Positions 1 through 64,000 of a stretch of 64,000 nt of DNA are shown here, one piece after another. The number at the start of each line of letters is the position of its first letter. The stretch's first letter is position 1. The notes under the pieces were generated by a model. That model was not told where the DNA came from. It was given only the letters and a program-made list of their open reading frames with translations, and searched no databases. Location of the stretch: contig NZ_LMHT01000034.1 of the NCBI RefSeq assembly GCF_001429025.1, positions 84,953-148,952 of the forward strand, read 5' to 3'. The position numbers and the translations under genes are program-made. Source of the stretch: Phenylobacterium sp. Root700. Its GTDB lineage: Bacteria; Pseudomonadota; Alphaproteobacteria; Caulobacterales; Caulobacteraceae.

Positions 1-222
1 CTGGCCTATGGCCTGGTCGGGCCGATGGCCACGCGCCTGAAGGAAGTGGTCGAGGAGGAAGGCTCCTTCTACAAGATCATCCAGTCGGTGCTGGTCGCCC
101 ACCTGCATGGCAACGCCGCTCAGATCTCGGTCGAGATCGGCCGCGGCAGCGTGCCTTCGGGCGCGCAACCGAGCTTCCTGGAACTGGAAGAAGCGCTGTC
201 GGCCATCCCGGCCGAGGCGTAG
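1..222 (+). CDS. motA: MotA flagellar stator protein, C-terminal fragment
   Basis: The frame is open from the first base and ends at a TAG, giving the last 73 residues of a protein whose start lies outside the window. The segment reads LAYGLVGP, then a KxxxEEEG stretch, AHLHGNAAQISVEIGR, and ends PSFLELEEAL. This matches the cytoplasmic C-terminal tail of MotA, the proton-channel stator subunit that pairs with MotB in the inner membrane. The LAYG segment would be the end of the last membrane helix. An ExbB/TolQ relative is less likely because the SFLELEEAL ending is typical of alphaproteobacterial MotA. Confidence 0.85.
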   Translation: MAYGLVGPMATRLKEVVEEEGSFYKIIQSVLVAHLHGNAAQISVEIGRGSVPSGAQPSFLELEEALSAIPAEA

Positions 223-230
223 TACGACCC

Positions 231-343
231 AGATGCTCCCCCGCTGGGGGAGCTGTCAGCCGCTTGGCTGACTGAGGGGGACTTCAAGTCCTGCCCCTCC
301 GCCTCGCCTTCGGCGATCCATCTCCCCCAGCGGGGGAGGATCT
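231..343. repeat. Dispersed palindromic intergenic repeat, copy 1
   Basis: The element begins with a CTCCCCCGCTGGGGGAG palindrome, contains AGCTGTCAGCC...GGCTGACTGAGGGGGACTT, and closes with a CTCCCCCAGCGGGGGAG palindrome. The same building blocks recur near 2807, 6804 and 19580, always directly after a stop codon or between genes. It fills the gap between the motA end and the purK end, so it may fold in the 3' region of both convergent transcripts. Confidence 0.8.
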
Positions 344-357
344 AGTGTCTCTAAAAC

Positions 358-1437
358 CTACAGCGGCCGCAGCCGGTTCACGTGGCCCATCTTGCGGCCC
401 GGCTTGGCGTCGCGCTTGCCATAAAGGTGCACGCGGGTCTCCGGCTCGCCGGCCAGCTTGGCCCAGGCGTCGGCTTCCTTGCCCAGCAGATTCAGCATCT
501 CGACCTGGGAATGGGCGTGGGTGGGCCCCAGCGGCCAACCGGCCACCGCACGGATATGCTGTTCGAACTGATCGACCTCGCAGCCGTCCATCGTCCAGTG
601 GCCGGTGTTGTGAACCCGCGGCGCGATCTCATTGACCAGCAGCTTGCCGTCGGCGAGTTCGAACAGCTCGATGCCGATCACCCCGACATAGTCCAGGGCG
701 CTAAGGATCTTGGCGGCGATCCGCTCGGCCTGGTCCGCGGTGTCCGCCGACACCTTGGCCGGCGCATAGGTGCGGCGCAGGACGCCCTTCTCGTGGTGGT
801 TCTCGGCCAGCGGATAGACCGCGATCTCGCCATTGCGGCCGCGCGCGGCGATCACCGACAGTTCGCGCACGAAATTGGCGGGCGCTTCCAGGATCACCGG
901 CTTGGCGCCGACGGCCTCGAAGGCGGCCGCCGCGTCGGCGGCGTGCTCGACCCAGCGCTGGCCCTTGCCGTCATAGCCCTCGCGGCGAGTCTTCATCAGG
1001 GCCGGCGCGCCGAGACCCACCATCGCCGCCTGAGCGGCCTGGGCGCTGTCGGCGGCGGCGAAGGCCACCGTGGCGACCCCGGCGTCGTTCAGGAAGGTCT
1101 TCTCCTCGACCCGGTCCTGGGCGACCGCCAAGGCGCGCGCCCCGGGCGCGACCGCCACACCGAGCGAGGTCAGGTGTTCGACCGAGGCGGCCGGCACGTT
1201 CTCGAACTCGAACGTGACCACGCGGGCGAGCTTGGAAAGCGCCTCCAGCGCCTTGGGATCGTCATAGGCCCCGACCACGGTGTGGGCGGCTACGCGAGTG
1301 GCCGGCGCGCCGGGTTCCGGCTCGAGGATGGCCACGTCGAAGCCCAGCCGGCCGGCGGCGAGCGCCAGCATCCGGCCAAGCTGCCCCCCGCCGAGAATCC
1401 CGATCGTGGAGCCGGGGGGCAGAGGCAGTTTAGGCAT
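358..1437 (-). CDS. purK: 5-(carboxyamino)imidazole ribonucleotide synthase PurK
   Basis: The 359-residue product is a cytoplasmic ATP-grasp enzyme that carboxylates AIR with bicarbonate and ATP to N5-CAIR in purine synthesis. The N-terminus carries GILGGGQLGRML, the dinucleotide-like fold typical of PurK. The middle holds the ATP-grasp domain (KTRREGYDGKGQ), and FVRELSVIAARG and NEIAPRVHNTGHWT are PurK signatures near residues 195 and 270. The length is normal for the family. It lies 9 bases after purE on the same strand, so purE-purK form an operon in which purE is translated first. Confidence 0.97.
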   Translation of the reverse strand: MPKLPLPPGSTIGILGGGQLGRMLALAAGRLGFDVAILEPEPGAPATRVAAHTVVGAYDDPKALEALSKLARVVTFEFENVPAASVEHLTSLGVAVAPGARALAVAQDRVEEKTFLNDAGVATVAFAAADSAQAAQAAMVGLGAPALMKTRREGYDGKGQRWVEHAADAAAAFEAVGAKPVILEAPANFVRELSVIAARGRNGEIAVYPLAENHHEKGVLRRTYAPAKVSADTADQAERIAAKILSALDYVGVIGIELFELADGKLLVNEIAPRVHNTGHWTMDGCEVDQFEQHIRAVAGWPLGPTHAHSQVEMLNLLGKEADAWAKLAGEPETRVHLYGKRDAKPGRKMGHVNRLRPL

Positions 1438-1446
1438 TAAAGTCTC

Positions 1447-1938
1447 TCAGTCCTCGACCGTCTCGGCGACGCTGTCGGTATGGCGAGCCCGGTACTGCGC
1501 CAGGCGTTCGGCAAGCGCTTCATCTGAAAGCGCCAGGATTTGGGCGGCGAGAAGGCCGGCGTTCTTCGCGCCCGCCTCGCCGATGGCCAGGGTCGCGACC
1601 GGAATGCCGCCGGGCATCTGGACGATGGAGAGCAGACTGTCCATGCCCTTCAGGGCCTTGGACTCCACCGGCACGCCCAGCACGGGCAGCTCGGTGAGCG
1701 AGGCGGTCATGCCCGGCAGGTGCGCCGCGCCGCCGGCCCCGGCGATGATCACCTTGAAGCCGGCCGCCTTGGCGCCCTTGGCGAAGGCGTACATGCGATC
1801 AGGCGTACGGTGCGCCGAAACGACCTTGGCTTCGTAGGCCACGCCGAGCGCGTCCAGACTGTCCGCCGCAGCCTTCATTGTGGGCCAGTCTGACCGACTG
1901 CCCATGATGATGGCGACCAACGCTTTCGTTGCGCTCAT
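1447..1938 (-). CDS. purE: N5-CAIR mutase PurE
   Basis: The 163-residue protein converts N5-CAIR to CAIR, the step after PurK. The motif GSRSDWPTM near the N-terminus binds the nucleotide phosphate, SAHRTPDRM follows, and [11 protein letters not shown] is the class I PurE signature. The frame stays open 21 codons upstream, but that stretch is unlike PurE; the ATG at 1938 places [18 protein letters not shown] at the N-terminus as in the family. It lies directly upstream of purK and diverges from the diguanylate cyclase gene at 2062. Confidence 0.97.
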
Positions 1939-2061
1939 TCCGACGTGCCCCTTCTTCGGAAAGGCGCGGAGTATAGGCGCCGGCCTTGCGCCCGCAACCA
2001 AGGACGTTCAGGATTCTTAACTGACTTGGAAATCTGTGATTCCCAACGGAAGAATGGCTCC

Positions 2062-2790
2062 ATGAAAATCACCAGCGCCCGCTCCGAAGCCTTCTCGGCG
2101 ATCCGCAAGCGCGCGCTGGTCCAGGCGGGCGCTCAAGCCACCGCCCATATCGCGACCTCGGTCGACAAGACCGCCTTTCTAGGCCTCGACGAGACCGATC
2201 TGACCCCGGCCGTTCAAGGCGCGGTGAAGACCCTGCTGACCGAGATCGATGAACTGCGCGGCGAGGTGTCGCGCCTGAAGGCCAAGCTGACCGAGGTCGA
2301 GAGCCTGGCCGACCGCGATCCGCTCACCCCGCTGCTCAACCGCCGCGCCTTCGTCCGTGAGCTGGGACGCATCCGCACCTTCTCCCAGCGCTACGGCTCG
2401 CCCGCCAGCCTGGTCTATTTCGACGTCGACGGCTTCAAGAGCGTCAACGACCGCTATGGCCACGCCGCCGGCGACGCCTGCCTCTGCGCGGTGGCCGAGC
2501 GCTTGGTCTCCAACATCCGCGAGAGCGATATCGTCGGGCGCATGGGCGGCGACGAGTTCGCGGTGATCCTGGTCCAGGCCGACCGCCCGACCGCCGAGGC
2601 CAAGGCCCAGGTGCTGGCCGAGGCCATCGAGCGCACGCCGATCCGCTTCGGCGAATGGAGCGCCCCGCTGCACATCTCGTTCGGGGTGCGGGAGATCTCC
2701 TCGGAGATCGATCCCGAGGCCCTGGTCGCCGAGGCCGACGCGGCGATGTTCATCCGCAAGCGCGAGCAGCGCGGCTTCGATCCCCGCTAA
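2062..2790 (+). CDS. dgcA: Soluble diguanylate cyclase, DgcA-like
   Basis: The 242-residue protein has a short N-terminal region with a predicted coiled coil (about residues 55-80) and then one GGDEF domain. The active-site motif GGDEF is intact at residues 162-166, and an RESD inhibitory site sits at 153-156 with the canonical five-residue spacing, so feedback binding of c-di-GMP is expected. There is no sensory or membrane domain. Caulobacter DgcA is a soluble cyclase of this architecture with the same RESD site, which is why I use the symbol; orthology is inferred, not proven. The start at 2062 follows GGAAG; the frame is open further upstream but lacks family resemblance there. Confidence 0.85.
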   Translation: MKITSARSEAFSAIRKRALVQAGAQATAHIATSVDKTAFLGLDETDLTPAVQGAVKTLLTEIDELRGEVSRLKAKLTEVESLADRDPLTPLLNRRAFVRELGRIRTFSQRYGSPASLVYFDVDGFKSVNDRYGHAAGDACLCAVAERLVSNIRESDIVGRMGGDEFAVILVQADRPTAEAKAQVLAEAIERTPIRFGEWSAPLHISFGVREISSEIDPEALVAEADAAMFIRKREQRGFDPR

Positions 2791-2806
2791 GCTGGCGCGA
2801 TGAACC

Positions 2807-2920
2807 TAGATCCTCCCCCGCTGGGGGAGGTGGCGCGCGGCACGCGCGACGGGGGGAATAGTCGTAAGTCCCCCTCAGTCAGCCTTCGGCTGACGGCTCC
2901 CCCAGCGGGGGAGCATCTGG
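2807..2920. repeat. Dispersed palindromic intergenic repeat, copy 2
   Basis: This copy starts CCTCCCCCGCTGGGGGAGG, contains a GGCGCGCGGCACGCGCG arm and TCCCCCTCAGTCAGCC...GGCTGACGGC, and ends CTCCCCCAGCGGGGGAG. It sits between the convergent stops of the diguanylate cyclase and the DUF465 gene. The order of arms is partly swapped compared with copy 1, which suggests the element is built from mobile or recombining half-units. Confidence 0.8.
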
Positions 2921-2932
2921 GGATCAGGCGCT

Positions 2933-3151
2933 TCAGGCGATGATGTCGGGGGTCTGCTGATCTTTCAGGCGCTCGATCTCGTCCTTCAGGGCGAGCTTCT
3001 TCCGCTTCAGCCGCGCGATGACCATCATGTCGGGGACCGGGGCCACGGCGATGGCCTGGACCGCGACGTCCAGATCGGAGTGTTCCTGCACCAGGACCCG
3101 CAGGCGCGCGCCAAGCGTCGCCTCGGGATCGTCCCTCTCGTCGTCGTTCAT
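2933..3151 (-). CDS. DUF465 (YdcH-like) small protein
   Basis: The 72-residue product begins MNDDERDDPEATL and is a short charged helical protein with an HSDLD motif and the closing RLKRKKLALKDEIERL, the typical two-helix hairpin of the DUF465/YdcH family. The function of the family is not established. The frame is open 33 codons upstream, but the ATG at 3151 gives the family's usual length. A second, shorter relative lies at 4466-4639 on the other strand. Confidence 0.85.
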   Translation of the reverse strand: MNDDERDDPEATLGARLRVLVQEHSDLDVAVQAIAVAPVPDMMVIARLKRKKLALKDEIERLKDQQTPDIIA

Positions 3152-3287
3152 ACGCTTACCGCCCCGGAGCCCGCGAAGAGGGCTCAAACCCAAAGAAACC
3201 AAGCTTGCCGACCGCCGAAACCGGATTCCACTTTCGGCTGACGAGCTCAAGCTCCAACTGCGATGATGCCATGGCCCGGGCCATGGT

Positions 3288-3734
3288 CTAGCTCAGTGCG
3301 CTCGCCAGGCGAGCCAGGGCGTCGTCCGGCGCGCGAACTCCCCAGGCGCGCGAAGCCGCTTGTAGCGCGGCGAGCGCCGGGGTCCCACCGCGACGCTGCT
3401 CGGTGAGCGCCTCGAAGGTTTCCATCAGCACCCGTTCGGCGCGCAGCTCGACGGCTTTCACATCCTCGCGCAAGCTTTCGCGGGCCCCGTCGTCGATCGC
3501 CGCGAACGGCGGCTTCAGGGTACGGCGGATCTCGCGGACCGGCGCCAGGACCCGGGCGTCCCAGACCTTGCCCGCATTGGCCGCGGCGGCCAGCACGGCG
3601 GCGTCCGGCCCCTCGGCCCACACCGCCCAGAGCAGGAACGAGGTGTTCAGGCCGTGGTCGTCCTGCAGCGTCAGGCAGGCCTCCGGCACGCCGGGCCGCG
3701 AATAGGCCTCCAGCGTCCAATCCCATAGCGACAT
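3288..3734 (-). CDS. TIGR02444 family protein (DUF2390), function unknown
   Basis: The 148-residue protein starts MSLWDWTLEAYSRPGVPEACLTLQDDHGLNTSFLLWAVW in its first third, with the W...Y..pgV...L..LQD..G..vn.LLW pattern that defines the small conserved family TIGR02444. The rest is helical, with no signal peptide or membrane segment. Nothing in the sequence gives a biochemical role. It lies one base downstream of ubiX on the same strand and is probably co-transcribed with it. Confidence 0.8.
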   Translation of the reverse strand: MSLWDWTLEAYSRPGVPEACLTLQDDHGLNTSFLLWAVWAEGPDAAVLAAAANAGKVWDARVLAPVREIRRTLKPPFAAIDDGARESLREDVKAVELRAERVLMETFEALTEQRRGGTPALAALQAASRAWGVRAPDDALARLASALS

Positions 3735-3735
3735 C

Positions 3736-4335
3736 TCAGGCGTCTCCCGTCAGCGGGCCGACGTCCTGGCCCCAGCGCTTCACCGGCCGCCAGGAAAGAC
3801 CGAACAGATCGAGGGCGCGGCCGACCGACTGGTCGACCATCTCCTCAAGGGTCGCGGGCTTGGCGTAGAAGGCCGGCAGCGGCGGGGCGATGATCGCGCC
3901 CATCTCGGCCAGCCGGACCATGGTGCGCAGATGGCCCAGGTGCAGCGGCGTCTCGCGCACCATCAGCACCAGCGGCCGGCGCTCCTTCAAGGTGACGTCG
4001 GCGGCGCGGGTCAGCAGGGACGAGGTCACGCCGGTGGCGATCTCGCTCATGGTGCGGACCGAGCACGGCGCGATGATCATGCCAAGCGTGGGAAACGATC
4101 CCGAGGCCACCGAGGCGCCGACATCGCCGACCTTGTGGATCACATCGGCGCGAGCCTGCGCCTGCGCGATCGACAGATCGGTCTCCTGGGCCAGCGTCAG
4201 GGCCGCGGCCTTGGAGAAGATCAGGTGGCTCTCGACGGAGAGCTCGCGGCAAGCGTCCAACACCCGCAGGCCATAGGCTACGCCGCTCGCGCCGGAGACG
4301 CCGACAACCAGGCGTGGCCGCTCAGGTTTGGTCAT
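3736..4335 (-). CDS. ubiX: Flavin prenyltransferase UbiX
   Basis: The 199-residue protein attaches a dimethylallyl group to FMN to make prenylated FMN, the cofactor of the UbiD decarboxylase in ubiquinone synthesis. Visible family signatures are GVSGASGVAYG near residue 12 (FMN phosphate loop), PCSVRTMSEIATG around residue 90, RETPLHLGHLRTM near 127 and PAFYAKPATLEEMVD near 155. The length is standard. The N-terminal extension of about seven residues (MTKPERPR) is typical. It is followed at once by the TIGR02444 gene. Confidence 0.96.
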   Translation of the reverse strand: MTKPERPRLVVGVSGASGVAYGLRVLDACRELSVESHLIFSKAAALTLAQETDLSIAQAQARADVIHKVGDVGASVASGSFPTLGMIIAPCSVRTMSEIATGVTSSLLTRAADVTLKERRPLVLMVRETPLHLGHLRTMVRLAEMGAIIAPPLPAFYAKPATLEEMVDQSVGRALDLFGLSWRPVKRWGQDVGPLTGDA

Positions 4336-4465
4336 GCCTTTGGGTCTCCACCGCAGGTTTCAAGGCGTCGACGCCCGACGCCCAACTGCAAACATATGTG
4401 ATCTGACAGGCCAGACCAGCGGGTGTTCACTCTCGATGTTAGGTTCAACAAGGAGATGACACGTC

Positions 4466-4639
4466 ATGGCCGTTGAAGCCCGTATTCGCGAACTTGGGTC
4501 CCGCCATCAAAAGCTGGACACGGCGATCCAGGAGGAGACGAAGAGGCCGGCCTCAGACGCCATCAAGTTGAAGGAGCTGAAGTTACAGAAGCTCAAGCTC
4601 AAGGAAGAGATCGAGGCCCTCGGCGCGCAAGCGCACTAG
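4466..4639 (+). CDS. Very small DUF465-like protein
   Basis: A 57-residue reading frame begins MAVEARIREL and ends with the Lys/Glu/Leu-rich helix KLKELKLQKLKLKEEIEAL. The motif HQKLDTAI followed by a KxKLKEEI helix matches the DUF465/YdcH family, although the protein is shorter than the copy at 2933-3151. A strong ribosome site AAGGAG lies about 10 bases before the ATG. It diverges from ubiX. The function is unknown. Confidence 0.8.
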   Translation: MAVEARIRELGSRHQKLDTAIQEETKRPASDAIKLKELKLQKLKLKEEIEALGAQAH

Positions 4640-4783
4640 AGCCAAGGCGTCTTCCTTGTCCGCGGGAGGGGCCGGACGCCAGACGACTCTGATTGACCGC
4701 CTCCCCGGTCCCCGGAGACGGTCGGCAGGGTCGTCTGAGCGTGTGCGTCAGGGAAGGGCCGCGCCCTTCCCCAGGCGACCCGC

Positions 4784-5449
4784 CTAGTCTTCGTCGCCGT
4801 CCTCGTCGTCGTAATGCGGCTGCTCGGCTTCGTGAACTTCCGGTGCGGCCTTGGCCACGCCAGTTTCGGAGGCCGGCTCCAGCGTCGGGCCGTCGACGAT
4901 GCCGCGCTTGGCGTCGTCCTTGGCCTTCTTCTCGGCCGCCTTCTTCACCACCGCGTCCAGCTCCATCTGGGTCGAGAGACCCAGCGTCACCGGGTCGACC
5001 GGCTTGATCTGAGCCGAGTTCCAGTGGCTGCGGGTGCGCACCTGGTCGATGGTGGCCTTGGTGGTGCCCAACAGGCGGGCGATCTGGCTGTCGGCCACTT
5101 CCGGGTGGTTGCGGATGAACCAGGCGATGGCGTCCGGACGGTCCTGGCGGCGCGACACCGGGGTGTAGCGCGGAGCCTTCTTCACCGGCTTCAGCAGTTC
5201 GGCGTGGCGGCTCTTCTGAGCCGTCATCCGGTACTTCGCATTGGCTTGCGCCCGATCCAGTTCTTCACGCGAGAGCTGGCCGTTGGCGATCGGATCGGCG
5301 CCGCGGATGTCGCGCGCCACTTCGCCGTCGGCGATGCCCTTCACTTCCAACGGATGCAGCCCGCAGAAGTCAGCGACCTGATCGAAGGTCAGCGAAGTGT
5401 TGTCGACCAACCAGACTGCGGTCGCCTTCGGCATCAGGATGTCGGTCAT
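4784..5449 (-). CDS. trcR: DUF1013 protein, TrcR-type cell-cycle transcriptional regulator
   Basis: The 221-residue protein begins MTDILMPKATAVWLVDNT and contains the DUF1013 core: TLTFDQVADFCGLHPLEVK-like N-terminal HTH region, IADGEVA, the PIANGQLSREEL segment and a second region RPDAIAWFIRNHPEVAD followed by IARLLGTTKATI, which looks like a helix-turn-helix. The C-terminus is acidic and disordered (DDEDGDED). The family is confined to alphaproteobacteria and is annotated as the cell-cycle regulator TrcR. The ATG at 5449 is chosen because the 17 codons upstream show no family resemblance. Confidence 0.85.
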   Translation of the reverse strand: MTDILMPKATAVWLVDNTSLTFDQVADFCGLHPLEVKGIADGEVARDIRGADPIANGQLSREELDRAQANAKYRMTAQKSRHAELLKPVKKAPRYTPVSRRQDRPDAIAWFIRNHPEVADSQIARLLGTTKATIDQVRTRSHWNSAQIKPVDPVTLGLSTQMELDAVVKKAAEKKAKDDAKRGIVDGPTLEPASETGVAKAAPEVHEAEQPHYDDEDGDED

Positions 5450-5473
5450 GACGGTCTTCCCCAAAATGACGGC

Positions 5474-5493
5474 GCCCGGCCTTTCGGCCGGGC
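5474..5493 (-). promoter_or_regulatory. Stem-loop in the trcR-like 5' leader
   Basis: A perfect 8-bp inverted repeat GCCCGGCC / GGCCGGGC with a four-base loop (GAAA when read on the minus strand) sits 25 bases upstream of the trcR-like start. The GNRA-type loop and its place in the leader suggest an mRNA structure. It is not followed by a U-run, so a terminator is less likely. Confidence 0.5.
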
Positions 5494-5659
5494 GGTGCAA
5501 TGAAGCAGCCTGTCATATAGGCGGGTTCAGCGCCCAAGAAAACGACAATCCTCGGGCGACCTCCGCGGCAAAGTCCATGCGCCGCGTGTTCGCGCAAGAC
5601 AATCGCCGCGGACGTGCCAAACTCATTCCCAACAACGACCCCTTGGGAGGGCTCCAGGA

Positions 5660-6007
5660 ATGAAGGGCGTGATCCTTCCGATCGCCGCCGCCGCGATGCT
5701 GACGGCGTGTGCGACAACACCCAGGCCGCTGACCTCGATCCAGACGCAGCAGGTCGACTACAGCAACCTGTCCTGCCGTCAACTGGCCGCCGAACTGGCC
5801 CTGACCCAGCGGGCCTATGCGTCCGCCAGCAAACGCGAACGCCAGCCGCAAACGGGACAGACCGCCCAGGCCTTCCTCTTCCCGGCCTCGCTGGGCGCCG
5901 CGCCTCCGGCCGCCAGCACCAAACTGCTGGCCCGCCTGGACGACCTGCGGCGCGCCTCGCGGGCCAAACGCTGCACCAGCGTCATCCTTCGGACCGCCAC
6001 AGCGTAA
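5660..6007 (+). CDS. Small putative lipoprotein
   Basis: The 115-residue product has a lipoprotein signal, MKGVILPIAAAAMLTAC, with cysteine 17 as the likely lipidation site. The mature part is short and carries a second and a third cysteine (SNLSCRQLAAEL and RAKRCTSV), which could pair. QLAAELxLTQRAY resembles small periplasmic proteins of Caulobacterales. No known enzymatic domain is visible. GGAGGG is placed a little before the ATG. Confidence 0.75.
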   Translation: MKGVILPIAAAAMLTACATTPRPLTSIQTQQVDYSNLSCRQLAAELALTQRAYASASKRERQPQTGQTAQAFLFPASLGAAPPAASTKLLARLDDLRRASRAKRCTSVILRTATA

Positions 6008-6062
6008 CCAAGCTCTCCGAACGGGGTTGTCAGATGGCGCGAGCGGCCATAGCAACTCATCC

Positions 6063-6803
6063 ATGGCGCGCATCGAACTGCCGGCGATCGGCACACCCGA
6101 CACCATCATCGGCGGCCGCTCGGCCCGCGACGGCTACCAGCGCGGCTGGGGGCTGATGCATGCCGGCCTGGCGGAAAAGGTCGCCGCCGACCCGCTCTAT
6201 CAGGCCGCGGTCGAGGCGAGTGGCGGCTGGTCGCTGATGGTCGAGGCCAAGCGGATGAACCTGTTCCTCATCCTGACCCTCTTCTCCGACCAACTCGACG
6301 GCCGTGACGTCATCGAGTTCGGCTCGTTCCGGGGCGGCAATGCGCTGTTCATGGCCCATGTGATGAAGGCGCTGCGGCCCAAGGCCAAGGTCTACGCCTG
6401 CGACACCTATGCCGGCATGCCGGTCACCGACGCCTCGCGCGACCTGCACGGGGCCGGCGACTTCGCCGAGGCGTCCTATGAGGCGCTGGTCAAGCGACGC
6501 GACAAGCTCAAGCTGAAGAACCTGGAGATCGTGAAGGGCCTGTTCCAGGACACCTTCCCCGCCATCGCCCGCAAGAAGCCGAAGTTCGGCTTGGCCCACA
6601 TCGACTGCGATATCTATTCCGGGGTGAAGTACGCCCAGGACGAGGTCTGGCCGTTCATGGCGAGCGGCGGCTACGTGGTCTATGACGACGCCGACGCCCC
6701 CTCCTGCATTGGCGCCACCGAGGCGGTCGAGCAACTGGTCATGGAACGCCGGCTGCACTCAGAGCAGGTCTGGCCGCACTGGGTGTTCCGGGCGGGGCTT
6801 TAG
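6063..6803 (+). CDS. Class I SAM-dependent methyltransferase, TylF/macrocin O-methyltransferase-like
   Basis: The 246-residue protein carries the SAM-binding motif VIEFGSFRGGNALFMA around residue 84 and the acidic motif VYACDTYAGMP around residue 112, then FGLAHIDCDIYSGVKYA around 182 and GGYVVYDDADAP around 203. This layout (IDxDxY, DDxxxP) is that of TylF-type O-methyltransferases, which methylate sugars or other hydroxyl groups. The substrate cannot be read from the context. The ATG at 6063 overlaps the short gap after the lipoprotein gene. A metal-binding DDAD is retained. Confidence 0.8.
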   Translation: MARIELPAIGTPDTIIGGRSARDGYQRGWGLMHAGLAEKVAADPLYQAAVEASGGWSLMVEAKRMNLFLILTLFSDQLDGRDVIEFGSFRGGNALFMAHVMKALRPKAKVYACDTYAGMPVTDASRDLHGAGDFAEASYEALVKRRDKLKLKNLEIVKGLFQDTFPAIARKKPKFGLAHIDCDIYSGVKYAQDEVWPFMASGGYVVYDDADAPSCIGATEAVEQLVMERRLHSEQVWPHWVFRAGL

Positions 6804-6911
6804 GCCCCCTCAGTCGCCTGCGGCGACAGCTCCCCCAGAGGGGGAGCATCTCAGACAACCAAATCCTCCCCCGCTGGGGGAGGTGGCGCGCGTAGCGCGA
6901 CGGAGGGGGAA
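6804..6911. repeat. Dispersed palindromic intergenic repeat, copy 3
   Basis: The copy contains CCCCCTCAGTCGCC, a CTCCCCCAGAGGGGGAG palindrome, then CCTCCCCCGCTGGGGGAGG and GGCGCGCGTAGCGCG, ending in GACGGAGGGGG. It fills the whole gap between the convergent methyltransferase and ribB genes. Confidence 0.8.
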
Positions 6912-6918
6912 GCGGCCC

Positions 6919-8049
6919 CTACGCGTCCAGCGGACGGCGGCCGACGATCCGCAGGCCGTAACCGCCCGACCCCGGCAGCACCGTGGCGCTGTTGGAGAGC
7001 AGCTCCATGTCACGCACCCCGAGATCCAGCAGAATCTGGGCGCCGACGCCGTAGTCGCGCAGCACGTTGGCGCCGTGATCGGTTCCCGGATCCGCGCCGT
7101 AACGCTCCGACAGCCAGGCCGGGTTGGAGTCGCGGATGAACACCGCCACGCCCGCGCCGTCGTAGTCGGCGATGGCCTGCAGCGCCTTGGGCACATAGTC
7201 CCGGCGGCTCTCCTTGTGGCCCAGCATGTCGGCGGCGAAGTCGACGCGGTGCATGCGCACCAGGGTCGGCTTGTCGGCGTCGATCTTGCCCTTGGTCAGG
7301 ACCACATGCTCGGTCTTGTCGAGGATGTTGCGGTAGATGACCATCCGGAAGCGGCCGCCATAGGTGCTGTCGAACGGCGTCTCCAGCACCCGCTCCACCT
7401 GCCGCTCGGTGCGGCGGCGATAGGCGATCAGGTCGGCGATGGTGCCGATCTTGAGGCCGTGCAGCTGGGCGAAGGAAATCAGGTCCGGCAGACGGGCCAT
7501 CGACCCGTCGTCCTTCATGATCTCGCAGATCACCCCGGCCGGGTTGAGGCCGGCCATGCGGCTGATGTCGACGGCGGCCTCGGTGTGGCCGGCGCGGACC
7601 AGCACGCCGCCGTCCTTGGCGACCAGCGGGAAGACGTGGCCGGGCGAGACGATCTCGTCGGCGCCCTTGGTGGGGTCGACGGCCACAGCGATGGTGTGGG
7701 CGCGGTCATGGGCCGAGATGCCGGTGGTCACGCCCTCGCGGGCCTCGACCGAAACCGTGAAGGCGGTGCCGTGGCCCGACTGGTTGTCGATCGCCATCGG
7801 CGGCAGGCGCAGGGCCCGGGCGCGCTCGGCGGTGATCGACAGGCAGATCAGGCCGCGCGCGTGCTTGGCCATGAAGTTGATCTGGTCGGGGGTGGCGAAC
7901 TGGGCGGGGATGATGACATCGCCCTCGTTCTCGCGGTCCTCGGCGTCGACCAGGATGTAGGGCCGCCCGTTGCGGGCGTCCTCGATGATGTCCTCGATCG
8001 GCGAGATCGCCGATTCATGCGGCGCATCGGAAACAGTGTGGGCGGTCAT
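6919..8049 (-). CDS. ribB: 3,4-dihydroxy-2-butanone-4-phosphate synthase with degenerate GTP cyclohydrolase II domain (RibBX type)
   Basis: The 376-residue protein makes dihydroxybutanone phosphate from ribulose 5-phosphate for riboflavin synthesis. The N-terminal RibB domain is intact: EDRENEGD near residue 40, TGISAHDRAHTI near 102 and GHVFPLVAKDGGVLVRAGHTEAAVD near 135. The C-terminal half has the RibA fold but lacks the zinc cysteines: where RibA has HSECxTGDxxGSxRCDCG, this protein reads VRMHRVDFAADMLGHKESRRDY. Its GTP cyclohydrolase activity is therefore probably lost and a separate RibA is expected elsewhere. It overlaps the flavin reductase gene by 4 bases (ATGA). Confidence 0.93.
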   Translation of the reverse strand: MTAHTVSDAPHESAISPIEDIIEDARNGRPYILVDAEDRENEGDVIIPAQFATPDQINFMAKHARGLICLSITAERARALRLPPMAIDNQSGHGTAFTVSVEAREGVTTGISAHDRAHTIAVAVDPTKGADEIVSPGHVFPLVAKDGGVLVRAGHTEAAVDISRMAGLNPAGVICEIMKDDGSMARLPDLISFAQLHGLKIGTIADLIAYRRRTERQVERVLETPFDSTYGGRFRMVIYRNILDKTEHVVLTKGKIDADKPTLVRMHRVDFAADMLGHKESRRDYVPKALQAIADYDGAGVAVFIRDSNPAWLSERYGADPGTDHGANVLRDYGVGAQILLDLGVRDMELLSNSATVLPGSGGYGLRIVGRRPLDA

Positions 8050-8621
8050 GTGCGGGCCTTCATCTTGGCGAAGTCCAGGACCTGCTCGCCGACGGTGGTA
8101 AGTTGCCAGGCGTCCTTGGCCTCGTTGCAGGCGCCGGCGGCGTCGAACAGGGGGGACGTCGAGTTGAGGGCTGCGCCGAACGGAGTCGGCCAGCCTCGCA
8201 GCGCATGTATGATCGAGCGCAGCGTTGTCAAAGTGGTGCCGGCGGCCTGCCAGCCGTCTGCGGTGATGATGCAGCCGACCGCGCGGTCGGTCAGATAGGG
8301 CCGCGCGTCGGTGCGCAGCACCTCCAGCGTGTCGAGCGCGTTCTTGATCACCCCGGAGATCGAGCCGTGATAGCCCGGGCTGGCGACGATCACGCCGTCG
8401 GCCTGCCGCACGGTGTCGGCCAGCAGCTTCTGCTCGTCGGTCTGGTCGGCGTTGGCCGGATTGAAGATCGGCAGGTGCGACAGGAACTCGCCGCCCAGCA
8501 GGCGGGTCTCCCCGCCCGCGGCTTCCACGGCTCGCAAGGCACATTGCAACGCGCATTCGCTGGAGGACCCCGGCCGGGTCGTGCCGCCGATGCCGACGAT
8601 CAGCGGCTTACGCGAACTCAT
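8046..8621 (-). CDS. NADPH-dependent FMN reductase family protein
   Basis: The 191-residue flavodoxin-like protein starts with VGIGGTTRPGSSSE, the FMN phosphate loop, and has the family motif SPGYHGSISGVIKNALDTLE around residue 82. It probably reduces FMN or quinone-like acceptors with NAD(P)H. It overlaps both neighbours by 4 bases (CoA ligase upstream, ribB downstream), so translation of the three is coupled. The pairing with riboflavin synthesis agrees with a flavin-using enzyme. Residues 130-191 are less conserved and give no substrate hint. Confidence 0.87.
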   Translation of the reverse strand: MSSRKPLIVGIGGTTRPGSSSECALQCALRAVEAAGGETRLLGGEFLSHLPIFNPANADQTDEQKLLADTVRQADGVIVASPGYHGSISGVIKNALDTLEVLRTDARPYLTDRAVGCIITADGWQAAGTTLTTLRSIIHALRGWPTPFGAALNSTSPLFDAAGACNEAKDAWQLTTVGEQVLDFAKMKART

Positions 8622-10390
8622 GCCTCACCCTCGAACACCTTCTTCAGCTCCGTCTTCACGATCTTGCCGTTGGCGTTGCGCGGCAGGGTTTCGGGCCAGA
8701 ACACGACCTTCACCGGAACCTTGAACGCCGCCAGCCGCTCGCGAACGAAGGCCTTCAGCTCCGCCTCGTCGGCCTTGCCGCCTGGTTTCAGGTGAACCAC
8801 GGCGGCCGGTTCCTCGCCCAGCGTCTTGTGCGGGACGCCCACCAGGGCGGCGTCCATCACGTCGGGGTGGTCGTACAGCACATTCTCCACCTCAACGCAG
8901 TAGATGTTTTCACCGCCGCGGATCAGCATGTCCTTGGCCCGATCGACGATGAACAGGAAACCCTCGTCGTCCAGCCGCGCCAGATCGCCCGTCCGCAGCC
9001 AGCCGTCGACGAAGGTTTCGGCCGTGGCCTCCGGCTTGTTCCAATAGCCCTTCACGACCTGCGGTCCCTTGACCCACAGCTCGCCGACCACGTTCGCCCC
9101 CAGCAGCGTCTTGCCGTCGGCCGGGTCGCGGATCTGCATCTCGCCGACCGGCGCGGCCGGGCCGGCGCTGTCGGGACGGTTCTCGTAATCCTTGCCCAGG
9201 TGCGAGGTGAAGGTGGCCGTAGTCTCGGTCATGCCCCAGCCGTTGCCGGGCTGGGAGGCCGGGAACACCTCGATGATCTTGCGCACCAGTTCCGGCGCCG
9301 AGGGCGCGCCGCCATAGGCCACCGACATCAGGCTGGAGAGGTCGTACTTGTCGCGGGCCGGATGCTCGATCAGCTGCCAGGCGATGGTCGGCACCCCGCC
9401 GGTGGAGTTGACCTTCTCGCGCTCGATCAAGGCCATGGCCGGCTCGGTCTCCCAACGGCGCATCAGCACGATCTTGCCGCCCGCGTTCATGGCCGGCGCC
9501 AGGTTGGCGCTGAGCCCGGTGGCGTGGAACATCGGCACCACCAGCAGATTGACCCGCTGGGGCAGCTTATGCGGATCGGACTCCGGCAGCGGCTGGCCGG
9601 CGCGCAGGAAATTACGCGTCGCCGAGATGCCGCTGGCCATGATGTTCGAGGTCATGTTGCGGTGGGTGCCCAGCGCGCCCTTCGGCTTACCGGTGGTTCC
9701 CGACGTATAGAGAATGGTGGCGTCGTCCTCGGGGCCGAGCGGCACGTCCGGCAAGGGTTGGTCGGCCAGCAGGCCCCAATCAGCCACCTTGCCGATCACG
9801 TCCTCCAGGCGTCGCACCTTCGGATCGGTCGGATCGGTCGCCAAGCGCGGCGCATAGACCTTCTCCAGGTTCGGTAGAGCGCCGAACGAGGCGGCGATGC
9901 GCTCCAGCCGTTCATCGTCGACGATGGCGATCTTGGTTCCAGAATCGGCCAGGCCGTATTCCAGCTCCGGCCCGGTCCACCAGGCGTTCAGCGGGGTGAC
10001 GATGGCCCCGGCCAGGATGCCGGCCCAGAACGCCACCGGCCATTCGGGGATGTTGCGCATGACGACGGCGACACGGTCGCCCTTCTTCACGCCATCGGCC
10101 TGCAGCTGACGCGCCAGGGTGATGGTCGCGCGGGCGAAGGCCTCGAAGGTGGCGCGGTCGTTCTCGTAGACCAGGAACTCGCGGTCCTTGAAGGTGCGGC
10201 CGTTCAGGAAGATGTCGCGCAGGGTCGGCGGGGCGTTCTTCCAGGTCCGGGTCGTGACCCCGCGGATGTCCATTTCCTCGATCTCGAAACGCTGGCCCGG
10301 CGCGGTCAGCCGCGCGTGAGCTTCGGCCAGCGTCATGACCGGCCAGGTGGGCGCCGAGGGGGATGGAGTCTGGGTCTGCACGTCGGTCAC
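8618..10390 (-). CDS. AMP-dependent acyl-CoA synthetase/ligase
   Basis: The 590-residue enzyme activates a carboxylic acid with ATP and transfers it to CoA. The P-loop motif YTSGTTGKPKGALGTH sits near residue 230, GNGWGMTETTATF near 383, GWLRTGDLARLDDEGFLFIVDRAKDMLIRGG in separate blocks from about 465 on, and the C-terminal catalytic lysine motif PRNANGKIVK near 573. The N-terminal region EIEEMDIRGVTTRTW is typical of the long-chain fatty-acid or steroid-side-chain ligase branch, but the substrate cannot be fixed. It is the first gene of a three-gene unit with the flavin reductase and ribB. Confidence 0.92.
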   Translation of the reverse strand: MTDVQTQTPSPSAPTWPVMTLAEAHARLTAPGQRFEIEEMDIRGVTTRTWKNAPPTLRDIFLNGRTFKDREFLVYENDRATFEAFARATITLARQLQADGVKKGDRVAVVMRNIPEWPVAFWAGILAGAIVTPLNAWWTGPELEYGLADSGTKIAIVDDERLERIAASFGALPNLEKVYAPRLATDPTDPKVRRLEDVIGKVADWGLLADQPLPDVPLGPEDDATILYTSGTTGKPKGALGTHRNMTSNIMASGISATRNFLRAGQPLPESDPHKLPQRVNLLVVPMFHATGLSANLAPAMNAGGKIVLMRRWETEPAMALIEREKVNSTGGVPTIAWQLIEHPARDKYDLSSLMSVAYGGAPSAPELVRKIIEVFPASQPGNGWGMTETTATFTSHLGKDYENRPDSAGPAAPVGEMQIRDPADGKTLLGANVVGELWVKGPQVVKGYWNKPEATAETFVDGWLRTGDLARLDDEGFLFIVDRAKDMLIRGGENIYCVEVENVLYDHPDVMDAALVGVPHKTLGEEPAAVVHLKPGGKADEAELKAFVRERLAAFKVPVKVVFWPETLPRNANGKIVKTELKKVFEGEA

Positions 10391-10620
10391 GCAATGTCCT
10401 CGAGAATGAAACGGCTAAAAATGCAGAGAGGGGGCATCCAAAAACGGAGCCCCCGCACACTAGCGCCAGGCTTCGCGGGCGGTACACCCTTGGATTCAGA
10501 TTGCGCCGGTTACATCGTGAGGCGCCCAGGGGCCCGGCCGCAGGACAACGAGATCGGATCGCGACTGTCGCTGGAGCAACTGGCGCGCCGTTTCGAGGAT
10601 TAGAAAAAGTTTCGGGGCGA

Positions 10621-10647
10621 TGTCGAATTCCGGCGACGCCGAACGAC
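10621..10647 (+). promoter_or_regulatory. Candidate ECF42-type promoter (TGTCGA-N17-CGAC)
   Basis: TGTCGA at 10621-10626 is followed after 17 bases by CGAC at 10644-10647. As I recall the literature, group ECF42 sigma factors recognise TGTCGA at -35 and a CGA/TC-type element at -10. The pair lies 57 bases upstream of the first gene of the operon that ends with an ECF42-like factor, so autoregulation is the natural reading. The rest of the 314-base gap (10391-10704) holds the divergent CoA-ligase promoter region and shows no other gene. Confidence 0.65.
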
Positions 10648-10704
10648 TAGGCGCATTCACGGCGAAACACTCGCCGAGACAGCTCAGACCGAAAGGAAGA
10701 AGCC

Positions 10705-11415
10705 ATGGCCTATGTGCAGGGGTTCGTCGCCGCGGTTCCCGCCGCGAATAAGGAAGCCTATCGCCAGCACGCCGCCGGCGCCACGGCGCTGTTCAGAGAG
10801 TTCGGCGTGATCCGGATGGTCGAGGCCTGGGGCGACGACGTGCCCGACGGCAAGGTCACCGACTTTAAGGGCGCGGTGAAAGCCCAGCCCGGAGAGGTCA
10901 TCGTCTTCGCCTGGCACGAATACGCCAGCAAGGCGGCGGCGCTGGCGGCCTTTGAGAAAATGATGAGCGACCCGCGCATGGAGGACATGGGGACGAACAT
11001 GCCCTTCGACGCCCAGCGCATGATCTATGGCGGCTTCGTCCCGATCATCGAGGCGGGCGCGGTTGGAGCGATGGGCTATCTCGACGGCTCGCTGCTCGCG
11101 GTCCCGGAGGCCAACAAGGACGCCTATCGCGACCTCACCATCCGGCAGGCCGCGATCCTGATGGAATACGGCGCGACCCGCGTCGTCGACGGCTGGGGCG
11201 ATGACGTCCCCGACGGCAAGGTCACCGACTTCAAGGGCGCCGTGAAGGCCACGAGCGACGAGACCGTCGTGTTCAGCTGGATCGAATGGCCCTCGAAGGC
11301 GGTCCGCGACCAGGCCTGGGGCAAGGTGTTCGCCGACCCGCGCATGCATTCCGACACCCCCTATGACGCCCAACGCTGGGTCCACGGCGGTTTCGCCCCC
11401 ATCCTCGACGCCTGA
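10705..11415 (+). CDS. Tandemly duplicated DUF1428 protein
   Basis: The 236-residue product consists of two DUF1428 units (about residues 1-118 and 122-236). DUF1428 proteins are normally single units of about 120 residues with a dimeric alpha-beta barrel fold and unknown function. Nineteen consecutive residues, WGDDVPDGKVTDFKGAVKA, are identical in both halves, and the second half keeps DPRM...PYDAQRWVHGGF against DPRM...PFDAQRMIYGGF. The fusion likely makes a covalent pseudo-dimer. A GAAAGGAAG ribosome site precedes the ATG. It is the first gene of the sigma-factor operon. Confidence 0.88.
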   Translation: MAYVQGFVAAVPAANKEAYRQHAAGATALFREFGVIRMVEAWGDDVPDGKVTDFKGAVKAQPGEVIVFAWHEYASKAAALAAFEKMMSDPRMEDMGTNMPFDAQRMIYGGFVPIIEAGAVGAMGYLDGSLLAVPEANKDAYRDLTIRQAAILMEYGATRVVDGWGDDVPDGKVTDFKGAVKATSDETVVFSWIEWPSKAVRDQAWGKVFADPRMHSDTPYDAQRWVHGGFAPILDA

Positions 11416-11429
11416 AGCAAGGAGTCGAT

Positions 11430-11795
11430 ATGCGCTACGCCTGCATCATCTATTACGACCCCAGCGTCCTGTTCGGTGGAAGCCCGGAGGCCAACGGCGT
11501 CCTCGCCCAGTGCGAGACGCATGACGAGGTCCTCAAGGCCAGCGGCCACTTCGTCGCCGGCGAAGCGCTGACCATGCCCGACGAGGCCATGACCGTGCGG
11601 ATGCGCGACGGGAAGATGTCGGCCGTCGACGGCCCGTTCATGGAGACCAAGGAGATGCTGGGCGGCTTCATCATCATCGAGGCGCGCGACCTCAATGAAG
11701 CCGTTCAGGTCGCCGCCGGGATCCCGCAGGCCAGGATCGGCACGATCGAGGTCCGGCCCATCGTGGACTTCAGCCAGCCTCGCCCGGAACTGTGA
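11430..11795 (+). CDS. YCII-related / DGPF-domain protein
   Basis: The 121-residue protein belongs to the YciI-like family whose members next to ECF sigma factors carry a DGPF motif; here it reads VDGPFMETKEMLGGFIIIEA near residue 70. The fold is a ferredoxin-like alpha-beta barrel. The biochemical activity is unknown. AAGGAG stands just before the ATG, and the stop overlaps the GTG start of the sigma factor by four bases (GTGA), so the two proteins are translationally coupled. Confidence 0.9.
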   Translation: MRYACIIYYDPSVLFGGSPEANGVLAQCETHDEVLKASGHFVAGEALTMPDEAMTVRMRDGKMSAVDGPFMETKEMLGGFIIIEARDLNEAVQVAAGIPQARIGTIEVRPIVDFSQPRPEL

Positions 11796-13039
11796 GCCAG
11801 GCCGGCGCACGCGTCAGCCTGGAGGCGGTCTACCGCACCGAGGCGCGGCGCGTGCTGGCGACGCTGATCCGGCTGCTAGGCGGTTTCGACGCGGCGGAGG
11901 AGGCCCTTCACGAGGCCTTCGCCGCCGCGGCCGAGCAGTGGCCGCGCGAGGGCGTCCCCACCAATCCCTATGCCTGGCTGGTCTCCGCCGGGCGCTTCAG
12001 AACCATCGATCGCTGGCGTCGTCAGGCCCGGCTGGCCGGCGCCTTGCCGCAGCTGGCGGTCCTGGCCGAGCCGGCGCCGGAACCCGCCATGCCCGAGGCT
12101 GTCCAGGACGACGAACTGCGACTGATCTTCACCTGCTGCCACCCGGCCCTGGCGCCGGACGCCCGCATCGCCCTGACCCTGCGCGAGGTGGGCGGATTGA
12201 CCACCGAGGAGATCGCCCGCGCCTATCTGTCGCCCGCCCCGACCATCGCCCAGCGCATCGTGCGGGCCAAGGCGAAGATCCGCGACGAGGCGATCCCCTA
12301 CGAAATCCCCGGCCGCGCCGACCTGCCGGACCGGATCGATAGCGCGCTGCGCGTAGTCTATCTGATCTTCAACGAGGGCTACGCCGCGACGCAGGGGCCG
12401 AGCCTGACGCGCGGCGACCTCTGCGCCGAGGCGGTCCGGCTGGGCCGGTTGCTGGTCGATCTGCTGGACGAACCCGAGGCGCTTGGCCTGCTGGCCCTGA
12501 TGCTGCTGCACGAGGCGCGGCGCGCCACCCGCGTCGACGCGGCGGGTGATCTGGTCCTGCTGGAGAACCAGGACCGATTGCTATGGGATCGCGCGCGGAT
12601 CGCCGAGGCCCGCGCCCTGATCGGACAGTCCATGGGATCGCGGCGCATCGGACCCTACGGCCTGCAAGCCGCCATCGCCGCGGTCCACGCCCAGGCGCCG
12701 AGCACCGATGAAACCGATTGGGCCCAGATCACCGGGCTCTATGACGTGCTGCTGCGCATCGCGCCCTCGCCGGTGATCGGCCTGAACCGCGCCGTCGCGC
12801 TGGGCATGCGCGACGGACCGCAGGCCGGGCTCGTCGCCATCGAGGCGGTGATCGGAGAGGGCGGGCTGGGCGGCTACCACCTGGCGCACGCCGCCCGCGC
12901 CGACATGCAGCGCAGGCTGGGCCTGACCGAAGCGGCGCAGGCCTCCTACAGACGCGCCCTGGATCTGGCGCGCCAGCCGGCCGAGCGCCGGTTCCTGCAA
13001 GGAAGGCTGGATGATCTGGCCGTCCGAGGCGCGCCCTGA
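11792..13039 (+). CDS. ECF-family RNA polymerase sigma factor, ECF42 type
   Basis: The 415-residue protein starts at a GTG overlapping the previous stop. Residues about 10-80 form the sigma-2 region (AEEALHEAFAAAAEQWPREGVPTNP is the area around residue 33), residues about 110-165 the sigma-4 helix-turn-helix (LREVGGLTTEEIARAYLSPAPTIAQRI area), and the long C-terminal extension (about 170-400, DUF6596-like, with TPR-like helices LNRAVALG and RRALDLA) is the hallmark of ECF42 factors. Such factors lack a dedicated anti-sigma factor and pair with DGPF proteins, as here. The signal is unknown. Confidence 0.93.
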   Translation: MSQAGARVSLEAVYRTEARRVLATLIRLLGGFDAAEEALHEAFAAAAEQWPREGVPTNPYAWLVSAGRFRTIDRWRRQARLAGALPQLAVLAEPAPEPAMPEAVQDDELRLIFTCCHPALAPDARIALTLREVGGLTTEEIARAYLSPAPTIAQRIVRAKAKIRDEAIPYEIPGRADLPDRIDSALRVVYLIFNEGYAATQGPSLTRGDLCAEAVRLGRLLVDLLDEPEALGLLALMLLHEARRATRVDAAGDLVLLENQDRLLWDRARIAEARALIGQSMGSRRIGPYGLQAAIAAVHAQAPSTDETDWAQITGLYDVLLRIAPSPVIGLNRAVALGMRDGPQAGLVAIEAVIGEGGLGGYHLAHAARADMQRRLGLTEAAQASYRRALDLARQPAERRFLQGRLDDLAVRGAP

Positions 13040-13061
13040 GACGCGCCTCGGGACCAGCTGG

Positions 13062-14387
13062 CTAGGCCGGCGCCTTGCCCCGGCCGGCGGCCTTGTAGGC
13101 TTCCTTCAGTTCACCCAGCTCCTTGGCGTACTTCTCCTCCGAAGCCTCGCGCAGGCGCGGGATGTGGTAGCTGGGGAAGAGGTCGTTGTCGGGCCGGTAG
13201 TCCTTCAGCACCTGCTTGGCGACCGTCACCTTGTGGACCTCGGTCGGACCGTCGGCGATGCCCATGACCAGCGACGAGGTCACCATGTGCATGAACGGCA
13301 TCTCGTTGGAGACGCCGAGCGCGCCGTGCAGGTGGGCGGCCTTGGTGGCGATGTCGTTATAGACCTTGGGCATGGCGACCTTGATGGCCGCGATGTCCTT
13401 GCGCACCAGGTTGTAGTCCTTGTGCTTGTCGATCAGCCAGGCGGTGCGCAGCACCAGCAGGCGGAACTGTTCCAACGCGATCCAGCTATCGGCGATCTGC
13501 TCCTGCACCATCTGCAGGTCGGCCAGCTTGCCGTCGCGGGTGGTGCGCGAGACCGCGCGGCGGCACATCAGGTCGAGCGCGTGCTTGCAGGCGCCGACCG
13601 TGCGCATGGCGTGGTGGACCCGGCCGCCGCCCAGGCGGACCTGGGCGATGACGAAGGCCGCGCCGCGCTCGCCCAGCAGGGCGTCATAGGGGACGCGGAC
13701 ATTGGTGTAGCGGACATAGCCTTCGCTGCCCGCGCCGATCTCACCGCTGCCGACGCCGACATTGCGGACGATCTCGACGCCGGGGGTGTCGGTGGGCACC
13801 AGGAAGATCGAGGTGCGGCGGTACTGGTCCTTGGCGTCCGGATCGGTGACCGCATAGAGCACCAGCACCTTGGAATAGCGGGCGTTGGTCGAGAACCACT
13901 TCTCGCCGTTGATCACCCACTCGTTCCCGTCCAGCACGGCGCGGGTCTTGAAGGTCAGCGGGTCGGAGCCCCCGGTCGGCTCGGACATCGAGAAGGCCGA
14001 GCGGATGTCGCCGTTCAGCAGCGGCCAGAGGTACTGCTCCTTCTGCTTGTCGGTGCCGTAGTGGGCGATGATCTCGGCGTTGCCGGTGTCAGGCGCCTGG
14101 CAGCCGAAGACCGTCGGGGCCAGGCCGTTGCGGCCCAGCTTCTCGTTCATCAGGCCGAGCTTGAGCTGGCCGAACCCCTGGCCGCCGAGCTCCGGACCAA
14201 GGTGGCAGGCCCAGAGGCCCTGGTCCTTCACCTTCTGCTGCAGCGGCTTGATGAACTTCTCGCGGCCGAGCGAGCCGTGGACCGCCATGCCGAGGTGCGA
14301 AAGCGGCTCGACCTCCTCGCGCATGAAGTCCTCGATCCAGTCGAGCTTCTTCTGAAATTCCGGATCGGTTTCGAAATCCCAAGCCAT
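13062..14387 (-). CDS. Acyl-CoA dehydrogenase (ACAD10/11-like)
   Basis: The 441-residue flavoenzyme introduces a trans-2 double bond into an acyl-CoA. Signatures seen are GCQAPDTGNAEIIAHYGT near residue 95, AFSMSEPTGGSDP near 130 (FAD/substrate loop), WVINGEKWFSTNARY near 158 and LHGALGVSNEMPF near 352. The length and N-terminus MAWDFETDPEFQKKLDWIEDF agree with the long ACAD10/11-like clade found in Caulobacterales. The true acyl substrate is not visible. It stands alone, with its promoter in the 190-base gap before the MATE gene. Confidence 0.92.
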   Translation of the reverse strand: MAWDFETDPEFQKKLDWIEDFMREEVEPLSHLGMAVHGSLGREKFIKPLQQKVKDQGLWACHLGPELGGQGFGQLKLGLMNEKLGRNGLAPTVFGCQAPDTGNAEIIAHYGTDKQKEQYLWPLLNGDIRSAFSMSEPTGGSDPLTFKTRAVLDGNEWVINGEKWFSTNARYSKVLVLYAVTDPDAKDQYRRTSIFLVPTDTPGVEIVRNVGVGSGEIGAGSEGYVRYTNVRVPYDALLGERGAAFVIAQVRLGGGRVHHAMRTVGACKHALDLMCRRAVSRTTRDGKLADLQMVQEQIADSWIALEQFRLLVLRTAWLIDKHKDYNLVRKDIAAIKVAMPKVYNDIATKAAHLHGALGVSNEMPFMHMVTSSLVMGIADGPTEVHKVTVAKQVLKDYRPDNDLFPSYHIPRLREASEEKYAKELGELKEAYKAAGRGKAPA

Positions 14388-14578
14388 CTAGCATCTCCCA
14401 CAACCCCGCCGCGCGCGGGTACTTTTTCCAAAAAACGGTATGGCGGATAGCGCCGCCTGAAGAAAATATGGCGTCCAGACAGCCGCTTAGGCCTCCGGTC
14501 TCCCGGCCATTATCAAACGCTTGTTCGCGCGACGCAACGTCGCCCTGAGGGGCGCCGGCGCTTTTTCTACGGCCCGCT

Positions 14579-16102
14579 CTACTCGGCGGGCGCCTTGGCG
14601 GGGCTCGCCCGGTCCTGGGCGCGCGCGGCTTCCTCGACGGCCTCGGTCTCCTCGGCCAGCATCGGCGTGCCAAGGCCGGTGTCGGGAGCCGAACCGCGCG
14701 GCAAGCCTTCCATCAGCCGCGCCTTGCGCCAGCCGCCCCAGCGGTAATAGGCCGCCGCCAGCACCAGTGAGATCATCGACCCCAGCGGGAAGCTCCACCA
14801 GATGGCGTCCTGGCCCAGATAGGGCTCCATGAACTGGGCGAACGGGATCCGCACGATCCACATGGAGACCAGCAGGCCCAGCAACGGCGGCCAGACCGCC
14901 CCGGTCGCCCGGATGATGCCGTTCAGCACGAAGGCCATGCCGAACGGAATGAAGCCCCACAGCACGAAGCTGTTGATGTGCATGGCGATGGCGGTGGACG
15001 GGCTGGAAGCCGGCAGGAACAGCAACAGCACCCACGGCTCGACCAGGTAGATCAGCAGCACCGGCGTGGCGGTCATCACCGCGGCGATCAGCACGCCTTG
15101 CCTGGCCACCGCGCCCACCCGGTCCATCTTGCCCGCGCCGACGTTCTGGGCCGCCATCGACGACACCGCCGCCCCCAGCGCCATGGCCGGCATCTGGATA
15201 TAGGTCCAAAGCTGGATCGCCGCGCCGTAGCCGGCCGCCGTCGCCGAGCCATAGGCGTTGACGAAGCGGATCATCACCACCGCCGCGCCGGAGATGACCA
15301 GCATCTGAAGGGCCATCGGAAACCCCTTCATCACCAGGGTCTTGATGATCGTCAGTTCGGGCAGCAGCAGCCGCCACTCCTGGCGCTTGAGGATCAGGAC
15401 GCTGTCGGTGCGGTAGAGATAGACGACCATCGCCGCCAGGGTGAGCGTCTGGCTGATCAGGGTGGCGGTCGCCGACCCCGCGATCCCCAGCTTGGGGAAC
15501 GGTCCCACCCCGATGATCAGCAGCGGATTGAGGATCACGTCCAGGCCGACGGCGAAGACCGAGAACCAGAACGGAGTCTTGGAATCGCCGGCCCCGCGCT
15601 GCGCCATCATGACGAACGAGAAGAAGTACATGAACGGCATGGCGACGAAGATCACCCGCAGATAGATGATCGCATCGCGCGTGGCGTCAGGCGGGGTCTG
15701 CATGATCCGCAGGATCGAGGGCGTCAGCAGATAGCCCGCGACGCCGACCGCCAGCGACAGCACCAGGAAGAAGCTGGTCGCCGAGCCGACCACCCGCTTG
15801 ACCATCGCCAGGTCGCCGCCGCCCACCGACTGGGAGATCAGCAGGTTCGCCGCCATGCTGATGCCGAACACCGTGCCCAACATCAGGAAGAAGATGTTGT
15901 TGGCGTTGACGGTGGCGGTCAGGGCCGCCTCGCCCAGCACATGGCTGACCCAGATGGCGTTGGCCGAGCCGTTCAGCGACTGCAGGATGTTCGAGCCCAT
16001 CACCGGCAGGGCGAACAGGATCAGGGTCTTGGCGATCGGGCCGGTCGTCAGGTCCTGCATACCCGAGGGGCCGCCCGCAGCCGCTTTCGCCTTCAAACTC
16101 AC
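14579..16102 (-). CDS. MATE family efflux transporter
   Basis: The 507-residue membrane protein has about twelve hydrophobic helices and a MATE signature: ILFALPVMGSNILQSLNGSANAIWVS at the first helix, and QNVGAGKMDRVGAVARQGV near residue 318, matching the conserved QNxGAGxxxRA motif. MATE proteins export cationic drugs or metabolites using a sodium or proton gradient. The C-terminal tail (after residue 465) is hydrophilic and glutamate-rich. The transported compound cannot be inferred. Confidence 0.92.
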   Translation of the reverse strand: MSLKAKAAAGGPSGMQDLTTGPIAKTLILFALPVMGSNILQSLNGSANAIWVSHVLGEAALTATVNANNIFFLMLGTVFGISMAANLLISQSVGGGDLAMVKRVVGSATSFFLVLSLAVGVAGYLLTPSILRIMQTPPDATRDAIIYLRVIFVAMPFMYFFSFVMMAQRGAGDSKTPFWFSVFAVGLDVILNPLLIIGVGPFPKLGIAGSATATLISQTLTLAAMVVYLYRTDSVLILKRQEWRLLLPELTIIKTLVMKGFPMALQMLVISGAAVVMIRFVNAYGSATAAGYGAAIQLWTYIQMPAMALGAAVSSMAAQNVGAGKMDRVGAVARQGVLIAAVMTATPVLLIYLVEPWVLLLFLPASSPSTAIAMHINSFVLWGFIPFGMAFVLNGIIRATGAVWPPLLGLLVSMWIVRIPFAQFMEPYLGQDAIWWSFPLGSMISLVLAAAYYRWGGWRKARLMEGLPRGSAPDTGLGTPMLAEETEAVEEAARAQDRASPAKAPAE

Positions 16103-16261
16103 AATCGCTCCCCAAGCGCGATGAATGCGCGCCGCCCCACGCCCGGCGTCGCCCTTGAATACGGGCGAGGCTCTTACTTGGCAGGATCGCCAGGGGAGTA
16201 GGCGAGGCCGACTCTAGGCGCGGCGCCGATGGCTGTCATCCGTCCTCTCGGGAACCGGCGC

Positions 16262-17668
16262 CTAGGCGCTCGCCAGCCGGCTCTTCACCCGGCCGTAGAG
16301 CAGGTAGACCACGACCCCGATCGTGTTCCAGATCAGGAAGTTGACGATGGTCGAAACCGGCAGGGTCGAGAACAGGTAGAGGCAGCCCAGCACCGCCATC
16401 GGCCCGACGAACCACCAGAGCGGCGTGCGGAACGGGCGCGCGAGGTTGGGCGAGCGGCGGCGCATCACCATCATGGCGACAGCCGTGGCGATGAAGGCCA
16501 GCAGGGTCCCGGCGTTGGCCAGGGCCGCGATCTCGTCCAGCGGCAGCAGGCCCGCGATCACCGAGGCGACGACGCCGGTGAGGATGACGACCGGAGCCGG
16601 GACCCCGCGCGCGCCGACCGCCGACAGCCGGCGCGGCAGCAGGCCGTCGCGCGCCATGGCGAAGAAGATCCGGCTCTGGCCGAACATGAAGACCATGATC
16701 ACGGTCGGCAGGGCCACGACCGCGGCGCCGGCGACGACGGCCGCCACCTGCGGATGGCCCAGGCTGCGCAGGATAAAGGCCAGCGGCTCGGGGCTGGCCG
16801 AGAACACCTTGAAGGGCGAGGCGCCGAGCGCGGCGGTGGCGACGATCATGTAGATGGCCGTGCAGACGAACATCGACCCGATGATGCCGATGGTCAGGTC
16901 CTTGCCGGGGTCCTTGGCCTCTTCCGCCGCCGTGGAGATGGCGTCGAAACCGTAGAAGGCGAAGAAGATGATGCCCGCCGCGGCGGCGACCCCACGCTTG
17001 ACCCCGTCCGGGCTGATCTGGGCCCCGAACCCGAAGGGCGCGAACGGATGGAAGTGCGCAGGATCAAAGCTCGGCAAGGTCAAGGCGACGAAGGCGGTCA
17101 GGGCGACCAGTTTCACCAGCACCAGGATGAAGTTGACCGTCGCGCTCTCGCGGGTGCCGACCAGCAGCATGCCGGTGACCACCAGGGTGATGAAGACGGC
17201 CGGCAGGTTGATGATCCCCTCGGCGTGCGGCCCAGCCAGCAACTGCGGCGGAATATGCCAGCCCGCCTGCTGCATCAGCCCGCCGGCGTAGCCCGACCAG
17301 CCGACCGCGACGGTGGAGCAGACCACGGTGTATTCCAGGATCAGGCTCCAACCGACCACCCAGGCGATCATCTCGCCCATGCCGACATAGGAATAGGCGT
17401 AGGCGCTGCCGGCCTGCGGCATCATCGTCGACATCTCGGCGTAGCAGAGCGCGGCGAAGGCGCAGACCGCGCCGGCCAGGGCGAAGGACAGGATCACGCC
17501 GGGTCCGGCCAGGCCCGCGGCCACGCCGGTCAGGGTGTAGATGCCCGTGCCGATGATCGCGCCGACGCCCAGCGCCATCAGATGCGGCCATCCGAGGGTT
17601 CGGATCAGCTGGTGATCGCCGTGGCTGGGCGGCGGCTCGACCGGCTTGCGGCGCGTCATGAAGCTCAT
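16262..17668 (-). CDS. Amino-acid permease of the APC superfamily
   Basis: The 468-residue protein begins MSFMTRRKPVEPPPSHGDHQLIRTLGWPHLM in its first part and then shows the APC helix 1 motif GVGAIIGTGIYTLTG. Further signatures are FAALCYAEMSTMMPQAGSAYAYSY and the GFDAISTAAEEAKDPGKDLTIGI block near residue 240, typical of cationic-amino-acid/CAT-type permeases. About twelve to fourteen helices follow. A much longer open frame runs upstream through the opposing DUF885 gene, but only this part is protein-like; GGGGGG just before the ATG at 17668 supports the start. Confidence 0.93.
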   Translation of the reverse strand: MSFMTRRKPVEPPPSHGDHQLIRTLGWPHLMALGVGAIIGTGIYTLTGVAAGLAGPGVILSFALAGAVCAFAALCYAEMSTMMPQAGSAYAYSYVGMGEMIAWVVGWSLILEYTVVCSTVAVGWSGYAGGLMQQAGWHIPPQLLAGPHAEGIINLPAVFITLVVTGMLLVGTRESATVNFILVLVKLVALTAFVALTLPSFDPAHFHPFAPFGFGAQISPDGVKRGVAAAAGIIFFAFYGFDAISTAAEEAKDPGKDLTIGIIGSMFVCTAIYMIVATAALGASPFKVFSASPEPLAFILRSLGHPQVAAVVAGAAVVALPTVIMVFMFGQSRIFFAMARDGLLPRRLSAVGARGVPAPVVILTGVVASVIAGLLPLDEIAALANAGTLLAFIATAVAMMVMRRRSPNLARPFRTPLWWFVGPMAVLGCLYLFSTLPVSTIVNFLIWNTIGVVVYLLYGRVKSRLASA

Positions 17669-17827
17669 GGGACCCCCCGGATGATTTTGCGGAACCATGG
17701 CGCGTCCCGCGCTGGACTGGAAGTGGAGTAATTCTTCGCAGACGCCCAGGTGAGGAGCTGAAAATGCCCTTGGCGCCCAAGTGATGGGGCGCCAGCTTGG
17801 CCGCGACCTCAGAAAGACGGACCGATC

Positions 17828-19576
17828 ATGCGGCTGGCGCCCCTCGCCCTCATCCTCGCCCTGGGCGCCACGCCCGCGCTGGCCGACGACGCGGCGGTGA
17901 ACCGGCTGGTGGCCGAGTACCAGGACTATCGCCTCGCCCAGGACCCGATCGAGGCCGGAAACCAGGGCGATCGCGCGGCCCTGTCGCGGCTGCCCGATCC
18001 GAGCCCCCAGGCCGACGCCGCCCGCGCCAAGTCGCTGACAGCCTTCCAAGGTCGGCTGGCCGCGATCAGCGCCGCCGAGCTGTCCGACGAGGCGCGGCTG
18101 AACCGCGAATTCCTGGCCTGGACCATCGATCGCCAGCTCCAGAGTCTGGCCTTCGACGAGGCGCGCATGCCGTTCAGTTCGGACGGCGGCTTTGACTGGA
18201 CGATGAGCTATCTCGCCGCCTCGATCCCCATGCGGACAACGGCCGAAGCGCAGGCCTGGATCGATCGCCTGAACGCCATGCCGGCCTATTACCGCGCCGA
18301 GATCGCCAACGCCCGGCGCGGGGCCAGGAACGGCTTCACCCAGCCGCGCTCCACCACCGAGCAGGTGCTGGCCCGCGCCAGGGTCCAGGCCGCCGCGCCG
18401 CTCGACACCGATCCGCTGCTGGCGCCGCTCGGTAGACTGCCCGCCGCGATCCCAGCGGCCGAGCGCGACGCGCTGCGAGGCCAGGCCCTCGCCGCGCTGG
18501 CCGGCCAGGTCCGGCCGGTCCAGGCGCAGTTCGTGACCTTCCTGGAGCGCGAATACCTGCCCGCCAGCCGCAAGAGCCTGGGCGCGCGGAGCCTGCCGGG
18601 CGGCGAGCGCTACTACGCCTGGCTGGTTCAGGACCACACGACCACCAAGCTGACGCCCGACCAGATCCATCAGAACGGCCTCAGCGAGGTCGCTCGCATC
18701 CGCCGCGAGATGGACGCGGTGATGGGCGAGACCGGGTTCAAGGGCGACTTCGCCGCCTTCCAGACCTTCCTGCGCACCGATCCGCAGTTCTACGCGACCT
18801 CGCGCGAGGACCTGCTGGAGAAGGCCTCGGAGATCGCCAAGCGGATCGACGACCAGCTGCCGGCCTGGTTCGCCACCCTGCCGCGCCTGACCTACGGCGT
18901 GCGGCCGGTGCCAGCCGACATCGAGGCCAACTACACCACCGGGCGCTATTTCAGCGGCAACCCCAAGCTGGGGATCGCCGGCGGCTACATGGTCAACACC
19001 TACAAGCTCGACCAGCGCGGGCTTTACGAACTGCCGGCCTTGACCCTGCACGAGGCGGTCCCGGGCCATCACCTGCAGATCGCGCTCAGCCAGGAGGCCG
19101 ACGGCGTGCCGCAGTTCCGCCGCGACGCCGACGTCACCGCCTTCATCGAAGGCTGGGGCCTCTACGCCGAGAAGCTCGGCGGCGAGATGGGCATCTATCG
19201 CAACGCCTATGAGCGGTTCGGGCGGTTGAGCTACGAGATGTGGCGCGCCTGCCGCCTGGTCGCCGACACCGGCCTGCACTGGAAGGGCTGGAGCCTGGAC
19301 CAGGCCCGCGCCTGCTTCACGCAAAACACCGCGCTGTCGCCGCTGAACATCGAGATCGAACTGGCCCGCTACGTCTCATGGCCGGGCCAGGCCCTGGCCT
19401 ACAAGACCGGCGAGATGCGGATCGTGGCGCTGCGGGAGAAGGCCAAGACCGAGTTGGGCGAGCGGTTCGACATCCGCCGCTTCCACGACGCCATGCTGCT
19501 AGAGGGCCCGATGCCGCTGGACATGCTGGAGCGCCGCATCGACGCCTGGATCGCCGCGGAGAAGGCCCGCACCTGA
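17828..19576 (+). CDS. DUF885 family secreted hydrolase
   Basis: The 582-residue protein has a signal peptide (MRLAPLALILALGATPALA, cleavage likely after ALA near residue 19). The family motif LHEAVPGHHLQIALSQE near residue 410, with its HExxxGHH histidines and glutamate, is the likely zinc site; DUF885 proteins are predicted metallopeptidase-like hydrolases. Further family blocks are GGYMVNTY near 389, FIEGWGLYAEKLGGEMG near 438 and YVSWPGQALAYKTGE near 515. It diverges from the permease gene across a 159-base gap. Confidence 0.9.
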   Translation: MRLAPLALILALGATPALADDAAVNRLVAEYQDYRLAQDPIEAGNQGDRAALSRLPDPSPQADAARAKSLTAFQGRLAAISAAELSDEARLNREFLAWTIDRQLQSLAFDEARMPFSSDGGFDWTMSYLAASIPMRTTAEAQAWIDRLNAMPAYYRAEIANARRGARNGFTQPRSTTEQVLARARVQAAAPLDTDPLLAPLGRLPAAIPAAERDALRGQALAALAGQVRPVQAQFVTFLEREYLPASRKSLGARSLPGGERYYAWLVQDHTTTKLTPDQIHQNGLSEVARIRREMDAVMGETGFKGDFAAFQTFLRTDPQFYATSREDLLEKASEIAKRIDDQLPAWFATLPRLTYGVRPVPADIEANYTTGRYFSGNPKLGIAGGYMVNTYKLDQRGLYELPALTLHEAVPGHHLQIALSQEADGVPQFRRDADVTAFIEGWGLYAEKLGGEMGIYRNAYERFGRLSYEMWRACRLVADTGLHWKGWSLDQARACFTQNTALSPLNIEIELARYVSWPGQALAYKTGEMRIVALREKAKTELGERFDIRRFHDAMLLEGPMPLDMLERRIDAWIAAEKART

Positions 19577-19579
19577 AAG

Positions 19580-19697
19580 GTAGATGCCCCCCTCTGGGGG
19601 AGCTGTCAGCAAAGCTGACTGAGGGGGACTTTAACTGCCGCCGCAAGCCCCCTCCGTCGCGCTCCGCGCGCCACCTCCCCCAGCGGGGGAGGATCTA
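19580..19697. repeat. Dispersed palindromic intergenic repeat, copy 4
   Basis: Arms CCCCCCTCTGGGGGAGCTGTCAG, GCTGACTGAGGGGGACTT, CCCCTCCGTCGCGC...GCGCGCCACC and CTCCCCCAGCGGGGGAG follow each other in the same order as in copy 1. It fills the gap between the convergent DUF885 and TetR genes. Confidence 0.8.
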
Positions 19698-19703
19698 AAG
19701 GGC

Positions 19704-20339
19704 CTAGTCCGGCCAGAGTTCCTGGACGTCGCCCTTGCGGTTCAACACCCGGACGGCGCGCTTGACCACGGTCAGCAGACGCTCCTTGCGGGCCTGCTCC
19801 TCGAAGGTCATGGCGCCGCGCGCCAGCCCCTCAAGCAGGAAACGGCCGAGATCGCGGCTGGTCTGGAAGCGGGGGTCCTCGCCGGCCTGGGCGAGCGCTA
19901 GGAAGCGGTCGCCAACCTGATTGCGGTCAAAGGCGCTCTGGGCGTTGGCCAGCCGGTTGCGCAGCATGGCGTCGGTGCGGGCGGCGGCCTCCAGCTCGGC
20001 GAAGGCGATGAACGGGATTTCGTGCAGCAGAGCCCAATAGGCGTCGATCGCCTGCTCGGACGCGTCGACGCCAGGCGCCACCGGACCGGAGGCGGCCTGC
20101 TCGAACAGGCGTGCGCGCTCGACCTCGATATGGGTCACGGCGGCCTCAACCAACTCCTCGCGGCTGGAGAAGTGATAGAGCATGGCGCCGCGCGTCAGGT
20201 TCGCGGCGTCCGCGATCATGGCGTTGGTGGCGGCGTGATAGCCGACCTCGGCGAACAGCCGCATGGCGGCGTCGAGAATTCGCGCACGGGTGCGCCGAGA
20301 CTTCGGCGTCTCCTTGGCGGGATAGGTTCGGGCGTCCAT
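19704..20339 (-). CDS. TetR/AcrR family transcriptional regulator
   Basis: The 211-residue protein has the N-terminal helix-turn-helix of TetR regulators at about residues 18-64 (RARILDAAMRLFAEVGYHAAT, then IADAANLTRGAMLYHFSSREELVEAA). The C-terminal ligand domain shows nothing specific. It diverges from the plcP-like gene, so it might control that unit or itself; no clear palindrome distinct from the Pho-box candidate is visible between them. Confidence 0.9.
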   Translation of the reverse strand: MDARTYPAKETPKSRRTRARILDAAMRLFAEVGYHAATNAMIADAANLTRGAMLYHFSSREELVEAAVTHIEVERARLFEQAASGPVAPGVDASEQAIDAYWALLHEIPFIAFAELEAAARTDAMLRNRLANAQSAFDRNQVGDRFLALAQAGEDPRFQTSRDLGRFLLEGLARGAMTFEEQARKERLLTVVKRAVRVLNRKGDVQELWPD

Positions 20340-20425
20340 TGGACCTTGTTTTCAGGAGACCTGGGGAGGGTCGGCCTGTCCAAACCCTTAAGTCAAAAGG
20401 TGGGGCGACAAAAGGGCTGCATGCG

Positions 20426-20443
20426 CTTTCATGAGAATGACAT
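20426..20443 (+). promoter_or_regulatory. Candidate Pho box upstream of the plcP-like gene
   Basis: CTTTCATGAGAATGACAT matches the bipartite PhoB consensus CTGTCAT-N4-CTGTCAT at 11 of 14 positions with the canonical four-base spacer. It lies 49 bases before the ATG at 20493, a usual distance for an activator site over the -35 region. Membrane-lipid remodelling genes of this type are PhoB-controlled in several alphaproteobacteria. Confidence 0.6.
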
Positions 20444-20492
20444 GCAAACAGCCTAACCGATGAGCAGTTCTCCGCAGCCGAGGGGGCACGGA

Positions 20493-21332
20493 ATGACTGA
20501 TCTGAACGTTCGCAAGTACCGGACGGTGTTCATCTCCGACGTGCATCTGGGCACGAAGGGATGTCAGGCGGAGCTGCTGCTGGATTTCATCCGGCATATT
20601 GAGTGCGATACGCTGTATTTGGTCGGCGACATCGTCGACGGGTGGAAGCTGCGCTCGGGCTGGCATTGGCCTCAGGCCCACAACGACGTGGTGCAGAAGA
20701 TCCTGCGCATGGCCCGCAAGGGCGTGCGGGTCGTCTATGTGCCCGGCAATCACGACGACCGGATCCGCGACTTCATCGGCGTCCACTTCGGCGGCGTGGT
20801 GGTGGCGCGCGACGCCATCCACGAGACCGCCGACGGCCGCCGCTTCCTGGTCCTGCACGGCGACGAGTTCGACGGGGTGGTGCAGCACGCCAAGTGGCTG
20901 GCCTTCGTCGGCGACTACGCCTACCGGGCGCTGATCGCCGCCAACACCTTGTTCAATCGCGTTCGCCGGCGGATGGGCTTCGGCTACTGGAGCCTCTCGG
21001 CCTTCATGAAGACCCGGGTGAAGAACGCCCTGCAGTTCGTCGAGAACTTCGAGGCCGCGGTCGCCGACGAGGCCCGCCGGCGCGGCGTGGACGGGGTGAT
21101 CTGCGGACATATCCACAAGGCTGAGATGCGCGACATCGACGGCATCGCCTATATCAACGATGGTGACTGGGTGGAGAGCTGCTCGGCCCTGGTCGAGCAC
21201 GACGACGGCCGGCTGGAGATCCTGGAGTGGGCCAAGCTGCGGTCCTGGTCGGCCATCGACCGGACGATCGGCGCGCCCGAACCGCTGCTGGAGCTGCCGA
21301 TCGACGTGGTGGCCCGGCCGGTCGCGGCCTGA
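20493..21332 (+). CDS. Metallophosphoesterase, PlcP-like phospholipase C (COG2908, LpxH-like)
   Basis: The 279-residue protein has calcineurin-like phosphoesterase motifs: FISDVHLGTK (DxH), LVGDIVDGW (GDxxD), VPGNHDD (GNHD), VLHGDEFD and ICGHIHKAEMR (GHxH). This family is often named UDP-2,3-diacylglucosamine hydrolase, but the alphaproteobacterial members next to a GT4 glycosyltransferase act as PlcP, which removes the phospho-headgroup of phospholipids when phosphate is scarce. An earlier ATG at 20460 is possible, but GGGGG before 20493 and the Pho-box position favour the later one. Distinguishing LpxH from PlcP rests on context. Confidence 0.85.
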   Translation: MTDLNVRKYRTVFISDVHLGTKGCQAELLLDFIRHIECDTLYLVGDIVDGWKLRSGWHWPQAHNDVVQKILRMARKGVRVVYVPGNHDDRIRDFIGVHFGGVVVARDAIHETADGRRFLVLHGDEFDGVVQHAKWLAFVGDYAYRALIAANTLFNRVRRRMGFGYWSLSAFMKTRVKNALQFVENFEAAVADEARRRGVDGVICGHIHKAEMRDIDGIAYINDGDWVESCSALVEHDDGRLEILEWAKLRSWSAIDRTIGAPEPLLELPIDVVARPVAA

Positions 21333-21353
21333 GCGCCTCCGGATCGATCTCAT

Positions 21354-21390
21354 TGACAGTCGAACTGATTTGCTGACAGCTCCACTGTCA
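21354..21390 (+). promoter_or_regulatory. Palindromic operator candidate at the start of the TetR-glycosyltransferase gene
   Basis: TGACAG (21374-21379) and CTGTCA (21385-21390) form a perfect inverted repeat with a five-base spacer that touches the start codon. A further TGACAG at 21354-21359 forms part of TTGACA, a good -35 hexamer. A 17-bp palindrome over the promoter or start is typical for autoregulated TetR genes. The CTGTCA core is also the Pho-box core, but the spacing between copies does not fit the 11-bp PhoB repeat. Confidence 0.6.
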
Positions 21391-22790
21391 TGATCCCACC
21401 GACACGCTACACCTCGAGCCTGCGGGACCGCCAGAAGCAGGCGACCCAGGACCAGATCATGCATGCGGTGGCCCGCAAGCTGGAATCCGGACCGCTGGAG
21501 GATCTCAGCTTCGCCGAGATCGCCGCCGAGGCCGAGGTCGGCGAGCGCACCGTCTATCGCCACTTCCCAACCAAGGAAGCCTTGCTGGGCGCCTTCTGGG
21601 CCTGGCTGCAGGCCCAGGCCCTCAGCCCCGCCCGCCCGGCCAGCCGCATCCGCGACGCCATCACCGCCCCGCGCGAGAACGGCCATCGGCCGATGCGCAT
21701 CCTGCTGGTCACCGACGCCTGGGAGCCGCAGGTCAACGGCGTGGTCCGCACCCTGACCCGCGTGGTCGCCGAGCTGCGGGAACTGGGTCATTCGGTCGAG
21801 GTGATCAGCCCCGATCAGTTCAAGACCTTCCCCCTACCGACATACCCGGAAATCAAAGTGGCGCTCGCCGCCCACGAACCGGTGCAGGAACGCTTCAAGG
21901 CCTTCGAGCCCGAAGCCATCCACATCGCCACCGAGGGACCGCTGGGTCTGGCGGCCCGGCGCATCTGCGTGGAGTGGAAGCTGCCCTTCACCACCAGCTA
22001 TCACACGCGCTTCCCGGAATACGTCTCGGCCCGACTGCCTTTGCCGCTAGCCGCCGGCTACGCCTACATGAAGTGGTTCCACAAGCCGTCGGGCCGAATG
22101 ATGGTCACCACGCCGACCATGCGCACCGAGCTGGAACACCACGGCTTTGGCAACATCTCGGTCTGGTCGCGCGGCGTCGACACCGTGATGTTCCACCCCA
22201 AGCGCGACGACGAACCGGACATCTTCGAGGGCCTGGCCCGGCCGATCTTCCTGTCGGTCGGCCGGGTGGCGGTGGAGAAGAACATCGAGGCGTTCCTGGG
22301 CCTCGACCTGCCCGGCACCAAGGTCGTGGTCGGGGACGGTCCGCAGCGAGACGAGCTGAAGGAGCGCTATCCGAATGTGGTCTTCACCGGCGCTAAGTTC
22401 GGCGACGACCTGGCCGCGCACTTCTCCTGCGCCGACGTCTTCGTCTTCCCCTCGCTCACCGACACCTTCGGCCTGGTGATCCTGGAGGCTATGGCCGCGG
22501 GGATCCCGGTGGCCGCCTATCCCGCCCCCGGCCCTATCGACATCCTGCCGGGCTCCGGCGCCGGGGTCCTGGCCCACAGCGCCACCGAGGGCCTGCGCGA
22601 GGCCTGCCTGGAGTGCCTGAAGCTGGACCGCAAGGTCGTGCGCGCCTTCGCCGAGGGTTTCTCCTGGCGCGCCTGCGCCGAGGACTTCGTGAAAAACCTC
22701 CAGCCCTATCCGGAGCCGGAGAAGACCCGCTTCTGGCGTAAGCTGCGCCGGCTGGCCCGGGTGCGGCGACGCAGGCCGGAGGCGGCCTGA
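21390..22790 (+). CDS. GT4 lipid glycosyltransferase with an N-terminal TetR-type DNA-binding segment
   Basis: The 466-residue frame has two unlike parts. Residues about 14-75 are a TetR helix-turn-helix (DLSFAEIAAEAEVGERTVYRHFPTKEALLGAFW spans its core), without the usual ligand domain. From residue 102 it is a complete GT4 glycosyltransferase: MRILLVTDAWEPQVNGVVRT, TSYHTRFPEYVSARL, RGVDTVMFHP, SVGRVAVEKNIEAFL and the nucleotide-sugar motif FPSLTDTFGLVILEAMAAG. GT4 genes beside plcP (Agt type) make phosphorus-free glycolipids from diacylglycerol. The enzyme alone could start at 21693 (ATG), where no clear ribosome site is seen. I infer a fusion or an in-frame regulator remnant. Confidence 0.85.
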   Translation: MIPPTRYTSSLRDRQKQATQDQIMHAVARKLESGPLEDLSFAEIAAEAEVGERTVYRHFPTKEALLGAFWAWLQAQALSPARPASRIRDAITAPRENGHRPMRILLVTDAWEPQVNGVVRTLTRVVAELRELGHSVEVISPDQFKTFPLPTYPEIKVALAAHEPVQERFKAFEPEAIHIATEGPLGLAARRICVEWKLPFTTSYHTRFPEYVSARLPLPLAAGYAYMKWFHKPSGRMMVTTPTMRTELEHHGFGNISVWSRGVDTVMFHPKRDDEPDIFEGLARPIFLSVGRVAVEKNIEAFLGLDLPGTKVVVGDGPQRDELKERYPNVVFTGAKFGDDLAAHFSCADVFVFPSLTDTFGLVILEAMAAGIPVAAYPAPGPIDILPGSGAGVLAHSATEGLREACLECLKLDRKVVRAFAEGFSWRACAEDFVKNLQPYPEPEKTRFWRKLRRLARVRRRRPEAA

Positions 22791-22830
22791 CCAACGGCGC
22801 TTCGGCGCCTGGACACGGCGGAGGACGATG

Positions 22831-24057
22831 ATGTCCGCAGGCGCTCTACGCGTTGAATTTCCCGGCCACTCCGGCGCGACCCTGGCCGCGCGGCTAGATC
22901 TGCCAAACGGGCCGGTGCGGGCCTTCGCCCTGTTCGCCCACTGTTTCACCTGTTCCAAGGACCTGATGGCGGCGCGGCGCATCGCCGCCGACCTGGCGCG
23001 CGAGGGGGTCGCCGTCCTGCGCTTCGACTTCACCGGCCTGGGATCGAGCGAGGGGGAGTTCGCCTCGACGAACTTCACCTCCAATGTCGCCGACCTGATC
23101 GCCGCCGCCGACTATCTGCGGGGCCACTATCAGGCGCCCAGCGTGCTGATCGGCCATTCGCTGGGCGGCGCGGCGGTGCTGGCCGTCGCCAAGGACATCG
23201 CCGAGGTCCGCGCGGTGGTGACCATCGGCGCGCCGTTCGACCCCAGCCACGTCCTGCACAACCTCGGCTCCAGCCTGCAGGAGATCGAGGAGAAGGGACA
23301 GGCCCAGGTCGTGCTCGGGCTCAAGACCTTCACGATCCGGCGCCAGTTCGTCGAGGATGTCCGCCGCCGTTCGCTGCGCGAGGCGGTGGCGAGCATGAAG
23401 AAGCCGCTGCTGATCCTGCATTCGCCGCTCGACCAGCTAGTGGGCGTCGACAACGCCACCCGGATCTTCCTGGCCGCCAAGCATCCGAAGAGCTTCGTCT
23501 CGCTCGACCACGCCGACCACTTCCTGAGCGATCCCAAGGATGCCGCCTTCGCCGCCCAGGTCATCGCCGGATGGCTGCCGCGCTACCTGACGGCCGACGC
23601 GCCGCAGGGCGAAGAGCCGGTCGAGCATGTGCGGGTGATGGAGACCGGGGTCGGCCGGTTCCAGAACATGGTCCAGGCCGGCCGCCACCGGCTGTTCGCC
23701 GACGAACCCGAAAGCGTCGGCGGCTCGGACACCGGCCCCTCGCCCTACGACTTCCTGTCGATCGCGCTGGGGGCCTGCACCTCGATGACCCTGCGGCTCT
23801 ACGCCGAGCGCAAGCAGCTGGACCTGGGCCGCATCCAGGTCGAGGTCTCGCACAAGAAGCTGCACGTGCAGGACGGCGCCGCGGGCGGCGAGGACGGCAA
23901 AATCGACTGCTTCAACCGGGTGATCTCGGTGGACGCGGACATGCCGCAGGAGATGCGCGCCAAGCTTGTCGAGATCGCCGGCAAGTGCCCGGTGCACCGC
24001 ACGCTGGAAGCCCGCTCAAAGGTCGAGACGCAGGTCCGGTCGTTCGACCCGGCCTAG
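22831..24057 (+). CDS. Bifunctional alpha/beta hydrolase - OsmC family protein
   Basis: The 408-residue protein joins an N-terminal alpha/beta hydrolase (about residues 1-250) to a C-terminal OsmC domain (about 265-408). The hydrolase part shows HCFTCSKD, RFDFTGLGSSEG and the nucleophile elbow GHSLGG, with LDHADHFL supplying the histidine. The OsmC part keeps both redox cysteines (LGACTSMTLRLYAERK and AGKCPVHRTLE) of peroxide-reducing OsmC/Ohr proteins. Two ATGs stand together; the second is better spaced from GGAGG. Its stop overlaps the stop of the opposing acr3 gene. Confidence 0.92.
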   Translation: MSAGALRVEFPGHSGATLAARLDLPNGPVRAFALFAHCFTCSKDLMAARRIAADLAREGVAVLRFDFTGLGSSEGEFASTNFTSNVADLIAAADYLRGHYQAPSVLIGHSLGGAAVLAVAKDIAEVRAVVTIGAPFDPSHVLHNLGSSLQEIEEKGQAQVVLGLKTFTIRRQFVEDVRRRSLREAVASMKKPLLILHSPLDQLVGVDNATRIFLAAKHPKSFVSLDHADHFLSDPKDAAFAAQVIAGWLPRYLTADAPQGEEPVEHVRVMETGVGRFQNMVQAGRHRLFADEPESVGGSDTGPSPYDFLSIALGACTSMTLRLYAERKQLDLGRIQVEVSHKKLHVQDGAAGGEDGKIDCFNRVISVDADMPQEMRAKLVEIAGKCPVHRTLEARSKVETQVRSFDPA

Positions 24058-25130
24058 CCGCGCGCCCTTCGCACCGCCGGACCTTGCTCGTACCAGGCCT
24101 TGCTGCGGTTCACGATCGCCACCACCGACAGCATCACCGGCACCTCGATCAGCACCCCGACCACGGTGGCCAGGGCCGCGCCGGACTTGAGGCCGAACAG
24201 GCTGATGGCGGCGGCCACGGCCAGCTCGAAGAAATTGCTGGCCCCGATCAGCGCCGAGGGTCCGGCCACACAGTGGGCTTCGCCGGTCATGCGGTTCAAC
24301 AGATAGGCCAGGCCCGAGTTGAAATAGACCTGGATCAGGATCGGGACCGCCAGCATGGCGATGATCGCCGGCTGGCCGACGATCTGCTCGCCCTGGAAAC
24401 CGAACAGCAAGACCAGGGTGGCCAGCAGCGCCGCCAGGGCCAGCGGCGAGACCGCGTCCAGCACCCGCTGCAACCCCGCCTCGCCGCCGCGCCGGATGAT
24501 CAGGGCGCGCAAGCCCTGGGCCACGATCACAGGGACCAGGATGTAGAGCCCAACCGAGAGCAGCAGCGTCTCCCAGGGCACGGTGATCGCCGAGAGCCCC
24601 AGCAGCAGGCCGACGATCGGGGCGAAGGCCACCACCATGATCGCGTCGTTGAGCGCCACCTGGCTGAGGGTGAAGTTCGGCTCGCCGCGCGTCAGGTTGC
24701 TCCAGACGAAGACCATGGCCGTGCAGGGCGCGGCGGCCAGGATGATCAAGCCGGCGATGTAGCCGTCGATCTCGCCGGCCGGCAGGTAGGGCCGGAACAG
24801 ATAGCCGATGAAGACCGCGCCCAGCGCGGCCATCGAGAACGGCTTCACCGCCCAGTTGATGAACAGGGTGACGCCGATGCCGCGCCAGTGACGGCCGACC
24901 GCGCGCAGGGCGCTGAAGTCAACCTTGAGCAGCATGGGGATGATCATCAGCCAGATCAGCACCGCCATCGGCAGGTTGACCTGGGCGACCTCCGCCGCCC
25001 CGATGACCTGGAAGGCGGCGGGAAACAGCTGACCAAGGCCGACCCCGACCACGATGCAGAGCGCCACCCAGAGCGTCAGGTAGCGCTCGAACCGCGACAT
25101 GGGCGGCGGCTCGTGGGCGGCGTCGCTCAC
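24054..25130 (-). CDS. acr3: Arsenite efflux permease Acr3
   Basis: The 358-residue protein exports arsenite across the inner membrane. It has ten hydrophobic helices and the Acr3 signatures LPMAVLIWLMIIPMLLKVDF near residue 55, the essential cysteine in LAAAPCTAMVFVWSNLTRG, and ALNDAIMV. I choose the GTG at 25130 because it overlaps the arsC stop by four bases (GTGA); an ATG at 25100 in the same frame would remove ten residues. A longer open frame upstream only repeats arsC DNA in another phase. It is the last gene of arsR-arsC-acr3. Confidence 0.94.
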   Translation of the reverse strand: MSDAAHEPPPMSRFERYLTLWVALCIVVGVGLGQLFPAAFQVIGAAEVAQVNLPMAVLIWLMIIPMLLKVDFSALRAVGRHWRGIGVTLFINWAVKPFSMAALGAVFIGYLFRPYLPAGEIDGYIAGLIILAAAPCTAMVFVWSNLTRGEPNFTLSQVALNDAIMVVAFAPIVGLLLGLSAITVPWETLLLSVGLYILVPVIVAQGLRALIIRRGGEAGLQRVLDAVSPLALAALLATLVLLFGFQGEQIVGQPAIIAMLAVPILIQVYFNSGLAYLLNRMTGEAHCVAGPSALIGASNFFELAVAAAISLFGLKSGAALATVVGVLIEVPVMLSVVAIVNRSKAWYEQGPAVRRARG

Positions 25131-25642
25131 GAGGCGCGTTCCGGCGCGTCGGCCGTCTCGTGGATTTCCCGCAGCCGGGTCTGCAGCGACAGTTGGTCGA
25201 TGGTCGCCAGCGGCAGGCTCAGGAACAGGCGGATGCGGGTTCCCAGCTGTCGGGCGGCTTCGGCGAAGGCCGCGGCGATCTCCGCCTCCGAGCCTTCGGC
25301 GGCGGCCGGATCGGGGATTCCCCAGTGCGCGCTCATTGGCTGGCCGGGCCAGATCGGGCAGACCTCGCCGGCGGCGTTGTCGCAGACGGTGATCACGAAA
25401 TCCAAGGGCGGCGCGCCGGGGCGGGCGAACTCGTCCCACGACTTGGAGCGAAAATCGGCGGCGCTGAAGCCGAGCGCCTCGACCAGCGAGAGCGCGTGCG
25501 GATTAACCTGGCCCTTGGGCATGGAGCCTGCGGAATAGGCCCTGAACCGGCCGCCGCCCTCCTTGTTCAGCACGGCTTCGGCGATGATCGAGCGGGCGGA
25601 ATTGCCGGTGCAGAGAAACAGCAGGTTGTAGGTCTTGGGCAC
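25127..25642 (-). CDS. arsC: Arsenate reductase, low-molecular-weight phosphatase family
   Basis: The 171-residue enzyme reduces arsenate to arsenite. The P-loop CTGNSARS at residues 11-18 is the C-x5-R catalytic site, and FVITVCDNAAGEVCPIWPG near residue 80 carries the cysteines that form the thioredoxin-type relay. The start is a GTG preceded by AGGGAG, which itself overlaps the arsR stop; no ATG in this frame fits. The C-terminal 35 residues (after RIRLFLSLPL) extend beyond the core and fit the longer alphaproteobacterial ArsC proteins. Confidence 0.93.
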   Translation of the reverse strand: MPKTYNLLFLCTGNSARSIIAEAVLNKEGGGRFRAYSAGSMPKGQVNPHALSLVEALGFSAADFRSKSWDEFARPGAPPLDFVITVCDNAAGEVCPIWPGQPMSAHWGIPDPAAAEGSEAEIAAAFAEAARQLGTRIRLFLSLPLATIDQLSLQTRLREIHETADAPERAS

Positions 25643-25653
25643 GAAGGCGCTCC

Positions 25654-25986
25654 CTAGCAGCAGTCGTTGACGGTCTTGAAAAGCGGCGCGCAGATCTCCG
25701 GGGAGCCGCCGCAGCAGTCCTCGACCAGGAAGCCCAGCAGATCGCGCATGGCGTCGTATTGGGCGCGGTAGACGATGGAGCGGCCGTCGCGCTGCGAGAC
25801 CACCAGCCCGGCGTTGGCCAGGATGTTCAGGTTCGCCGACAGCGTATTGGGCAGCATCTCCAGCCGACGGGCGAGTTCGCCGGCGGCCAATCCCTCGCCG
25901 CCGGCCTGGACCAGCAACCGGAACGCGGCCAGGCGGCCTTCGTGAGCCAGGGCGGCGAGACTTGTGACGGCGGATTTTACTTCCAT
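25654..25986 (-). CDS. arsR: ArsR family arsenic-responsive repressor
   Basis: The 110-residue winged-helix protein begins [25 protein letters not shown] and contains [32 protein letters not shown] in two blocks (recognition helix and wing). The C-terminus is unusually cysteine-rich, with C91, C92, C99, C109 and C110; such C-terminal cysteine sets bind As(III) in other ArsR subtypes. The ATG at 25986 lies inside its own presumed operator. It leads the arsR-arsC-acr3 unit and diverges from arsH. Confidence 0.93.
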
Positions 25987-26009
25987 ATTTCCAGTATATT
26001 CGAAATATG
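25984..26009. promoter_or_regulatory. ArsR operator candidate between arsR and arsH
   Basis: CATATTTC (25984-25991) and GAAATATG (26002-26009) form a perfect eight-base inverted repeat around a ten-base AT-rich spacer. The left arm contains the arsR start codon, so bound repressor would block the arsR promoter or leader, and it lies 35 bases before the arsH start. One site could serve both directions. Confidence 0.75.
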
Positions 26010-26044
26010 AGACGTTTGAAAGACACCCATCCCGTGAGAACGCC

Positions 26045-26761
26045 GTGACCGACCTGCCCGCCCTACAGCCCCAGTTCCTTCGACAGCCCGCGCCCGGAAG
26101 CCTGGAGCCAGGCGAGCGCGCCGCCCATCCGCCGCGCATCCTGCTGCTCTACGGCTCGCTGCGGGAACGCTCGTTCTCGCGCCTGCTGACCGAGGAGGCC
26201 GCGCGCATCCTGCGTGAGCTGGGCGCCGAGACCCGCATCTTCGATCCGCGCGACCTGCCCCTGCCCGACAGCGCGAGCGCGGACCATCCGAAGGTCCAGG
26301 AACTGCGCGAGCTGTCGCTGTGGTCGGAGGGCCAGGTCTGGTGCAGCCCCGAACGGCACGGGGCGATCACCGGCGTCATGAAGAGCCAGATCGACTGGAT
26401 CCCTCTGGAGATCGGCAGCGTGCGGCCGACCCAGGGCCGGACCCTGGCGGTGATGCAGGTGAGCGGCGGATCGCAGTCGTTCAACGCGGTGAACACGCTG
26501 CGCCTGCTGGGCCGCTGGATGCGGATGATCACCATCCCCAACCAGTCGTCGGTGGCCATGGCCTGGAAGGAGTTCGGCGAAGACGACCGGATGAAGCCCT
26601 CGGCCTATTACGACCGCGTGGTCGATGTGATGGAGGAACTGGTGAAGTTCACCCTGCTGACCCGCGACCGGGCCGACTACCTGGTCGACCGCTACAGCGA
26701 GCGAAAGGCCCAGGGGCGGGCCAATCCGATGGAGGCCCTGCGCGCCAACGCGGTGAGCTGA
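26045..26761 (+). CDS. arsH: ArsH, NADPH-dependent FMN-binding organoarsenical reductase/oxidase
   Basis: The 238-residue flavoprotein starts at a GTG ([12 protein letters not shown]). It shows [24 protein letters not shown] (FMN phosphate loop), [10 protein letters not shown], and the ArsH signature [29 protein letters not shown] in consecutive segments near residue 100. ArsH oxidises trivalent organoarsenicals or acts as a quinone reductase. It faces away from arsR-arsC-acr3 and shares their operator. A 27-codon in-frame extension upstream would run through that operator, so the GTG start is preferred. Confidence 0.93.
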
Positions 26762-26770
26762 CACGAAAAC

Positions 26771-26794
26771 GCCGCGGACCTTTCGGCCCGCGGC
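26771..26794. terminator. Stem-loop between convergent arsH and pstS
   Basis: GCCGCGGACC and GGCCCGCGGC pair over ten positions with one mismatch around a TTTC loop. It stands 10 bases after the arsH stop and 27 after the pstS stop, a suitable place for a shared terminator, though only a weak T-run follows. Confidence 0.6.
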
Positions 26795-26820
26795 GCAACG
26801 CTCTCCAGTCCGTGTAGGTT

Positions 26821-27861
26821 TTAGGCCGCCGGACGCGCCATCGGCGCCAGCTTCTGCGCCGCGCCTTGCTGACCGGCGTGCTGGCCGGCCGGCAGCGGGA
26901 TCAGGCCGCGACCTTGCAGGTAGCCGCCCCGACCCGTCGCCGCGTCGGAGACGAACTCGTTCAGGTAATCCTGCAGGCCCTGGGTCACCCCGATATTGGC
27001 CTTCTTCACATAGATGTAGAGGCTGCGGGCCAGCGGGTAGGAGCCGTCGGCGATCGAGCCGGCCGAGGGCTTCACGCCGTTGACCGAGGCGCCCTTGATC
27101 TTGTCCATGTTCTCTTCGAGGTAGGACCAGCCGAAGACGCCGAGCGAGCCCGGGGTCTTGGTCAGGGTGCCGACGATGGCGTTGTCGTTTTCGCCGGCGT
27201 CGACCCAGCCGTCCTTACGCAGCGGATCGACGATCTGCTTGAACTTGGCTTCGTTGTTGGAGCGCAGTTCGTCGGCGGTCGGGTACTTCCGGGCGCCGGC
27301 CTCGATGGCCAGTTCCACGAAGGCGTCGCGCGTGCCCGAGGTGGGCGGCGGGCCGTAGACGTTGATGCGGTTGCCCGGCAGGCCCGAGCCGATCTCGTCC
27401 CAGGTCGTGTAGGGGTTGGCCACGAACTTGCCCTGGCGCAGCACGTTGGCGGCCAGGCCGAGATAGAGGTGCTCGGTCTTGAAGTTGTAGTCGGCGCCGT
27501 CCTTGTCGGTGGCGACGACGATGCCGTCGAAGCCGATCTTGATCGCGACGATGTCCTTCACGCCCTTGGCGGCGCAGGCGTCGAACTCCGACTTCTTCAT
27601 CGGGCGCGAGGCGTTGGCGATGTCCGGGAAGGCGTCGCCGACGCCGCCGCAGAACAGCTTGATGCCGCCGCCGGTGCCCAGGCTCTCGATCTTCGGAGCC
27701 TTCTTGCCGGTCTTCTTGGCGTAGTTTTCAGCCACGCGGGTGGCGAACGGGAAGACGGTCGACGAACCGGCGGCCCAGACGTAGTCGCGGGCGGCGTAGG
27801 CCGGCGCGGCGGCCGCCAGGGTGGTGGCCGCAGCCGCGGCGCAGAGCAGAAGCTTTTTCAT
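26821..27861 (-). CDS. pstS: Phosphate ABC transporter substrate-binding protein PstS
   Basis: The 346-residue protein has a signal peptide (MKKLLLCAAAAATTLAAAAPAYA) and the periplasmic phosphate-binding fold. Phosphate-contacting motifs are AAGSSTVFPFA near residue 30, LGTGGGIKLFC near 61, IANASRPMKKSE near 81 and GPPPTSGTRDAF near 169. It resembles the PstS/SphX group rather than short E. coli PstS. The permease genes pstCAB are not here. It follows the phosphate porin on the same strand at 48 bases, with a hairpin between them, and AGGAG precedes its ATG. Confidence 0.92.
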   Translation of the reverse strand: MKKLLLCAAAAATTLAAAAPAYAARDYVWAAGSSTVFPFATRVAENYAKKTGKKAPKIESLGTGGGIKLFCGGVGDAFPDIANASRPMKKSEFDACAAKGVKDIVAIKIGFDGIVVATDKDGADYNFKTEHLYLGLAANVLRQGKFVANPYTTWDEIGSGLPGNRINVYGPPPTSGTRDAFVELAIEAGARKYPTADELRSNNEAKFKQIVDPLRKDGWVDAGENDNAIVGTLTKTPGSLGVFGWSYLEENMDKIKGASVNGVKPSAGSIADGSYPLARSLYIYVKKANIGVTQGLQDYLNEFVSDAATGRGGYLQGRGLIPLPAGQHAGQQGAAQKLAPMARPAA

Positions 27862-27876
27862 GTGATGTCTCCTGTC

Positions 27877-27899
27877 GGCCCCGCGCAGATGGCGGGGCC
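27877..27899 (-). terminator. Hairpin between the porin and pstS
   Basis: GGCCCCGC and GCGGGGCC pair perfectly across a seven-base loop, 10 bases after the porin stop. No T-run follows on the minus strand, and pstS begins 15 bases later, so this may stabilise the porin message or partly terminate it rather than end the operon. Confidence 0.5.
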
Positions 27900-27909
27900 G
27901 GCTTTGTTC

Positions 27910-29154
27910 CTAGAAGTCGAGCTGGGCGCGCATCTGGAAGACGTCGACGTCGACGTCGCGGCCGAGAACCGGATTGTCGTTCTCGCCCTTGGTGTAGTTG
28001 GCTTGGAACCGGACATAGGCGGTCGGGTAGTAGTTCACGCCCACCGTCCAGGCCTTGTACTCGCCGGCGTCCTGCGAGAGTGTGCGCGCGGCCGCGGTGC
28101 TGGCCGTCGAGTAGGCGTCGCTCAGGTCGGCCCAGTCGTAACGAACCGCCAATTCCACACCGCCGAAGCCGCCGGCGGTGATCGGGTTGAGGATCTTCGG
28201 ACGACCGAACTCACCCTTGGTGGCGTCGTAGTTGCGCATCTCGCCGGTGGGCCAGAAGCTGGCGAAGACGTAGCCGACATTGAGGTCCGGATCGCCGCCC
28301 GCCGAGGCGCCGGCGTTCAGACGGTCGACCTTGATGTTGGCGTACTCGGCCTGCACCGAGAACTGGTTGTGCACCACCGCGCCTTCGACAGCGAAGGTGG
28401 TGTCCTTGTCGGCGATGGCGCCGGAGTTGATGTAGCGCGAGCCGAAGTTGGTGTTCGGGCGGCTCTGGTAGTTGAAGGCGGTTTCATCGCCATGGTCGCG
28501 CCAGCGGGCCGAGGCCGCCAGGTGGACCTTGGTGCTGTCGGTCAGGATCGGCGCATAGGAGGCGCGGCCGGTGAAGCCGAGACGCTCTTCGCCGGTGGTG
28601 ACGTCGGCGCTGTTGAGCGAGTCGCCCTGCACGGCCCCGGTCACGGTCCAGTTCATGCCGTTCATCTTGGCCACGGCGCTGACCAGGTAGCTGTCGACGC
28701 CGAAGTCGCCGTACGGCCCGCGGTCCATGAAGGTGGTGAAGCGGGTCGAGGTTAGGTTCTCCAGGCCGGCGGCCTTGATGTTACCGAACATGATCGACGT
28801 GCTGTCGTTCGGCTTCACCTCGATGACCACGTCATCCCACGACGGCGTGCCGCCGTTCACCCAGCCGCCTTCGACCTTGTAGGCGAGGTAGTTGTTCAGC
28901 TTGCCTTCGACGCCGATGAACACTTGGCGGCCGCGGAAGGCGCGGAAGTTCTGGTCGGCGCCGGTTTCGCGGTCGACGTCTTCGAACACCGCGTCCAGCA
29001 GCACCCGGCCGCGAACCTTGAATTGGACGTCGTCATTGGTCCACTGCGGCGCGCCCTTCCAGGCGGCGGTGGTGTCTTGAGCTTGCGCGGCGCCCGCGGC
29101 GAGCACGAAAACGCTCAACGCCGCCCCGGCGCAGAGCGAGGTTCTGATCTTCAT
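27910..29154 (-). CDS. Phosphate-selective porin, OprO/OprP family
   Basis: The 414-residue outer-membrane protein has a signal peptide (to AAGAAQAQ near residue 26) and ends in phenylalanine (AQLDF), as expected for a beta-barrel recognised by the BAM complex. Family blocks are QFKVRGRVLLDAVFEDVD near residue 44, FRAFRGRQVFIGVEGKL near 68 and YDWADLSDAY with VGVNYYPTAYVRFQANY towards the C-terminus. OprO/OprP porins take up phosphate or polyphosphate under starvation. It probably forms one transcript with pstS. A row of PhoB-like half-sites lies upstream. Confidence 0.9.
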   Translation of the reverse strand: MKIRTSLCAGAALSVFVLAAGAAQAQDTTAAWKGAPQWTNDDVQFKVRGRVLLDAVFEDVDRETGADQNFRAFRGRQVFIGVEGKLNNYLAYKVEGGWVNGGTPSWDDVVIEVKPNDSTSIMFGNIKAAGLENLTSTRFTTFMDRGPYGDFGVDSYLVSAVAKMNGMNWTVTGAVQGDSLNSADVTTGEERLGFTGRASYAPILTDSTKVHLAASARWRDHGDETAFNYQSRPNTNFGSRYINSGAIADKDTTFAVEGAVVHNQFSVQAEYANIKVDRLNAGASAGGDPDLNVGYVFASFWPTGEMRNYDATKGEFGRPKILNPITAGGFGGVELAVRYDWADLSDAYSTASTAAARTLSQDAGEYKAWTVGVNYYPTAYVRFQANYTKGENDNPVLGRDVDVDVFQMRAQLDF

Positions 29155-29215
29155 TATTTGGATCCTTGTAGAGCTATCCCCTTGGCCCTCTCAGGCTAGG
29201 GGCGGCTTAACGAGG

Positions 29216-29292
29216 TCCCGTGACGCTTCAGCCAATCTTTCACGACAGTGCGCCGTCCGTTTCGTGACGCCTCGGATTCAGATTTGTGACTG
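29216..29292 (-). promoter_or_regulatory. Array of four PhoB-like half-sites with 22-bp period
   Basis: On the minus strand GTCAC, GTCAC, GTCGT and GTCAC begin at 29290, 29268, 29246 and 29224, exactly 22 bases apart. Three are followed by AAA two or fewer bases later (GTCACAAAT, GTCACGAAA, GTCGTGAAA), which is the PhoB half-site form TGTCAYRAAA. Two turns of the helix separate the copies, so all lie on one face. The array ends 62 bases before the porin gene. PhoB as the reader is an inference. Confidence 0.6.
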
Positions 29293-29354
29293 ATGGTCTG
29301 TATACGGATGAATTAGCCTTCATCCTGGGCCTGGGCGCCCGCCCTTCCGACGCT

Positions 29355-29460
29355 CGTCATGGCCGGCCGCTTGAGCCGGCCATCCATGGACTCCGCGGTC
29401 GGAGACTTGCCTGGACGGGCCGCGCGTATGGATCCCCGGGACAAGAGCCCGGGGATGACG
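29355..29460. repeat. Intergenic repeat with CGTCATGGCCGG / CCCGGGGATGACG arms
   Basis: The stretch begins CGTCATGGCCGGCCGCTTGAGCCGGCCATCCA as two consecutive arms, and ends GGATCCCCGGGACAAGAGCCCGGGGATGACG in the same way. The outer ends CGTCATGG and GATGACG pair, and each half is itself a hairpin. This form is widespread in alphaproteobacterial intergenic DNA. It lies between the phnE stop and the porin promoter. Confidence 0.75.
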
Positions 29461-29491
29461 AATTCTAGCGAAGGCGGTCGCCCTGCGCGCT

Positions 29492-30304
29492 CTACAGCAG
29501 CCGGGCGCGCATCGCCTGCGACAGGAAGTCGATCAGCGAGACGGCGACGACGATCACCACCGCGATGGCCGAGACCTGGGCGTAGTTGAAACCGTTCAGA
29601 GCGTCGAACAGCAGCTGGCCGATGCCGCCCGCGCCGATCAGGCCAAGCACCGTGGCCGAGCGGGCGTTAGATTCGAAGCGGTAGAGCGCATACGAGGTCC
29701 ACAGCGGCGCGACCTGCGGGATCACCCCCCAGACCACTTCCTGCAGCGGCGTGGCGCCGGTGGCGCGAACGCCCTCGACCGGACCCTTGTCGATGGCCTC
29801 GACGGCCTCGGAGAACAGCTTGGCCAGCACGCCGCCGGTGTTCAGCGCCAGCGCCATGACGCCGGCGAACGGACCAAGGCCGACGGCGACGATGAACAGC
29901 GTGCCGATGACCAGGTCGGGCACCGAGCGCAGCAGGTTCATCAGCATCCGCATCGGCTGCTGGATCCAGGGCGGCGAGATGTTGCGGGCGCAGGCCAGGC
30001 CGAACGGAACGGCCAGGATCACCGCCAGCCCCGTGCCCCACAGCGCGATCTGCACGGTGAGCCACATCTGGGCGACATAGAGTTTCCAGTGCCCGAAGTC
30101 CGGATTGAGGAACTCCTTGCCGAAGGCGCGCATGTTCTCCGAATTGGCGAACAGCAGCGGCAGGCGCTTGATCTCAACCGGCCCGAAACTGAGCATCAGC
30201 AGCGCAATCACCGCGCCCCAGACCAGCAGGTCGGGCAGGCGCTGGGTCAGCGTCCGGGTCGGGGCGGGCGGAACCGCCGCCAGCGAGGCTTCCTTGGAGA
30301 GCAT
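29492..30304 (-). CDS. phnE: Phosphonate ABC transporter permease PhnE
   Basis: The 270-residue inner-membrane protein has about six helices and the binding-protein-dependent permease EAA loop, here EAVEAIDKGPVEGVRATGATPLQEVVWGVIPQ in two parts near residue 165, typical of PhnE. The C-terminal SARSATVLGLIGAGGIGQLLFDAL block is also characteristic. It shares one base with the phnD stop (TGATG), so the phn genes are translated in series. No C-P lyase genes are in the window, so the use of imported substrate is unknown. Confidence 0.93.
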   Translation of the reverse strand: MLSKEASLAAVPPAPTRTLTQRLPDLLVWGAVIALLMLSFGPVEIKRLPLLFANSENMRAFGKEFLNPDFGHWKLYVAQMWLTVQIALWGTGLAVILAVPFGLACARNISPPWIQQPMRMLMNLLRSVPDLVIGTLFIVAVGLGPFAGVMALALNTGGVLAKLFSEAVEAIDKGPVEGVRATGATPLQEVVWGVIPQVAPLWTSYALYRFESNARSATVLGLIGAGGIGQLLFDALNGFNYAQVSAIAVVIVVAVSLIDFLSQAMRARLL

Positions 30305-31314
30305 CAGGCGTCCGGGTTCATGGCGCGGCGCTGAGCGGCCTGCGCGCGGATGTCGTCAAAGGCCTTCTGCGCGGCCGCGATCTTGGTGGCGTCGCCGGCG
30401 CGCTTGGCGTCGGCCAGGACCTCGGCGGCCTCCATCTCGCGGATCGGGTCGAGATAGCTGTCGTCGGCGGCCCTGAAGCCGCCATAGGCCAGGCCCTTGA
30501 GCACTTCACGCTGCTTGGCGGCGCGCGGGGTGTCGCCGACGCCGTAGGTCAGGAAGAACTGGCGGATCTTTTCGCGGACCGCGGGATCGAGATCCTTGCG
30601 CGCGACGATCGAGGATTCCGGCAGCGGTGGCGAGCGCCAGATCACTTCGATCTTGCCGGCGACCGACGGGTTCTCGCGAGCGGCGAAGACCAGGCCGACG
30701 GTGTTGTTGGTGGCGACGTCCAGCACGCCGTTGGCCACGGAGAAGACGTTGGCCTGGTGGCTGGCCGAGCGGACGGCCTTGAAGCACTTGGCCGGTTCGA
30801 TGTCCTTGGGCGTGAACAGATAGGCCATCGGCGCCAGCGTGCCCGAGGTCGACTTGGCGTCGCCCAGGCCGAAGGAGTAGCGCTTGTCGCACTTCATCAC
30901 GTCATCGAGCGTGATGCCGCTGCCCTTGCGGACGATCAGCACCGACTCATAGGAGGCGATGCCCCCGGAATCGACCACGCGGCCCAGCACCTGGCCCTGG
31001 GCGCGGCGCGTCGCCTCCAGCGCCGGCAGGGCCGAGAACCAGCCCACCTGCACCTGGTTGAAGCGCATCGCCTCGATCAGCGAGGTGTAGTTGGAGGCGA
31101 AATAGGGCTTCACCTTCACGCCGGTATATTCCGACATGTCGTCCAGCAGCGGCTGCCAGAGCGGCGCCATCGATTGCTGGCTCTCGGCCGACAGGATCGA
31201 GAAGGTGATCTCCTTCGGCGCCCCGGCGGCCTTCTGTTCGGGCTCCCCGCCGCAGGCCGACAGCGTCATGGCCAGGGCGAGGCCCAGCGCGCTCAGCAGG
31301 TGTCGACGGATCAT
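30304..31314 (-). CDS. phnD: Phosphonate ABC transporter substrate-binding lipoprotein PhnD
   Basis: The 336-residue protein has a lipoprotein signal ([21 protein letters not shown], cysteine 21). PhnD-family features are [23 protein letters not shown] near residue 38, [12 protein letters not shown] near 92 and [17 protein letters not shown] near 150, which form the phosphonate site. The C-terminal tail after residue 300 is a charged helix. It is encoded between phnC and phnE, overlapping the phnC stop by four bases. Phosphite or other reduced phosphorus compounds remain possible ligands. Confidence 0.93.
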
Positions 31315-32105
31315 TTCGGGGCTCCTTCCCAGAACACGTCTTCGAATTCCGGGCCGTAGATGTCGATGAGCTGCTTGCGTTCGAGCCCGCTCGCGGGTCC
31401 GTCGTAGACGACCTTGCCGGCCTTCAAGGCCACCACCCGGTCGCAGTAGCGAAGAGCGTAGTCGACCTGATGCAGGGTGACCACGACCGTCAGGCCGTCG
31501 TCCTTGTTCAGGTCGCGCAGGATGTCCATCACCCGGCGCGCCGAGACCGGATCGAGCGAGGCGACCGGTTCGTCGGCCAGGATGATCTTGGCCCGCTGCA
31601 CCAGGGCGCGGGCGATCGCGCCGCGCTGCTGCTGGCCGCCGGACAGGGTATTGGCGCGCTGAGCGGCGTAGTCGGCCACGCCCACCCGGGCCAGGGCCGC
31701 CATGACCGCGGCCTTGGTCTCAGCCGGCCACAGGCCAAACAGCCCGCGCGTCTTGTTGATGCGGCCGAGCGACCCCAGCGCCACGTTCGAGAACAGGCTG
31801 AGGCGGCCGACCAGATTGAACTGCTGGAAGATGAAGCCGATGCGGATGCGCGCGTCGCGCACCTTGCTGTTGATCTTGCCGTCGGACTGCACGACCCCGC
31901 CAAACGCGTCGATACGGCCCGGGCCGTTGTCAATGGTCTGCAGGCCGCTGATCGATCGCAGCAGCGTCGATTTGCCCGAGCCGGACGGCCCGATCAGGGC
32001 GATCATCTCGCCCTTGCTCACATTCAAGGAAACGGAATCGAGGGCGCGCCGAGAACCGAAGCTCTTCGAGGCGTTCCGCACGGACAGAACGGCGGCGTCA
32101 GACAT
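31311..32105 (-). CDS. phnC: Phosphonate ABC transporter ATP-binding protein PhnC
   Basis: The 264-residue ATPase has Walker [12 protein letters not shown] near residue 38, the Q-loop FIFQQFNLV, the signature [15 protein letters not shown] near 155, and Walker [13 protein letters not shown] near 178. PhnC-type spacing ([14 protein letters not shown] between Q-loop and signature) fits the phosphonate group. It is the first gene of phnC-phnD-phnE; the following phnD overlaps it by four bases. Confidence 0.94.
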
Positions 32106-32170
32106 AGATGGCGAGGCTTCCTCGGATCAGTGCGCGCACGGGGCGAAACAACCTGTAATCGACCACCCCT

Positions 32171-32188
32171 GCCACGGCTTCATGACAT
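32171..32188 (-). promoter_or_regulatory. Weak Pho-box-like site upstream of phnC
   Basis: The minus strand reads ATGTCATGAAGCCGTGGC, whose first half matches CTGTCAT at six of seven positions while the second half is poor (three of seven). It lies 65 bases before the phnC start. The position and gene context are suitable but the match alone is not convincing. Confidence 0.3.
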
Positions 32189-32259
32189 GTCGCGCTGCGT
32201 GCGGTCTAGCGTCGGATGACGACGCCCGCGCCGACAAGCCGTCGAATGTGCTCAGAAAG

Positions 32260-32802
32260 TCAGGAAGACCGGGGTTCGATCAGGTCCGAAAGCCGATCCC
32301 AGATAAGGATCACGTTCTGCGAACGCCACATGGGTCCAGGGTCGGTGTAGCGCCCGGCGGCTCGCCCCCCGAGCGCGTCATAGAAGGCGAGCGCCGGATC
32401 GTTGCCCACCACGACGCCTAGCGCCGCGCCGTCATAACCCCAGGCCCCGATCTGTTCGGCCAGGGCGCCCATCAGCCGCCGGCCCAGCCCCATCCGCTTA
32501 AACTGCGGGTCCAGATAGAGCGAGCGGACCTCGCCCCGCGCCCCAAACGCCGCCTGCGAGGGCGAGGCGGCCATGCCCAGACCGGCCAGTTGGCCACCCA
32601 CCTGCGCCAGCACCACCGCCTGCTCCGCCTGGGGCTCGGCGAGCATCGCGCTCCATCGCGCCAGACGAAGCGGTTCGTCCATCGCGTCGAACACGTCCGG
32701 CGGCGCCAGGTCGCGATAGGCCCGCCGCCACGAGGCCACATGCAGCCGGGCGATGGCGGGCGCGTCGGCCAAGGTCGCCGCCCGCAGATGGATGTCAGTC
32801 AT
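32260..32802 (-). CDS. GNAT family N-acetyltransferase
   Basis: The 180-residue protein begins MTDIHLRAATLADAPAIARLH, the usual first strand and helix of GNAT enzymes, and shows the acetyl-CoA motif A as VRSLYLDPQFKRMGLGRRLMGALAEQ near residue 92 (Q/RxxGxG/A reads KRMGLGRR). The substrate is unknown. Its start overlaps the end of the hydrolase gene by eight bases, so they form one unit. Confidence 0.88.
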   Translation of the reverse strand: MTDIHLRAATLADAPAIARLHVASWRRAYRDLAPPDVFDAMDEPLRLARWSAMLAEPQAEQAVVLAQVGGQLAGLGMAASPSQAAFGARGEVRSLYLDPQFKRMGLGRRLMGALAEQIGAWGYDGAALGVVVGNDPALAFYDALGGRAAGRYTDPGPMWRSQNVILIWDRLSDLIEPRSS

Positions 32803-33415
32803 CGGCCCGGCCCAGGTGGGCGGCGATCAGCGGCGCGACCTCATCGGCGCGTTGATGCACGAGATCGTGGTCACCGCCTGGGAGCACATGCAGCCGCGCG
32901 TTCGGCAGCAGGTCGGCCAAACGCTCGCCGACCGTGACGGGGCTGATCGGATCGGCGTCGCCCCAGAGCAGCAGCACCGGCAGGGCGATCCCCGGCAGCT
33001 GCGCGGAAAGATCGACATGCACGTCGCTGAGCCACCGCGCGGCGTTCGGATGGTTGCGGTGATAGGTCGCCTGCCAGTCGGCGGCGCCCAGCTGCTTCAT
33101 GTCCAGGCCGGCGCTGGTGACCGACAGCACCAGCCGCCGGACCTTCCGCGGGTGGCGCAGGGCGGTCAGCATGGCGACCAGCCCGCCCATCGACTGGGCC
33201 AGCAGATCCACCGGCCCCTCGCCCATCTGCGCCTCGACCAGTCCGAGCAGATCCTCCAGGCCGTTCACGTCGGGGTGGCTCGGCTGATGTCCCAGGCCCG
33301 GCCATCCCAGATAGACCTTGCCCCAGGACGCAGGCAGACGCTCGCCCACCGGCCGCCAGAAATCGGGATCGGCGCCTGCACCGGGCAGGAAGATGAGTTT
33401 CGGCGTGACGGTCAC
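32795..33415 (-). CDS. Alpha/beta hydrolase
   Basis: The 206-residue protein shows LIFLPGAGADPDFWRPVGERL at the N-terminus, the nucleophile elbow AQSMGG near residue 74, LLLWGDADPISP near 148 with the acid, and GGDHDLVH near 181 with the histidine. All catalytic positions are thus present. The short lid suggests a small ester or amide substrate. It overlaps the downstream GNAT gene. A terminator-like hairpin stands 34 bases before its start codon, which could attenuate the unit. Confidence 0.88.
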   Translation of the reverse strand: MTVTPKLIFLPGAGADPDFWRPVGERLPASWGKVYLGWPGLGHQPSHPDVNGLEDLLGLVEAQMGEGPVDLLAQSMGGLVAMLTALRHPRKVRRLVLSVTSAGLDMKQLGAADWQATYHRNHPNAARWLSDVHVDLSAQLPGIALPVLLLWGDADPISPVTVGERLADLLPNARLHVLPGGDHDLVHQRADEVAPLIAAHLGRADD

Positions 33416-33448
33416 GAGGATGTCCTTGGATCAGGGCGCAGACAAAAG

Positions 33449-33470
33449 AGCCCGCCGATGAGGGCGGGCT
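33449..33470 (-). terminator. Rho-independent terminator or attenuator before the hydrolase gene
   Basis: AGCCCGCC and GGCGGGCT pair perfectly around a six-base loop; read on the minus strand the stem is followed by CTTTTGTC. It would stop transcripts coming leftwards from the 33.5-33.9 kb region, just before the hydrolase start at 33415. That is the layout of an attenuator or of a short leader RNA. Confidence 0.65.
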
Positions 33471-33654
33471 GGCGTTCGAGCGGTTTGCGGGACGACTTGA
33501 GCCCAAGGGCTCCGGCGATCAGCCTCGTCGGATCTCCACGCACGCCGCGGCGAACGCCAGAAGGCGTCGGCGTCGGGCGGGCAAGGCGCGCTGGAGAACC
33601 ATGACCCTAGAATTGCGGTGTGAAAGACCAACGGTCAAGCCGACAGGAAGACCG

Positions 33655-33895
33655 GTTTTCGCGGGCGGTCCGACCGCTTGCAAATCAAGGGGTCAAAGCC
33701 CCCTGAAACCTCTTCGAAACCATGTCACAATTGCCCCCACGCAACCCCTGACGGGCCCAGGGTTTGGCGATGTTTTTACAAACCTCTTTACATCGCGGTC
33801 CATCGACCCTATTTCGCAGCGCTCCGGCGGACCCGATGTCCTCAAAAGCGCTGCTAACGCCGGCTAGGTTCAACTGCCAATGGGGGTTACGTGAA
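33655..33895 (+). promoter_or_regulatory. Structured leader of the ornithine decarboxylase gene (speF-motif candidate)
   Basis: No protein-like frame fills the about 480 bases between the hydrolase and decarboxylase starts. The last 240 bases on the plus strand hold several hairpins: GCGGT-CCG-ACCGC (33665-33677), GGGG/CCCC at 33689-33702, and G/C-rich arms near 33750 and 33815-33870. Alphaproteobacterial ornithine decarboxylase genes often carry the conserved speF RNA motif in this position. I cannot verify the fold; a covariance search would decide. Confidence 0.45.
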
Positions 33896-35149
33896 TTGCA
33901 CACGTACCATAAGCCCCTGGACCTGGTCCGTCAGCGGCCTCCGGAACGTCCTGTCGCAATAGCGCGACCGGACGCGGTGGCCACGGCGGCGCGCTGGTTC
34001 CAGGAAAATTTTAAGGGCGACGTCTTCTACGCGGTGAAGGCCAATCCTTCGCCATGGGTCATTGAGGCTTTGGCCGCCAATGGCGTGACGTCCTTCGATG
34101 TGGCCTCGATCCCCGAGATCGAGCTTGTCTCGCAGTTCGCGCCCGGCTCGCGCATGGCTTTCATGCACCCGGTCAAGAGCCGCGTGGCGATCGCGTCGGC
34201 TTACTTCGATCATGGGGTTCGCACCTTCGCGCTGGATACGCACGAAGAGCTGGCCAAGATCCTGGCCGCCACGGGCGACGCCAAGGACCTGAACCTGATC
34301 GTCCGCCTCGGCGTCGAGGCGGAGGGCGCGGCCTATTCGCTGTCGGGCAAGTTCGGCGTCGACCAGCACCAGGCCCCCGGCCTGCTGCTCGCCGCGCGCC
34401 GTGCGACCCAGGACCTGATGGGCGTCTCCTTCCACGTGGGCAGCCAGTGCATGCGTCCGACCGCCTATCAGGCGGCGATGACGCAGGCTTCGCGCGCCCT
34501 GGTCCGCGCCGGCGTGTTCGCCGACGTGGTCGATGTGGGCGGCGGCTTCCCCTCGGTCTATCCGGGCATGATCCCGCCCGACCTGGCCGACTACATCGAC
34601 TCCATCGACCGCGGCTTCGCCGAGATGATGGTTCACGAGACGACCGAGCTGTGGTGCGAACCCGGCCGGGCGCTGGTGGCCGAAGGCTCGTCGATCCTCA
34701 CCAAGGTCGAACTTCGCAAGAACGACGCGCTTTACCTGAACGACGGGTCCTACGGCTCGCTGTTCGACGCGGCCCACACCAAGTGGCCGTTCCCGGTGAA
34801 GCTGCTGCGCAGCGAAGGCGGCGAGGCCTTTGAAGTCGAAGGGCCGCTGAAGCCCTACCGCTTCTGGGGGCCGACCTGCGATTCGCTCGACCACATGCCC
34901 GGCCCGTTCTGGCTGCCGGAAGATGTGCGCGAAGGCGACTATGTCGAGATCGGCATGCTCGGCGCCTATGGCGTGGCGATGAACACCCGCTTCAACGGTT
35001 TCGGCGACGCCGAGACCGTGGTGGCGAGCGACCCGCCCATGGCCTCGATGTTCGGCCTGGCCCGACGTTCCATTCCCCTGCCTCGGCAGGAGAACCAGAA
35101 TGTCGTGAAGCTGTCGCGTGCGCGCGGGAAGAAGCGTCGGCGGAAATAA
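33896..35149 (+). CDS. Ornithine/lysine decarboxylase, alanine-racemase fold (type III PLP)
   Basis: The 417-residue enzyme decarboxylates ornithine to putrescine (or lysine to cadaverine). PLP lysine 48 is in FYAVKANPSPW, the phosphate loop GGGFPSVYPG lies near residue 218, CEPGRALVAEG near 256, and the catalytic cysteine 328 is in GPTCDSLDH. I choose a TTG start, because LHTYHKPLDLVRQRPPERP then follows directly as in relatives and GGGGG precedes it. In-frame ATGs at 33764 and 33836 would add 44 or 20 residues that look non-coding. It ends in a basic tail. Confidence 0.92.
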   Translation: MHTYHKPLDLVRQRPPERPVAIARPDAVATAARWFQENFKGDVFYAVKANPSPWVIEALAANGVTSFDVASIPEIELVSQFAPGSRMAFMHPVKSRVAIASAYFDHGVRTFALDTHEELAKILAATGDAKDLNLIVRLGVEAEGAAYSLSGKFGVDQHQAPGLLLAARRATQDLMGVSFHVGSQCMRPTAYQAAMTQASRALVRAGVFADVVDVGGGFPSVYPGMIPPDLADYIDSIDRGFAEMMVHETTELWCEPGRALVAEGSSILTKVELRKNDALYLNDGSYGSLFDAAHTKWPFPVKLLRSEGGEAFEVEGPLKPYRFWGPTCDSLDHMPGPFWLPEDVREGDYVEIGMLGAYGVAMNTRFNGFGDAETVVASDPPMASMFGLARRSIPLPRQENQNVVKLSRARGKKRRRK

Positions 35150-35168
35150 GCCGACTGCTCTGCTATTA

Positions 35169-35202
35169 AAGCGCGGCCGGTCGCTCCGTCCCGGCCGCGC
35201 TT
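35169..35202 (+). terminator. Terminator after the decarboxylase gene
   Basis: AAGCGCGGCCGG and CCGGCCGCGCTT form a perfect twelve-base stem around a ten-base loop, followed by CTTCCATT. It stands 20 bases after the decarboxylase stop and before the deoxyhypusine-synthase-like gene, so the two are at least partly separate transcripts. Confidence 0.8.
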
Positions 35203-35244
35203 CTTCCATTTGGACGGGCGCTCAAACTCTAAGGGTCTCAGAGA

Positions 35245-36306
35245 ATGAACGCTGACGTTCAAAAGACGAACCGCAAGGCCGAACTGTTGGCCAACACTGT
35301 CGAACACGTGGCGATCGACCAGTACGACGCCCGTCCGATCATCGACGCCATGCGCAAGATGAGCTTCACCAGCCGCGACACCGCGCGCGCCGCCGACATC
35401 CTGTCGATGTCCCTGGAAGACAAGGACTGCTCGACCTGGCTGACCCTGGCCGGTTCGACCAGCGCCGGCGGCTGCATGCACATCTACCGCGACATGGTGA
35501 AGTACGGGATGATCGACACGATCGTCGCGACCGGCGCCTCGATCGTCGACATGGACTTCTTCGAAGCGCTTGGCTTCAAGCACTACCAAGCCCAGTCGAA
35601 CGTCGACGACCGCGACCTGCGCGATCTCTATATCGACCGCATCTACGACACCTATATCGACGAGGAAGAACTCCAGAACTGCGACGGCACGATCTACGAG
35701 ATCTGCAATCTGCTGGAGCCCCGCCCCTATTCGTCGCGCGAATTCATCTATGAGATGGGCAAGTGGCTGGCGGCCGGCAACGCCAAGAAGCCCGACTCGC
35801 TGATCGAGGTCGCCTATCGCGAAGGCGTGCCGATCTTCTGCCCGGCCTTCGTGGACTCGTCGGCCGGCTTTGGCCTGGTGAAGCACCAGGTCGAGAAGAT
35901 GAAGGAGGGCAAGCCCTACCTGACCATCGACGCGGTCGCCGACTTCCGCGAACTGACCGACATCAAGCTGGCCGCGGGCACCACCGGCCTGTTCATGGTC
36001 GGCGGCGGCGTTCCGAAGAACTTCGCCCAGGACACCGTGGTCTGCGCCGAGATCCTCGGCCACGAAGCCGAGATGCATAAGTACGCCGTCCAGATCACCG
36101 TGGCCGACGTGCGCGACGGCGCCTGCTCGTCCTCAACGCTCAAGGAAGCCTGCTCCTGGGGCAAGGTCGACGTGACCTGGGAACAGATGGTCTTCGCCGA
36201 AGCCACCACCGTGGTTCCGCTGATCGCTTCCGACGCCTGGCATCGCGGGTCGTGGAAGAACCGCACCAAGCCCCGCTGGGCCAAGCTCTTCGACAAGAAG
36301 GCTTAA
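35245..36306 (+). CDS. Deoxyhypusine synthase-like protein (probable homospermidine synthase)
   Basis: The 353-residue protein has the deoxyhypusine synthase fold: LAGSTSAGGCMHIYRDMVKYGMIDTIVATGAS in blocks near residue 70 (NAD site), DSSAGFGLVKHQ near 208 and FMVGGGVPKNFAQDT near 250. Lysine 307 in EACSWGKVDV corresponds to the catalytic lysine of the eukaryotic enzyme. Bacteria lack eIF5A; several bacterial DHS-like proteins make homospermidine from putrescine or spermidine. Its position right after ornithine decarboxylase supports polyamine synthesis. The exact amine product is inferred. Confidence 0.88.
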   Translation: MNADVQKTNRKAELLANTVEHVAIDQYDARPIIDAMRKMSFTSRDTARAADILSMSLEDKDCSTWLTLAGSTSAGGCMHIYRDMVKYGMIDTIVATGASIVDMDFFEALGFKHYQAQSNVDDRDLRDLYIDRIYDTYIDEEELQNCDGTIYEICNLLEPRPYSSREFIYEMGKWLAAGNAKKPDSLIEVAYREGVPIFCPAFVDSSAGFGLVKHQVEKMKEGKPYLTIDAVADFRELTDIKLAAGTTGLFMVGGGVPKNFAQDTVVCAEILGHEAEMHKYAVQITVADVRDGACSSSTLKEACSWGKVDVTWEQMVFAEATTVVPLIASDAWHRGSWKNRTKPRWAKLFDKKA

Positions 36307-36316
36307 AGCACTTCAG

Positions 36317-36347
36317 ACGGCCGGGGTTCGCCCCGGCCGTTTTCGTT
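36317..36347 (+). terminator. Strong Rho-independent terminator
   Basis: ACGGCCGGGG and CCCCGGCCGT form a perfect ten-base stem with a TTCG loop, followed by TTTCGTTT. It begins 11 bases after the stop of the DHS-like gene. Confidence 0.92.
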
Positions 36348-36408
36348 TCCGGGGTTGGAGGCGCGCCGGCTCCCACGCATGATCGCGCCGAGCAGGTGGG
36401 AGGCGACC

Positions 36409-37215
36409 ATGAACCGCGCGCTGATGAGTTTGACCCTGGGCGGCGCGATCGCCGCCAGCGTGGTGGCGATCGCCATCGCCAAGGAACCCGTTCCGCCCGC
36501 CGCGCCAACCATCACCGGCTATCTCGGCGACGCCGGACCCGACACCTACAAGATCCTGCCCCCGGCCCCGGTCCCCGGCTCGATCCGCTATGAGGCGGAC
36601 CGCGCGACCTTCCTGGCGACCCGCTTGGCCAAGGACGGCCCGCGCTGGACGCTGGCCGTCGCCGACGCCAACGAGGCCGCCATCGTCAAGGACATGAGCT
36701 GCGCCATCGGCATGGAGCTGACGCCCCAGGCTGCGCCCAAGCTGACCAGCGTGCTGATGAAGATGCGCTTCGACGTGCGCCGGGCGGTGAACCGCCCCAA
36801 GGACATCTACAAGCGCCAGCGCCCCTATCTGATCGACCAGGGCGAGATCTGCGTGGCCAAGACCGACAGCCTGGCCGCCAGCCCCGACTACCCCTCGGGC
36901 CACACCACCTGGGGCTGGAGCGTCGGCCTGATCCTGGCCGAACTGGTCCCCGACCGCTCCACCCAGATCCTGACGCGCGCGCGCTCGTTCGGCGAAAGCC
37001 GGCTGGTCTGCGGCGTGCACAATATGAGCGCCGTGGAATCGGGGCGCACCAACGCCTCGGCCCTGGTCGCGGGCCTGCACGGCTCGGCGGACTTCCGCGC
37101 CGACATGGACGCCGCCCGCCAAGAGATCGCCACGCTGCGCAAGACCGCCAAGCCGTTGGACGCCAAGGCCTGCGCGGCCGAGGCCGCGCTGATCGCCAAG
37201 TCGCCCTACGACTAG
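36409..37215 (+). CDS. Secreted class A acid phosphatase (PAP2 family)
   Basis: The 268-residue protein has a signal peptide (MNRALMSLTLGGAIAASVVAIAIA). The phosphatase signature is present in three parts: KRQRPYL near residue 142, PDYPSGHTTWGW near 162, and SRLVCGVHNMSAVESGR near 201, where SRxxxGvHyPSDvxaGr is usual; the HxxSAVESGR form still keeps the catalytic histidine and arginine. It would release phosphate from organic phosphates in the periplasm, in line with the nearby phosphate genes. GGGAGG precedes the ATG at 36409. Confidence 0.92.
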   Translation: MNRALMSLTLGGAIAASVVAIAIAKEPVPPAAPTITGYLGDAGPDTYKILPPAPVPGSIRYEADRATFLATRLAKDGPRWTLAVADANEAAIVKDMSCAIGMELTPQAAPKLTSVLMKMRFDVRRAVNRPKDIYKRQRPYLIDQGEICVAKTDSLAASPDYPSGHTTWGWSVGLILAELVPDRSTQILTRARSFGESRLVCGVHNMSAVESGRTNASALVAGLHGSADFRADMDAARQEIATLRKTAKPLDAKACAAEAALIAKSPYD

Positions 37216-37224
37216 GCCGGCGCC

Positions 37225-38073
37225 TCAGGGCCGCTTGGCGGTGACGATCCAGGTGGCCGAGGCGAGCATCACGCCTTGAGGCGTCACGTACTGCGCCAAC
37301 GCTTCGCGGATGGCGCCCACGACGCCGTCCTTAAGCTCGGGCTTCTCGCGCAGCACCGCGCCCAACGGCCCGACCCGTAGGGACATGGCGACGGTCTGTT
37401 CCAGGTCGTTGCCGCCGATCAGCTGGTCATGCGGCTGGATGTCGATATCCGCAAAGCCCGCCGCCGCCAGGATGGCGCGCAGGCGCTGCGGATCGGCGAA
37501 GGCGAAGGGGCCGGGCGCGGTCGGATCGGCCGGCGGCGGCATCGGCGGCAGCAACGGCAGGGCGGCGAACATCGGCACGCCCATCCACGGGTTCTCCAGC
37601 ATCGGCCGCCAGCAGACGAAGGCCAGGCGTCCACCCGGCGTCAGCGCCGCGGCGATGTTGCGGAAGGCCGCGGTCGGATCATCGAAGAACATCACCCCAA
37701 AGCGCGAGAAGGCGAGGTCGAGACCACCCGGCGCAAAGGCATGGGTCTGGGCGTCAGCCGCCAGGAAACTAACATTCGCCGCCGCCGCGCCGCCGCGACG
37801 ACGCGCGACCTCCAGCATCGGCTCGGAGATGTCGACACCCGACACCTGGCCGGCGGGACCGACCCGCTGGGCCAGTTCGAGACTGGTCTGGCCGCAGCCG
37901 CAGCCGATATCCAGCACCCGCTCGCCGGCCATGGGCGCGGCCGCGTCCATGGCCCGCAGGCCCAGCGGCTCGATCTGGCGGTCCAGGCGGTCCTGCAGCT
38001 CCGCCCAGGTCGCCCCGGCGCTGTTGTTCCAATAGGCGATCTGGTCGGCGTTGGCGCCGCTCTCGACTGTCAT
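37225..38073 (-). CDS. SAM-dependent methyltransferase
   Basis: The 282-residue protein begins MTVESGANADQIAYWNNSAGATWAE and has motif I VLDIGCGCGQTSLELA near residue 52, motif II VSGVDISEPMLEVARRR near 77, and DLAFSRFGVMFFDDP near 120. It is a class I methyltransferase of the ubiE/arsM-like type; GCGCGQTS and the W..GA.WA..Q N-terminus are common in Caulobacterales. The substrate is not visible. The GGAGGG-like stretch before 38073 decides the start against a longer frame. It ends 10 bases from the convergent acid phosphatase. Confidence 0.87.
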   Translation of the reverse strand: MTVESGANADQIAYWNNSAGATWAELQDRLDRQIEPLGLRAMDAAAPMAGERVLDIGCGCGQTSLELAQRVGPAGQVSGVDISEPMLEVARRRGGAAAANVSFLAADAQTHAFAPGGLDLAFSRFGVMFFDDPTAAFRNIAAALTPGGRLAFVCWRPMLENPWMGVPMFAALPLLPPMPPPADPTAPGPFAFADPQRLRAILAAAGFADIDIQPHDQLIGGNDLEQTVAMSLRVGPLGAVLREKPELKDGVVGAIREALAQYVTPQGVMLASATWIVTAKRP

Positions 38074-38096
38074 GTCCGCCGTCCCTCTGCGCTGGA

Positions 38097-38870
38097 TTAG
38101 ATTCCAGCGTACCACTCATAGCCGCGGTCTTCCCAGAACCCGCCCTTGCCGCCGCCGAGATGGGCGAAGTCGGCCACCGCCTCGATGCGCATCACATACT
38201 TGGCGTGCTTGTAGCCCAGCTGGCGCTCGACCCGCAGCCGCGTCGGGGCGCCGTGCTTCACGGCCAGCGGCGCGCCGTTCATGTCGTAGGCCAGGATGGT
38301 CTGCGGGTGGAAGGCGTCGATCAGATCGATGCTCTCATAGTAACGGGCCAGCCCCTCCGGCGCGTTGGGGTCCAGGGTGTCGGCGCAGTGGAAGACCAGG
38401 TAGCGCGCCTCGTCCTTCAGCCCGGCCTTGTCCAGCAACGGCCCCAGGCGCGCGCCGGTCCACTTGCCGATCGCCGACCAGCCCTCGACGCAGTCGTGGC
38501 GAGTGATCTGGGTGCGGGCCGGCTGGGCGCGCAGTTCCGCCAGGCTGAGCGACAGCGGCCGGTCCACCAGCCCGTCGATCACCAGCCGCCAGTCGGCGAA
38601 GCCGCTCTCCACCAGGGCCCGATATTCCAGGTCGCCCGGCGCCGTCGAGCCGTTGGCGCGGAAGTCGGGCGAGATCTGATGCTCGGCGAACTCGGTCGCC
38701 AGGGCTGTGCGGTTGGCGACCAGCCGCTGGGCGCGGCGCGTCAGCCCCTCGGCGCGGGCCAGCGTCATCTGCACGCCCGAGTTCATGGTGAGCTTGTCGC
38801 AGGCCGAGAGCATCGCGCCGGCCGTGGCGGCGGCCAGGCCCGAGAGCCAGCGGCGGCGGGTGGCGGGCAT
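38097..38870 (-). CDS. Molybdopterin-dependent oxidoreductase, sulfite-oxidase/MsrP-like
   Basis: The 257-residue protein has an N-terminal RRRW signal followed by a hydrophobic stretch and AMLSAC, so it is Tat-exported and perhaps lipidated. The molybdenum-binding cysteine lies in ITRHDCVEGWSAIGKW near residue 120, and the domain continues with HCADTLDPN, YESIDLIDAFHPQTILAYDMNG and GAPTRLRVERQLGYKHAKYVM in order. It acts in the periplasm, taking or giving electrons through the cytochrome b561 encoded just upstream (one-base overlap, TGATG). The substrate could be methionine sulfoxide or sulfite. Confidence 0.9.
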   Translation of the reverse strand: MPATRRRWLSGLAAATAGAMLSACDKLTMNSGVQMTLARAEGLTRRAQRLVANRTALATEFAEHQISPDFRANGSTAPGDLEYRALVESGFADWRLVIDGLVDRPLSLSLAELRAQPARTQITRHDCVEGWSAIGKWTGARLGPLLDKAGLKDEARYLVFHCADTLDPNAPEGLARYYESIDLIDAFHPQTILAYDMNGAPLAVKHGAPTRLRVERQLGYKHAKYVMRIEAVADFAHLGGGKGGFWEDRGYEWYAGI

Positions 38871-39682
38871 CAGACCTCTCCCTGACGAATGGCGAAGCGG
38901 CCGGTGATCATCGAGCGCAGGCTGTTCAGCGGGCTGGAGACCAGCACCATCAGCACATGCACCACCACAAACAGCACGATCAGACTGGCCGACAGGAAGT
39001 GGAAGGTCCGCGCCGACTGCCGGCCGCCGAACAGCTCCGGCAACCAAGGCCAGGCCGCGTTCATGCCCGGCGACATCGAGAGGCCGGTCGCCACCATCAT
39101 CGGCAGCAGCACGAAGATCACCGCCAGATAGGTCAGCTTCTGCAGGGCGTTGTAGCGCCGCGCGGCCTCGCCCTTGGCGAATTTCAGCCGCGCATGGTCG
39201 GCGATCTCGGCCAGCAGGTGGCTGGGCTTGAGCTGGTCGCGGCCCGGCAGCAAGTCGCGCCGCACGTGGCCGCCGGCGATATTGGCGCTGAGATAGACCA
39301 GCCCGTTCAGGACGAAGAGCCAGGCGAAGAAGAAGTGCCAGCGCCGCCCGTCGGCCAGGCTGCGATAGGTTGGCAGGGTGGTCCAGGCGGGAAAGCCGCG
39401 AACCTGGTCGCCGGAAAAGCCGAGCACGCCGGTGGTCTCGAACATCGCCGGGCCGATCTTGGTGATCCCTACCGGCTGGCCGCCGCGCTCCATGGCGACC
39501 ATCGCCACCCAGGGCTTGGCGAAGGTCGAGGTGTTCCCCCAATAGAGCGCCGGGTGGGCGTTGAAGATCTGCAGCCCGCTGGTCAGCAGCACCAGCAGCG
39601 CCAGAACATTGATCCAGTGCGTCAGCCGGGTGACCAGGCTGTGCCGTTGGACGAGCACACTAGCCGAGGGGACTTGGGGCAT
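38870..39682 (-). CDS. Cytochrome b561 family membrane electron carrier
   Basis: The 270-residue protein has four to five helices and the cytochrome b561/DsrC-type histidines: VTRLTHWINVLALLVLLTSGLQIF near residue 20, RRWHFFFAWLFVLNGLVYL near 118, and RTFHFLSASLIVLFVVVHVLMVLV near 224. It should carry two b hemes and link the quinone pool to the periplasmic molybdoenzyme encoded next. The ATG at 39682 follows AAGGAA by six bases; a longer frame upstream is not protein-like. Confidence 0.9.
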   Translation of the reverse strand: MPQVPSASVLVQRHSLVTRLTHWINVLALLVLLTSGLQIFNAHPALYWGNTSTFAKPWVAMVAMERGGQPVGITKIGPAMFETTGVLGFSGDQVRGFPAWTTLPTYRSLADGRRWHFFFAWLFVLNGLVYLSANIAGGHVRRDLLPGRDQLKPSHLLAEIADHARLKFAKGEAARRYNALQKLTYLAVIFVLLPMMVATGLSMSPGMNAAWPWLPELFGGRQSARTFHFLSASLIVLFVVVHVLMVLVSSPLNSLRSMITGRFAIRQGEV

Positions 39683-39808
39683 CTGGGTTCCTTGCCGCGC
39701 GGCGCGAGCTTGCCACGAACAGGATACGGCGGCCATCGCCCGACGGATGTCGGAACGGCCACGACGCTCAGTGATTTTCATTGTCGGGGGTCGGAAAGGA
39801 GACAAGCG

Positions 39809-39997
39809 ATGAGCGCCCATCACCAAGACCAAACCGAACCCAGGACAAAGCCCGTTCGTCGTCAGACACCGGGACAGCGCGAACGCGCCAGCGAGCCGCG
39901 CAGTTTCGCGCCTGCGACCTCGACTGAACCGGCGCCGCCCGAGGGCCGGCTGGGACCGGCCGGCGACCCGGCCGAGGGCAAGCGCGACGAGCCCTAG
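39809..39997 (+). CDS. Small hydrophilic protein of unknown function
   Basis: The 62-residue product is rich in Arg, Pro, Glu and Thr and lacks hydrophobic segments; it ends GRLGPAGDPAEGKRDEP. A strong ribosome site (GGAAAGGAG) lies seven bases before the ATG, which is the main reason to accept it. It diverges from the cytochrome b561 gene and precedes the thioesterase by 54 bases. It is likely disordered; no function can be assigned. Confidence 0.65.
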   Translation: MSAHHQDQTEPRTKPVRRQTPGQRERASEPRSFAPATSTEPAPPEGRLGPAGDPAEGKRDEP

Positions 39998-40051
39998 CGC
40001 CCGAGGGCGGGGGTCCTTAAGGTCCCCCGCTCAATTCGGGAGAGCATTGCC

Positions 40052-40978
40052 GTGTCTGATGTTGACGTCGAGGTCTGGAGCGGCGGCGTCAACACCTGGG
40101 AATGCGACGAGATGGGCCACATGAACGTCAGGTTCTGGGTGGCCAAGGCGCACGAGGGGCTGGCCGGGCTGGCGGCGCAACTGGGCATGCCCAGAGCCTT
40201 CGCCGCCGATGGCGAATCCACCCTGATCGTTCGCGAAACGCACATCCGCTTCCTGCGCGAGGCCAAGCCCGGCGCGGCGCTCTACATGACCGGCGGCGTG
40301 GTCTGGATGGGCGAGAGCGACGCGCGCCTGCTGCTGGTGATCCGCCACCTGCACGGCGAACCGGCCGCCACCTTCCAGCTTGTGGTCGAGCACGCCACGA
40401 CCGGTGACATGCGCCCCTTCCCCTGGCCGCAGCGGATCCAGGAAAAGGCCGAGGCCCTGCGCATCGAGGTCCCGCCGTTCGCCGCCGCCCGCAGCATCGA
40501 CCTTGGCCCCGTCGCGCCGACCGCCAGCCTGCCCCGCGCGCTGGAGCTGGGCCTGACCCGCATCGGCCTGGGCGTGATCGGCCCGGCGGAATGCGACGTG
40601 TTCGGGCGGATGGCGCCGGAGATCTTCATCGGCCGGGTTTCCGACGGGGTCGGCCGGTTGTTCGGCGACACCCGCCCCGAGCCCGCGGCGGGCGAGACGC
40701 CGGCGCGCATCGGCGGCGCGGTGCTGGAATACCGGGTGCTGCACCTGGGGTGGCCGCGGGCCGGCGACAGCGTCGAACTTCGCTCCGGCTTCGGCGGCTG
40801 CGACGCCCGCACCCGCCGGGTCTTCCACTGGATGCTCGACCCGCAGACCGGCGCCGCCTGGGGCAGCGCCGAGGCGGTGGTCGTCTCCTTCGACCTCGAC
40901 AAGCGCAAGGTGATCGACATCTCGCCAGAGGCCCAGGCCGCCTACATGGCCAAGAGCGCCCCCGGCCTGACGCTGTAG
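40052..40978 (+). CDS. Tandem hot-dog acyl-CoA thioesterase family protein
   Basis: The 308-residue protein starts at a GTG after CGGGAGAG and has two hot-dog units. The first carries VNTWECDEMGHMNVRFWVAKAHEG near residue 14, like the WxDxDxxGHVN active site of 4HBT thioesterases. The second, near residue 173, reads GVIGPAECDVFGRMAPEIFIGRVSD, a diverged copy of the same motif. It would hydrolyse a fatty acyl-CoA. The fused pair replaces the usual homodimer. Confidence 0.85.
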   Translation: MSDVDVEVWSGGVNTWECDEMGHMNVRFWVAKAHEGLAGLAAQLGMPRAFAADGESTLIVRETHIRFLREAKPGAALYMTGGVVWMGESDARLLLVIRHLHGEPAATFQLVVEHATTGDMRPFPWPQRIQEKAEALRIEVPPFAAARSIDLGPVAPTASLPRALELGLTRIGLGVIGPAECDVFGRMAPEIFIGRVSDGVGRLFGDTRPEPAAGETPARIGGAVLEYRVLHLGWPRAGDSVELRSGFGGCDARTRRVFHWMLDPQTGAAWGSAEAVVVSFDLDKRKVIDISPEAQAAYMAKSAPGLTL

Positions 40979-40979
40979 G

Positions 40980-41050
40980 TCCCTCTCCCTCAGCCTCGCT
41001 TTCCTCCCCTGCGCAGCGGGGGAGGAAAAGGAGGCGGAGCGGAGAAGAGT
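40980..41050. repeat. Short G/C-rich intergenic element
   Basis: TCCCTCTCCCTCAGCC and CTCCCCTGCGCAGCGGGGGAG stand between the convergent thioesterase and hydrolase stops. The second is an imperfect palindrome that resembles the CCCCCGCTGGGGG arm of the other copies, but the match is partial. Confidence 0.5.
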
Positions 41051-41052
41051 CT

Positions 41053-41937
41053 CTACGCCAGCGCCTTGCGCAATTCGGCCTGAACCAGGTCCGGGCGCTC
41101 CATCGGCAGGAAGTGGCTGGTTCCGGGGATCGTCTCGGCCTCGATGCGGCCGGCGGCGACCAGGGCGTCGAACCGCGGATCCTCGCGGCAGGTGGACGCA
41201 ATCTCGGCCTTCAGGATGCGGATCGGGACCTGGGCCCGCTCGAAGGCGCCCCAGGTGTCGTGGGCGTGGGAGCTGAAGTTTGACGCCTCCCACTCCGGGG
41301 CGCAGGACAGCTCGACCTGACCGTCGGGACGCTCGCGGAAGCCGTCGGCGACGTAGTCGGCCAGCATCTCCGCCGTCCAGGTCTTGAAGGCTCCACGGCC
41401 GGTATAGGCGCCGATCACGGCGGCCTCGCTGTCGAACACCGCGCGGCGGCGCAAGGCGCCCTGCACCAGCGGCGAATTGGTGAAGGCCTCCGGGTCGATC
41501 CCGTGGTCGGACGGCGAGGGGACCACGACCGGGTCGAACAGCACCAGGCTGCGCACCCGCTCCGGGGCCTCGGCTTGAGCCAGCACGCAGGCGGTCCCGC
41601 CCATCGAGTGGCCCGACAGCACCACGTCCCTAAGATCCAGGGTCGTCAGCAGCGCCAGAAGGTCATCGCGCAGGCCGTCCCACGAGGTCCGCCCCGCCGT
41701 GTCAGCTGGCAGGGTTGAACGGCCGTGACCGCGCTGATCGACCGCCAGGATGCGGAAATCCTCGGCCAAGGGCGCCAGGATCGAGCGATAGGTGCGGGCG
41801 TTGAAGCCGTTCGCATGGACGAAAACGACGTCGATCGGCCGCGCGGCGTCGCCGAACTCGAGCGCCGCCATCGCGCCGCCCCGACCTTCAAGCTCGATCA
41901 GCCGCGCCCGGGGCGCATTCGTTAACGCCGAGTCCAT
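41053..41937 (-). CDS. Alpha/beta hydrolase
   Basis: The 294-residue protein has VVFVHANGFNARTYRSILAPL near residue 37, RILAVDQRGHGRST near 62, the nucleophile elbow SGHSMGG near 107, and GTSHFLPMERPDLV near 275 with the histidine. It is a soluble hydrolase of the epoxide-hydrolase/esterase type; the substrate is unknown. The ATG at 41937 is the first in the alpha/beta hydrolase part of a very long open frame that continues antisense through mnmC. The 259-base gap upstream, to 42197, shows no gene. Confidence 0.88.
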   Translation of the reverse strand: MDSALTNAPRARLIELEGRGGAMAALEFGDAARPIDVVFVHANGFNARTYRSILAPLAEDFRILAVDQRGHGRSTLPADTAGRTSWDGLRDDLLALLTTLDLRDVVLSGHSMGGTACVLAQAEAPERVRSLVLFDPVVVPSPSDHGIDPEAFTNSPLVQGALRRRAVFDSEAAVIGAYTGRGAFKTWTAEMLADYVADGFRERPDGQVELSCAPEWEASNFSSHAHDTWGAFERAQVPIRILKAEIASTCREDPRFDALVAAGRIEAETIPGTSHFLPMERPDLVQAELRKALA

Positions 41938-42196
41938 GCAAAATCCTCCGTCGACCCGCCCAAAATGACGGCCCGAACCCTCGAAATCACATTCACCCAC
42001 AGTTAGCCAACCCCCACGAAGGCCTTGGTTTTTCAGGTGATGCAGGCCCGGGGCCGAAAAGTGATCACGAGGGCGTGAATTAAAGCCTTGCCCTCGGAGC
42101 AAACCGAGGCATATTCCTGACTTGCGCACGCGAAGTTGGCCATCAGGGTCGTCCTCGTATGTGGCTTCTAACTCCGTTTCCAGGGGACCCAGAAAC

Positions 42197-42508
42197 ATGA
42201 CCACCGAAATCCTCCGCAAGCTGCTCGTCGCCGGCGCCGCCGTCGCCGCCCTCTCCGTCGCCGCCTGCGGCAAGCCGGCTGAAAAGGCCGACGCCGCCGC
42301 CGCCGAAGCCACCACCGAAGCCACGACCGCGGCCGCCGCGGCCGACACCGCGACCGACGCTGCGGCCACCGCCGCTGACGCCGCCGCCGACGCCTCGAAG
42401 GCCGCTGGCGACGCCGCTGCCGCTGCTCCGGCCGCTGCCGCCGACGCCGCTGCCGCCGCTGCTGCTCCGGCCGCCGACGCTGCCGCCGCTGCTCCGGCCA
42501 CGAAGTAA
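42197..42508 (+). CDS. Alanine-rich small lipoprotein
   Basis: The 103-residue product has a lipoprotein signal (MTTEILRKLLVAGAAVAALSVAAC, cysteine 24) followed by about 78 residues made almost only of Ala, with Asp, Thr, Pro, Glu and Lys. The pattern of charged residues every three to four alanines suggests a long helix, like a periplasmic spacer or wall-linked lipoprotein. DNA in this stretch is a near-repeat of GCC/GCT codons. No family was recognised with confidence. A terminator follows. Confidence 0.8.
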   Translation: MTTEILRKLLVAGAAVAALSVAACGKPAEKADAAAAEATTEATTAAAAADTATDAAATAADAAADASKAAGDAAAAAPAAAADAAAAAAAPAADAAAAAPATK

Positions 42509-42514
42509 GTCTTT

Positions 42515-42570
42515 CGAACGCATTCTTGCGTTCGTGAGCGAAGGGCCGTCCCTCGGGGCGGCCCTTTTCG
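42515..42570 (+). terminator. Double hairpin terminator after the Ala-rich lipoprotein
   Basis: CGAACGCA-TTCT-TGCGTTCG (42515-42534) is followed by GGGCCG...CGGCCC (42543-42564) and then TTTTCGTTT. The second stem with its T-run looks like a factor-independent terminator. Confidence 0.85.
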
Positions 42571-42591
42571 TTTGCGCGCTATAAGGCCCCG

Positions 42592-44406
42592 ATGAGCGCT
42601 GAATCGCCCCTCACCTGGACCGACGACGGCCAGCCCCGTTCGCGCCTCTATGGCGATGTCTATTTCTCGGCGCAGGACGGCCTGGCCGAGACCCGCGCCG
42701 TCTTCCTGCAAGGCTGCGGCCTGCCAGACGCCTGGAACGGCCGCTCGCGCTTCACCGTCGGCGAACTCGGCTTCGGCACCGGCCTCAACATCCTGGCCCT
42801 GCTGGACCTCTGGCGCCGCACCTCCCAGCCCGGCGCCCACCTCCACATCTTCAGCATCGAGGCCCACCCGATCACCGCGGCCGAGGCTGGACGCGCCCTG
42901 GCTCATTGGCCTGAATTGGCCGACCTCGCAGGCCTGCTGGCCGAACGCTGGCCCGGCCAGGCGCGCGGATTCCACCGGGTCGACCTGCCCGAAGCCCGCG
43001 CCACCCTCGACCTGGCGGTGATGGACGTGCAGAGCGCGCTCGAGGCCTGGAGCGGCCAGGCCGACGCCTGGTTCCTCGACGGCTTCTCGCCGGCGCTCAA
43101 TCCCGACATGTGGCGCGAGGAGATCATGGCCCTGGTCGCCGCCCGCTCCGCGCCCGGCGCGCGAGCCGCGACCTTCACCGTCGCCGGGGCCGTGCGGCGC
43201 GGGCTCGCCGCCGCCGGTTTCGAGGTCGAGAAGCAGCCGGGCTTTGGCCGCAAGCGCGAACGGCTGGAGGCGAAGCTGCCCGGCGAGCGTCCAGCCCCTG
43301 CCGCCCCGATCAAGGTCGCGGTGATCGGGGCCGGGATCGCCGGCGCCTCGGCCGCCCGCGCCCTGCGCGCGCTCGGCTGCGAGCCGGTGGTGCTGGACGC
43401 CGAGGGCGCCGGGGCAGGCGCCTCCGGAAACCCCGCGGCGCTGGTCACGCCCAGGCTCGACGCAGGACTGGGGCCTGTCGCCCAGTTCGCCGCCCAGGCC
43501 TTCAACCGGGCCGTCCAGCTCTACGAGGCCCTGCCGGCCGCGATCCTCAGCCGGGGCGTCCTGCAACTCGCCGCCGGCGAGCGGGACCCTGAACGGTTCG
43601 CCAAGATCGCCGCCGCCGACATCTTCGAACCAGGCGCCGTGGAGGTGCTGGATGCGCGCAGCGCCACCGCCCGCCTCGGCGAAACCGCGCCCGTCGCCCT
43701 CGACCTCGCCACAGCCCTGGTGATCGAACCCGCGCCTGTCCTGGCCGCCTGGAGCGGCGAGGTCGCCCGCGCCGCCGTCGCCGCGATCACCCGCGAGCCG
43801 GGCGGCTGGAGACTGTCAGACGCGACCGGCGAGCCGATCCTTGTCGTCGACGCCGTCATCCTCGCCGCAGGGCAGGCCAGCGCCGCCCTGTGGCCGGCCC
43901 TGCCGCTTACGCCGGTCCGCGGCCAGGCGAGCTGGACCCAAGGCCCCCCGGCCGTCCAGGCGCTCGCCTGGGGCGGCTACATTCTCCCCACCCGCGACGG
44001 GACCCTGTTCGGCGCCACCCATGATCGCGGCGATGTCGGAACCGACCTGCGCGAGGCCGATCACCTGCGCAACCGCGCCACCCTGGCCGCCGTCCTCCCC
44101 CGCCTGGCGAGCGAATTGGAGACCGCGCCCCTGGCCGGCCGCGCCTCGGTGCGCGCCACCACGCCCGACCGCCTGCCCATCGCGGGGGCCGCCCATGAGG
44201 CGCCTGGACTGTTCCTGCTGACCGGCTTCGGATCGCGCGGCTTCTCGCAGGCGCCGCTGCTGGCCGAGCACGTCGCGGCCCTGGCGCTGAGTGCGCCCTC
44301 GCCCTTGCCCGCCGCATTGGCCAGCCTGGTCGACCCCGACCGGTTCCGCTTGCGCGCCGAACGCCGTGGCCGCAATTTCGTCCATGACGAGAGCCATACT
44401 GCGTAG
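42592..44406 (+). CDS. mnmC: Bifunctional tRNA mnm5s2U34 enzyme MnmC
   Basis: The 604-residue protein finishes the mnm5s2 modification of tRNA wobble uridine. The N-terminal methyltransferase (about 1-225) shows SAM motif VGELGFGTGLNILALLDLW near residue 57 and ADAWFLDGFSPALNPDMW near 157. The C-terminal FAD oxidoreductase (about 240-604) starts VAVIGAGIAGASAARALRALG and continues to TTPDRLPIAG and LFLLTGFGSRGFSQAPLLAE. Both MnmC domains are therefore present. It is 13 bases before a lipoprotein start region but that gene has its own ribosome site. Confidence 0.96.
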   Translation: MSAESPLTWTDDGQPRSRLYGDVYFSAQDGLAETRAVFLQGCGLPDAWNGRSRFTVGELGFGTGLNILALLDLWRRTSQPGAHLHIFSIEAHPITAAEAGRALAHWPELADLAGLLAERWPGQARGFHRVDLPEARATLDLAVMDVQSALEAWSGQADAWFLDGFSPALNPDMWREEIMALVAARSAPGARAATFTVAGAVRRGLAAAGFEVEKQPGFGRKRERLEAKLPGERPAPAAPIKVAVIGAGIAGASAARALRALGCEPVVLDAEGAGAGASGNPAALVTPRLDAGLGPVAQFAAQAFNRAVQLYEALPAAILSRGVLQLAAGERDPERFAKIAAADIFEPGAVEVLDARSATARLGETAPVALDLATALVIEPAPVLAAWSGEVARAAVAAITREPGGWRLSDATGEPILVVDAVILAAGQASAALWPALPLTPVRGQASWTQGPPAVQALAWGGYILPTRDGTLFGATHDRGDVGTDLREADHLRNRATLAAVLPRLASELETAPLAGRASVRATTPDRLPIAGAAHEAPGLFLLTGFGSRGFSQAPLLAEHVAALALSAPSPLPAALASLVDPDRFRLRAERRGRNFVHDESHTA

Positions 44407-44426
44407 CTCGTCAAAGGAGTTTTTCC

Positions 44427-44843
44427 ATGATCCGGATTTCGCTTTGGGCCGCAGCCGCCACCGCGATCCTCCTGACAACGGCCTGCGCCAATCCACCGAG
44501 CGCCGCCGGCCCGGAGGCGACGACCGCGAAGGTCGCCTCGCCCAAGCGCCACTGCTTCTTCACCAACAGCGTCAACAGCTTCACCGCCGTCGACGAGGAG
44601 ACCGTCAACATCCGCGTCGGCGTGAAGGACATCTATCGCCTGGACCTGATGGGCCGCTGCCCCGACATCGACTGGAACCAGTCGATCGCCCTGGTTTCGC
44701 GCGGCGGTTCGTCGATCTGCTCGGGCCTGGACGCGACCATCATAACCAAGGGCCCCATCGGTCCGCAGCGCTGCCCGGTGCGGATGGTGACCAAGCTGAC
44801 GCCTGAAGAGGTCGCCGCGCTCAAGCCCAAGACCAAGCCCTAG
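44427..44843 (+). CDS. DUF6491-like lipoprotein
   Basis: The 138-residue product has a lipoprotein signal (MIRISLWAAAATAILLTTAC, cysteine 20). The mature part holds CFFTNSVNSFTAVDEETVNIRVGVKDIYRLDLMGRCPDID in two blocks, then ICSGLDATI and CPVRMVTKLTPEEVAAL. This fits the DUF6491 family of small alphaproteobacterial periplasmic proteins, whose function is not known. Four cysteines could form two disulfides. AAAGGAG stands just before the ATG. Confidence 0.8.
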   Translation: MIRISLWAAAATAILLTTACANPPSAAGPEATTAKVASPKRHCFFTNSVNSFTAVDEETVNIRVGVKDIYRLDLMGRCPDIDWNQSIALVSRGGSSICSGLDATIITKGPIGPQRCPVRMVTKLTPEEVAALKPKTKP

Positions 44844-44852
44844 AATCGAAAA

Positions 44853-44878
44853 GGGCGTCGCCCCGAAGGACGACGCCC
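44853..44878 (-). terminator. Terminator of the first TonB-dependent receptor gene
   Basis: GGGCGTCG and CGACGCCC pair perfectly with an inner CC/GG, and on the minus strand the stem is followed by TTTTCGATT. A second strong hairpin (CCGGCCGGA...TCCGGCCGG) lies between it and the receptor stop. Confidence 0.85.
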
Positions 44879-44927
44879 GATCGACGTCCGGCCGGAACGG
44901 CAAGCCGCTCCGGCCGGTGCTCGGAAG

Positions 44928-47900
44928 CTAGAAGCGCTTCTTCACGGCCAGCGCATAGACCCGGCCGAGCGGGTTGGCGCTCGAAGGGTCGTAGTTGTAC
45001 TGGGTGCCGATGGCGAAGGGCGGATCGGCGTCGAAGATGTTCTGCACGCTCGCCGTCACCACCGTGTCCCACGGCAGTTCGACCCGGTAGGTCAGGTCAT
45101 GCTGCCAGTACTCGGGGATCTTGGTCGTGCCCTTGGTGGCCAGGGCCAGACCGATCGAGTTGCTCTCAGTCTGGTTGACCGAACTGGTGTGGCGAACCTG
45201 CCAGCGGATGTTATGCGGACCGCCGGACCAGTTCAGATAGACGTTGGCCCGCAGGCGGTTGTAGCCCGTGAAGATCGAGGCGCGGTACGTACCGGCCCGC
45301 TTCTGGGTTCCCGCCGCCGGAGCCGCGACACCCTCGATCATGTAGGGATCTTCGTCGTACTGCAGCAGGTAGGTGCCGTCGAAGCCCGTGGTCAGGGCGC
45401 CGCCGAACAGGTCGCCGACGTCCAGGTTAGCCTGGAAGTCGAGGCCCGAGGTCTTCACCTTGCCGCCGTTGATGTACTGGGTCCTATAGGACTGCACATT
45501 CGCCCGGCCGCAAGCGCCGCTGAAGGTGAAGCGGTCACGCAGCGCCACGTACTTCGGATCGGTGCTGGCGCAGAAACCGGTCGGTGAGTTGGCCGGGAAG
45601 AAGGCGGCCAGCATCTCGGTCGCCGATTCCAGGATCAGCTGATCCTCGAAGTCGAAGCTCCAATAATCGACCGTGGCGCGGAAGCGGCCCATCTTGGCCA
45701 TCGCGCCGACGCTGTAGGTGAAGGCGGTTTCCGGTTCCAGGTCGGGGTTGCCGTACTGGTCGTTGGCGCGCCAGGTGCCGTTCGCGTTGGTCAGGCCGCG
45801 GGTGAAGTTGTCCGTGGTGATGACCGGCGAGGGAGCGCGGTAGGTGGTGCCCACCGAGCCGCGGAGCGCCAGCCAATCCAAAGCCTGCCAGCGGACCGAA
45901 GCCTTCGGATTAAAGGTCTCGCCGGAGTCCTTGGAGTACTCGTAGCGAGCCGCCAGGGTCAGCTCCAGATCGTCGGTGATCGGCAGCAGGGTTTCGGCGA
46001 ACAGCGAGCCGATCTCACGCGAGACGTCGTACTGAGCCAGGTTGGCGTTGAACAGGTACGGCCCGGTCGGAACCAGGCAGTAGGGCTGGCCGTCGCCGAA
46101 CGGCGCGGAGTCCACGCAAGGCGTCGCGTTGACGTCGTGCAGGATCTGCGGGTTCTGCCGGACTTGGTCGTAGCGGTACTGGCCGCCGGCCGCCCAGCGG
46201 ATCGCGCCGCCGCCCAGCTCGAAGGGCAGTTCCCCGTTCACCACTAGGTCGGCGACGAACAGACGGGTCGAGGTCTTGTTGACCAGGCGCTCGTCCATCC
46301 AGTCGACCAAGGCGGCGCGGTTGGCGACCGCGTCGTTGAAGCCCGGAATGGCGCTGTTGGCGACGTAGTAGGGGTTGGCCCCGACATTCGACAGGCTCTG
46401 CGAGAACCCGTTGGTGAAGGGGTTGAAGTAGAAGCACCCCAGGGCCGCATTGCCGGCGTTGGTCGTGAAGTTGGCGGTTTCGGCCGCGGTGCACTGGTCG
46501 GAAACCCCAGCGCGGCTGCCGAAGCCCCGCATCCCGAGCTGCAGGCGGTTGACCGAGAGGTCTTCCTGAACGCGGGTGTAGTCCTGCTGCTGATAGGTCA
46601 GGGACGCGTCCCAGCCGATCCCGTTCTCGAACTCGCCCTTGAAGCCGCCGGCGACGCGGAAAGTGTCGACCTTGTAGCTGTAGTGGGCGTGCTTATCGTC
46701 CGTATAGGGATTGCCGCCGAAGCCGATCGGCCGCCACGAGGTCTGGCTGGTCGCCACCCCGTTGACCGCCGCGCTGGCCAGGCCCGCGCGCGCCTGGGCC
46801 AGGCCCGTGGCGCAGGACGCCGCGTCGACGCCGTAGGGCAGGATCGTGCCGTTGCAGTTGGCGCTGTTGATCTGGCTGATCAGCGCCTGCAGGCCCGGGT
46901 TGCTGGCCGGGATGTAGAAGCGGCTCTGGTCGGACGGCGCCACGGCCGGCAGCGGCGAGACGCCGCCCGCCGACATCGGGGTCGGGAACTGGTTGGGCCC
47001 AGTGACCGCCCAGCTCTGGGCCGGCGTGTCGTGCATGGCGTACAGCACTTCGATGTTCGCCGAGAGCTTGTCGGAAATGTCGAAGTTGAACTTGCCGTAG
47101 GCCTGGAAGTGCTCCTCGTCCTCGATGAGATTGTCGAAGACCGTGTATTGGAACTGGCAGGAGTTCGGATCGGGATTGATCGTCCTCAGGCCGATGACGG
47201 CGCTGATGTTGTAGGGCGCGCCGCCATTGGCCGCGCAGCCGATATCCGGCAGGCCGCCGCCGATGGTCGCGGCGCTATAGCCCCCGTTCGGGCTGGGCAC
47301 CAAGGAGCCGGGCACGAAGTAGTTGTACTGCCCCGGGTTGCCGGTGCTGGCCCAGCCGCCGAGCGGGTTTTCCTTGAAGCCGGCGTCGCTGGTGCGCAGC
47401 GCCCAGTCACGTTCCTGGATCGGCAGCTTCGAGCGATGGCGATAGCCGATCGCCACCAAGGCGTCGGCGTTGTCCCACTTCTTGCCCCAGGCCAGGTTGG
47501 TCTCGTAGTCGCCGTCCGAGCCCGGAATCGCCTGGTACTGGCCGCTGACCTCGAAGCCGTCGAGGTCGGTGCGGGTGATGAAGTTGACCACCCCGCCGAT
47601 GGCGTCCGACCCGTAGGTGGCCGCCGCGCCGTCCTTCAGCACCTCGACCCGGCCGATCGCGCCGGTCGGCAGCAGGTTGATGTCCACCGAGTTCAGGCTC
47701 TGGGGCGACACAGGCACCCGCCGGCCGTTGAACAGGACCAGGGTCCGCGAGCCCGTCGAGGGCGAGTTCAGATTGCGCAGGTTGATCGTGGCCGCGCCGG
47801 AGCCGGAGCCGAAGCGGTTGTTTTCACCGATGACCGCGCCCGACGAGGGGATGGTCTTGATGAACTGCACCATGGTCGGCGACCCGCGGGCCTCCAGTTC

Positions 47901-48077
47901 CTTGGAGCTGATCACGTCCACGGGCAGGGCCGCGTCTTCAGGTGTTCCGGCGATGAACGAGCCGGTGATAACCACCTCCTCGACCGTATTGTCCTGGGCG
48001 GCCGCAACGCTGGACACGCCCAGCGCCAGGGCGACGGCCAAAATTGACCCGCCGCAGAAATATCTGCTCTTCAACAT
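44928..48077 (-). CDS. TonB-dependent receptor, paralogue A
   Basis: The 1049-residue outer-membrane protein has a signal peptide (MLKSRYFCGGSILAVALALG, cleavage near AAAQ), a TonB box EEVVITG, a plug domain (about residues 40-170, with LPTGAIGRVEVLKDGAAATYG) and a large beta-barrel that ends in KKRF. The C-terminal Phe and YDPSSANPLGRVYALAVKKRF fit TonB receptors of the oar/RpfN-like group. It imports an unidentified large ligand with TonB-ExbBD energy. The ATG at 48077 is chosen from its AAGGAAA site. A paralogue lies upstream. Confidence 0.93.
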   Translation of the reverse strand: MLKSRYFCGGSILAVALALGVSSVAAAQDNTVEEVVITGSFIAGTPEDAALPVDVISSKELEARGSPTMVQFIKTIPSSGAVIGENNRFGSGSGAATINLRNLNSPSTGSRTLVLFNGRRVPVSPQSLNSVDINLLPTGAIGRVEVLKDGAAATYGSDAIGGVVNFITRTDLDGFEVSGQYQAIPGSDGDYETNLAWGKKWDNADALVAIGYRHRSKLPIQERDWALRTSDAGFKENPLGGWASTGNPGQYNYFVPGSLVPSPNGGYSAATIGGGLPDIGCAANGGAPYNISAVIGLRTINPDPNSCQFQYTVFDNLIEDEEHFQAYGKFNFDISDKLSANIEVLYAMHDTPAQSWAVTGPNQFPTPMSAGGVSPLPAVAPSDQSRFYIPASNPGLQALISQINSANCNGTILPYGVDAASCATGLAQARAGLASAAVNGVATSQTSWRPIGFGGNPYTDDKHAHYSYKVDTFRVAGGFKGEFENGIGWDASLTYQQQDYTRVQEDLSVNRLQLGMRGFGSRAGVSDQCTAAETANFTTNAGNAALGCFYFNPFTNGFSQSLSNVGANPYYVANSAIPGFNDAVANRAALVDWMDERLVNKTSTRLFVADLVVNGELPFELGGGAIRWAAGGQYRYDQVRQNPQILHDVNATPCVDSAPFGDGQPYCLVPTGPYLFNANLAQYDVSREIGSLFAETLLPITDDLELTLAARYEYSKDSGETFNPKASVRWQALDWLALRGSVGTTYRAPSPVITTDNFTRGLTNANGTWRANDQYGNPDLEPETAFTYSVGAMAKMGRFRATVDYWSFDFEDQLILESATEMLAAFFPANSPTGFCASTDPKYVALRDRFTFSGACGRANVQSYRTQYINGGKVKTSGLDFQANLDVGDLFGGALTTGFDGTYLLQYDEDPYMIEGVAAPAAGTQKRAGTYRASIFTGYNRLRANVYLNWSGGPHNIRWQVRHTSSVNQTESNSIGLALATKGTTKIPEYWQHDLTYRVELPWDTVVTASVQNIFDADPPFAIGTQYNYDPSSANPLGRVYALAVKKRF

Positions 48078-48532
48078 AGGTGTTTCCTTTCCCCCTCGAA
48101 CCCGCGTCACGATTGAAATGTGGCGCTTGTCTGTGTTCGAGTATGGCGATCATCCGTGGAGTTCGCCGGACGCGCTAGAGCGATGTTTTATGAGTTGCAT
48201 TCTTGAAATACATGGGTACGCGCGGGACAATTTTGACGCTCATGAACAATATTCAAAGAGTCCGCATACCGCCACAAGGATAAATCGCCCGGACTGTCAG
48301 AACGAATTTTAAGCTATTGGTTTTGATGCAATTTCGCGCCGATACACTCAACCAAACATGGTTCGGATCGTGCCCCACATTCGAAAAGTCGCCGCGCGCG
48401 CCATGTCGCCTAATGCAGCGCCGGCCGACCCGGTGTGGCGCCCAGGCCACGCCCATGAAAAAGGGCGCCGCAAGGGAAACCCTGCGACGCCCCGAAGGCG
48501 AAACCCCGGCCCTTTCGAGCCTAGGCGATGGT
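48078..48532 (-). promoter_or_regulatory. 455-base gap between the two receptor genes: receptor A promoter region
   Basis: The part from 48180 to 48360 is clearly AT-richer than the surrounding DNA (GTTTTATGAGTTGCATTC, ACAATATTCAAAGAGTC) and would hold the receptor A promoter on the minus strand. I see no convincing -10/-35 pair or operator. The left end (48459-48492) contains the receptor B terminator. No gene is visible. Confidence 0.5.
48463..48492 (-). terminator. Terminator of the second TonB-dependent receptor gene
   Basis: GGGCGCCGCAAGG and CCTGCGACGCCC pair with one mismatch around a short GAAA-containing loop; on the minus strand the stem is followed by TTTTTCATG. It lies 41 bases after the receptor B stop. 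Confidence 0.85.
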
Positions 48533-51502
48533 CTAGAACTTCTTCTTGACCCCCAGCTTGTAGGTCCGGCCCAGCGCGTTGCCGGTGAAGGGGTCGTAGT
48601 TCAGGTCAAGCCGCGCGAAGGACGGCTCGGTGTCGAAGACGTTGTCGATCGACACGTTGACCGTGACGTCCCAGGGCAGGAACACCCGGTAATCGACCTC
48701 GTGCATCCAGCTCTCGTCGATCTTGGCGCCCTTGGGCTGGATCGCGCCGTTCACGGCGTTCGGAGCGAAGAGCGAGGCCCGCTGGTCGATGTAGGAGTCG
48801 ACGTAGTTCACCGTCCAACGGAAGTTGTGCGCGCCGTGGGTGTATTCGGCGAACACTTGGCCCTTCAGCTGGGGCAGCGAGGTGGCCGAGAGCTGGTAGT
48901 TCAGGAAGCCGGCCGCATCGAAGGCCTTTTCGACCTTGACCCCGCCGACCGTGAACGGGTCGACCTTGTATTCCAAGGTGTAGGTGACCGAGCCGCCGAC
49001 CCGCAGATCACCGCCCCACACATCGCCGAAGTCGTAGTTGGCGAGCACGTCGATCCCCGAGGTCTTCACCGCAGGGCCGTTGACGTAGCTGGTGCGGACC
49101 CGCGCGATCGTGCTGACCCCGCAGGCGCCCTGGAAGGCGAAGCGCTCTTGCAGCCCAGCGAAGGCCGGGTTGCCGCAGTTCACCGACGAGTTGCCCGGGA
49201 ACATGGTGTTGACCATCGAGCCAGACGGCTCGGCGACGATCGGGTTCTCGAAATCGAACCGCCAGTAGTCGACCGTAGCCTTGAAGTCGCCGATGTCGAC
49301 GATGGCGCCGGCGCTGTAGGTCTTGGCGGTTTCGGGTTCGAGGCCCGGGTTGCCGAAGATGTCGATGGCCCGGAACGAGCCCGCGATGAAGGAGAGCGCG
49401 GTCACGCTGCTGGTCGTCAACTGGGTCAGCGGCGGGCCGCGGAAGGTCGAGCTGGCCGAGCCGCGGAACGCCAGCCAGTCGGTGGCCTGCCAACGGACCG
49501 AGGCCTTCGGATTGAAGGTCGAGCCAGTCTCCCCGCCATAGTCCTCATAGCGCGCGGCGAGCTGGATCTGGATGTCGTCGGTCAATGGCACCGCCAGCTC
49601 GGCGAACCCGGCGTAGACGTCTGATTCCAGGTCGGCCTGCTCGCCGGTGCCCAGGAACATCAGCGGGCCGTTGCGCACCGCGCAACTGGTCGAACCGGTG
49701 ACCGGGGTGTCGATGCAGGGGTTCGCGTCGATATTGCTGAGGTCGTTGTAGATCGAGGTGAAGAAGTTACGCCGGAACTGCCCGCCGGCCGCCCAGCCGA
49801 TCTTGCCGCCGGGGAGTTCCCAGTTGAACTCGCCATTGAACACGGCGTCGGCCACGAACAGTTTCTGGGTCTGCTTGGTGGAGACCTCCTGGAAGAACCA
49901 CCGCACCAACTCGGGATTGTTGGCGAGCGCCGAGTTGAAGCCCGGATTGGTCGCGCCGGTGATCGAGTTCGACTGCACGCCGTTCGAGAACGGGTTGAAG
50001 TAGTGGCAGCCGACCGCAGCGTTGCCGGCGTTGGTGGTGAAATTATTGGTCTCGGCCGCGGTGCAGCCGCCGCCCTTGTCGTTGTTGAGCGCGCCAAAGC
50101 CGCGCAGCGCCAGTTGGAAGCGCGAGACGATGGTGTCGTAACCCGTCCGCACCCCGGTCTCCTGACCATAGGTCAGGGCGAAGTCGTAGCCGATGGTGTC
50201 GGTGAACTGGCCGCGAATGCCGCCGGACACTCGGAATGCGTCGTAGTGACGGCGGCCTTCGGACGGCCCGTAGTCGAAGGCCGGATTGCCGCCCACCGAC
50301 AGCGGCCGATAGCGGACCCCGGGGATATGGGCGCCGGTGGCGAAGGCCGGAATCTGGCTAGGATTGGCGTTGCGATAGGCGATGAAGCCCGGGTTCGAGG
50401 CCGGAACGAAGTAGCCCGCCAGGACCGAGGCCGGCAGGCCCGTCGCCGGATTGGTGGTCGCCGTGGGGGTTTGCAGCGCTAGGTAGGACGGCGAGGTCTT
50501 CCACTCCGGCACATCGGTCTCGGAATAGAAGGCCTCGATGTGCAGCGTGGCCTTGTCGCCGAGGTCGGCGTTGGCCTCCCCGTAGAGCTGGAAGCGGTCT
50601 TCCTTCTCGATCAGGTTGTCGTAAGGGATGTAGGCGAAGAGACAGGCCGGCAGGGCGCCGGGCTGCGCCACGCCGCCCAAGGGCACGCAACCGGCGTCAA
50701 GCTGGAACCCGGCGGCCGGGACGAAGGCCCCTGTGGGGGTGTTGGTGACCGGCAGGAAGGGCGCGATGGCGTTGCCCGCGGACCAGCCGCCTTCCGGGTT
50801 GTTGAAGAACGGCTGGGTGGCCCAATCGCGTTCCGTGGTCGGCATTTCCGAGCGGTGCTGGTAGCCCGCGCTCAAGAGGACGTTGCCGTTCTCCCAGGTG
50901 TGCCCCCACAGCGCGCTGCCGGTATAGTTGCCGTCCGATCCATCGACATACTGGTAGCCGGCGTTGAGCTCCAGGCCGTCGAAATCGGTACGGGTGATGA
51001 AGTTCACCACGCCGGCGATGGCGTCCGAACCGTAGATGGCGGCGGCGCCGTCCTTCAGCACCTCGACCCGGCCGACAGCCGCCGAGGGGATGATGTTGGT
51101 GTCGACGATCCCAGCTCCGGCCTGGCCGAAGGGGTTGTGCGCCATACGCCGGCCGTTGATCAGCACCAGGGTGCGCTGAGCGCCCAGGCCGCGCAGGTTG
51201 ACCGAACCGGAGCCTTCCGAACCTTGGGCGCGGGGGTCGAACTGGTTGGTGTCGCCGAGCACGCCGCTGGAGACCGGCAGAGCCTTCAGGAGCTCGACCG
51301 TCGAGGGCGACCCCTGCTTCTCAAGATCTTCCGAACTGATCACGTCGACCGGTAGGGCCGCATCCTCGGGCGTGCCGCGAATGAACGACCCGGTGACCAC
51401 TACTTCTTCGACGGTGCTGGCCGACTGGGCCAAGGCCTGGCCGCTGAGGGCCAGGGCGACGGCCATAGCGGAGCCGCCGCAGAAATATCTGCTTTTCAAC
51501 AT
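48533..51502 (-). CDS. TonB-dependent receptor, paralogue B
   Basis: The 989-residue outer-membrane receptor shares with paralogue A the signal peptide MLKSRYFCGGS, the TonB box EEVVVTG, the block GTPEDAALPVDVISS, and the plug motif VGRVEVLKDGAAAIYGSDAIAG. Its barrel ends TYKLGVKKKF. Central regions (residues about 250-600) differ, so substrate loops have diverged after duplication. The ligand is unknown. The ATG at 51502 is used because the 23 codons upstream are not protein-like; the upstream region is T-rich. Confidence 0.93.
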   Translation of the reverse strand: MLKSRYFCGGSAMAVALALSGQALAQSASTVEEVVVTGSFIRGTPEDAALPVDVISSEDLEKQGSPSTVELLKALPVSSGVLGDTNQFDPRAQGSEGSGSVNLRGLGAQRTLVLINGRRMAHNPFGQAGAGIVDTNIIPSAAVGRVEVLKDGAAAIYGSDAIAGVVNFITRTDFDGLELNAGYQYVDGSDGNYTGSALWGHTWENGNVLLSAGYQHRSEMPTTERDWATQPFFNNPEGGWSAGNAIAPFLPVTNTPTGAFVPAAGFQLDAGCVPLGGVAQPGALPACLFAYIPYDNLIEKEDRFQLYGEANADLGDKATLHIEAFYSETDVPEWKTSPSYLALQTPTATTNPATGLPASVLAGYFVPASNPGFIAYRNANPSQIPAFATGAHIPGVRYRPLSVGGNPAFDYGPSEGRRHYDAFRVSGGIRGQFTDTIGYDFALTYGQETGVRTGYDTIVSRFQLALRGFGALNNDKGGGCTAAETNNFTTNAGNAAVGCHYFNPFSNGVQSNSITGATNPGFNSALANNPELVRWFFQEVSTKQTQKLFVADAVFNGEFNWELPGGKIGWAAGGQFRRNFFTSIYNDLSNIDANPCIDTPVTGSTSCAVRNGPLMFLGTGEQADLESDVYAGFAELAVPLTDDIQIQLAARYEDYGGETGSTFNPKASVRWQATDWLAFRGSASSTFRGPPLTQLTTSSVTALSFIAGSFRAIDIFGNPGLEPETAKTYSAGAIVDIGDFKATVDYWRFDFENPIVAEPSGSMVNTMFPGNSSVNCGNPAFAGLQERFAFQGACGVSTIARVRTSYVNGPAVKTSGIDVLANYDFGDVWGGDLRVGGSVTYTLEYKVDPFTVGGVKVEKAFDAAGFLNYQLSATSLPQLKGQVFAEYTHGAHNFRWTVNYVDSYIDQRASLFAPNAVNGAIQPKGAKIDESWMHEVDYRVFLPWDVTVNVSIDNVFDTEPSFARLDLNYDPFTGNALGRTYKLGVKKKF

Positions 51503-52111
51503 TTTTTTCCTCCCCCTCGCGGGCGCCGAGTTCGATCTGACGCGATGGTCGCCCGTGGGTGAGAGGATCAAACGCTCGTTCGGAGACGAGGCGCTACGTA
51601 AATTTTGCAGCTCTGCAACAATGAATCCGAACTGCGTTCAAATCGCAACACCGTTACGCGGAACACGTTTTTTGACGCCTCCGATCAAAACAAAAGTCGA
51701 ATAGGAACAACGCGGTGGAGCCGGCCGCTCCGCCCCCTCCTACTTTCGCCCTCGCCTAGGCGCACGCCATCGAAACAGCGCGGGCGCGGCGCGAACCTCA
51801 TAATGTTCTCCGCCCGTCATCGCCTGGCCGCCGATGATGTGAAGGCGGCTATCTTCAGCTCCCCACAGCGCACCGGCGGCGTGCAAACTAGACGATATTT
51901 TGAATGTAAACAATTGTCTTAGCCAATTGACTCCGCATCATTAGATATTGATTAAGCATAAATACAAGCCAATCTCAGATCTATTGGCTTAGTTCCCTCT
52001 AACAGTTCCCAGTAAACCTGAGATTTTCGGAGATCATACACTCGCCAATTTGGCGAATAGTACATCCGAACCGCATCACAATTTTACAATTGCCCTGTGG
52101 GGAGCATCACC
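51503..52111. promoter_or_regulatory. 610-base AT-rich gap with palindromes (receptor B / PEP-CTERM promoter region)
   Basis: The right half (51890-52095) is unusually AT-rich for this genome. It contains AAGCCAAT (51966-51973) and ATTGGCTT (51983-51990), a perfect eight-base inverted repeat with a nine-base spacer, a further CCAAT at 51921, and TCGCCAATTTGGCGA (52042-52056), a perfect odd palindrome centred 63 bases before the PEP-CTERM gene. These look like binding sites for one regulator, since all share the (G)CCAA half. No gene is visible in the gap. Confidence 0.6.
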
Positions 52112-52872
52112 ATGAAACTGCTCAGCGCTATCGCATGCGCGGTCGTCCTGACCGCCGCCTCGTCGCCAGCCGTCGCGTCCACCGTCCTCGGGTCGGACAT
52201 CACGGCCAATCAGATCCTCGGGACGGATGTGCACTACCGCTTCGGGAACACCGCCAGCAGCATCGGATCCTATGGCGGCTCCTACTGGGACGTTTCGGGC
52301 CAGGGCGCGCTCTTCCAGCTTTGCGCGGAGCTGTTCGACCACGACGGCGTGGCCCCGTTCTACACTGTGACGGAGGGCCTCACGGCCTTTGGTGATTTCC
52401 GCGACACGCAGCTCACCGCGCTGTTCCCCAACGCGTTCCCGCTGCTGAACCCTACGTCGCCGCCAACGGGGCCCTGACCAGCCTGGCGAACGAGTGGACG
52501 GCCATCGGCCAGTACTCCGTCGCGCTGCAGACCCTGACCTGGGTCATCATCGAGAACCAGAACCCGCTGATCGCCCCGACCGACCCAACCACGCCCTTCG
52601 GCATCGCCGACGACGGCGCCGGCGACCCGGTCGCAACGGGCTACATCAAGACCTGGGCGAACCAGATCAACACCGGCGCCTGGGCGCCCACGGACGGGGT
52701 GAAAATCTATCACGCCGCGTCGTCGGTGGATTCGACGCAGGACCGTTTCTGGATGACCAGCTCGGCGGTGCCGGAACCCGGCGCCTGGGCGACGATGATC
52801 CTGGGCTTCGGCCTCGCCGGAACCGCGATCCGCACCGGCCGTCAGCGCAAGATGCTCTTCCTCGCCGCCTGA
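52112..52872 (+). pseudogene. PEPxxWA-CTERM secreted protein gene with a frameshift
   Basis: The first part (52112-52477) has a signal peptide (MKLLSAIACAVVLTAASSPAVA) and a secreted-protein body. The frame stops at 52477, but the protein continues in the -1 frame as PYVAANGALTSLANEWTAIG, then VIIENQNPL and DDGAGDPVATGY, and ends with the sorting motif VPEPGAWATMILGFGLAG and IRTGRQRK. One extra C at the CCC near 52452 would restore the whole frame (about 254 residues). GGGGAG precedes the ATG. I infer a base-loss mutation or a sequencing error in a C-run; a programmed shift is less likely. PEP-CTERM proteins are sorted by an exosortase. Confidence 0.8.
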
Positions 52873-53025
52873 CGCTCGACCAGACCGCCAGATCAGGCCC
52901 GTCGCTCCGAAGAGAGCGGCGGGCTTTGTCGTGACCCGGCGCCCCGCTCCGCGCATGCGCGCGCTGAAGGCCAGGACGCCGCTAGGCCGGGGCGCTCAAG
53001 CGCCTGATTTTGGGAAGGAGAGAGA

Positions 53026-53100
53026 TGGTGGACGTGACAGGGATTGAACCTGTGACCCCCTCGATGTCAACGAGGTGCTCTCCCGCTGAGCTACACGTCC
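53026..53100 (-). tRNA. tRNA-Val (anticodon GAC)
   Basis: The minus strand reads GGACGTGTAGCTCAGC at the 5' end, an anticodon arm CCTCG-TTGACAT-CGAGG with anticodon GAC, the T-arm CAGGTTCAATCCCTG, and ends in CACGTCC plus an A and an encoded CCA. All four stems pair. It is 75 bases with the CCA and sits between the PEP-CTERM gene and cpdR. Confidence 0.96.
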
Positions 53101-53216
53101 GAACCAGTCGGGCCCCCTTTCGGGGACGGGAGGCGGCGGTATAACGGCGAGGGCCGCCTCGCGCAAGCGTCGCAAAGCAATTTGTGACGCACCGCCTGTG
53201 AATGACTTGCCGCAGC

Positions 53217-53576
53217 CTAGGCCGCGGCCATCATCCGCTCCACCTCGGTGACGATTTCCCGCAGGTGGATGGGCTTTGAAAGCACCTTGGCGCCGGGAGG
53301 AGCCGATTCCCCCGCGGCCAGCGCCACGGCGGCGAACCCGGTGATGAACATGATGCGCAGCCCCGGATGGCGGGCGGCGGCCAGGCGCGCGACCTCGATG
53401 CCGTCCATGCCGGGCATGACGATATCGGTCAGCAGGAGGTCCCAGTCCTGGTCGAGGACCGCGGCGGCCTCGTCGCCATCGGCGCAGGACGTCACCTCAT
53501 AGCCGGCGCGCTCCAGCGCTCGGCTCAGGAAGTTACGCAGGGAGTCATCATCTTCGGCGAGGAGAATTCGGGGCAT
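53217..53576 (-). CDS. cpdR: Single-domain response regulator CpdR
   Basis: The 119-residue receiver has the acidic pocket AEDDDS, the phospho-acceptor aspartate 51 in LLLTDIVMPGMDG, threonine in FITGFA and lysine in VLSKPIHLREIV. Length, D51, and the ending (VEVERMMAAA region) match Caulobacter CpdR, which when unphosphorylated primes the ClpXP protease to degrade cell-cycle proteins and is switched off by the CckA-ChpT relay. There is no output domain. It is a lone gene, divergent from an N-formylglutamate amidohydrolase, the same neighbourhood as in other Caulobacterales. Confidence 0.92.
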   Translation of the reverse strand: MPRILLAEDDDSLRNFLSRALERAGYEVTSCADGDEAAAVLDQDWDLLLTDIVMPGMDGIEVARLAAARHPGLRIMFITGFAAVALAAGESAPPGAKVLSKPIHLREIVTEVERMMAAA

Positions 53577-53691
53577 GTGCGCTCCGCAAGGCGGTAATCG
53601 TAAAGACTGACCCTACGCCCGCAGATGTAAATCCGCGATGAACCGTCCTGCATCCGTGATCTGTTTGACCCGGGGGGAGACGCATCGTCTT

Positions 53692-54603
53692 ATGGCGCCG
53701 ATGAACGCCTGGGAGCCCATCGCCGCAAACGAGCCCGCGCCGAAGGCCCCGCCTTTCGAGGTGCGCCGTGCGGCCCCTGTCGGCATGCCTGCGCCAACGG
53801 CGCTGGTGTTCGCCTCGCCACACTCCGGGCGGCTCTATCCCGACGACATGATGGCCGCCGCGGCGCTGGACGCCCACGCCATCCGCCGTTCCGAAGACGC
53901 CTTTGTCGACGAACTGGTGGGCGCGGCTCCGTCGCTGGGCGCGGCGCTGATCTCGGCCAATCTGGCGCGGGCCTATATCGACCTGAACCGCGAGGCCTTC
54001 GAGCTCGACCAGGCGATGTTCGCCGACGAGCTGCCCGACTTCGCCCGGGCGCGGACCGCGCGGGTCGCCGCGGGCCTGGGGGCTATCGCCCGCGTGGTGT
54101 CGGAGGGCCAGGAGATCTACGCCCGCAAGCTGACCTTCGCCGAGGCCCGGGGGCGGATCGAGCGCGCGCACACGCCCTATCACGCCACCCTGGCGCGGCT
54201 GCTGGGCGAGGCCCATTCCGCCCACGGCTACGCCATCCTGATCGACTGGCACTCCATGCCGGCCGCCGCCGCCCGCACCGGGGGCCGCGACGGGCCATGC
54301 GACATGGTGCTGGGCGACCGCTTCGGAGCCTCCTGCGCCAGCGGCGTGACCCAGAGGGTCGAACGCGAGCTTGAGGCCATGGGCTACCGGGTGGCGCGCA
54401 ACGCCCCCTATGCCGGCGGCTACACCACCGAGCACTACGGACGTCCGGCCCGGCGCACCCACGCCCTGCAGATCGAGATCAACCGCGGCATCTATCTGGA
54501 CGAGGCCACGCTTGAGCCCACCCAGGGCTTCGCCAAGCTGCAGGCCGACCTGGAAACCCTGACCCGCGCCCTGGTCGCCGCCGACTGGTCGGGCCTGCGT
54601 TAG
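53692..54603 (+). CDS. N-formylglutamate amidohydrolase family protein
   Basis: The 303-residue protein has the family motifs FASPHSGRLYPDDM near residue 42, RSEDAFVDELVG near 63, DLNREAFELD near 97 and AILIDWHSMP near 181, which carry the metal and substrate residues, and ALQIEINRGIYLDE near 262. These enzymes cleave N-formylglutamate to glutamate and formate (HutG type). It may act in histidine breakdown, but no hut genes are near. Two ATGs (53692, 53701) are possible and a longer frame reaches 53638; the ribosome site does not decide. Confidence 0.9.
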   Translation: MAPMNAWEPIAANEPAPKAPPFEVRRAAPVGMPAPTALVFASPHSGRLYPDDMMAAAALDAHAIRRSEDAFVDELVGAAPSLGAALISANLARAYIDLNREAFELDQAMFADELPDFARARTARVAAGLGAIARVVSEGQEIYARKLTFAEARGRIERAHTPYHATLARLLGEAHSAHGYAILIDWHSMPAAAARTGGRDGPCDMVLGDRFGASCASGVTQRVERELEAMGYRVARNAPYAGGYTTEHYGRPARRTHALQIEINRGIYLDEATLEPTQGFAKLQADLETLTRALVAADWSGLR

Positions 54604-54613
54604 GCGCCCCTGC

Positions 54614-55045
54614 TCACATCTTCTCGCCAGGCAGTTGGCTGGCTTGCTTCACCCAGTCGGCGAACTGAGCTTCGTCGAGCTGGTCGCCCTCGTGAATATG
54701 AAAATAGCGCACGTCCTTTTGCTTGGAGGTGACCGGCGGGACGGGGTTCAACGACGCGCCACGGAAGAAGGCGACCTTGATGTATTTCGCGAAGACGTGG
54801 ACGCCGAGGAACCAGCCCTCGCCTTCGCCCCCGTACAGCGGCGAGTTCCATTTGACCGCCTTGCGCACGCCGGGGACAGCGGCTTCGATCAAGGCGTCGA
54901 GGCGGCGGCCGACGTCGCTTTTCCAACCCGGCAGGGCCGCGATATAGGCCTGCACGGGGGCGTCGCCCGCGCCCTTCGCGATCTGGGGATTGCCGCCGGA
55001 GAGGAGCTTGGGCTCCGCTGACGTCCTAGGCGTCTTGCCGACCAT
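54614..55045 (-). CDS. DUF1801 family protein
   Basis: The 143-residue product has APVQAYIAALPGWKSDVGRRLDALIEAAVPGVRKAVKWNSPLYG in blocks from residue 29 to 72, the core of the DUF1801/YdhG-like (iron chaperone frataxin-like fold) family, and YIKVAFFRGASLNPV further on. The precise role is unknown; many relatives accompany AHSA1 and ArsR-type genes, as here. It is the last gene of a four-gene minus-strand group. Confidence 0.85.
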   Translation of the reverse strand: MVGKTPRTSAEPKLLSGGNPQIAKGAGDAPVQAYIAALPGWKSDVGRRLDALIEAAVPGVRKAVKWNSPLYGGEGEGWFLGVHVFAKYIKVAFFRGASLNPVPPVTSKQKDVRYFHIHEGDQLDEAQFADWVKQASQLPGEKM

Positions 55046-55051
55046 CGCCCT

Positions 55052-55282
55052 TCACTCCCGTCCGTAGGCGCCTCGCCCGCGCCGCCAGGAAGCGGCGTAG
55101 GGCAGCACGAACATGTACAGGCCAGACAGGGTGAGCAAGGCGAGCGGAAGCAGCGGCAGGTAGTAGATCCAGGACGCGGGCTCCTTCCCCGCGCCCAGGA
55201 GCATGAAGATGCTCGTCACGACCGCCGTAAAGGCGATCGACAGCCAGCGGTGAATTTGCCGGATCCATGCGGTCAGGTTCAC
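55052..55282 (-). CDS. Small membrane protein of the ArsR/AHSA1 module
   Basis: The 76-residue product has two hydrophobic segments (about residues 14-32 and 42-62) and starts MNLTAWIRQIHRWLSIAFT; a WxRxIHRWLSIAF N-terminus resembles small PepSY-associated membrane proteins. No function can be assigned. It ends six bases before the DUF1801 gene and likely belongs to the same transcript. Confidence 0.75.
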   Translation of the reverse strand: MNLTAWIRQIHRWLSIAFTAVVTSIFMLLGAGKEPASWIYYLPLLPLALLTLSGLYMFVLPYAASWRRGRGAYGRE

Positions 55283-55345
55283 TGAAACCTCCTCGGAAGA
55301 TGAGCCGAGGCGGATCGCAAGCCCGCCCCGGCGACTTGGCGGACG

Positions 55346-55777
55346 TCAGTCCGCCCGCGCCAACACCTGTTCCAGGGCGGCGAAGAACCCTTGCCAGCCA
55401 GCCGTGGCGCCCCCGTAGGCCTGCTTCTGATCGGGTCGGAAGCCCGCCTGCTCCATGCGCAGGTGGGTTCCGGCGCTTGTCGGGGTGAGCGTAAAGGTCA
55501 CCACGCTCTTCAGGGCGTAGGCCGGATCGTCGTGAGCGAAATCCCAGGTGTAGGACAAGGTCTTGTTCGGCTCGACGACGAGGACTTCGCAGCCCAGGAC
55601 GCCGCCCCACTCGCCCGTAAGGTTGAAGCGGTGACCCACGACCGGTTTGAAGTCGTTCTTCATCAACCACTCCTCCATCAGGTGCGGTTGGGTGAGCGCG
55701 CGCCAGATCTTTTCCGCCGGGAACGGGATCTCCCGTTCAACGACGACGGAGCGCGCTTCGGTCACGGTGTGGCTCAT
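55346..55777 (-). CDS. SRPBCC / AHSA1-like ligand-binding protein
   Basis: The 143-residue protein has the START/AHSA1 pattern: VVVEREIPFPAEKIWRALTQPHLMEEWLM near the N-terminus, VVGHRFNLTG, VEPNKTLSYTWDF and a long C-terminal helix (GWQGFFAALEQVLA). Such proteins bind small hydrophobic molecules. It overlaps the ArsR regulator upstream by four bases, the classical arrangement of this pair. The ligand is unknown. Confidence 0.9.
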   Translation of the reverse strand: MSHTVTEARSVVVEREIPFPAEKIWRALTQPHLMEEWLMKNDFKPVVGHRFNLTGEWGGVLGCEVLVVEPNKTLSYTWDFAHDDPAYALKSVVTFTLTPTSAGTHLRMEQAGFRPDQKQAYGGATAGWQGFFAALEQVLARAD

Positions 55778-56097
55778 TGGTCCATCCTTTTGAGCAAATC
55801 TTCGAGGTCGTCGAACCGGTTTTCCCAGAACCCGGCCATCTGGTTTGTCCAGTCGGTCAACGGGGCCAAGGCGCCGAGTTGCGCGCTATAGTGCGCCTGG
55901 CGGCCTTCATGGCGGTCGCGCACCAGCCCGGCCTGCTTCAGGACGCCCAGGTGTTTTGAGACCGCCGGCTGCGAAACCCCGGCTTGCGACGTCAGAGCCC
56001 CGACCGTCAGCTCTCCCTCGCGGCACAGCCGCTCGAAGAGACCCCGCCGGGTCGGATCGGCGAGCGTCTTGAAGAGCAGGTCGTGGGCGTTGGTCAT
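55774..56097 (-). CDS. ArsR family transcriptional regulator (AHSA1-linked)
   Basis: The 107-residue winged-helix protein begins MTNAHDLLFKTLADPTRRGLFERLC and has the recognition helix VSQPAVSKHLGVLKQAGLV followed by the wing REGRQAHYS-like segment (RHEGRQAHYSA). It has only one cysteine, so a metal sensor of the ArsR/SmtB type is unlikely; it is of the AHSA1-linked group (SdpR-like). It leads a group of AHSA1, a small membrane protein and DUF1801. Confidence 0.92.
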   Translation of the reverse strand: MTNAHDLLFKTLADPTRRGLFERLCREGELTVGALTSQAGVSQPAVSKHLGVLKQAGLVRDRHEGRQAHYSAQLGALAPLTDWTNQMAGFWENRFDDLEDLLKRMDQ

Positions 56098-56118
56098 CGC
56101 GATACATAACTCATTGGC

Positions 56119-56135
56119 TATGGATTAAACCCATA
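56119..56135. promoter_or_regulatory. Operator candidate upstream of the ArsR/AHSA1 module
   Basis: TATGG (56119-56123) and CCATA (56131-56135) form an inverted repeat with a seven-base AT-rich spacer (ATTAAAC); flanking GG/CC extend it with a mismatch. It lies 22 bases before the regulator's start, typical for an autoregulated ArsR protein. Confidence 0.55.
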
Positions 56136-56164
56136 ACCGACGAGATATGAATTATCAAGCGACG

Positions 56165-56767
56165 TTAGGCTGGACGTCGCGCCCGCATGGCCTGGTTGAT
56201 CGTGCCGTCGTCAAGCCAGTCGAGCTCGCCGCCGACCGGCACGCCGCGCGCCAGCATGGTCACCGAGACGTCGGCGTTCGAAAGCCGCTCGGCCAGATAG
56301 TGGGCCGTGGTCTGGCCATCGACCGTGGCCGGCAGGGCCAGGACCACCTCGCGCACCTCGCCTTCCGAAGCGCGCGACACCAGCGGCCCGATGCGCAGCG
56401 CTTCGGGCCCCACGCCGTCCAGGGCCGACAACAGGCCGCCCAGCACGTGGTAGCGCCCCCGGAAGGCGACCGCGCGCTCCATGGCCCATAGGGCGCCGAC
56501 CTCCTCGACCACGCAGATCAGCGAGCTGTCGCGGTGCGGGTCGGCGCAGATGGCGCAGGGGTCCTGGGTGTCCAGCGAACCGCAGACGCCGCAGGTCTTC
56601 ACTCGCTGGGCGGCGGTCGACAGCGCCTCGGCGAGCGGCAGCAGAAGCTGGTCGCGACGCTTCAGCAGCGCCAGCGTCGCACGGCGGGCCGACCTGGGGC
56701 CAAGCCCCGGCAGCTTCGACAGCAGCGCGATCAGCCGCTCGATTTCAGGTCCGGCGGAAGCTGCCAA
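56165..56767 (-). CDS. recR: Recombination mediator RecR
   Basis: The 200-residue protein has the helix-hairpin-helix [20 protein letters not shown], the zinc finger [16 protein letters not shown] near residue 57, and a TOPRIM domain ([17 protein letters not shown], then [20 protein letters not shown]). It acts with RecO and RecF to load RecA. I choose the TTG start at 56767 because GGAGATACC precedes it and the length becomes normal; a longer frame would add about 20 residues of unrelated sequence. It follows dnaX and ybaB in the usual order, but with a lipoprotein gene inserted. Confidence 0.95.
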
Positions 56768-56910
56768 GGTATCTCCGTCAGGCGTAGGCGCAGAGTCGCC
56801 GAAGCGGCGTCCCGATCGCTTGCGCATATGTAGCGACGCAGGCGACCGACGCGAGGATGGAGATGACGCCGCGAGAGAACAAGAGGCCCCGCGATTGAGG
56901 GCCCAAGGCC

Positions 56911-57447
56911 CTACTTGCGGGTGACGCTGATCTCGAAGGTTCCGCTCTCGCCGCGCCGCGCCGCCGCCCGGACCATGAAGGGCTGGAGCAGGTAGATGGT
57001 GTCCTTGGCCGCCGTCAGCGAAGCGTCGGCGCCGTCGACTTCGCCGCGATGCACGGCCGCGCCGGTCGTGTCGGCGGCGTCGGTCACGTTCATGTACTGG
57101 CTGGTGTTCGACGGCTTGAAGGCCACGGTCAGGGTTTGGCCCGCCGCCACCGGCACGGCGTAGACCGGCGCCTTGTAGCCCTTGATCGCGCCAGAGGCGG
57201 TCGTGGAGCCTGCGGCCTCGAAGGTCAGGGCCTCCAGGGTGTTGTCGGGCGTCAGGCGGGCCTGGACGGCCGCGGTGTCGACCGTCGGCAAGGTCACAGC
57301 CGCTGGGGCCGGAGCCGGTGCCTCGGCGGCCGGCGGCGCCTCTGCTGAAGCGTCCTTAGGCGCAGCGGCGGGCTGGGCCGGCCCATTGCAGGCCGCCAGG
57401 CTAAGAGCCAAGGCGCTGACCAACATCACAGTCGCAGTTCTCATCAC
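56911..57447 (-). CDS. Putative lipoprotein of unknown function
   Basis: The 178-residue product has a lipoprotein signal ([20 protein letters not shown], cysteine 20), then about 30 Ala/Pro-rich residues, and a folded domain with [36 protein letters not shown] and [29 protein letters not shown] in parts. The pattern (modified by a beta-sandwich-like ending) resembles small inhibitors or pre-peptidase C-terminal-like domains, but I cannot assign a family. It lies between ybaB and recR on the same strand. Confidence 0.75.
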
Positions 57448-57482
57448 GCGCTCTCTTGGTCGGCGGGACGCCCGCCTGATGG

Positions 57483-57809
57483 TTAGAACTTCGGCATGCC
57501 CGGAAGGTTCATCCCGGCCAGCGGGCCGGCGGCTTCGCGCATCAGTTCGGATTGCTGGGCGTCGAGCTTGCGCTTGGCGTCGGCGTGGGCGGCGACCAGC
57601 AGGTCGGAGATCACCTCGCCCTCGCCGGGCGCCAGCAGGCTCTCGTCCAGCTCGACGCCGGACAACTCGCCGGTGCCCTTAAGGGTGAGCTTGACCATGC
57701 CGCCGCCGGAGGTGCCCTCGACCACGATCTCGGCGATGCGCGCCTGGGCGTCGGCCAGCTTCTGCTGCATGGCCTGGGCCTGCTTCATGATGGAGCCGAG
57801 ATCTTTCAT
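57483..57809 (-). CDS. ybaB: YbaB/EbfC nucleoid-associated protein
   Basis: The 108-residue protein begins MKDLGSIMKQAQAMQQKLADAQARIAE and contains VEGTSGGGMVKLTLKG near residue 27, the YbaB signature, and ends MNLPGMPKF. It binds DNA as a tweezer-like dimer. The ATG at 57809 is only seven bases from the dnaX stop, so it is co-translated with dnaX, the conserved neighbourhood in bacteria. A longer frame upstream is inside dnaX. Confidence 0.94.
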   Translation of the reverse strand: MKDLGSIMKQAQAMQQKLADAQARIAEIVVEGTSGGGMVKLTLKGTGELSGVELDESLLAPGEGEVISDLLVAAHADAKRKLDAQQSELMREAAGPLAGMNLPGMPKF

Positions 57810-57816
57810 GACAGCC

Positions 57817-59613
57817 TCACTCGTCGTCTTCGTCTTCTTCAGGCGCGTCCGAGATGGACGACGCCTCAGGTAGGGGCAGATTGCGGATGCTGATGACCTC
57901 AGCGCCCGGGAACACTTCACGCACCGCCAGCACGAAGGGGTCGACCTCGACCTCCGCCCGCACCTCGCGCTCCTCGCGCTTTTCCTGCTCCCAGCGGCTC
58001 TCGGCCCCGCCGCCGCCCTGGGCGGCGACCAGCCACGGCTGGCCGGTCCACTCCTTCAGTCGCGCCACCAGCCGCTGGGCCAGGTTGTTCGGCGCGCCGG
58101 GCGCGGGTTCGTATTCCAGCACGCCCGGCCGGAAGCTGATCGGGCGCACATAGCGCTCCACGTCCAGCCGCAGCGCGATCTCGCGCTTCTTCTCCATCAG
58201 GGCGATGACGTCGGCGAAGGACTTCAGCACCGGCGCGGCGTCGCTCACCGCCGGCTGCGGCATGGCGCGAGCCTGGGCGGTGACCCCGCCCCCGCCCATC
58301 GAGGCCGAGACCCCGCCGCCGCCGCCGCCGCCCGACGGCGAGCCGCCAGTCAGGGGTTCGCCCGATTGCAGGCGCTTCAGCGCTTCTTCCGGGCCAGGCA
58401 GGTCGGCGGCGTAGGCCAGCCGGATGATCGCCATGTCGCAGGCCGCCGCGGCGTCCGGCGCGCGGCGAACCTCCTCGTGGGCCTTCAGCAGCATCTGCCA
58501 GATCCGCGACAGATTGCCGGCCGAGACCGCCGCCCCGACCGCGGCCAGCCGTGCGGCCTGTTCCTTGGGCAAGGTCAGGGCCTGCGGGCCGATCGCCTTG
58601 GCGACCGAGGCGCCGTGGGTGTGGTCCAGCAGGTCGAGCATCACCTGGCCCGGCTCAGCGCCGAAATTGTAGAGCGTGCGGAAGGTCGAGATCGCCGAAC
58701 CGCTCTCGCCGCGCATGATCTGCTCGAACAGGCTGATGGTCTGGGCGCGGTCGGCCAGGCCCAGCATGTCGCGGATCGAGGCGGCTGTGACCGTCTGGCC
58801 GGCCTCGGCCTGGACGATCGCCTGGTCCAGCATCGACTGGGCGTCGCGGACCGAGCCTTCGGCGGCGCGCGCGATCAGCAGCATGCCTTCGTTCTCGACC
58901 AGCGCGCCTTCCTTGCCGGCGATCATCTCCAGGTTCTTGACGATCACGTCCGGTTCGACCCGGCGCAGGTCGAAGCGCTGGCAGCGCGAGAGGATCGTCA
59001 CCGGCACCTTGCGGATCTCGGTGGTGGCGAAGATGAACTTGGCGTGGGACGGCGGCTCTTCGAGGGTCTTCAGGAGCGCGTTGAACGCCCCTGTCGAGAG
59101 CATGTGCACCTCATCGATGATGTAGACCTTGTAGCGGGCCTCCACCGGCGCATAACGAACCCCGTCGAGCAGCTCGCGCATGTCGTTGACGCCGGTGCGG
59201 CTGGCGGCGTCGAGCTCCAGCACGTCCATGTGCCGGCCCTCAATGATCGAGCGGCAATGGCGGCCTTCCTCGTTGAGATCGAGGGTCGGCTCGTGGATCG
59301 CGTCGGTTTCGTAGTTCAGTGCCCGGGCCAGCAGGCGCGCGGTCGTGGTCTTGCCGACCCCGCGGACGCCAGTGAGCATGAAGGCATGGGCGATCCGCCC
59401 GCTGGAGAAGGCGTTGCGCAGCGTGCGCACCATCGCCTCCTGACCGAACAGGTCGTCGAAGGTTCGCGGGCGGTACTTCCGCGCGATGACGGTGTAGGCG
59501 GCGGATTGTTCGGCCGGCGCTGCTGCGGCGGCGGGCGCGGCTACGGGCGCCCCGAACATGTCGCTCGTATTGGGATCGCGCTCGAGGGTCTCGGGTTCTT
59601 CTTCGTCAGCCAT
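57817..59613 (-). CDS. dnaX: DNA polymerase III tau/gamma subunit DnaX
   Basis: The 598-residue clamp-loader subunit shows KYRPRTFDDLFGQE near residue 46, Walker A TGVRGVGKTTTARLL near 80, Walker B VYIIDEVHMLS near 163, and the SRC motif TILSRCQRFDLRR near 208. The zinc module is degenerate: where E. coli has four cysteines, this protein reads LNYETD and LNEEGRHCRSI with one. Such reduction is common in alphaproteobacterial DnaX. The C-terminal tail is Gly-rich and acidic (DAPEEDEDDE). It leads ybaB and follows the SRP RNA gene. Confidence 0.95.
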   Translation of the reverse strand: MADEEEPETLERDPNTSDMFGAPVAAPAAAAAPAEQSAAYTVIARKYRPRTFDDLFGQEAMVRTLRNAFSSGRIAHAFMLTGVRGVGKTTTARLLARALNYETDAIHEPTLDLNEEGRHCRSIIEGRHMDVLELDAASRTGVNDMRELLDGVRYAPVEARYKVYIIDEVHMLSTGAFNALLKTLEEPPSHAKFIFATTEIRKVPVTILSRCQRFDLRRVEPDVIVKNLEMIAGKEGALVENEGMLLIARAAEGSVRDAQSMLDQAIVQAEAGQTVTAASIRDMLGLADRAQTISLFEQIMRGESGSAISTFRTLYNFGAEPGQVMLDLLDHTHGASVAKAIGPQALTLPKEQAARLAAVGAAVSAGNLSRIWQMLLKAHEEVRRAPDAAAACDMAIIRLAYAADLPGPEEALKRLQSGEPLTGGSPSGGGGGGGVSASMGGGGVTAQARAMPQPAVSDAAPVLKSFADVIALMEKKREIALRLDVERYVRPISFRPGVLEYEPAPGAPNNLAQRLVARLKEWTGQPWLVAAQGGGGAESRWEQEKREEREVRAEVEVDPFVLAVREVFPGAEVISIRNLPLPEASSISDAPEEDEDDE

Positions 59614-59643
59614 TGGCGCCCGAGGATTGAGGCTGGAACCCTA

Positions 59644-59757
59644 GGGGGTTCTGGGTGGAGACCGGACAACGACCCGGAGCAAAACTCGTTGCGGCTGCTT
59701 CCTTCCGGACCTGACCGGTTTGGCGAGGCGTCCGCCCATCGCCCGATCTCCGCCCCC
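59644..59757 (-). ncRNA. ffs: Signal recognition particle RNA (4.5S)
   Basis: The minus strand carries the conserved core GGTCAGGTCCGGAAGGAAGC at 59696-59715, that is the apical hairpin that binds Ffh. The ends GGGGGCGGAGA and TCTCCACCCAGAACCCCC pair to close the molecule at about 114 bases. It lies 31 bases upstream of dnaX on the same strand, a common arrangement. Confidence 0.93.
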
Positions 59758-59812
59758 TATATCGCGGCCTTGAGGCTCGCGCGCAAGCGGCAGCAGAGCT
59801 ACAACTCCGCAC

Positions 59813-60742
59813 ATGCCTCTTTCCGCCTTCCAGAACACCTTCGCCGGCAACCCTTTGAACCGCGCCAGCGAAAGACGCGGCGACGCCTCTTGGCTGGCCG
59901 AAAAGCTCGCCTCGTCCGAATCGCTGGCCGTCGCGGTCTGGAACGGGAAGCCGTTCGTGGAGAACGCCAAGGACGGCGGGGTGCAGATCGCCTATCTGCC
60001 GGCCAGGATGGCCGAGGAGCTCTCCGGCGGCCCCGAAAGGCTGCTGTTCCTGGGGCTATGGCAGGAAACCGCGGTGTTCGCGGTCGACCTGGAGGGCGGG
60101 GCCGACCCCGCCGACGGCCCACTCGCCGGGCTCGGCCGTTTCGAGGATCTGCGGGCCATGGCCCTACGGCTGCCGGCCACCGACGCGGCGATCATGTCCA
60201 CCGCCAAGCAGATGTTCGAATGGCGCCGCCGCCATCGCCACTGCGCCTCCTGCGGCGAACAGACAAATGTTGTGGACGGCGGCTGGAAACGCGCCTGCCC
60301 GGCCTGCAACGTCGAGCATTTCCCGCGCACCGACCCAGTGGTGATCATGCTGGCCGTGCATGAGGACCGCTGCATGCTGGGCCGCCAGGAGATCTGGCCG
60401 GCGGGCATGTTCTCGGCCCTGGCCGGCTTCCTGGAGCCCGGCGAGAGCATCGAGGAGGCCTGCGCCCGCGAGCTGGAGGAAGAGGCTGGCCTGAAGACCG
60501 TCTCGGTCGCCTATCACTCGACCCAGCCCTGGCCCTATCCGTCGTCGCTGATGATCGGCCTGATCGCCCAGGTCGAAAACGACGAGGCGACACCCGACCA
60601 GACCGAGCTGTCGGAGGTCCGCTGGTTCACCAAGCCCGAGGCCCGCGACCTGCTGGCCGGCAAGATCGAGGGCACCTTCGCCCCCGGCGCCATGGCCATC
60701 GCCCACCAGCTGCTGAAAGCCTGGGCGGAAAGCGCCGACTAG
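59813..60742 (+). CDS. nudC: NAD(H) pyrophosphatase / RNA decapping hydrolase NudC
   Basis: The 309-residue Nudix enzyme cleaves NADH and removes NAD caps from RNA. A zinc ribbon (CASC near residue 144, CPAC near 162), the Nudix box GFLEPGESIEEACARELEEEAG near residue 204 and the NudC-specific STQPWPYPSSLM near 238 are all intact. The N-terminal domain (MPLSAFQNTFAGNPLNR) is the usual regulatory part. It diverges from the SRP RNA gene across about 55 bases. Confidence 0.96.
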   Translation: MPLSAFQNTFAGNPLNRASERRGDASWLAEKLASSESLAVAVWNGKPFVENAKDGGVQIAYLPARMAEELSGGPERLLFLGLWQETAVFAVDLEGGADPADGPLAGLGRFEDLRAMALRLPATDAAIMSTAKQMFEWRRRHRHCASCGEQTNVVDGGWKRACPACNVEHFPRTDPVVIMLAVHEDRCMLGRQEIWPAGMFSALAGFLEPGESIEEACARELEEEAGLKTVSVAYHSTQPWPYPSSLMIGLIAQVENDEATPDQTELSEVRWFTKPEARDLLAGKIEGTFAPGAMAIAHQLLKAWAESAD

Positions 60743-60744
60743 AT

Positions 60745-60920
60745 CTCAAGATCCCCCCGCTAGGGAGGATCACCGAAAATCCCTCTCCCTCGGGAGAGGT
60801 TAGGTGAGGGGGCCGCGCAAGCGGCGCTCTACTGACGACCGTTCAGCGCGTCGGTAAGGCCTCAAGACCCGTCACCCTGCCTCTCCCCGGCGGGGAGAGG
60901 AGAAGAAAGGCGGGGAGATC
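60745..60920. repeat. G/C-rich intergenic repeat of another type
   Basis: The gap between convergent nudC and the barstar-like gene contains CCTCTCCC-TC-GGGAGAGG (60782-60799), GTTAGGTGAGGGGG, and CCTCTCCCCGGCGGGGAGAGG near its right end. The arms are palindromes of the 'CTCTCCC' type, unlike the CCCCCGCTGGGGG class elsewhere in the window. I saw no second full copy. Confidence 0.6.
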
Positions 60921-60923
60921 CCC

Positions 60924-61223
60924 CTAGGCCACCTTCAGCACGACCTCGGAATCATCCCCGCGACGGGTGCGGCGCTCCAGGCGCGCCTGGCCGATCGCGT
61001 TGGACAGCCGCTCGGCGAACGCCCGGACCTCGGGGTTCGTCGCGCCGTTGACCGTGATCATGTAGGGCGGCGACAGCTCGCTCATCGTCCCGAACACCAT
61101 CGAGTCCACGAAGGCCTCGATGGACGAGCCGTGACCCGGCAGGGCCAGGATCGCCTCCTGCAACACCCTGCCGAATTCCTTGGGATTGCGGCAGGCCGCG
61201 ACGTCGATCTCGATACGTTTCAT
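60924..61223 (-). CDS. Small barstar-like or unknown protein
   Basis: The 99-residue product begins MKRIEIDVAACRNPKEFGRVLQEAILALPGHG and continues SSIEAFVDSM...; the start I..D....(K..F...LQ..).LP..G..(I.AF.D) recalls barstar-type RNase inhibitors, but the rest (TVNGATNPEVRAFAERLSNAIGQAR) is not diagnostic. No RNase partner is near. It follows pheA at once (its ATG overlaps the region of the pheA stop), so it is probably co-transcribed. Confidence 0.7.
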   Translation of the reverse strand: MKRIEIDVAACRNPKEFGRVLQEAILALPGHGSSIEAFVDSMVFGTMSELSPPYMITVNGATNPEVRAFAERLSNAIGQARLERRTRRGDDSEVVLKVA

Positions 61224-61224
61224 C

Positions 61225-62070
61225 TTAGCCACGCGACCTGAAGGGATCGGCTGGATAGACGCCGAGAATCTCAAAGCGCTCGGAGAAGAACCGCAGCTCC
61301 TCCAGCGCCAGCGCCAGATCGCGATCCTCTGGCCGGCCGTCGACCTCGGCGTAGAAGAAGGTCGCGGTGAAGGCGCCGTTCTCCATATAGCTCTCCAGCT
61401 TGGTCATGTTCACGCCATTGGTCGCGAACCCGCCCAGCGCCTTATAGAGCGCGGCCGGCAGGTTGCGGACCCGGAAGATGAAGCTGGTCACGCACGGGGT
61501 GGTGAACGGCGGCGGCGGCGGTTCCTTGTCGGCCGTCATCACCAGGAAGCGGGTGGTGTTGTTGTGCTCGTCCTCGATGTCGCGGGCGACGATCTCCAGG
61601 CCGTAGAGCTCGGCGGCCAGGGCCGGCGAGACGGCGCCGCGCGTCGGGTCGGGATTTTCCGACAGCAGCTTGGCGGCGAGCGCGGTGTCGCCCACCGGCA
61701 CGGTCTTCAGTCCCATGCGGCGCAGCGACTTGCGGCATTGGCCCAGCGCGATCGGCATGGAGGCGACGGTCTTCACGTCCTCCAGTTTCACGCCGGGATT
61801 GACCATCAGCTGGAAGTGGATCGGCTTGAATCGCTCGCCGATGATCTTCAGCCCCGAGGACGGCAGCAGGTGGTGCACGTCGGCGACCCGGCCGGCGATC
61901 GAGTTTTCCACCGGAATCATGCCGAGCTGGCAGTCGCCGTTCTTCACCGCGTCGAACGCTTCCTCGAAGGCGGCGTGGGGCACGGGCTCCATGTCTGGAA
62001 AGGCCGCGACGCAAGCCTCATGGCTATTGGCGCCGAGCTCGCCCTGGAAGGCGATCCGTCCCTTGGTCAT
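61225..62070 (-). CDS. pheA: Prephenate dehydratase
   Basis: The 281-residue enzyme converts prephenate to phenylpyruvate in phenylalanine synthesis. The catalytic part shows GRIAFQGELGANSHEAC at the N-terminus, GMIPVENSIAGRVADVHHLL near 50, and the TRF motif in HNNTTRFLVM near 170. The C-terminal ACT domain (TSFIFRVRNLPAALYKALGGFATNGVNMTKLES in parts) binds phenylalanine for feedback. There is no chorismate mutase domain. It overlaps kdsB by four bases. Confidence 0.96.
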   Translation of the reverse strand: MTKGRIAFQGELGANSHEACVAAFPDMEPVPHAAFEEAFDAVKNGDCQLGMIPVENSIAGRVADVHHLLPSSGLKIIGERFKPIHFQLMVNPGVKLEDVKTVASMPIALGQCRKSLRRMGLKTVPVGDTALAAKLLSENPDPTRGAVSPALAAELYGLEIVARDIEDEHNNTTRFLVMTADKEPPPPPFTTPCVTSFIFRVRNLPAALYKALGGFATNGVNMTKLESYMENGAFTATFFYAEVDGRPEDRDLALALEELRFFSERFEILGVYPADPFRSRG

Positions 62071-62804
62071 GAAGTCTTCCTTGCGTGGGCCCGGGCCCGT
62101 TCGAGATCTGCGGGGTTATCGACGGAGATGGGCGCTTCGTCGATGACGCTCGCCCAAATGGACATGCCAAGCTCCAGCGCGCGCAACTGCTCCAGCCGCT
62201 CGCGCAGCTCCAGCGGCGAGGGCTGGGCGGCGGTGAAGCGCAATAGCGCCTCGCGGCGATAGCCATAGACGCCATGGTGCAGCCAGACCGGCGCGTCGCC
62301 ATAGAGCACCGAGCGGGTGAAATAGAGCGCCCGCGCGCTGCGGCCGTCCGGCGCCATCGCGGCCACGACCTTGGGAATGTCGGGATTGGTGCGCTCAGCG
62401 GGGTCGGCCTCGGCCACCATCACCGTGGAGATATCGCAGGTGGGCTGGTCGGCCAGCAGCCGGGCGGTCGCCGCGACCACGCTGGGCGCCAGAAAGGGAA
62501 TGTCGCCTTGCAGGTTGATGACCACGTCGTGATCGCCGGCCGGATCGAGCTCGTTCAGGGCCGCGACGATGCGGTCCGAGCCCGACGGCAGATCAGGATC
62601 GGTGAGCACCGCCACGCCGCCCGCGGCGCGGACCGCCTCGACGATCTCGATATCGCCGGCCGCGACGGCCACCGGGCCGATATTCGCCGCTTGCGCTTGG
62701 CGCAGCACACGGACGATCATCGGTACGCCATTGATGTCCGCCAAGGGCTTGCCGGGCAGACGGGTGGCGGCCATTCGGGCCGGGATAAGGACGATCGGTT
62801 TCAT
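62067..62804 (-). CDS. kdsB: CMP-KDO synthetase KdsB
   Basis: The 245-residue enzyme activates KDO as CMP-KDO for lipopolysaccharide core synthesis. Signatures are IPARMAATRLPGKPL at the N-terminus, TDPDLPSGSDRIVAAL near 69, VVINLQGDIPFL near 95 and HHGVYGYRREALLRF near 172. Length and motifs are standard. It leads pheA by a four-base overlap and diverges from the cytochrome c gene. Confidence 0.96.
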   Translation of the reverse strand: MKPIVLIPARMAATRLPGKPLADINGVPMIVRVLRQAQAANIGPVAVAAGDIEIVEAVRAAGGVAVLTDPDLPSGSDRIVAALNELDPAGDHDVVINLQGDIPFLAPSVVAATARLLADQPTCDISTVMVAEADPAERTNPDIPKVVAAMAPDGRSARALYFTRSVLYGDAPVWLHHGVYGYRREALLRFTAAQPSPLELRERLEQLRALELGMSIWASVIDEAPISVDNPADLERARAHARKTS

Positions 62805-62941
62805 GAGACCCCGGAGCGACCAACTGGCCGGTTGCGCGGGCGGCGGTAGCGTGTAAGAGAGCCGGGCGCAATAAGGGGCGGGGATTCCCGCGCTTCCGTC
62901 AGCCCAAGTGGCTGACCGTTGAGAGGGCCGATTTAAGGACT

Positions 62942-63634
62942 ATGAGCGACCTTACGTTCAACAAAGTCGCTGGCGCTGTGCTGGCGACCGGTCTGGCCAT
63001 CGTCGGCCTTCGTGAAATTTCGACGGGCGTTTTCGCGCCTCATGAGGTCGAAAAGCCTGGCTACGCCATCGAGGTCGCCGAAGAGGCGAGCGCGGGCGGC
63101 GCGGTTGTCGAAGCCCCGATCGATTGGGGCACGGTGCTGCCGGTGGCTGATGTGAAGGCCGGCGAAGCCGTCTTCGCAAAGTGCAAATCCTGCCACACGA
63201 TCGACGCCGGCGGCCCGAACGGGACCGGCCCGAACCTGCATGGCACGCTCGGCAAGAAGCCCGGCACCCATCCCGGCTTCGCCTACTCGCCCGCCATGGT
63301 CGAGCACGGCAACAAGGTCGGCGTCTGGGGCTACGAGGAGATCTCGGAGTTCATCAAGGCTCCGCAGAAGCACGTCTCCGGCACCAAGATGACCTTCGTC
63401 GGTCTGAAGAAGCCGGAAGATCGCATCGCCGTGATCGCCTATCTGCACAGCGAAGGCTCCACCCTGCCCTTCCCGGCGCCGAACCCGGCCGCGGCTGCGG
63501 CCCCGGCGGCTCCCGCCGACGGCGCAGCGGCTCCGGCCGCCGCGGCTGAAGGCGCTGCTGCTCCGGCGGCTGGCGCGGCTCCTGCTGCTGCTGCTGCGGC
63601 TCCCGCCGCCGCGGCTCCGGCGGCTAAGCACTAA
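62942..63634 (+). CDS. Membrane-anchored class I cytochrome c (CycM-like)
   Basis: The 230-residue protein has one N-terminal helix (about residues 7-25), an uncleaved anchor. The heme site is CKSCH near residue 81, GPNLHGTLGKKPGTHPGFAYS follows, and the axial methionine is in SGTKMTFVGLKKPEDR. This fits the CycM/cytochrome c552 type that carries electrons from the bc1 complex to the cytochrome oxidase. The last about 55 residues are almost only Ala, Pro and Gly, an unusual tail that ends in AAKH. Confidence 0.93.
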   Translation: MSDLTFNKVAGAVLATGLAIVGLREISTGVFAPHEVEKPGYAIEVAEEASAGGAVVEAPIDWGTVLPVADVKAGEAVFAKCKSCHTIDAGGPNGTGPNLHGTLGKKPGTHPGFAYSPAMVEHGNKVGVWGYEEISEFIKAPQKHVSGTKMTFVGLKKPEDRIAVIAYLHSEGSTLPFPAPNPAAAAAPAAPADGAAAPAAAAEGAAAPAAGAAPAAAAAAPAAAAPAAKH

Positions 63635-63638
63635 TCAT

Positions 63639-64000
63639 CTAAGGGCGGCGATAGGCGGTGGGTTCGCCCACCCCCGCCGCGACGTAACGGGCCCTTGTCT
63701 GCGACAAGGGCTCGATTGCTGTAGCCATATGGTGCGCGTTGGCGTGGATGATCCGCTCGGCGTCCAGCATCATCGCCACATGCCCCTTCCAGAACACCAG
63801 ATCGCCGCGCCGCAGGTCGCCGGGCTCCACGGCCTGTCCCAGCTTCTCCTGCTGGTCGGTGTCGCGCGGATAGGCCTGGCCGCAGGCCAGCAGCGCCTGC
63901 TGGGTCAGGCCTGAGCAATCCAGTCCCAGGCTCTCACGCCCGCCCCACAGATAGGGCGCGCCCAGGAATTGTTCGGCCACCGCCGCCGGATCGCTCTGGA
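63639..64000 (-). CDS. NlpC/P60 (C40) peptidase, C-terminal part, truncated by the window edge
   Basis: The frame is open to the window end; the first full codon is at 63998. The visible 120 residues read DPAAVAEQFLGAPYLWGGRES, then LGLDCSGLTQQALLACG with the catalytic cysteine, RRGDLVFWKGHVAMMLDAERIIHANAHH with the histidines, and end TAYRRP. These are the Cys and His of the C40 family that cut peptidoglycan stem peptides. A GTG at 63980 might be taken as a start, but the motif continues upstream, so the gene extends beyond the window. Confidence 0.9.
   Translation of the reverse strand, partial: QSDPAAVAEQFLGAPYLWGGRESLGLDCSGLTQQALLACGQAYPRDTDQQEKLGQAVEPGDLRRGDLVFWKGHVAMMLDAERIIHANAHHMATAIEPLSQTRARYVAAGVGEPTAYRRP

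Follow-up and report, generated by a model that had tools for sequence, protein, structure and literature searches.

An old TetR-glycosyltransferase fusion in Phenylobacterium carries a putative operator on its own start codon

In Phenylobacterium sp. Root700, a single gene joins a TetR-type helix-turn-helix (HTH) to a GT4 glycosyltransferase, which raises the question of whether a lipid enzyme could bind DNA and control its own expression. We examined this locus in a window of 64,000 nucleotides (the whole stretch of contig NZ_LMHT01000034.1 that was analysed), in which the following features were located.

20460-21332, + strand: plcP-like metallophosphoesterase upstream of the fusion (PF00149)
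21353-21358, + strand: −35-like TTGACA, 37 nt upstream of the ATG; TTGAC kept in 67/72 fused loci
21374-21390, no strand assigned: putative operator TGACAG-CTCCA-CTGTCA, 17 bp; dyad at the start in 72/72 fused loci
21390-22790, + strand: TetR-GT4 fusion gene, 466 amino acids; open frame, kept fused through the genus
21423-21617, + strand: TetR DNA-binding domain, residues 12-76 (PF00440; dN/dS 0.28; N-terminal model)
21543-21563, + strand: recognition helix, residues 52-58, GERTVYRH region; a helix in the model, GERTVYR nearly invariant among fused proteins
21618-21692, + strand: linker, residues 77-101; dN/dS 0.62, length variable and always in frame
21693-22787, + strand: complete GT4 (Agt-like) glycosyltransferase, residues 102-466 (PF13439, PF13692)

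The frame at 21390-22790 on the + strand is continuous from its ATG and encodes 466 amino acids. In Pfam, TetR_N (PF00440) matched residues 28-68 with 38.4 bits (E = 1.1e-9; curated cut-off 24), and the GT4 domains PF13439 and PF13692 matched residues 115-265 and 311-410. The first-pass annotation had described one uninterrupted TetR-GT4 frame with a linker of about 25 residues, no TetR ligand domain and an internal ATG at 21693; all of this was borne out, the linker spanning residues 77-101 and the internal ATG encoding residue 102. From residue 77 onward the protein consists of linker and GT4 sequence. The TetR_N HTH (PF00440 above cut-off, with the predicted fold) and a palindromic operator-like site in its own promoter (the putative dyad, 72/72 loci) are both present, and the C-terminal ligand-binding and dimerisation domain of the family is missing; the fusion is therefore not a canonical TetR regulator, though it may function like one. 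NCBIfam matches were all below cut-off, to SlmA and AcrR at the N-terminus and to lipid and other GT4 enzymes in the glycosyltransferase (GT) part, where no equivalog cut-off was reached. The GT part contains GT-B GT4 domains whose donor-site residues G291-R292, K297-N298, D358-T-F-G and E366 are invariant in the alignment, and plcP ends 57 bp upstream of the fusion. It is predicted to be a membrane-lipid glycosyltransferase of the Agt-type GT4 group, with a putative glycosyl-diacylglycerol as product.

We used AlphaFold to model residues 1-101. The model (mean pLDDT 76, core blocks mostly 80-92) contained four TetR helices at residues 10-33, 41-48, 52-58 and 62-78, and its best 50 Foldseek matches in the PDB were TetR-family regulators, including the DNA complexes 4jl3 and 4gct; the E-values were weak (best 0.011) because the TetR head is small. 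The full-length model had a mean pLDDT of 50, too poor for domain contacts or dimers.

We then followed the fusion through relatives, as the first-pass annotation had suggested, and found proteins with the same two parts in Phenylobacterium and one related genus. The complete fused frame was present in 90 of 101 Phenylobacterium genomes, in 82 as one alignment piece and in 8 with a linker insertion that left the frame open. In six others the gene was cut at contig ends, as judged from split or edge positions, and five, several of them incomplete or fragmented assemblies, had no full-length match; an unfused full-length copy occurred in 0 of the 101. This genus-wide presence, which includes single-contig genomes, rules out an isolated case or an assembly artefact. 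Among 322 genomes of the family Caulobacteraceae, the fusion was found in all three genomes of the related genus g21 and in none of the other genera searched. The match started near residue 98 in the Caulobacter genomes listed and in most other genera, and a few family matches reached back to about residue 64 without the TetR part; the GT part of the fusion begins at the same point as the unfused Caulobacteraceae homologues. Among 298 genomes of the order, whose matches did not include g21, no fusion was found elsewhere, and relatives of the N-terminus outside Phenylobacterium were stand-alone proteins of 200-267 amino acids. No description of a TetR-glycosyltransferase fusion was found in the open-access literature.

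The fusion is thus old and present throughout the genus. In the GT tree g1 and g21 formed supported groups, and in the TetR-domain tree, built on few columns, all fused sequences lay on one side of a branch with 92% SH-aLRT support; both trees are compatible with a single origin. An earlier proposal that a deletion joined a regulator to the enzyme holds as to the joining, but a deletion as an isolated event does not fit a fusion that is old and genus-wide. Either the loss of a ligand domain by deletion or the entry of a promoter-operator-HTH cassette into the plcP-agt interval could have produced the fusion. Genome G098 carries two copies of the fusion gene, at C131:12261-13649 and C23:6991-8385.

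Conservation was also seen just before the reading frame of the fusion. The last base of the dyad TGACAG-N5-CTGTCA is the A of the start codon at 21390, and a dyad abuts the start in 72 of 72 fused loci, following the pattern NG[A/G]CA-N7-TG[T/C/A]C with the start codon as the next three bases. Both half-sites have the GRCA/TGYC form in 68 of these loci. Across the 72, half-site positions have an information content of about 1.7 bits each, positions in the centre 0.6 and those farther upstream 0.19. A TTGAC is found 36-38 nt ahead of the ATG in 67 loci. An E. coli-type promoter scan found no site at the fusion promoter, owing to its poor −10; the left half-site of the dyad would contain this weak element (consensus GACAGT). 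Given the TTGAC-ATG spacing, transcription should begin on the ATG or no more than a few nucleotides from it, which suggests a leaderless fusion mRNA. Leaderless mRNAs are common in Caulobacter (375) and are translated as well as others (PMC4117421). The first-pass annotation had raised the possibility that the enzyme binds DNA at positions 21354-21390 and regulates its own gene, and the conserved dyad on the start codon, together with the conserved TTGAC, argues for it.

A Pho box reading of CTGTCA was discarded by hand: the spacing is not that of the 11-bp direct repeat, and what lies on the ATG is an inverted repeat. We do not claim that the two half-sites covary strictly, since many loci pair GACA with TGCC. 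Extra upstream dyad copies or half-sites were seen at L115, L116, L118, L119, L200 and L201.

We next compared the intervals between plcP and agt, another check proposed at first pass. At most fused loci, and at 10 of 10 unfused loci inspected, the gene immediately upstream on the same strand is plcP. In the Caulobacter loci inspected (L121-L126), the agt start overlaps the plcP stop as TGATG, which leaves no space for a regulator between the two genes. The dyad was absent at the ten unfused loci inspected; one locus, L128, has a short plcP-agt gap and no dyad. At six fused loci (L050, L051, L053, L054, L056 and L130) plcP was not found in the fetched flank, and the fusion faces a divergent TetR gene, with TTGAC and dyad kept. 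In this arrangement the intergenic promoter must serve the fusion. By eye, the divergent gene at the first five of these loci resembles the window gene at 19704-20339.

The position of plcP bears on an alternative in which the locus makes two products, the TetR-GT protein, expressed from a leaderless promoter of its own, and a GT-only enzyme that starts at Met102 on plcP-agt readthrough, the long form being mainly regulatory. In most genomes plcP is indeed the next gene upstream and on the same strand, and the Met102 ATG is invariant in 54 of 54 fused genes, so that a short GT-only product may also be made. Yet no recognisable Shine-Dalgarno or GGAG-like site precedes Met102, and clades without an adjoining plcP still keep this codon. 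We consider this arrangement unlikely.

If the long form is made, the next question is whether its own head reads the dyad. The 4.58-Mb genome contains a single copy of the perfect palindrome, at the fusion start codon. Across 55 genomes of the genus we counted 35 perfect dyads, 27 of them at the fusion gene (one being an extra upstream copy), and a reversed control pattern gave 3 matches in the same genomes. No other relative of the fused HTH was detected in the window's genome at E ≤ 1e-10; with the dyad unique, no close paralogue remains to read it.

Stand-alone relatives gave a view of the same HTH outside the fusion. TetRs of 207 amino acids from another family of the same order (L213-L219) share with the fusion the HTH subtype and the TTGACA-37-ATG spacing, and carry the module TGACAG-N5-CTGTCATG, with TGACAG-N5-CTGTC (or CTGCC) directly before their own ATG; they differ in having a further C-terminal part and in not being joined to an enzyme. 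Stand-alone relatives at a greater distance, whose recognition helix has T or Q in place of the G before ERT, show the site TGTCA-N7-TGACATG. The residue before ERT thus tracks the half-site: G accompanies the GACA/TGTC type, and T or Q the TGTCA/TGACA type. Stand-alone proteins split 8:0 versus 0:5 (Fisher P = 0.0008, relatedness ignored). In g21, the fused proteins with A before ERT (L131, L132) have a mixed site. The rule is imperfect, since the G-type fused loci L207 and L212 carry one TGACA half-site. The stand-alone TetRs L213-L221, L223, L224 and L058 all appear to carry an operator directly on the start codon, which suggests that leaderless autoregulation is a trait of this subfamily. 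The fusion, kept through the genus together with its putative operator, suggests that promoter, operator and HTH were captured together, and ancient HTH capture is the best explanation for the TetR head on the lipid glycosyltransferase. Among the stand-alone TetR neighbourhoods inspected, none was a donor locus beside a glycosyltransferase.

It is very unlikely that the dyad is read in trans by another regulator, with the fused HTH serving DNA anchoring or oligomerisation. The fused HTH does lack a TetR dimer domain, and a stand-alone relative of it is also present in two genomes of the genus (G022, G038). However, the window's genome and most members of the genus searched keep the dyad without any stand-alone relative, and in the stand-alone TetRs this HTH subtype is likewise accompanied by the dyad.

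A further copy of the dyad palindrome, GTGACAGT-N3-ACTGTCAC, lies near base 2001 of each of six loci (L172, L174, L175, L176, L177 and L179), between kamA (lysine 2,3-aminomutase)-like and L,D-transpeptidase-like genes named by eye. It recurs in one sub-lineage of the genus, has no TTGACA at the usual distance and is missing from some sister genomes. It is possibly a second target, or an unrelated hairpin.

Selection on the TetR part shows whether the head is maintained as protein. In a codon alignment of 54 fused genes, the HTH had a median pairwise dN/dS (Nei-Gojobori) of 0.28, compared with 0.62 in the linker and 0.20 in the GT, so purifying selection acts on the TetR part. The start ATG at 21390 is as invariant as that of Met102. 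Pro101, just before Met102, is nearly invariant as a residue with a varied codon, which indicates that the junction is translated, and none of the complete copies has lost the open frame, although the linker has indels. The least credible reading is thus the one, also offered at first pass, of a working enzyme started at Met102 (21693) behind a TetR part that is a dead remnant or mere leader: Met102 is invariant and unfused homologues begin at its position, but HTH constraint, the signs of translation across Pro101, the lack of a GGAG-like site ahead of Met102, the invariance of upstream ATG and dyad, and a frame kept open through indels all oppose it.

A conserved HTH head with a dyad kept on its own start codon makes it very probable that the enzyme limits its own gene. 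We accordingly favour, as the probable though far from certain reading, a full-length, autorepressing lipid glycosyltransferase, an enzyme-repressor comparable to PutA and BirA. The full-length protein would be made from 21390, where translation is taken to start, and transcription probably begins at or within a few bases of that ATG, giving a leaderless mRNA. With the TetR head joined to the GT, no separate repressor would be needed. The protein would dimerise through or beside its GT part, the dimer would bind TGACAG-N5-CTGTCA, placed after the TTGACA box and before the start codon, and the bound fusion would block RNA polymerase, so that the enzyme limits its own amount. The evidence for a full-length protein that represses its own gene is good, with the missing TetR dimerisation domain and the weak −10 box among the points against it.

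What the autorepressing enzyme might sense is a more tentative matter. PutA shuttles between DNA and membrane, and by analogy the most likely signal would be the enzyme's own location or load. Enzyme engaged at the inner membrane with diacylglycerol or anionic lipid may stay off the DNA, and surplus enzyme alone may repress, which is the weakest step of the scheme. Glycolipid synthesis could then be self-limiting without a separate sensor; we regard such a signal, membrane engagement or lipid substrate, as conceivable, though doubtful.

Known systems offer partial parallels. As in a trigger enzyme, the fusion is a conserved single chain that combines an enzyme with a DNA-binding domain, and a putative site lies at its own gene. 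In PutA, a proline dehydrogenase that carries a ribbon-helix-helix at its N-terminus, and in BirA, a biotin ligase with an N-terminal HTH, enzyme and DNA-binding domain likewise share one chain and genes of the own pathway are repressed (PMC6978683), but folds, enzymes and DNA-binding heads differ from a TetR head on a lipid glycosyltransferase, for which switching is conjectural. GmaR of Listeria is, like the fusion, a glycosyltransferase that also controls transcription, as an antirepressor (PMC9638930); unlike the fusion, it acts via the repressor MogR, modifies flagellin, and has no TetR head and no known binding to an operator of its own. Agt of the plcP-agt loci of Agrobacterium and Pelagibacter makes MGDG and GADG under phosphate limitation (PMC4796936) and is likewise a GT4 adjoining plcP; no DNA-binding head has been described for it, and its plcP clusters were predicted to contain Pho boxes. 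Caulobacter crescentus responds to phosphate starvation by inducing glycolipids (PMC6445935). Autorepressing enzymes are few. If the proposed loop is real, TetR-GT fusion and operator would form a simple one-protein feedback on membrane composition, and the protein tests whether a TetR head works without its own dimer and ligand domain.

The gene next downstream in the window (22828-24057) also encodes a fusion, of an alpha/beta hydrolase with OsmC, a known domain combination. It is followed at 24054-26761 by what appears by eye to be an arsenic-resistance cluster, comprising ArsR, an ArsC-like phosphatase, an Acr3-like transporter and a divergent ArsH-like flavoprotein.
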